A stretch of 35,142 nucleotides of DNA, taken from contig JAOXYB010018406.1 of assembly GCA_028565635.1 (NCBI GenBank), positions 1-35,142 of the forward strand. Direction: 5' to 3'. Below, piece by piece: positions 1 to 35,142 of this stretch (the first letter of the stretch is position 1; each line of letters begins with the position of its first letter). The stretch is from Phoronis ovalis. Its lineage: Eukaryota > Phoronida > Phoronidae. Position numbers and translations under genes: made by a program. A model generated the notes under the pieces. It saw only the letters and a list, made by a program, of their open reading frames with translations, searched no databases and was not told where the DNA came from.

Positions 1-50
1 TATATATGTATGTATATGTATGTATGTATATGTATGTATGTATATGTATA
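1..50. repeat. TATG/TA microsatellite
   Basis: The first 50 bases alternate TATG and TATA units (tatgtatgtata repeated). It is a simple-sequence repeat cut by the left window edge, so its full length is unknown. No gene signal is attached to it. Confidence 0.9.
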
Positions 51-136
51 GACCAAAAACCTTTTGATCAAAACCACCGTTTTTCCTAATCTAAACTTAT
101 CCTCAAAAAAGCACCCTTTCATGCATTTTGGTATAG

Positions 137-212
137 TGAGCATGTGAACCCATGTCCTGTTCTCCGACCTGTTCTGAGCCGTGCGTTCGACAAAACGAAC
201 TCTGTAAATGAA
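137..212 (+). other. Possible small exon (two competing readings)
   Basis: Two exon models compete here. In the first, a terminal exon starts after the AG at 139-140 and reads from TGT at 143 to TGA at 209-211. It gives 22 residues with five cysteines (spacing C-x4-C-x3-C-x3-C-x6-C), and an AATAAA follows at 409-414. In the second, an internal exon runs 137-212 in another frame between a TATAG acceptor and a strong GTAAGTG donor. No upstream exon is visible because the window starts at 1, so neither model can be confirmed. The dense cysteine pattern is what makes the spot worth recording. It could equally be chance. Confidence 0.2.
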
Positions 213-214
213 GT

Positions 215-773
215 AAGTGTACTTTAGGTTCTTTTCTTTCGTTTTGTTTGAATGCACTAAAGCGTGGCTACTGCAGAGTAACTAGTCTCGTTAAGCATAA
301 TATGTTATTCGCTTTTCTGTAAAAACATGCTCATGTTTTTTTGCAGACATCATATCAATCAGTACAGTGATATTGAGTCAGGTGTAACAGGTACGGTCTT
401 TGCTGGGAAATAAACAGATGTAGGCGAAAACATGCCGCAGCTTCAGCATGATAAATATTCGTTTTTAATATTTGTGATAAACTTATTGAAGCTGTTACAT
501 ATTAAGTCACTTTTAAATAATTCATTTATTTACACTTTGGTTACACGTTTTCCCATATGAAATAAACATTACTTCTTTATAATCTGTTCATTACAGCATT
601 TAATCTGATAAATCCAGATTAACTGAACAGTTATCTAATTGTTACAATTTATTTTTGCGCAGTTCAGTGTGAATGACATACCGAGGCATATGAGCAATAC
701 AGCGACACAATTATTTCAGCAATGCTGGTACATAAATGTGTTACTTTATGGGACTGACTATATATCTTACGCC
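215..773. other. No gene seen
   Basis: AT-rich sequence with an AATAAA at 409-414. The 70-codon open frame at 639-851 has no splice or family support and runs into the repeat that begins near 774. I see nothing else here. Confidence 0.6.
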
Positions 774-1111
774 AACGCATCCCCGGGTATGTATACATCT
801 ATACAATATATAGGTATGTATACATGTAGCGCCCTTCATGATGTTTTTTAGCCTCTAGGATATTTCAGGGTTGGTATTTTAGCATTTGGGATATTTTAGG
901 GTGGATATTTTCTGTTGCCGGGGAGGATAAAGGCTTCTGTTTTAGGTTTTGATAAAAAAAAATAGGTAGCATTATAATGTTTTGGGCTATTCCAGGGTTG
1001 ATTTTTTTTGTCACCCTAGGATTTTTTAGGGTGGGTGTTTTGGCAATTCTGGGGATATTTCAGGGTCACATCCCTACCAAAATCTAAGGGTAGTACCTCC
1101 CAAAACGCATC
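774..1111. mobile_element. Short non-autonomous transposon-like element with 8-bp direct repeats
   Basis: The 8-mer AACGCATC occurs at 774-781 and again at 1104-1111, as a target-site duplication would. The interior holds diverged copies of a motif like GGATATTTTAGGGTGG spaced a few tens of bases apart (about 870-1075). The left end is G/C-rich (CCCGGGTATG) and the right end, read on the minus strand, begins TTGGGAGGTACTACCC. This plan (G-rich ends, 8-bp duplication, degenerate GGGTGG-type internal repeats, 300-400 bp) resembles the inner element at 28918-29310. There is no coding capacity. An 8-bp duplication would fit hAT-type integration, but the terminal inverted repeat is weak here. Confidence 0.45.
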
Positions 1112-1433
1112 ACAACGTACTGAAAACTACTTATGCATGCCGTTATGGTTGGTTAGCATTTACCGGTGGTAATTTTACGAATGTCGTAACATCTGTTTGC
1201 TAACACTGTCGAAAAGAAAACTTTCGATAAAAAACGGTATGCCACTTTTACTGAGACTGTGAAATCTGTCGACTCACGCGGGAATGAAATTAAACGAGGA
1301 GCTCAATATGAATAATTAAGTGAATCGGCCACCTGTAAAATGGACTCATTAGCGTAGCTATTTGAATTGTAATTGCTTTTGGCGACGATATTTTTATTTA
1401 TTTTTTATGTTTAACTTCCGCGAGGTATTTTCC
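1112..1433. other. No gene seen
   Basis: AT-rich spacer without convincing open frames, splice pairs or repeats. Confidence 0.6.
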
Positions 1434-1532
1434 TTTGGAGACCATTTTTTTTTTCTTAAGTGCGAGCAGCGAGCATTGACAATTTTTAAGTGCGAGGATT
1501 GCACCCTGGGGGGACCCCTACCCCCTCATATG
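1434..1532 (-). repeat. Fragment of dispersed GCTCGCACTTAA repeat
   Basis: Read on the minus strand this stretch starts GAGGGGGTAGGGGTCCCCCC, then has CTCGCACTTA, then AATGCTCGCTGCTCGCACTTAA and a poly-A run followed by GGTCTCC. The same order occurs on the plus strand at 20041-20170, inside the fuller element at 20035-20355. It is therefore a second, truncated and inverted copy of one dispersed repeat family. Confidence 0.7.
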
Positions 1533-2052
1533 TAACAAATAAATATATATTTTTTTCAATATGGAGAGAAGTGTATTGTACAAAGTTGTAATTACACCAA
1601 TGGTATATTTTTAACTAAATCACTGAGTCAACTATACATCTTATGGTACAAGTAGTTAATTATTCCATGAAATACAAATCCATGATCTGAAAACAATACA
1701 GTTTCACATTCTGAGGGCGACTTCATGAGTGACACCTGATGGAAGTAAAAAGCCTACGTAACGAATTAAAACAACAGAATTTAGACTTTAAAGTTAATCT
1801 CCTTGTTAATATCATTATCTGTAACTGCGATGAACGAATTTGTACCTTTGATTTTTTTAAACATGTTTTAAAAGGCGTTAAATTCCAGCTCTCAGCGATT
1901 ACACACTGCATGAAATGCAGACATTGCTCTTTGTTATTGGAATCATTGGAAGTAGAGTACGTTTTTGTCGCCATATTAGGAGTCCTGTTCATTCTATGAC
2001 ACAGCACAAGACGTCATAATGAATACAAGATTTAGAAATTAGCAGGGTTCAA
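1533..2052. other. Spacer with an unsupported open frame
   Basis: Both strands are open for 86-94 codons around 1723-2007, but neither product resembles a family I know and neither has splice support. The stretch lies just upstream of the retrotransposon relic. It may be unrelated flanking sequence or decayed upstream element sequence. Confidence 0.4.
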
Positions 2053-3780
2053 CCCTAAACCTTGTTTTTACAAATGCAGAGTTTATGGTTGACAATTTGA
2101 AAAGTGCAGCCCCACTTAGCAATGGCAACCATGCAGGAATATCTCAGGGACTCTCTTGGTGGTGTGTCTGCTGTTGTCCCACTAAAAAATCTGAGCCAAG
2201 AGACCATAACAGAAAAGATGATTATTATGACATGAATAACGATTTTGGAGAGATAAACTGCCTGAGAGCAACTGTTTAAAGGAAAGGACGTTCAGTGAAG
2301 GTTGGGATATTTTTCAGGCCAATAGCAAAGTGATTATAGAAACACATGTACACATCGTTAACAGCGGAAATGTAAAGTAAAGCCACACTGAATAAAAACC
2401 ATGAAAACTCGTGTTAAAATATTTTTAAAAGCCCAAAGCATTTTTATAATTACATCAGCAGCAAGCAGAAAGTGAAAGTATCTATATCGCCACTAGAGAA
2501 GATACAATGAAGATAGATGGTACAAAAACTGAAACAGAAAGTAATACCGCTGCTGATTTGAGAAACTTTTTTTAAACAAGTGAGATGACCACTCAGTACT
2601 AGAACTCTCCGACAGAGTTGCAGACTCAGAATCTATGAAAGATATCCAATTCACTATTCAGAATATGATGAAGAATCTATATGGACACACGGATCAGATA
2701 GTATCTACACCCAAAAATCTTCAAAAATGTACCACGATTAAGACCTGGGAATTATTGCCCAGTGAGTCTCACTTCGCAAGTATGCAAAATTTTTGAATAA
2801 ATCGTGAACATGTTGATGATAATAATATTAGCACGAAAGACCAGCATGGATTTGTAATGGGTCGGTCGTGCATGCTTGACAAATCTTCTTGAAACTCTTG
2901 TAGGGGCATTTGATGAAGGATATTGTATAGACATCGCGTGTCCAGGCCTTCAGAAGACGTTTGATAGTATGCCTCATAAAAGATTGCTTGCCAACCACTA
3001 CAGTTATGGAATACGCGGAAAATCATTAAAACATATGGACGCCACAGTTCTAACAAGTTCTCCTAAATGGACATGCTTGGACATACATCTTAGTGGGATG
3101 ATGTTGTTAGTGGAGTTCCACAATGGCCTATTGTGCATCGCTGTTATTAATGCAGAAGACATAATTAAGTGCATGAGATTTTCAAAGATGTTTGCGAAGC
3201 ACCTGGAACCCTGCAGCCGAACCTGAAAAAAATTAGATAAGTGGTCAGAAAAGTGGCTGCATGCTCCAGTTTAATGCCAGTGTATTTAAAATAATGCACT
3301 TAGGCCTCGACAGCCGTGAAATAAAAATATATTTAAATATAGTGACCGCTACTCTCTTGTCATATTTTGTGTAAAACATGTTAGACCTTGAGTATTGTGT
3401 CCAAGCCTTGGGCTCCCTATCTAAGACATTCTAGAATTGAAAAGGTACAACACAGAGCAACAAAACTGATCAGCAGTCTGCAGTATCTGAGGCATGAACA
3501 GAGGTTGGAAGAACTAAATTTGTACTTTATGACTAAAAGAAGAGAGCGTGGCAACATGACAGAGAAAATTTTGAAAGGAAAATTGACGCTATACAACATT
3601 GTTTAGATATTCAGAACTGTCATGCATATACTAGAGGACATTGTAATTGTACATGTAGCTGTACAAACACCAGTCAGCCGACCAGTCAAGATCACAGCTT
3701 AGAAACTTCTTTAGTCAGAGAATTATTAATGACTGGAATGTATTGACTAGACCCGAGAATCAAACACCCAGTTTGTAAGC
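2053..3780 (+). pseudogene. Decayed CR1-like non-LTR retrotransposon, ORF2 remnant (endonuclease end, reverse transcriptase, C-terminus)
   Basis: Conserved blocks of the CR1/L2-type second ORF occur in order but in several frames. At about 2054-2140 the end of the endonuclease reads TLNLVFTNAEFMVDNL then SAAPL. At about 2400-2510 the linker reads KSPKHFYNYISSKQK. At about 2745-2790 reverse transcriptase begins with GNYCPVSLTSQVCKIFE. At about 2835-2890 follows a GFVMGRSC-like block with LTNLLETLV. At 2925-3005 comes QKTFDSMPHKRLL with YGIRGKSL. At 3095-3120 the SGVPQ motif appears. At about 3240-3310 are WSEKW and the FNAS...MHLG block. At 3395-3610 is the C-terminal region (LEYC, EKVQHRATKLI, RHEQRLEELNL). 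At about 3720-3770 is VINDWNVL. Stops and frameshifts separate these blocks and the 5' part of ORF2 is missing, so it cannot be active. It ends about 340 bp past the stop codon of the minus-strand secreted gene. Confidence 0.85.
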
Positions 3781-3860
3781 TTAATTAGGTGTTACTGTTG
3801 TCTTATTTTTATCATTGGCGAGAAATAGAAATGTGTTGAAACCTAGTTAATAAATCTCAT

Positions 3861-3866
3861 TTTATT
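3861..3866 (-). promoter_or_regulatory. Candidate polyadenylation signal of the secreted cysteine-rich gene
   Basis: TTTATT on the plus strand reads AATAAA on the minus strand, 252 bp beyond the stop codon at 4119. It is the best-placed signal before the retrotransposon relic. Confidence 0.45.
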
Positions 3867-4118
3867 TCTTCTTTTAAACGTCCATGTAAAATTGCATACG
3901 GTATATATAATTACTATTTGTATTTTACAAGAAATCAACATATCTAATATTTCCATAAATTTATAATTTTGTTATTGTGAAGGCGTAATGGATGTATCTT
4001 TCCCGGGGTATCTTTTCCACAAGCAATACGGTAATTTTAGAATCTCAGCGTATCGTGTAGCTTCAGTAACTTTGAAAATAGGCTCTTTGAACAGTTCTGA
4101 AGTGTCCCGCTTTACTTT

Positions 4119-7100
4119 CTATGCTGTAACTTGGCAATACCCCGGTACATAATGTCCAGTCTCGTCAAACATGGATTCTTTTGAATCGAATCTTTGGTCT
4201 AAAGAACATTTATAGCCATCTGGACAACCACATGGGAAACTAAACCCATTAACATTTTCTTCATCTTTGTCATCGAGCATGTATTGCTTAAAACAGGGAT
4301 CTTCTTTATCCTGAACCTTACACTGGGGCTGAAAACAAATAAATAAACTAAACTAGTATAAAATTAAATAAATGACCCTCGTGTGAAACCCAATAACACT
4401 AGTACAAATATCTAATAAATTAAACGGATTTAGAACAAGGTTACAATGAGAATCATCGAACCAAGCTGCCATAACTGTACGTTAGGACCTCAATACTTGC
4501 GCAACGACCGTGACAAACCATAAGGTTCAGATAAGTCCAAAATTTATATTACTAATTCAAAATAGAAAGGCTTCAGTAGAATATCCTTACAAATTAAAAA
4601 TTTATTGAAATATAAGCCTGTTAAAACTGATTTTTATCCTCAAAGAAGAATACATTTATGACATTGATGAAATATAGCCGTACATTTATTCTCCAAAAGA
4701 AAACACCCTATCCTTCCTTGACTAGAAGCTAAATTTAAAAAAAAAAAATTTATCAAAGTACTAGCGATATCTTAAATATAAATATCTAAGAATTCGTGCA
4801 CTCAATGACCCGTACAGGTGTAATCTTTGAAAACCCCACGGAATGTAATAGTATGCTAAATTGAAAAAAATACAAGCCTCATTAACAGAACCTTATTTAT
4901 CCAAATATAGCTATTTGTTTATGCATAGCGCTTATATACTTTTTTTACACACATTTCTACAAGTGAAAGGCACTGTCAAGCTGTATATCTTATTACCGTT
5001 TGCAACGAAGTGCCATCCTGTGGTAAAGTGATATTTCGTTTGTGACGTACGTTGCATATAATAAGTTGCATTAGTTATGCAGCCAAGGATTACCGTTTGA
5101 ACAGCAGCAGGAATATTCAAATTTTAGAACGCGAACGCTTTCTGGTGAGATGACAGTGATGTAGAGATTAAATTTTAACAAAGATTCCCGCTGTGGTTCA
5201 AGTTAATGTGTTATTAATACCTTCATTTGTTACAAAATGCGAAATACCACTACACTACAGGGTCGCACTTCGTTGTAAACAGTAGCAATAGACTTAGCTG
5301 TAAGATTAATTAAATTGACCTACAGACAAGTAAATCCATTTATCCGATTTATTATAAAGTGAATTTAATTAAAAGAATAAGCAATTTGTTTCCTCGTTCA
5401 TGTACTTACAATTTCTACTATGATAAATATTATTAAATATTATTTTCACATTTTCAAGAACATTAATTGCGTTGCCTTAAACAAAGCTGATCCATACGGA
5501 TACTGCATTGTGTAATATTGGTTTGTCTCAAAACCAGTGAGATGAAGAGACGACAAACTTTTTGCTTTTTTAATTATTAAATTTTGCATTAACCTGTTGG
5601 CATCCATACAAATATTCCCATCTTCCACTGCGTTTCCACCAACTCAACAAATAATGGATGTTGCCAGGGCAGTGACACTTAGAGTCAGAAATTATAGGCT
5701 TCCATTCGTTTATTCCTGTGGTGACTTTTATGACGTCATTATCCGTTTCACTGCATTCTTTATCAGAGATGACCTTACCACACAAACGATACTGGACTAT
5801 GAAGTCCCCTGAAATTACCAACAATTTGGTTTGATGCGCCATCTACAGCCACTCGTTAAGGGTTATCGAATTGTTTTCATCTGTCACGTATCGGGTCACG
5901 AAAATAAGATTTGTAAATAATATGATAAGCTATGGCAGAGAGTTATATTTTTGTAAAAATTGAATTAGATTTAAAAAAAAAAAAATTCAATATATGGAAA
6001 GAAAGATCAATTCCACTAATTTAATTTATCTGTCTAACGTATTTCTAATTTCATTTTGACCGAGTTTTGAAAATTTTAATTTTCGTAGAATGTATAAAAA
6101 TCGTTTAGAATGCATGAGCTGGCTAAGTCTAAGAAAACAAATCGCTTAGAGACGTGTCCGGGGACGTGTAATACCGCGTGTACTCTTTGGAGTTGAATGA
6201 TTGATAAATATAAAATACGATGCGTTCTAGCAGTCATACAATATAGATTTGGTCGATTTTTCATTTTAATTCATTAACTGTAGTAGAACATGGTTACCTA
6301 ACTACGAGAAATGCTTATATTTCTAGCTTATCAAATTGAAACCCCAATCACAGGGCCCCAATCCAACAAACTTTTGTGATTGATAATTCACAATAATTAA
6401 AATTCGATTACGAAAGTGAAACTCATAAAAAATTACGCTTAAATTTGTAGCGCTCTAATACACTTAAATAACTTTTTACAAACTAGTACCCAGCAATTTT
6501 GGTAAACTGGTAAATTGTGTCATAAATACGAGGTACAGAACATTGTGGACATAGACAAATTTTAGCTAAGGGAATATTCTAAGTTTCTGTTTTGATATAG
6601 CTTGTCGAGCCATGCCAGTTTTATACAATAATTATATTTGAACTTAATTTTACTCGTACTTCTACATCTATTTTTTTTAAATTATAAAGCACTCACGTCT
6701 TTCTTGATGGTACCACGTCAGAGATTGCAAATCAGTCCCGTCCGTCCATGTCCGTGTACACCCTGCGCATTTGCAAAGTTGGCCCTGGTCAACGGGGTCC
6801 TCCTCATCATCATATTTGAAAAGACTTGCACAAACGCTCTTTTTGGTAGTACATGGTTGATTTTCGTCCTATAAAAAGCAATTGCAGTAAGCACGATCTA
6901 ATCTCTTTCTGTGGGGATTGTGTCCCTAATATGCATTTACTTCAAATTACAAGAAATTTACTTGTGTGCTTGATGAGGAATCGATGATTATTAAAAATTG
7001 CATATTGCTGCATGTGTCGGTTTAAATAAAATTCCTTTATAAAAAGCTAATTTTGATTCATTTTTAAAGCGATACGTGGATATTACCTCTTGTATCTGCA

Positions 7101-7317
7101 ATAAGCGTGCAATAATTTTATATTAAAGATGGCTTTACAGCCTTCTATTCCATTCTGTGTAGAAGCGGAAAGGGTTTATAGACTTGATACATATTTCAGA
7201 TTTTTATACAAAATCACTGCATTCTTTGCTTTCAAACATACTTACTGCGTCATCTTTTGCAAAAAGAACAGGAAAAATAATAGCGACAAGTGGCACTGCT
7301 ATGATAAACACCTTCAT
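4119..7317 (-). CDS. Secreted three-module cysteine-rich protein, family not recognised
   Basis: Four coding exons join in frame on the minus strand: 7317-7246, 6868-6697, 5808-5594 and 4328-4119. All have GT donors and AG acceptors, with junction phases 0, 1 and 0, giving 222 residues and a TAG stop. Exon 1 is a typical signal peptide (MKVFIIAVPLVAIIFPVLFA, then KDDA), so the product should enter the secretory pathway. Each later exon carries one related cysteine module built as C-x6/8-C, a gap of 18-25 residues rich in D/E, then a C-x-C pair. Exon 2 adds C-x2-C after the pair (KCAGC), exon 3 one late cysteine (YGC), and exon 4 two (CGCPDGYKC and PGYCQ). In total there are 16 cysteines, an even number that allows eight disulfides. 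Introns are 377, 888 and 1265 bp. The CxC-x5-C core of exon 4 faintly recalls colipase/prokineticin-type folds, but this is a weak guess. A matrix, immune or signalling role is possible; none can be assigned. No single exon forms a long open frame, so the gene is easy to miss. Confidence 0.8.
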
Positions 7318-9139
7318 GATATTGAACTTGTCTCAAAACAAAATGATGCTATTATTAAGTCCGAAACCTTGGCACGCAGTTGTCTGTTCGCGAGTAAATC
7401 GATGTAAAACTAAGTTTCCGCTTTAAACCACCATACAGAAGCGCAGATAAACCAAAAAATCCTCAAGGGAATTAAAGTATTACTCAATTACATTGCAAGT
7501 CACTCCGACGAAAGCCTTAGCATGTGACCAGCAGGAATAATGTCTCAGTCTACTAGTTTAATTTTCACGAAGAAAATGTAGAATCCCCGTTGTACGTGTG
7601 AACACTCTTGGTGACAAGAGGAATATTATAGCAGGTGACTATAGTTTACGGCAATATTTCTTCAAACAGTAGCTTTTTGTCTAGTTTATAGATCGCAAAT
7701 GAATATAATGAGTTAATTCTTATGAGTTTAATTATTGCTTCTTATTATTGAGACCATCTGCGTCTTTAAGGCTCAAAACACTTAGGGTTTTACTGTACAT
7801 GCAAATCAGATTTTACTTCATTAATGTTTAAAACAATTATGGAAAATTAGAAGCTGACTCACAGACTAAGTACAAAATTGATCACCAGTGGCTTACTTTT
7901 TAATTATAAGAGAAAACGTTTGGGGGCCTCATTTTAACATAGTATGAGACGAGAAATAACAGCATGAAAATCAACCATACCCAATCATATTGTTTTCTTC
8001 TTTGACACTTATAATAAAAAAAAGGTATTTAAACATGTCATCGTATTATTGTAACACGGTTTCGTGGTTCTACGTTATTTTTTCTGATGAATACACCATG
8101 TTAACTTGATATGTAAATATCTACACTTTACGTCAAGTTTTTCCTTGTTCGTCTTGTTTACACTATTATATATACGTATGTACATTTATATTTTGTGATA
8201 ATTTATACGTTTGCATAATACAATGTATTTTCATCAACTTGGTAGCGGAAATAAATATGCATACACTTAATTACTAGTAAAAAAAGAATTTTTGAAAAAG
8301 CTTATCTACTGGGAATTTTTTTCTTTGATGTTAATTAGTCCTGAATAATGAAAAATAAGTGCTGTAAGTTCCTTGCTATTTAAGGACTTGCATTAATGAC
8401 TTTTTAATTCCAACTATTAAATTGTTACATTCACATATTTTTATGTAAATAAAATTAAAAATGATAAGAATAATGCAACTATATATTTTGCTAATGTCAC
8501 ATAAATGTCTACAAGTTATTTTTAAAAATGCTTTCATGCCACAATTGAATGGAACTGTATATGTATTGGTTGTAGTGTAGTTTCTTGCATCTGAGATATA
8601 TATGAGAATATTTAAAGATCGTTAATGTTCGTTATAGTTAGCACTAAGTACAATTGCAGTAAATGTCATTATCATTTCCCCCCGCATTTTCCCTCACGGT
8701 AGAAACAGTAATCGATTAAACTTTATCGAAAGAAAAGGTCCTTGCAAGTGTCACAAAAACGTTTAATACAAACTGTCAAAAATTATAACCATCACATAAC
8801 TTACTTTTAGAGCATTCTATTTCTTTCACACACATCAGTATCTATCGGTATTTTAAGTTATAGGCCCGGTGCGGGTTTTAATATTGGCAGAAGACCGGCC
8901 GGGACTCGAGGGGAAAAGATTTGCAAGTGTTATTAGTTTTTGCTACAACTATGAATAATATTCAGATTCTAATCATGTTATATACCTCAACAAACTTCTT
9001 AACAAATTACCGGGACAAATAATAACAATAATAAAAGAAATAATAATTTATTATAAACTTCATAATACCATCAAGTAAAAAAACTGATTAAAGCTATCCA
9101 ATCAGAAACCATGCTTATTAAATATAATCTCAAACCCAT
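7318..9139. other. Divergent intergenic region
   Basis: This region separates the start codons of two genes transcribed away from each other. It is AT-rich with a few poly-A/T runs and no convincing exons. A GC-rich island at about 8862-8910 contains CCCGGTGCGGG and CCGGCCGGG. On the minus strand it reads CTCGAGTCCCGG, resembling a tRNA-type B box, so it may be a SINE scrap; this is weak. Confidence 0.5.
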
Positions 9140-9154
9140 GTTGCTACGGGAAAC
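9140..9154 (+). promoter_or_regulatory. X-box (RFX-binding) motif upstream of the repeat-rich gene
   Basis: GTTGCTACGGGAAAC fits the X-box consensus RYYNYY-N(1-3)-RRNRAC at every defined position: GTTGCT, spacer ACG, GGAAAC. It lies 104 bp before the start codon at 9258, the usual distance for RFX sites in promoters of ciliary genes. The match is seen directly; function is inferred. A loose consensus like this also occurs by chance. Confidence 0.5.
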
Positions 9155-9257
9155 CTAACAAAGAGGACATTCCCACCTTGTGGTAGCAGTATCAATATAC
9201 CGATTCGCCATTTTATCGACTAATACACATCAAGGATAGAAAATAACAAAAATAAGA

Positions 9258-12200
9258 ATGTCTGACGACGAACAGGTACGTTAATTTCATTATAGAATAT
9301 TACAAAGGTGGGCACTTGTCACAAAATTAGTTCATACAATATATGTGGTCTTCACATAGACTAATGCACACACTTTGGTGATCAAAGTTTAAACAGGCCT
9401 CTTCAATTTACTGCGTGCATATTCCGCCGGGATATACTCCAAACGTTGGAACATATTTTGGGACACGTCACGTGTCTTTAATATTTTAACCATAATAAGT
9501 AAAGTGTAATTTCCTAAGTAATCTGTGTACAAAGTTTAGAATTTCATTTTTTCATTTAAGAGAGAGTACAACAGTATTATAAACAATTTTGAAACTAGAT
9601 ATGTAAGCCATTACCCATTATATGTAAGGTACATGTACATTTTAACATTCTTTGTTTATTTTATGTACCAATCAATAATCATTCACTATATAAAGAAATT
9701 GGTATCAGATCAGTTTAATCACTTGTGGTCAGTCCTATACCATCTCTTTATATTAGTTCAATGCTTATAAAATCTATATGGAGTTTGTGTTCAGTTAATT
9801 TCAATATAAAGTTAAAATGGATATTTTAAACAAGGTTTTTAACTCCTAAGATCATTTTTCAATTTGTTGTAAAAAAGCGTGCTCAGAAAAGTTAAAATGG
9901 CACAGAGGTGATTTAATTTGAAAATGTATATTTTTTGCATTATTGAACTATTGGATTTTTGAATGAAAAAAATATATATACCGTTTGACTTTCATACCAC
10001 AATAATACATTTGCTTACCAGGAGAATTATGATTCAATTCATAAATCAGGAGGTAATATAATTCATAAATCAGGAGGTAATATAATTCATAAATAAGTTT
10101 AGCTAAAATTGCCTTAACTTGTTATATCATATATAAAAATGTGAAGACAGTTTATTTATAGATGAATGTAGTTATCACACTAGTTTATGCATATAAAACT
10201 TATTATTTCAATTGGTTATTACATATTTTAGTTAGAATAACTGATTTGTGACTTAAAATTATAAATATCATTATATACAGCAAAATAAGCTTACAATTTA
10301 GTTTATAATGTAAAAAAATCTTATTCACTGTAGAAAGTTAATATGCTTGTATTTTAGTCTTTATTTGGATGTGTTGTATGTCAGTATGTACTTTAACACT
10401 ATAAATAAGAAGTTAGAATTGTTTGAAGTTAGGATTTAATTTAATTCAGACAATATACAGTGAGCAACTGTAGCTTAAACAAGTGAAAGCTGTATGATGA
10501 TTTTTATTGGGATCATCTTGGGTCTTTCTTATGAAATAGGATAATCACACTGTATTGTTTTAAAATTAACTTTTCTAATTTGCAAATGGCTTCACCGATA
10601 GATAACACATGATCACAAACTCATGAAAGAGTCAGACGTTATGATCTTTTTATTTTTAGTTTTACTGCCAGTAGACAGATTCTTTGATAATACAATAATG
10701 CGTTTTGAAGGAATATTTTGTTAGTTATATGTTTCCTCTCCAAAATATTTCTCAGTACATTTATACATTTGGAGATACGGACATCGAAATGAGAGAAAAA
10801 TGGTTGCCCCAAAACTCTTATCAAACGTATCTGTGATCACATGTTACATACCTGTGGGCTTGTTATTGAGAAAAAAGTCCCTCCCATTTAATTCTAGATG
10901 AAAAATTAATGATTATATTTTCAGTTGTTATTCACCCATATGTAAACCCCTCTGAAGTATTAGATTGGCCTATAAAAGTAGTCAATTGGGAGCTATTAAG
11001 CAATGTATCGAAATGTCACTGATTAACAGTTTAATCAGTCATTAAAATGTGTCTTATAATAATTATGTCATTCATCTTACTGATGAAATATTAATTCTAT
11101 CTAAACCAGTGCAATAACATGCATCATGAAACTTTTTTTGTCATATTTATCCATAATTTCTATACATTTACCTTGACACAATGAATAAATAAACACTTAG
11201 TAACAAAAAACTAACAGAAATTGCTTATCATACAGAGTGAACATTTTGGTTGTAAAATCCTGACGCTGCAAATACTGCTAACTTTGGATTTAAAAGGCAC
11301 ATTCAAAATGTATTATATGGTATACTGAAAATAGAACATGCAAATAGGGAAAAAGCTGCATAAAGTAAAGCTCTACATAATAACAGGCTATAGAGCATTA
11401 TACTTTGACAGGATCAGTGATATTTTTTTTCTTGTAGAAACAGACTGACGAACAGAAAGAAGAAGAACAGCAGGATCAAAACTCGGACAATAACAAAGAT
11501 GGTATGTAGTGAATTTTATCTTTTTTAGAGTATTGTCAATTTACGTATCATTCTCAGTTTTACTACAAACTAATTTACTTGACAACACACACATCAAATG
11601 TATACAAATAATGGCTCTAAGTTGTGAATACGAATTCAACAGATATTAAAATTAGCACATTTTAATTTTAAAGTAACTATAATAGTACATGTACATTTTT
11701 CGGCACAAAATTCATTTTCTATAATTTATGTACAAGCAGAAAATAGCTTTTAACCTATGGTTATCATAATATATAGTTTTTGTTGGTATGTATTCTCTTA
11801 ACATTTATTTCCTTTATTGTTTGTTTTATTTATACTGTGGGCCACTGGCCTCTATTACTATAAAATAAACATGATATTTTTTAAAATGCTATATTTTAAA
11901 CACATTTATGCACTTACAATAATCCAAAAGCAGAACGTGTATTCAACATAAAAAGAAATTCAGTACATTCTCTATCTGCATAACGTGACTGATATCAAAA
12001 TTAACACCAGAAATAGATACACATGCATGTGATGTTTAGATTTTTTTTACACAGGCACACCACAATTCTGAGCACTTTGCACAAAACATTTGCATGTAGT
12101 AATTATATACCAGCTTGGGCTATGGCATGTCAGATATTCTGTGTATGTAATTCAACGCATGTAAGGTATGTACCGTTCAGGGGTTTACTAAGTCTTTTCT

Positions 12201-15200
12201 CCCTCTTGCACCATCACAACCTCCTTTAAAAATGTATAGCATGCTATGTGAATCATGCAGTAATTTAAAATTTTCTACAAGCACTATGAATTCAAAACTA
12301 AAACGCATCCCGAGTATACTGTTTGTTCCAGAAATTCATCACAATTAAAACACAGTGATCTTCATAACCTTTAGAGTATAATTAAGGCTTATATGTTGAT
12401 CTGTTGACTTTACATCCAGAAGAAGCCGAAATAAGTTTGAAAAATATACTATAGTAAATAACATTGATATATTCGACGGAGAACAAACAATTTATGCATA
12501 ATAGAGATGATGTAACTCAGCTTACGAAGAACAATCTTTTCGACAAAAAAATACTAGTATATCAGAGACAATAAATCTATTGAAGGCTTTCAATTAAAAC
12601 TACGTTTTAAATATCAGGAGATACTGTGCATCTAGTGGGGAGAAACAAGTCCGAACAACCTACAAGCATGAACTTATTAGACCTACATGCTAGTAAAAAT
12701 GAAAACATAAAACAAACATTGCTGGTAAAGGAAGTTGAACAATCAGTTGATGATTTAATGAACTATTCAGAAACACAAGAAAACACTTCAAAGATGTGGT
12801 CAACAAATACAAGCGCTGCCAACCGCACCAAAAAATATCAAGACAAACAAGAAATCCAGAATACTAGTAAAATTTCAGATAATACTGATACTAAGGACAA
12901 TGCCACAAAAACAGAGATAGATATTGAAGCTACAAAAGAAGTATTAGATAACGAAATTACAGAAGTATCTCCAAAAAATGGTAACAAAGAAGTTAATGCC
13001 ATTGTGCCACGATCAAAGAATGAAAAGATATGTACACAACAAGACGATGCCACAGAGAAACCTTTAGACGATACTGACACACAAGATAATGCTACAGATA
13101 CACCACTAGACAATACTGAAACACAAGACAATACCACAGATGCACCATTAGACAATACTGGCACACAAAACAATACTACAGATTCACCATTAGGCAATAC
13201 TGGCACACANNNNNNNNNNNNNNNNNNNNNNNNNNNNNNNNNNNNNNNNNNNNNNNNNNNNNNNNNNNNNNNNNNNNNNNNNNNNNNNNNNNNNNNNNNN
13301 NNNNNNNNNAGACAATACTACAGATACACCATTAGGCAATACTGGCACACAAGACAATACTACAGATACACCATTAGACAATACTGTCACACAAGACAAT
13401 ACTACAGATACACCATTAGGCAATACTGGCACACAAGACAATACTACAGATACACCATTAGGCAATACTGGCACACAAGACAATACTACAGATACACCAT
13501 TAGACAATACTGGCACACAAGACAATACTACAGATACACCATTAGACAATACTGGCACACAAGAAGACAATACCACAGATACACCATTAGACAATACTGG
13601 CACACAAGACAACACTACAGATACACCATTAGACAATACTGGCACACAAGACCATACTACAGATACACCATTAGGCAATACTGACACACAAGACAATACT
13701 ACAGATACACCATTAGACAATACTGGCACACAAGACAATACCACAAATAAATCATCAGACAGTACTGATACACAAGATATTCCTACAGCTAAACTATCAG
13801 ACAATACTGACATGCAAGACAATGCCACAGAAAAACCATGTGAAAATACTGACACACAAGATAACAATACAGATAAACCATCAGACCGTACCGACACACA
13901 AGATAATACCACAAATAAACAATCGGACAGTACTGACACACAAGACATATCTACAGCTAAATCGTCAGACAATACCAACACACAAGATAAAGCTACAGAT
14001 ACACCACTAGACAATACTGAAATACAAGCCAATGCCACAGATAAACCAGGCAATACTGGCACCCAAGACAATCCTACAAATAAACTATCAGACAGTACTG
14101 ACTCACAAAACATTACTACAACTAAACCATCATACAATCCTGACACACAGGACGATGCCATAGAAAAATCACATGAAAATACTCACCCACAAGACAATGA
14201 CACAGATAAACCATTACGGAATATTGGTATACATAATGTCGCAGATAACCAATCTGACAGTATTGATACACAAGTCGTTTCTACAGCTAAACCATCAGAA
14301 CACATCAGTACACATGACAATGCTACAAACCGAACTGACAATATTGACAGACAAGATAATGCCACAGAGAACAACACATCAGACAGTACTGACACAAATG
14401 AACCACCAGACAATACTGAAACACAAGATAATACCACAGGTAAAGCATCAGGCAATATCGACACACAAGACAATGCCACAGATAAACCATCAGACAATAC
14501 TAACACACAAAACAATCCTACAGCACAACAATCAAACAATACAGACAATATTGACACACAACACAATGATACAGATAAATTATCAGGGAATACTGGCACA
14601 CAATTAGACAACGTCACAGATGAGCAATCAGACAGTACTGACACACAAGAAATTTCTACAGCTAAACTGTCAGACAATACTGACACACAAGATAATGCTA
14701 CAGACACACCACTAGGCAATACTGAAATACAAGACAATGCCACAGATAAACAATCAGGCAATATTAGCACCCAAGACAATACCACAAATAAACCATCAGA
14801 CAGTGACACACAAGATATTCCTACAGCTGAACTATCAGACAATACTGACATGCAAGACAATGCTATAGAAAAAACAGATGAAAATACTGACACACAAGAC
14901 AATGCCACAGATAAACCATCACGGAATATTGGCAAACAAAATGTCGCAGATAAACAATCAGACAGTACTGACACACAAGGCATTCCTACAGCTAAATCAT
15001 CAGACAACATCAATACACAGGACAATGCCATAAATCAAATTGACAATATTGACACAGACAATGCCACAGAGAACATATCCAACAGTACTGACATAAATGA
15101 ACCACCAGACAATACTGAAGTACAAGATAATGCCACAGGTACAGCATCAGGCATTATCGACAACCAAGAAAATGCCACGGATAAACCATCAGACAATGCT

Positions 15201-18200
15201 GACAAACAAATCAATCCTACAGCTAAACCAACAAACAATATGGACAATATTGACACACAACACAATGATAAACTATCAGGGAAAACTGGCACACAATTAG
15301 ACAATGTCCCAGATAAACTATCAGACAGTAGTGACACACAAGGCATTTCTACAGCTAAACCATCAGACAATAGTATCAGACAAAATAATGATATAGATAC
15401 ACCACTAGACAATACTGAAACACAAGACAATACCACAGATACACCATCAGACAACAAGGACACTGGAGACAATACCATGTATAAACCATCAGATAATAAT
15501 GCTACACAAGACAATCCCACAGGTAAACTAAATAATGCAGACAATAATGACACACAACAGAATGATACAGCTAAAACACTAGACAGTACAGACAGAAATA
15601 CTGGCACACAATGCAGTGCCACAGAGACACCATCAGACAATACCAATACACAAGAAAATGCCACAGACAAAACACCGGACAGCACTGAAGTACGAGACAA
15701 TGACACAGATAAACCAACAAACAATACTGCCATACAAGACAATCTTACAGATATACTATCCCTCAATACTGACACACAGGACACTGACACAGAACAACCA
15801 CCAGACAGTACTGAAACACAAGATAATGGCATGGAAAAACCATCAGACAATACTGGCACACAAGATAATGGCAAAGATAAACAAACAGACAACACTGACT
15901 TACAAGCCAATGTTACAGATAAAACACCAGACAGCATTGACACAAAAGATAGTGCCACAGATAAATCATCAGGCAATATTAACACACATGGCCATGCCAG
16001 AGACACACAAGACAACACCACAGATAAACTATCACCCACCAACGATACACAAGACAATGTCTCAGCTACAGCATCAGCCAATATTGACACTGAAGACAAC
16101 ACTACGGACAAACCATTAAACAATAATGAAACACAAAACAATGCCACAGATAAACAAACAGACAATACTAATATACACCACAGTGATACAGATAAAATAC
16201 TGGGCAATATTGAAATACAAGACAATGCCACAGATAAATCACCAGACAATACAGAAACAGAAGATAATGTCACAGATAAAGCATCACGCAATACTGGCAC
16301 GCAAGACAATACCATAGATAAACCATCACTAGACAATACTGCATCACAAGACAATGTCACAGATAAAGCATCAGGTAATACTGGCACACAAGAAAATGCT
16401 AAAGATAAACCATCAAACAATATTGACACACAAGACAATGCCACAGAACAATCACCACACTATACCAAAAAACAAGATGCCATATGTAAACCATCAGAAA
16501 ATAGTGGCACAAAAGACAATGGCACAGATAGACCAACAGATAACACTGACACACAATACAATGATACAGATAAAACACCTACCAATGCAACAGGTAAACC
16601 ATCAGACAATACTGGCACACAAAACATTGGCACAGGTAACACATTAGACAATACCAACACAAATAAACCATTAAACAAAACTGATACAAAAAGCAATGTC
16701 AGAGATAAACTATCAAACAATACTGACAATGCTACAAGTGGAACAGCAGGCAACACTGGTATACAGGACTCTGTCACAGATAAACCATCAGCCAATACTG
16801 ACACACAAGACAAAGCCTCAGATGAACCACCGTACAACACTGACACACACAAAACACCCGAAGCAGCTAAAGCACTAGAAAATACTGATACACAAGATAC
16901 TGCCATAGATAAACCATCAGACAATACTAACACACAACACAATGGCACAGATAAACCATCAGACAATATTGGCACAAAAGACAATGGTACAGATATGCAA
17001 ACAGACAACACTGACACGCAAGATGATGCCATGGATAAGCCATCAGACAATAACACAGATAAACCATTAAACAACACTGATACAAGGAGCAATGTCACAG
17101 ATAAACCATCGGGCAATACCGACACACAAGGCAATGCTTCAGATAAACCACCAGACAACACTGACATACAAGACACTGTTACAGATAAACCACCAGAAAA
17201 TATTGACATGCAAGATGATACTACAGATAAACCATCTGGCACACAAAACAATGCCACAGATAAAGCATCACACAGCACTGACGCACAAGACAAATCCACA
17301 GATAATCCACCAAACAGTACTTATAGACAAGACCGTGCCACATCAGGCAATACTGACATACAGTATAATGCTACAGAAAAACAATCAGACAAAACTAAGA
17401 CACAATGCAAAGCCTCTGATAAAACATTACACAATATTGACACACAAGACAATGCCATAGATGAAATATCAGACAATACTGACTCACAAGTCAATATGAC
17501 AGATAATCCTTCAGACAATACTGACACACAAGACAATTTTACTGGCAAACCGTCAGAAAGCATTAATAAAGTAGATGATGTCCCAGATGCTCCATCAGAC
17601 AAGACTGACCGACAAGATGATAATACAGACAAACCGCCAGACAACACAGATACACAGAATAGTGCTTCAGATAAATCTTCAGAAAGTACTGACATACAAG
17701 ACAATCCAACAGATAAACCATCAGACAATATAGACACACAAGACAATGTTATAGATAAACAATCAGACAGTACAGACACACCAGATACTACCAATACACA
17801 AGATAATACTGCAGATACATTATCAGATAATGTCCCAGAAAAACCAATAGACAAAACCCAAGAAAACAATAATGTTTCAGATAAGCCATTACAAAACATT
17901 GGTGTAAGAGATAAAGTTACGATATCAGAAAAGAATGAAAAGCAAAACAGCTCAGACACAGAATCAGAAAATTCCACTACACAATACAAAAGTTCAAAAC
18001 AGGCATCATCACACAATACTGACAGAACAACAAAAAGTTCCGCAAATAATCATGTAATAATTACAAAAACAGGCTTGAAAGTGAAGCCAAAACCAAATTT
18101 AGAATCAAAACCAGCAGAAAAGAGCACAATAAGTAAAACCAATGATACAAAGTTTAAAAACCAAACTGTTAAAACTTGTAAACCTGATGATGCAAAAGCA

Positions 18201-21200
18201 AGCAAGAGCAGAAAGACAAACGATAATCCATCAGAGAAATCTGATAACCAAAAAGGTACTCCAATGCAACGGTGGGCACAACCGTTGAGAAAACAACAGG
18301 AACTAATATCAAGCACAACATTGATACAAAGATCAAGTGCACCTGCTAGCAAAGGTCGTTTATTACATCGACGTGATAGTATCAAAAATGATGGTGGCAT
18401 GTCGAAGCAGTATTCCAAGTCTGCTAGAAATGAACACAAAGGTACAAACTTTATATCTTATAAGTTAATTCACTATTGATCAGCAGACAGACACTTCACT
18501 ATGGATTGATATTGGGTGTTGTGATACAGTAAAATAAAACAGAAAGGTACTCTTGTAGATATGGATAAAATCATAGTTTCTTAACATCTCTGATTGCATG
18601 AACTTTGATATAAAGTACAAAACATTCACTAATGTGTGTCATCAGCAAATTACATCTGTACGTGAATCTCTTCATGACTTTTCCAGAATAACTGTGATGC
18701 ACCATATAAAATTCTTTGTTCAATAATTTCTACACTTTATTCCTCGATGACGAAGCAACTATAATTCTGTAGGAAGTGACTTGGTGAGTGCATGTATATA
18801 TATACAAGTAAAGCAGAAAGCAACGCAACGGTATACTAAAATACCATTGTCAAATGATCCAGACTATTAAGCCCTAGCTGACATGTAATTTCAATCTGTC
18901 TCACATATGTACTATATTTCAAAATCACCCACACAATGTTATTCAGTTTCTCTTTATACAGACTGACTAGTTAATTATTATGCTATGCCTTACTCTAACC
19001 CAACATTAAACTTGTAGTCATCTGATATAGTTTTCAAACGTCCGTGCAGTAGATATTATTGAAAGCACAGTATTGGCATCTAAGACTATAACAGGAACTG
19101 CAACTGTTTCATTAGCAAACATTTTAAAAGTTGTAATTAAAATGAAGAGATACTGCATACTTATTTATTTAGGTAAATCCAGGGTTAATATTTTATTTAA
19201 CTTTTAAAATCGTTGAAGATATTTCACTGCCATTAAAATATAACTCAAGACCTAAGGTAGCATTAAAAGTAATAGAGTAATTAACACGAATTCTTGAGAA
19301 GCCTCCACATTTAAGAGAATATAAAATGTACAATTTTATTAATCATTTTAGCATAGAGATATTGTAATTTAATACTTTGTACTTTAAATTATTTCAAGAC
19401 TATTAATTTTCTGTAAATTCATTCAAAATCATTACACTACTGTATCCCAACGGGGGCAACATGCCCGAGGGTTTAAAATCAGTGGCTGGTACACGTGTTT
19501 GTAACACAATAAGGGTTGCATTTTTCAATTAAAAATATACAAAAGGGCATCTTTACTACACAATGGAAACCTAGGTAAGTTCACTTACTAGAGTGCTTAC
19601 AGCTGTATTATAGGTATATAATCAATTGCAGTGAAAATGGTTAAAAAACATTCTCAATGCTATTAGGGTATAAAAAATGTTCTCAACGCACTTAAGGTAT
19701 CTAAAATTTCTTTCAGTGAAAACGGGTCAAATTTTAAAAATGGGAAAACGTGTATGGGGCCTTTTTCAAAAACCCATTCACAAACATGGGTACCAGTAGG
19801 CCCATTCACACTTACCACAGAGCGCTTCATAATAGAGAACTCTATAATAAAGCACTTGAGCCTCTAATGTGTACGCAAATAAATCGCTTCTAGCAAAAAT
19901 TAATCCTCCTCCTGAGGTGGATTAACTTTTTCCTGAAGTGCTTTATAAAAGTTTTAGCGACTTAACTTCCAAGTGTGGACACGAAGCGACTTCAATTCGC
20001 TTTCTGCATATATATATATAAAAAGTGAATAACCAAATTTGAGGGGGTAGGGGGTACCCCCCAAGGTACAATGCTCGCACTGAAAAATCGGCAATGCTCG
20101 CACTTAAGAAGAAAAGTTGACAACCAAAAAAAAAAAAAAACGGTTCCCAAAAAAAAAACGGTCGCCAAAAAACATCGACAACCAAAAAAAAAAAACGTCA
20201 AAACAAAATAGGTCACTAAACTTAAAGAAAACATCCAAAATAATGTTCGCCAAAGACAATGCTCGCACTTAACAGACCAAGGCAATGCTCGCTGCTCGCA
20301 CTTAACAGACCAAATGCTCGCTGCTCGAGATACCCCCCCTACAGCCCTCAAATTTACACATGTCCAACACACTAAACACCTCCTTGAACTAAAGAGCTCC
20401 GCATATCGGAAGCGCATCAATTGAAAGTAGAATAAAGCGCTTTGAGATATTTGAAGATAGAAGCGAATTAAAGCATGCCAGTGTGAATGGAAAGTGAAGC
20501 GCTCAAAGTGTAAGTGTGAATTGGGCTAGTAATTCCCTTGAGTCGGACACCAAGGCAACTTGCCCTCAAGCTATAAACATAAACAAATTGATTTTCTGTC
20601 AAACAAAGTATAAATAAGGTTACTTAGCCTTTTTGAGGCATTACCCTACATACATTATACAGAGTCAGTTTTATAGCAAAATTAGTGTTTGGGTTTCATT
20701 TTTTAAACAATAAAAAGACTTTGCAGTGATCAAACGATATTTGATTTGTGTAACAGATGAAACTTAAAATTAACAGATATCTTCAGTTTATAAAGAAGTA
20801 AAAGTTTTTCAATAATCTTACTTTTGGTCTTGTTGTATATATCCATACCCCTTTTACAAAGGACACATAATTGTGTGCGCATACTGTGCTTTCAATAAAT
20901 AATATACCTTGTTGCTAGTTTTGCTTACTAACTATAGTATATCACACTCTCCAATGTCACCCTGAAATTCGGATGTTGTCTTTAACATTTTAGTGACAAA
21001 AAGGTTGAAACATTTTTTATTTGCAGGTATGATATATTACCTAACAGGATTCACAGTTTGGTAATTTTTAAATGTGCCTTTTTTAGAAAAGTTTTTGTTT
21101 CACAAATCACCGTTATAATTCTCCATTGCCAACAATAAGCATTTGAAATCGGTCAACATGGACAAGTACAATTGAGATCACACTGCTCATCTGAATGTCA

Positions 21201-24200
21201 CCTATATCTATCTCTTCTGTCATTGATTTATATATACATGGCCCGAGAATTGCTCTATAGGAAACTAATAATGGGGATTTGCAAAATAGGAATTTTTCTA
21301 AAAAACAGGACATTCATTTGAAATCCTGTTAGGTACTATATTACTCATGCTGATAAAAATGTTTTTAAAAAAATATCAGGCTAATATGAGAAACTGGGAT
21401 ATGCTTCACCACCCCATATACAGCACCTTGGATTAGTATCCAGAGTAAGTGAACAAGTTCAACATTTTAAAAATTATTTTTAAAAAGTTGGTCCTGTTGA
21501 ATTTATTTAAAATTTTACAATATCTTTATTTCTCTGGGACTCTTACGCATATTTTATTTTCTGTTTAAATCATAGACAACAAGACAGACGATGATAAGAA
21601 AGAAGAAAAGCAACCAGGTATGCCACTGCTGTAATGTAAATATCATATAAAAAATCATACTACTTTAAAGTGTATTACAGTGTTGTGCATTTATATCTTA
21701 ACAACCAATTTAATTTGTGCTGGATACAATCATTCTAGTATTTCCTGTGTTTCATCCTGTGTCTGTTAACTATAATTGTTTTCTTACAATTCTGCTAGAT
21801 TTCAAATGATTGTAGATTCTGACTCAATCTCCTTGCAATTAAAATCTGTCACAAAAATTCAAATTGTTCACTTGAAAACCTCCCTCCTTTACTATTTGTA
21901 CTGACAACCATACCTCTTCTATACTACTTACCTTCCCTTCCTTTTCGGTGTTTTCCTTCTGCAATACAGCTAAGATATCTGGTTGGTCTACAGCAAAAAC
22001 CAAAGACACAGAAGAAGAAATGGAGAAAGAAGACAAGAAGAAGCAGTACTTTACAGAAGAATTAAAACGATTGCAAACAAGTCTCAAGAAAGAAGCTTCC
22101 AAAATCAAAGCACCAGAACCGTAAGTAATACGCCTAGCTCACCTCACTTCATCTCATACAAGTGGCAAACAATAAATATGACAACAGCGTATAAGGGTAT
22201 CAATAAATTAGGCTAATTTTAAAAAACGGAAGCAACTGACTGACAAATTAACAGGACACAACTGAATTATTCCTGCTGAAGTATATCATAGATTTTTCAA
22301 ACATTAATGTTACACGCAAAATGTTACTGTTCCTAATGTAGGCAATATTTCTGTTTTATTCACACTATAGCCAAACAAGGCAATACAGGCATAATGTTAT
22401 TTAAAAAAATGTACTTTTATATTTTAATTATTGTACTTGCTTATTTTACAGGAAACAACACACTCCTTACATTTTTAATACATTAGAGCCTTACTACAAC
22501 ACCAAGACGGCCACATTTATCATTGAACAGGTACAGTTTAATTCTCCGCAATATATTTCTTGAAATTTGCTTCTTGTATAATAATTTTATCATTAATTTT
22601 TGTTCGCATCATCTTTATTTTGTCACAAACCGCTAATTTGCTTAGTTGTAGTTTTATGTTCATCAAAACAATTGCACGACTTTGGTTAGTGAATTCCTTA
22701 AAAGGTGCATTCAGGGGAAGTAAACATATGTATGCATGCTTACAGATGGATTTCCTCTTTGTATAGTCTTTCTTGGATAAAAATTAAAAGTTACATATTT
22801 GTTTTATTCTAGCCTGAAGAGGTAAGACATTCATTAAGCAGATACACATCTATTGGTTTGTACAGAAGATTTTACAATTAGGGCAACAGTAATTTCCAGT
22901 ATTGGAAACAAACCAGCAATTTCATTTATAGCTGGTTGCGATCTATCATATTATAACCAGCTATAATTGAAATTGCCATGTTTTGTTTCCTATGCTATCC
23001 AAAACAGTTACTGTGAAAAGGAACAGAATGTCGTCAATTGGTGTATCAGTTTCACCTAGAGGTATCGGAGGTAAACTAAAGGCTCAACTGGTTTGGCCAT
23101 GGACATTTGTATGAAAGCAAACAGAACATGTTTTTCCACCCGTTTTGCAGTGCATTAGTGAATGGCTGGATATGGCCAGACCAAAAAGAAATCTTGTTTA
23201 ACGGGCGCAAAAATTTCAAATTGGCATTTTCACTTTTTTTAATAAACCTTGTTTAACGGTTGCGATCACTTTCACCTATTAAACACTTAAAAAAATAAAC
23301 TTTAGCCCTACCTACTCAGTTTTTGAGGGGTTTCACCCATTAAACAACATAATTTTTTGGAGTGGCCTAATGGTAGATTTTATTCACTGTTTCTTTATGT
23401 TTTAGCCAGAAGAAAAAAAACATTCATTTGTTAGTAGACAAACAGCTATTGGCTTGTGTGATCCATGGACAGACCACAGGATGGATGTGGAATTTCTTCC
23501 GAGAACTGAAAGCAAACCACAACCAAAATTCAAGCAACAAGGGTAAGCTTTGACTGTGTTTGCTTCAACTTTTTTATTATCTTTTGACATTTCTGAGATC
23601 CAAAATGCTATACGTACAAATATTTGTGAGAACTATGCTTTAGAAACAGGAGCAGTAACAAATGACATAATGCTGACAAGTAGTTGATGTAGTGACATTT
23701 ATTCCCTTTCTGTAATTCGCAGTTTGAGAAAAGCTGATGGTAAAAAGCATGAGGGCAGTACAAGACTTCCTAAATATCCGGAAGTTAAGATGGAAACTCA
23801 AGAGCTTGCAACCAAAACATTGTACTACAATGATGTTCCAAAACTGAGGTATAATGACAACAATTTGCACTGCTTTTGTTCAAGGTTTGAACATTCTAGC
23901 AGATATAACTACGTACTTTAAAACCTATTACTTATTTACCTTTATAACAGCAGAGCAAAAAGTAAACTTATCAATATGCTTTATCAGTAATGAGCTTCAA
24001 AGAGGTACAGTACATTTTCTTTCCCATGAAACATTTGAGAGAATCTGTAGTATTTTGTTCATTGCTATGGTACTCTTAAATTACTTTTTTTTATTTTAAA
24101 GAAATGCCAATCGTTTTGTTTTTTAGGCAAGAATTGCGAGAAAAGTACCACACGAGTGCCCAGGGCAAAATTGATGCCGACTACAAGAGAACCAAGGATG

Positions 24201-24361
24201 ATTTTTATCGTATGGATTTAGACAAAATGGAAGAAGTTCACCCACTTAACAGGGACAACATGAAAGCAGCTTATTTCGCTTATTTACAAAATACTCCCGG
24301 CTCTAAAAAAGCAGTGAGTGAATGTGTCAAAGGTTTAAAAGCATCAGATTCACCAAGATAA
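9258..24361 (+). CDS. Nine-exon gene with a giant 14-residue-repeat exon; function unknown, possibly ciliary
   Basis: Exons: 9258-9275, 11438-11501, 12618-18441, 21576-21617, 21970-22120, 22452-22530, 23406-23542, 23723-23848 and 24127-24361 (TAA). All have GT donors and AG acceptors, and phases agree. The start is MSDDEQ with no signal peptide, so the product should be intracellular. Exons 2 and 4 encode short acidic, K/E/D/Q-rich stretches. Exon 3 holds about 110 copies of an acidic unit near DNTDTQDNATDKPS, then a basic Lys/Arg/Ser-rich tail (about 17940-18441, with MQRWAQPLRKQ). Exons 5-9 form a conserved-looking C-terminal part: a K/E helix in exon 5, TPYIFNTLEPYYNTKTATF in exon 6, QTAIGLCDPWTDHRMDVEF in exon 7, and charged helical stretches in exon 9. 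Without exon 3 the frame is kept and the protein is 283 residues. That length is near vertebrate C2orf73-type proteins, an untested guess. The X-box suggests a cilium or sperm role. With exon 3, 2191 residues are visible plus the gap. Confidence 0.75.
9276..11437 (+). other. Intron 1 of the repeat-rich gene
   Basis: AT-rich intron (GTACGT donor, TTGTAG acceptor) containing the 24-bp tandem repeat at 10036-10095. I see no other coding or RNA feature; the 61-codon minus frame near 10639-10824 lacks support. Confidence 0.6.
10036..10095. repeat. 24-bp tandem repeat, 2.5 copies
   Basis: The unit begins AATTCATAAATCAGGAGG and repeats at 10036 and 10060, with a partial third copy at 10084. Copies look identical where they overlap. 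It is intronic with no clear role. Confidence 0.9.
11502..12617 (+). other. Intron 2 of the repeat-rich gene
   Basis: AT-rich intron from a GTATGT donor to an AG at 12616-12617. Open frames such as 12023-12229 have no splice or family support. Nothing else is seen. Confidence 0.6.
13210..13309. other. 100-N assembly gap inside the repeat array
   Basis: Exactly 100 Ns interrupt the array. The left flank stops at CA and the right flank starts at A then GAC, so directly joined they read CAA GAC, the normal unit. A true gap of 100 would shift the frame by one base. The 100 is therefore a placeholder, and the missing length is probably a multiple of 42 bp. Confidence 0.95.
14050..15440 (+). repeat. 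Higher-order repeat of about 700 bp within the array
   Basis: A block of about 16-17 units occurs twice in tandem. Landmarks are RNIG...NVAD at about 14217 and 14922 (offset 705) and DNIDTQHND...GTQLDN at about 14543 and 15243 (offset 700). The landmark order (TNK, IPTA or ISTA, RNIG, NVAD, NEPPDNTE, DNIDTQHND, GTQLDN) matches in both. A shorter partial copy of the start of the block is visible at about 13730-14040. The block boundaries are approximate. Confidence 0.75.
18442..19796 (+). other. First part of intron 3 of the repeat-rich gene
   Basis: Intron 3 runs from the GTACAA donor at 18442 to the AG at 21574-21575. This part is AT-rich with no supported exons. If the donor is not used, translation continues to a stop at 18477-18479, adding 12 codons. 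Confidence 0.6.
19797..20528. mobile_element. Outer TIR transposon (MITE-like) with TA target duplication
   Basis: The left end reads TAGGCCCATTCACACTTA, then GAGCGCTTCA. The right end, read on the minus strand, is TAGCCCAATTCACACTTA, then TTTGAGCGCTTCA. This gives imperfect terminal inverted repeats of about 33 bp flanked by TA (19797-19798 and 20527-20528), as in Tc1/mariner-type insertions. It has no transposase. The interior shares AAGCG/CGCTT motifs on both sides and is split by the element at 20035-20355. Confidence 0.75.
20035..20355 (+). mobile_element. Inner GCTCGCACTTAA element with TIRs, nested in the outer one
   Basis: The left end is AAATTTGAGGGGGTAGGGGG. The right end, on the minus strand, is AAATTTGAGGGCTGTAGGGG, giving an inverted repeat of about 24 bp. 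The interior carries four copies of a GCTCGCACT motif (three followed by TAA, and GCTCGCTGCTCG variants) and several poly-A runs followed by CGGT. A truncated inverted copy is at 1434-1532. The long minus-strand open frames here (about 19943-20420) come from the poly-A/T tracts and are not genes. No target-site duplication is evident. Confidence 0.7.
20529..21575 (+). other. Rest of intron 3 of the repeat-rich gene
   Basis: AT-rich with no supported exons or repeats. It ends at the ATAG acceptor before 21576. Confidence 0.6.
22813..22881 (+). pseudogene. Decayed duplicate of exon 7 of the repeat-rich gene
   Basis: After a TTTTATTCTAG acceptor-like sequence the frame reads PEEVRHSLSRYTSIGLYR and soon hits TAG (22879-22881). 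The true exon 7 at 23406 begins PEEKKHSFVSRQTAIGLCDP. The two share the PEE start, HS, SR, T-x-IGL and the acceptor position, so this is a partial tandem copy. Similarity ends near 22866, just before the palindrome at 22886. Alternatively, CCTGAAGAG followed by GTAAGA could act as a 9-bp in-frame microexon (PEE); I think this less likely. Confidence 0.6.
22886..23014. repeat. Near-perfect palindrome (foldback or MITE)
   Basis: The arms at 22904-22937 and 22955-22990 pair almost perfectly: GGAAACAAACCAGCAATTTC against a copy with AACATGGCAATTTC, both ending TATAGCTGGTT. Weaker pairing extends out to ACAGTAA at 22886 and AGTTACTGT at 23006-23014. The loop is about 17 bp. It sits in intron 6 directly after the decayed exon copy. 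Confidence 0.8.
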
Positions 24362-24659
24362 ATTACAAACTGAATAATCTGGAAGATTTGCAATTAATGT
24401 TATTATGCAATACAAACAAAATGGACTCAATGGTAACTGTTCTTTTGCCAACTAGTGGAATATTGTAATGCAAAGAGTATGTTAAACTAATGAATGCTGG
24501 GATGGTCTCAAAAATAATGTACAGGGAACAAGTAGAAGCCTTTCTGGTTTCGCAGTGTTCGTTCTTCATATTTTTAAATAGGCATTTGTTTTGTGCTACA
24601 GGGTCATCATAATATAGAAGTGTTAATGTTTGTACTGACATAGTGTACAATGGTGTCAT

Positions 24660-24665
24660 AATAAA
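24660..24665 (+). promoter_or_regulatory. Polyadenylation signal of the repeat-rich gene
   Basis: AATAAA lies 299 bp after the TAA at 24359-24361 and is the first canonical signal downstream on the plus strand. Confidence 0.6.
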
Positions 24666-25155
24666 GCTGTGATATTTAAACATCAAGCTCTATTGAACTT
24701 CACAATCAAGTAACAGCAAAATGTGCATTTCAATTAACATTAGGCCAAAATAGGGATGCAAACAACATCCATGGTTCATCATTATAAATGTAAAAGAAAT
24801 CCTCAGCCTATCCAGTTTCATAAAAGAATGCAATTTAATCAATTACTGAATTAGATATCTTTAGCTGTAAATTCCCATTCAGAATCTTAATCTCAAGAGA
24901 CATGTGGCACCCGGAGTATTAAAACATATGAACATTTCTCAAGTTTGTCACCTTCAGTTGACAAACTATGTGAACTTTCTCGTTACAAGCTTAAGATACA
25001 TAATTCAGTACACAATATTTGCCCAAATATCAGCAGTATCTGGAAAATTGTGTAGTATCAACTTCACTCTGACATTATCTACATCAAGCTACTGCCAGAT
25101 AGAAGCAATACATGCAAAGAAACAAAACAACTTTTGTCTAACCTTACATACAGGC
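24666..25155. other. Convergent intergenic spacer
   Basis: The spacer lies between the 3' ends of the plus-strand repeat gene and minus-strand RPL11. No coding feature is supported; the plus-strand open frame at 24904-25239 overlaps the last RPL11 exon in antisense and is not real. Confidence 0.6.
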
Positions 25156-25161
25156 TTTATT
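25156..25161 (-). promoter_or_regulatory. Polyadenylation signal of RPL11
   Basis: TTTATT on the plus strand (AATAAA on minus) lies 63 bp beyond the RPL11 stop. A very short 3' UTR is typical of ribosomal protein genes. Confidence 0.7.
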
Positions 25162-25224
25162 AGGTTTTCTTTGAGTCTTTTTACAGAAATTTTTTACACA
25201 TTATTACTCATATCTTCTTACTTC

Positions 25225-28096
<2,872 letters not shown>

Positions 28097-28107
28097 ATTG
28101 GTTTTTT

Positions 28108-28117
28108 AAAAAGGAAG
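28108..28117 (-). promoter_or_regulatory. 5' TOP-type pyrimidine tract of RPL11
   Basis: On the minus strand the sequence CTTCCTTTTT begins at 28117, about 20 bp before the start codon. Ribosomal protein mRNAs start with a C followed by pyrimidines, which links their translation to mTOR. The position fits a very short 5' UTR. Confidence 0.65.
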
Positions 28118-28122
28118 CGCTT

Positions 28123-28142
28123 AGGATTGTGGGAATTATACT
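28123..28142 (-). promoter_or_regulatory. ZNF143/Staf-like binding site
   Basis: The minus strand reads AGTATAATTCCCACAATCCT, about 15 of 19 positions like the animal ZNF143 consensus (core ACAATTCCCA). It lies just upstream of the likely RPL11 start. This factor often marks housekeeping and bidirectional promoters. Confidence 0.4.
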
Positions 28143-28422
28143 CCCATTATGGTCTCGTGGTCTGTCTGTAAATCATTGAATCGTTCAAATATGAGTAACT
28201 TCGAAATAATTAGTCATTCTTTCATTTTTATGTGTGTATAACTAAAAGTATAAATATTTATACGCTGAGTTACTGTTTTTCTTAAAATTCGAACTGGCAG
28301 AGCAATAATTTCTTCAATCACGTGACCTAGCAAACGAGATTTGAACATAGCAACCAAAATACTCCTGTGAAGCTGGTGATTTTCTGTTCATTTAGAGATA
28401 AAACCAACTAGACTGAGCTAAA

Positions 28423-35142
<6,720 letters not shown>

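Follow-up and report, generated by a model that had tools for sequence, protein, structure and literature searches.

The giant exon of ankyrin-G encodes a disordered product of some 2000 or more residues. This exon (ANK3 exon 37) is alternative, and its neuronal inclusion gives rise to the 480 kDa form, as outlined in PMC12713133. A large optional exon is likewise described for tau: MAPT exon 4a adds a highly acidic, disordered and sequence-divergent projecting domain, which yields Big tau (PMC12896622). In their genome-wide account of eight eukaryotes, Homma et al. 2025 have described long internal exons as tandem-repeat-rich and disorder-encoding, with indels that mostly keep the frame (PMC12457776).

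Here we describe a gene of Phoronis ovalis whose exon 3 can be compared to each of these systems. Like the insert of Big tau, as that source presents it, exon 3 encodes a large, probably optional, acidic and sequence-divergent insert on a short protein. The two differ in length: the Big tau insert is given as ~250 residues with conserved length, whereas that of Phoronis has at least 1900 and those of the molluscs compared here 435-991, so length is not conserved. With ankyrin-G, in the features outlined above, the gene shares a giant and probably alternative exon. The core of the Phoronis protein matches no Pfam family, which sets it apart from tau and ankyrin-G alike. As in the trend summarized by Homma et al., exon 3 is a long internal exon rich in tandem repeats, encodes probable disorder and has frame-keeping indels; it goes beyond that trend, as summarized, in probably being optional too and in having a kept charge order. 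Optional giant-exon spacers are thus already known, and exon 3, as a probable further case, stands out by its size, by its new 14-mer and by a charge order that recurs in a family of proteins about which nothing else is known. To our knowledge, ankyrin has no tandem 14-mer like that of Phoronis exon 3.

Gene model and splice frame

The gene lies on the plus strand of a Phoronis ovalis contig and spans positions 9258-24361 of the window, the whole stretch of 35,142 nucleotides that was analysed. It has the following features:

9258-9275, plus strand: exon 1 of the gene model, start codon, MSDDEQ; donor CAG/gtacgt
11438-11501, plus strand: exon 2 (gene model, splice sites), acidic and Q-rich, phase 1 at its end
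12618-18441, plus strand: exon 3, giant phase-1/phase-1 cassette of at least 1906 whole codons plus a gap
12618-13033, plus strand: 5' part of exon 3, mostly non-repeat; its end is the first call of the tandem array
13034-13209, plus strand: first 42-base tandem units, before the gap
13210-13309: assembly gap, 100 N
13311-17810, plus strand: about 105 acidic 14-residue units with consensus DNTDTQDNATDKPS, the first 1500 residues after the gap
17811-18441, plus strand: basic tail, last 210 residues of exon 3, net charge +16
21576-21617, plus strand: exon 4, 42 bases, phase 1/phase 1
21970-22120, plus strand: exon 5, where the conserved core begins (YFTEELKRL)
22452-22530, plus strand: exon 6, core motif TPYIFNTLEPYYNT
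23406-23542, plus strand: exon 7, core motif SRQTAIGLCDPW
23723-23848, plus strand: exon 8, core motif GSTRLPKYP
24127-24361, plus strand: exon 9, core motifs DYKRTKDDFYRM and YFAYLQNTPGSKKA, stop codon

The initial annotation had proposed a giant, symmetrical exon 3 of more than 1908 codons, skipping of which would keep the frame and leave a protein of 283 residues, and the gene model bears this out. Once spliced, the eight short exons encode 283 residues exactly, uninterrupted by stops, and the frame is kept across the join of exon 2 to exon 4. Exon 3 is in phase 1 at entry and at exit (acceptor aatatcag/GAGA, donor AAG/gtacaa). It has 196 open codons before the gap, from 12620, and 1710 after it, at 13311-18440, which together with two split junction codons make 1908; the other two frames after the gap contain 207 and 46 stops. 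As assembled, with the 100-N gap counted, the exon is 5824 bases, which is 1 mod 3, and its two open frames therefore unite only with a true gap of 2 mod 3, which the long form requires. The run of 100 N is presumably a nominal assembly gap, so the real length of exon 3 may differ, and we infer that the gap is truly 2 mod 3 and unites both frames.

Both splice sites of exon 3 appear usable. Its acceptor is the poorest in pyrimidines, with 9 of 17 as compared to 11-13 in the seven other acceptors. The evidence on splicing within the locus consists of this acceptor and the frame symmetry, and is circumstantial. A microexon of 9 bases at 22813-22821 would also be frame-compatible; it was excluded because, by eye, it and the sequence downstream resemble the beginning of exon 7 in decayed form.

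The 14-residue repeat array

The 14-residue period is pronounced: after the gap, residue self-match is 0.364 at lag 14 and 0.070, 0.080 and 0.082 at lags 13, 15 and 16. In a circular alignment, the 1500 residues that follow the gap resolve into ~105.5 units with a mean identity of 64% to the consensus. These 1500 residues carry a net charge of -204, in keeping with the highly acidic spacer proposed at the outset, even if T, D and N are the residues that occur most often. The product of exon 3, judged from its composition, is probably disordered over its at least 1900 residues.

We compared the array to a neutral simulation in which the codon consensus was mutated at the observed rates, which come from the same array and make the simulation a rough yardstick. 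Over 1477 aligned codons no stop was observed, as compared to a simulated mean of 28.6 (minimum 15 in 500 runs), and there were 535 non-consensus residues as compared to 545 +/- 18. When the first 4500 bases downstream of the gap were aligned as DNA, 31 of the 38 indels had a length divisible by 3, and the remaining 7 fell into three clusters which each sum to a multiple of 3. With no stops, frame-keeping indels and replacements at the simulated level, the frame of the repeat is preserved and the order of its residues is nearly free.

Codon position is uninformative on coding here, since there is no third-position excess of the kind left by purifying selection; the stop and indel tests are the informative ones. 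In the coding frame, lag-14 differences at positions 1, 2 and 3 are 0.21, 0.29 and 0.25, and departures from the codon consensus number 228, 319 and 272 (simulated 268, 276 and 275), so that the second position varies most. Hidden splice sites are not clearly rarer in exon 3 than in codon shuffles: there are 5 GTRAK sites versus 9.3 +/- 2.8 and 0 acceptor-like sites versus 1.2 +/- 1.4. Among the best candidates scored in the 77 Mb searched, all matches to the repeat and to the core lie within this gene.

Short and long forms in relatives

With the 283-residue protein as query, a search that could return proteins of 156-495 aa only matched 68 relatives. Those that bear a species name are molluscs, a nemertean, an annelid, a brachiopod, a bryozoan, echinoderms and a hemichordate. 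In 42 of the 68, the short-range match is on a contig no longer than 3150 bases, drawn from the lgn, jgi or ena sources, and such contigs are presumably spliced transcripts. Long forms were sought with the core placed at the end of longer queries. The query of 906 aa returned 26 long proteins of 513-1297 aa, all with mollusc names, and that of 2191 aa returned three, two of them already found and one new, a Batillaria protein of 2025 aa marked partial. The resulting 27 long forms have mollusc names throughout, all are annotated models (P0076 and P0095 are marked partial), and lgn, jgi and ena contribute none of them; neither long-query search found a long form outside molluscs.

In each of these 27 annotated relatives a long N-terminal region and the same core belong to a single protein, which disfavours two separate genes, the outcome that the initial annotation had named as refuting its reading. 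It also bears on the possibility that a transcript of its own, or a truncated one, terminates with exon 3 and encodes a repeat protein without the core. Read-through past the exon 3 donor would meet an in-frame stop at 18477-18479 and an AATAAA at 18533, and in-frame ATGs at 12668, 12758 and 12794 follow a stop at 12608; AATAAA, however, is presumably frequent in DNA this AT-rich, and with the region and core united in the relatives we regard a separate transcript as very improbable.

Comparison of short and long forms shows where the additional sequence lies. Two oyster proteins, both named Magallana gigas, have 286 (P0030) and 818 residues (P0080): they agree over a prefix of 39 and a suffix of 248 residues, and P0080 has one extra block of 532 residues, which favours one gene with an optional cassette. 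P0020, from a source very like Mytilus, and Mytilus P0073 differ by 435 extra residues between identical flanking residues, although their first residues differ. Pairs from different species show the same pattern, with 559 extra residues at one junction between Pecten P0031 and Ylistrum P0092, and 991 and 962 between Haliotis rubra P0001, which has two residues (EF) at the insert site, and H. rufescens and H. asinina. Pecten P0031 and Mizuhopecten P0091 are not related by a clean insertion, as 15 short-form residues stand against 612 long-form ones. In the oyster, mussel and Pecten/Ylistrum pairs the residue before the insert is also the insert's last residue; this is compatible with a split codon and does not by itself prove phase 1.

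Because short and long forms both occur in relatives, exon 3 is likely to be an optional cassette of one gene, and we favour the reading that it would act as a disordered spacer on a conserved core. Both inclusion and skipping in P. ovalis are what we infer, as are the docking partner and the spacer role considered below. Alternatively, exon 3 could always be included in Phoronis, or the short form could come from a second promoter, with no exon skipping. This would agree with the usable splice sites of exon 3, with the many annotated molluscan forms that are long, and with the long Pecten models P0089 and P0090, whose N-terminus is unlike that of the short P0031; in some cases, then, a second promoter may make the two forms. 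It is at odds with the common N-terminus and flanks of the oyster forms around a single block, with the same residues before the block in P0020 and P0073, with the short forms on transcript-size contigs and with the poor exon 3 acceptor, and we consider it unlikely. The proposal of one gene with a short and a long form is thus partly supported, by relatives that have both, and is qualified by the long models that start differently.

Charge order and repeats of the long forms

The acidic body and basic tail noted for exon 3 are common to the molluscan long forms. Among 29 rows of at least 480 aa, 28 were scored for charge (P0088 was left out), two of which, P0028 and P0065, are outside the 27 long forms. 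The body is acidic in 28 of 28, and the last 120 residues before the core are positive in 27, the value for P0089 being 0.0. Counting long forms only, 26 of the 27 were scored, with an acidic body in 26 and a positive end in 25; the independent cases are fewer than these rows, because several rows are isoforms of one gene.

Repeats are less general. Twelve of the 19 long forms tested (of the 27) score above the best of 40 shuffles, and in six of the 19 at least 17 of 28 residues are self-matching at the best lag, which is 37 aa for three oyster rows, 30 for Mytilus edulis, 25 for Mizuhopecten and 36 for Batillaria; the Phoronis repeat reaches 28 of 28 on this score. The six amount to four independent cases, as three represent one oyster gene or close kin. 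The 14-mer has probably expanded in one lineage, within a cassette that is older than itself. The impression that the insert is unusual holds for its length and its 14-mer, but not for the presence of such a region, which many molluscs have and their short forms lack.

In the tail, the motif R-P-[RKQ]-T-[TS] is found in 11 of 14 relatives scanned, or 12 if R-A-K-T-S of P0092 is counted. It is absent from the Phoronis exon 3 tail, which has a short S-A-P stretch, and homology of the tails therefore rests on position, charge and this stretch. An exon with an RPRTT-like motif was considered in intron 3 and rejected: the sole match there is in a frame with stops nearby on both sides.

These data bear on whether exon 3 is neutral filler, a slippage-expanded tandem repeat in a tolerant disordered linker whose only function is to stay translatable. 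Amino-acid replacement in the array is as frequent as under neutral simulation, the repeats of relatives are unrelated and not universal, and long internal exons in general tend toward repeats and encoded disorder, in the trend as reported in PMC12457776. The repeat sequence itself may well be neutral filler. However, the sampled molluscan lineages repeatedly show an acidic body and a basic end, which makes pure filler an unlikely account of the region as such, and we hold this explanation of exon 3 to be distinctly unlikely.

A possible spacer on a conserved core

Under the optional-cassette reading, skipping of exon 3 would give a protein of 283 residues, with a short acidic N-terminus and a conserved, mostly helical, non-globular core. 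Inclusion would insert at least 1900 residues between the two, in the order of a long acidic repeat body and then a basic tail adjoining the core. The core might dock onto a partner, possibly a filament, with the basic tail supplying added electrostatic grip, and the acidic body would project as an entropic, repulsive spacer, as has been proposed for Big tau. By this analogy, the function of exon 3 would be that of a spacer.

A broader and more tentative possibility is that a length-tunable spacer is deeply conserved across molluscs and perhaps wider Spiralia. What selection maintains in the optional exon would then be limited to an open frame, disorder and a charge order from acidic to basic. 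Length (435 to over 1900 residues) and sequence would turn over, in Phoronis through about 105 copies of a new 14-mer, and splicing would switch the docking core between bare and brush-coated states. If this is true, the family offers a natural series of spacers of varied length and sequence on one conserved core, and species already at hand could be used to test what length, what charge order and what sequence each contribute in disordered regions.

The core protein family and its neighbourhood

The Phoronis core belongs to the family by its conserved LEPYYNT, SR.TA.GL.DPW, GSTRLP and YLQNTPGS motifs, and an alignment of the Phoronis protein with 54 of the 68 matches has 20 invariant columns. 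The relatives point to a protein family in Spiralia and Ambulacraria that is so far uncharacterised. In a core-family tree of 39 rows, made up of 26 named relatives, 12 others and the Phoronis protein, the latter is placed among spiralian rows, weakly beside Haliotis rubra (83/84); it is in no well-supported set, and the tree does not fix its phylum.

The long forms bear misleading database names. P0069 of Haliotis rufescens is called 'spore wall protein 2-like' and has 64% identity to Phoronis over the 217-residue core region, and P0080 of Magallana gigas is called 'Halomucin'. Both share the core, acidic body and basic end with the Phoronis gene, while their inserts are, by eye, unrelated in sequence to exon 3; the names probably come from low-complexity look-alikes. 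Literature queries with six relatives' locus names and with 'nucleolar protein dao-5' plus oyster, the names of the family that were queried, returned nothing.

Modelled with AlphaFold2, the short form of Haliotis rubra (pLDDT 67.7, pTM 0.29) shows helices and no compact fold, which weakly suits a core that would be shaped by its partner. A fold search with the core model gave a meaningless best E of 6.5. Pfam returned no family for the Phoronis core at E up to 1; across 55 members it returned 11 weak families, each in at most 3 members, with tau and ankyrin absent. Sequence and profile searches of solved structures with the core returned no axonemal relative and look-alikes only (RAP80, RFXANK and ApoL2). 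RFXANK (profile E 0.004) was rejected as a relative, its match being an ankyrin-repeat look-alike over 66 positions.

The ciliary role that the initial annotation had entertained is therefore unsupported, with no Pfam family, axonemal relative or fold match in these searches. The one hint found is the neighbouring gene, DRC1, which runs from 28422 onwards, contains PF14772 (1.6e-34) and matches DRC1 chains in the structure search. Between it and the core gene, on the opposite strand, lies a ribosomal protein gene of the Pfam L5 family, presumably RPL11.

A possible alternative end and a putative decayed exon duplicate

Two features lie within the gene, at the 3' side of the giant acidic-repeat exon 3 and upstream of exon 7, which carries a conserved core motif:
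18477-18538, in-frame stop shortly past the exon 3 donor, with AATAAA at 18533
22813-22866, exon-7-like stretch adjoining an acceptor, translated as PEEVRHS-LSRYTSIGLYR

As read from the sequence, the stop and AATAAA beyond the donor could yield a truncated product containing the repeats only. In translation, the exon-7-like stretch is similar to the first residues of that exon (PEEKKHSFVSRQTAIGLCD); it looks like a duplicate exon that has decayed. By eye, the bivalve isoforms P0080, P0083, P0084 and P0087 have short inserts, which differ among them, near the site matching 22813-22866.

K-V-[TK]-F motif

In four related proteins sharing the core (P0044, P0046, P0094 and the Magallana gigas long form P0080), K-V-[TK]-F was seen by eye close to the N-terminus or to the start of the insert. 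RVxF is a PP1-docking site, and the motif of these relatives resembles it. A scan of the basic exon 3 tail (17811-18441) did not find K-V-[TK]-F there.

Neighboring features

Outside the gene, the following were noted:
2690-3000, broken reverse-transcriptase-like stretch, noted by eye
6695-7320, minus strand, what seems to be a small gene; its N-terminus is hydrophobic and signal-like, and it has a cysteine-containing exon
25865-27714, minus strand, ribosomal protein gene of the Pfam L5 family
28422 onwards, plus strand, DRC1 (dynein regulatory complex) gene

A Pfam search with the cysteine-containing exon gave no match. By eye, the reverse-transcriptase-like stretch is a putative non-LTR element remnant. 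The L5-family gene, presumably RPL11, and DRC1 form a head-to-head pair.
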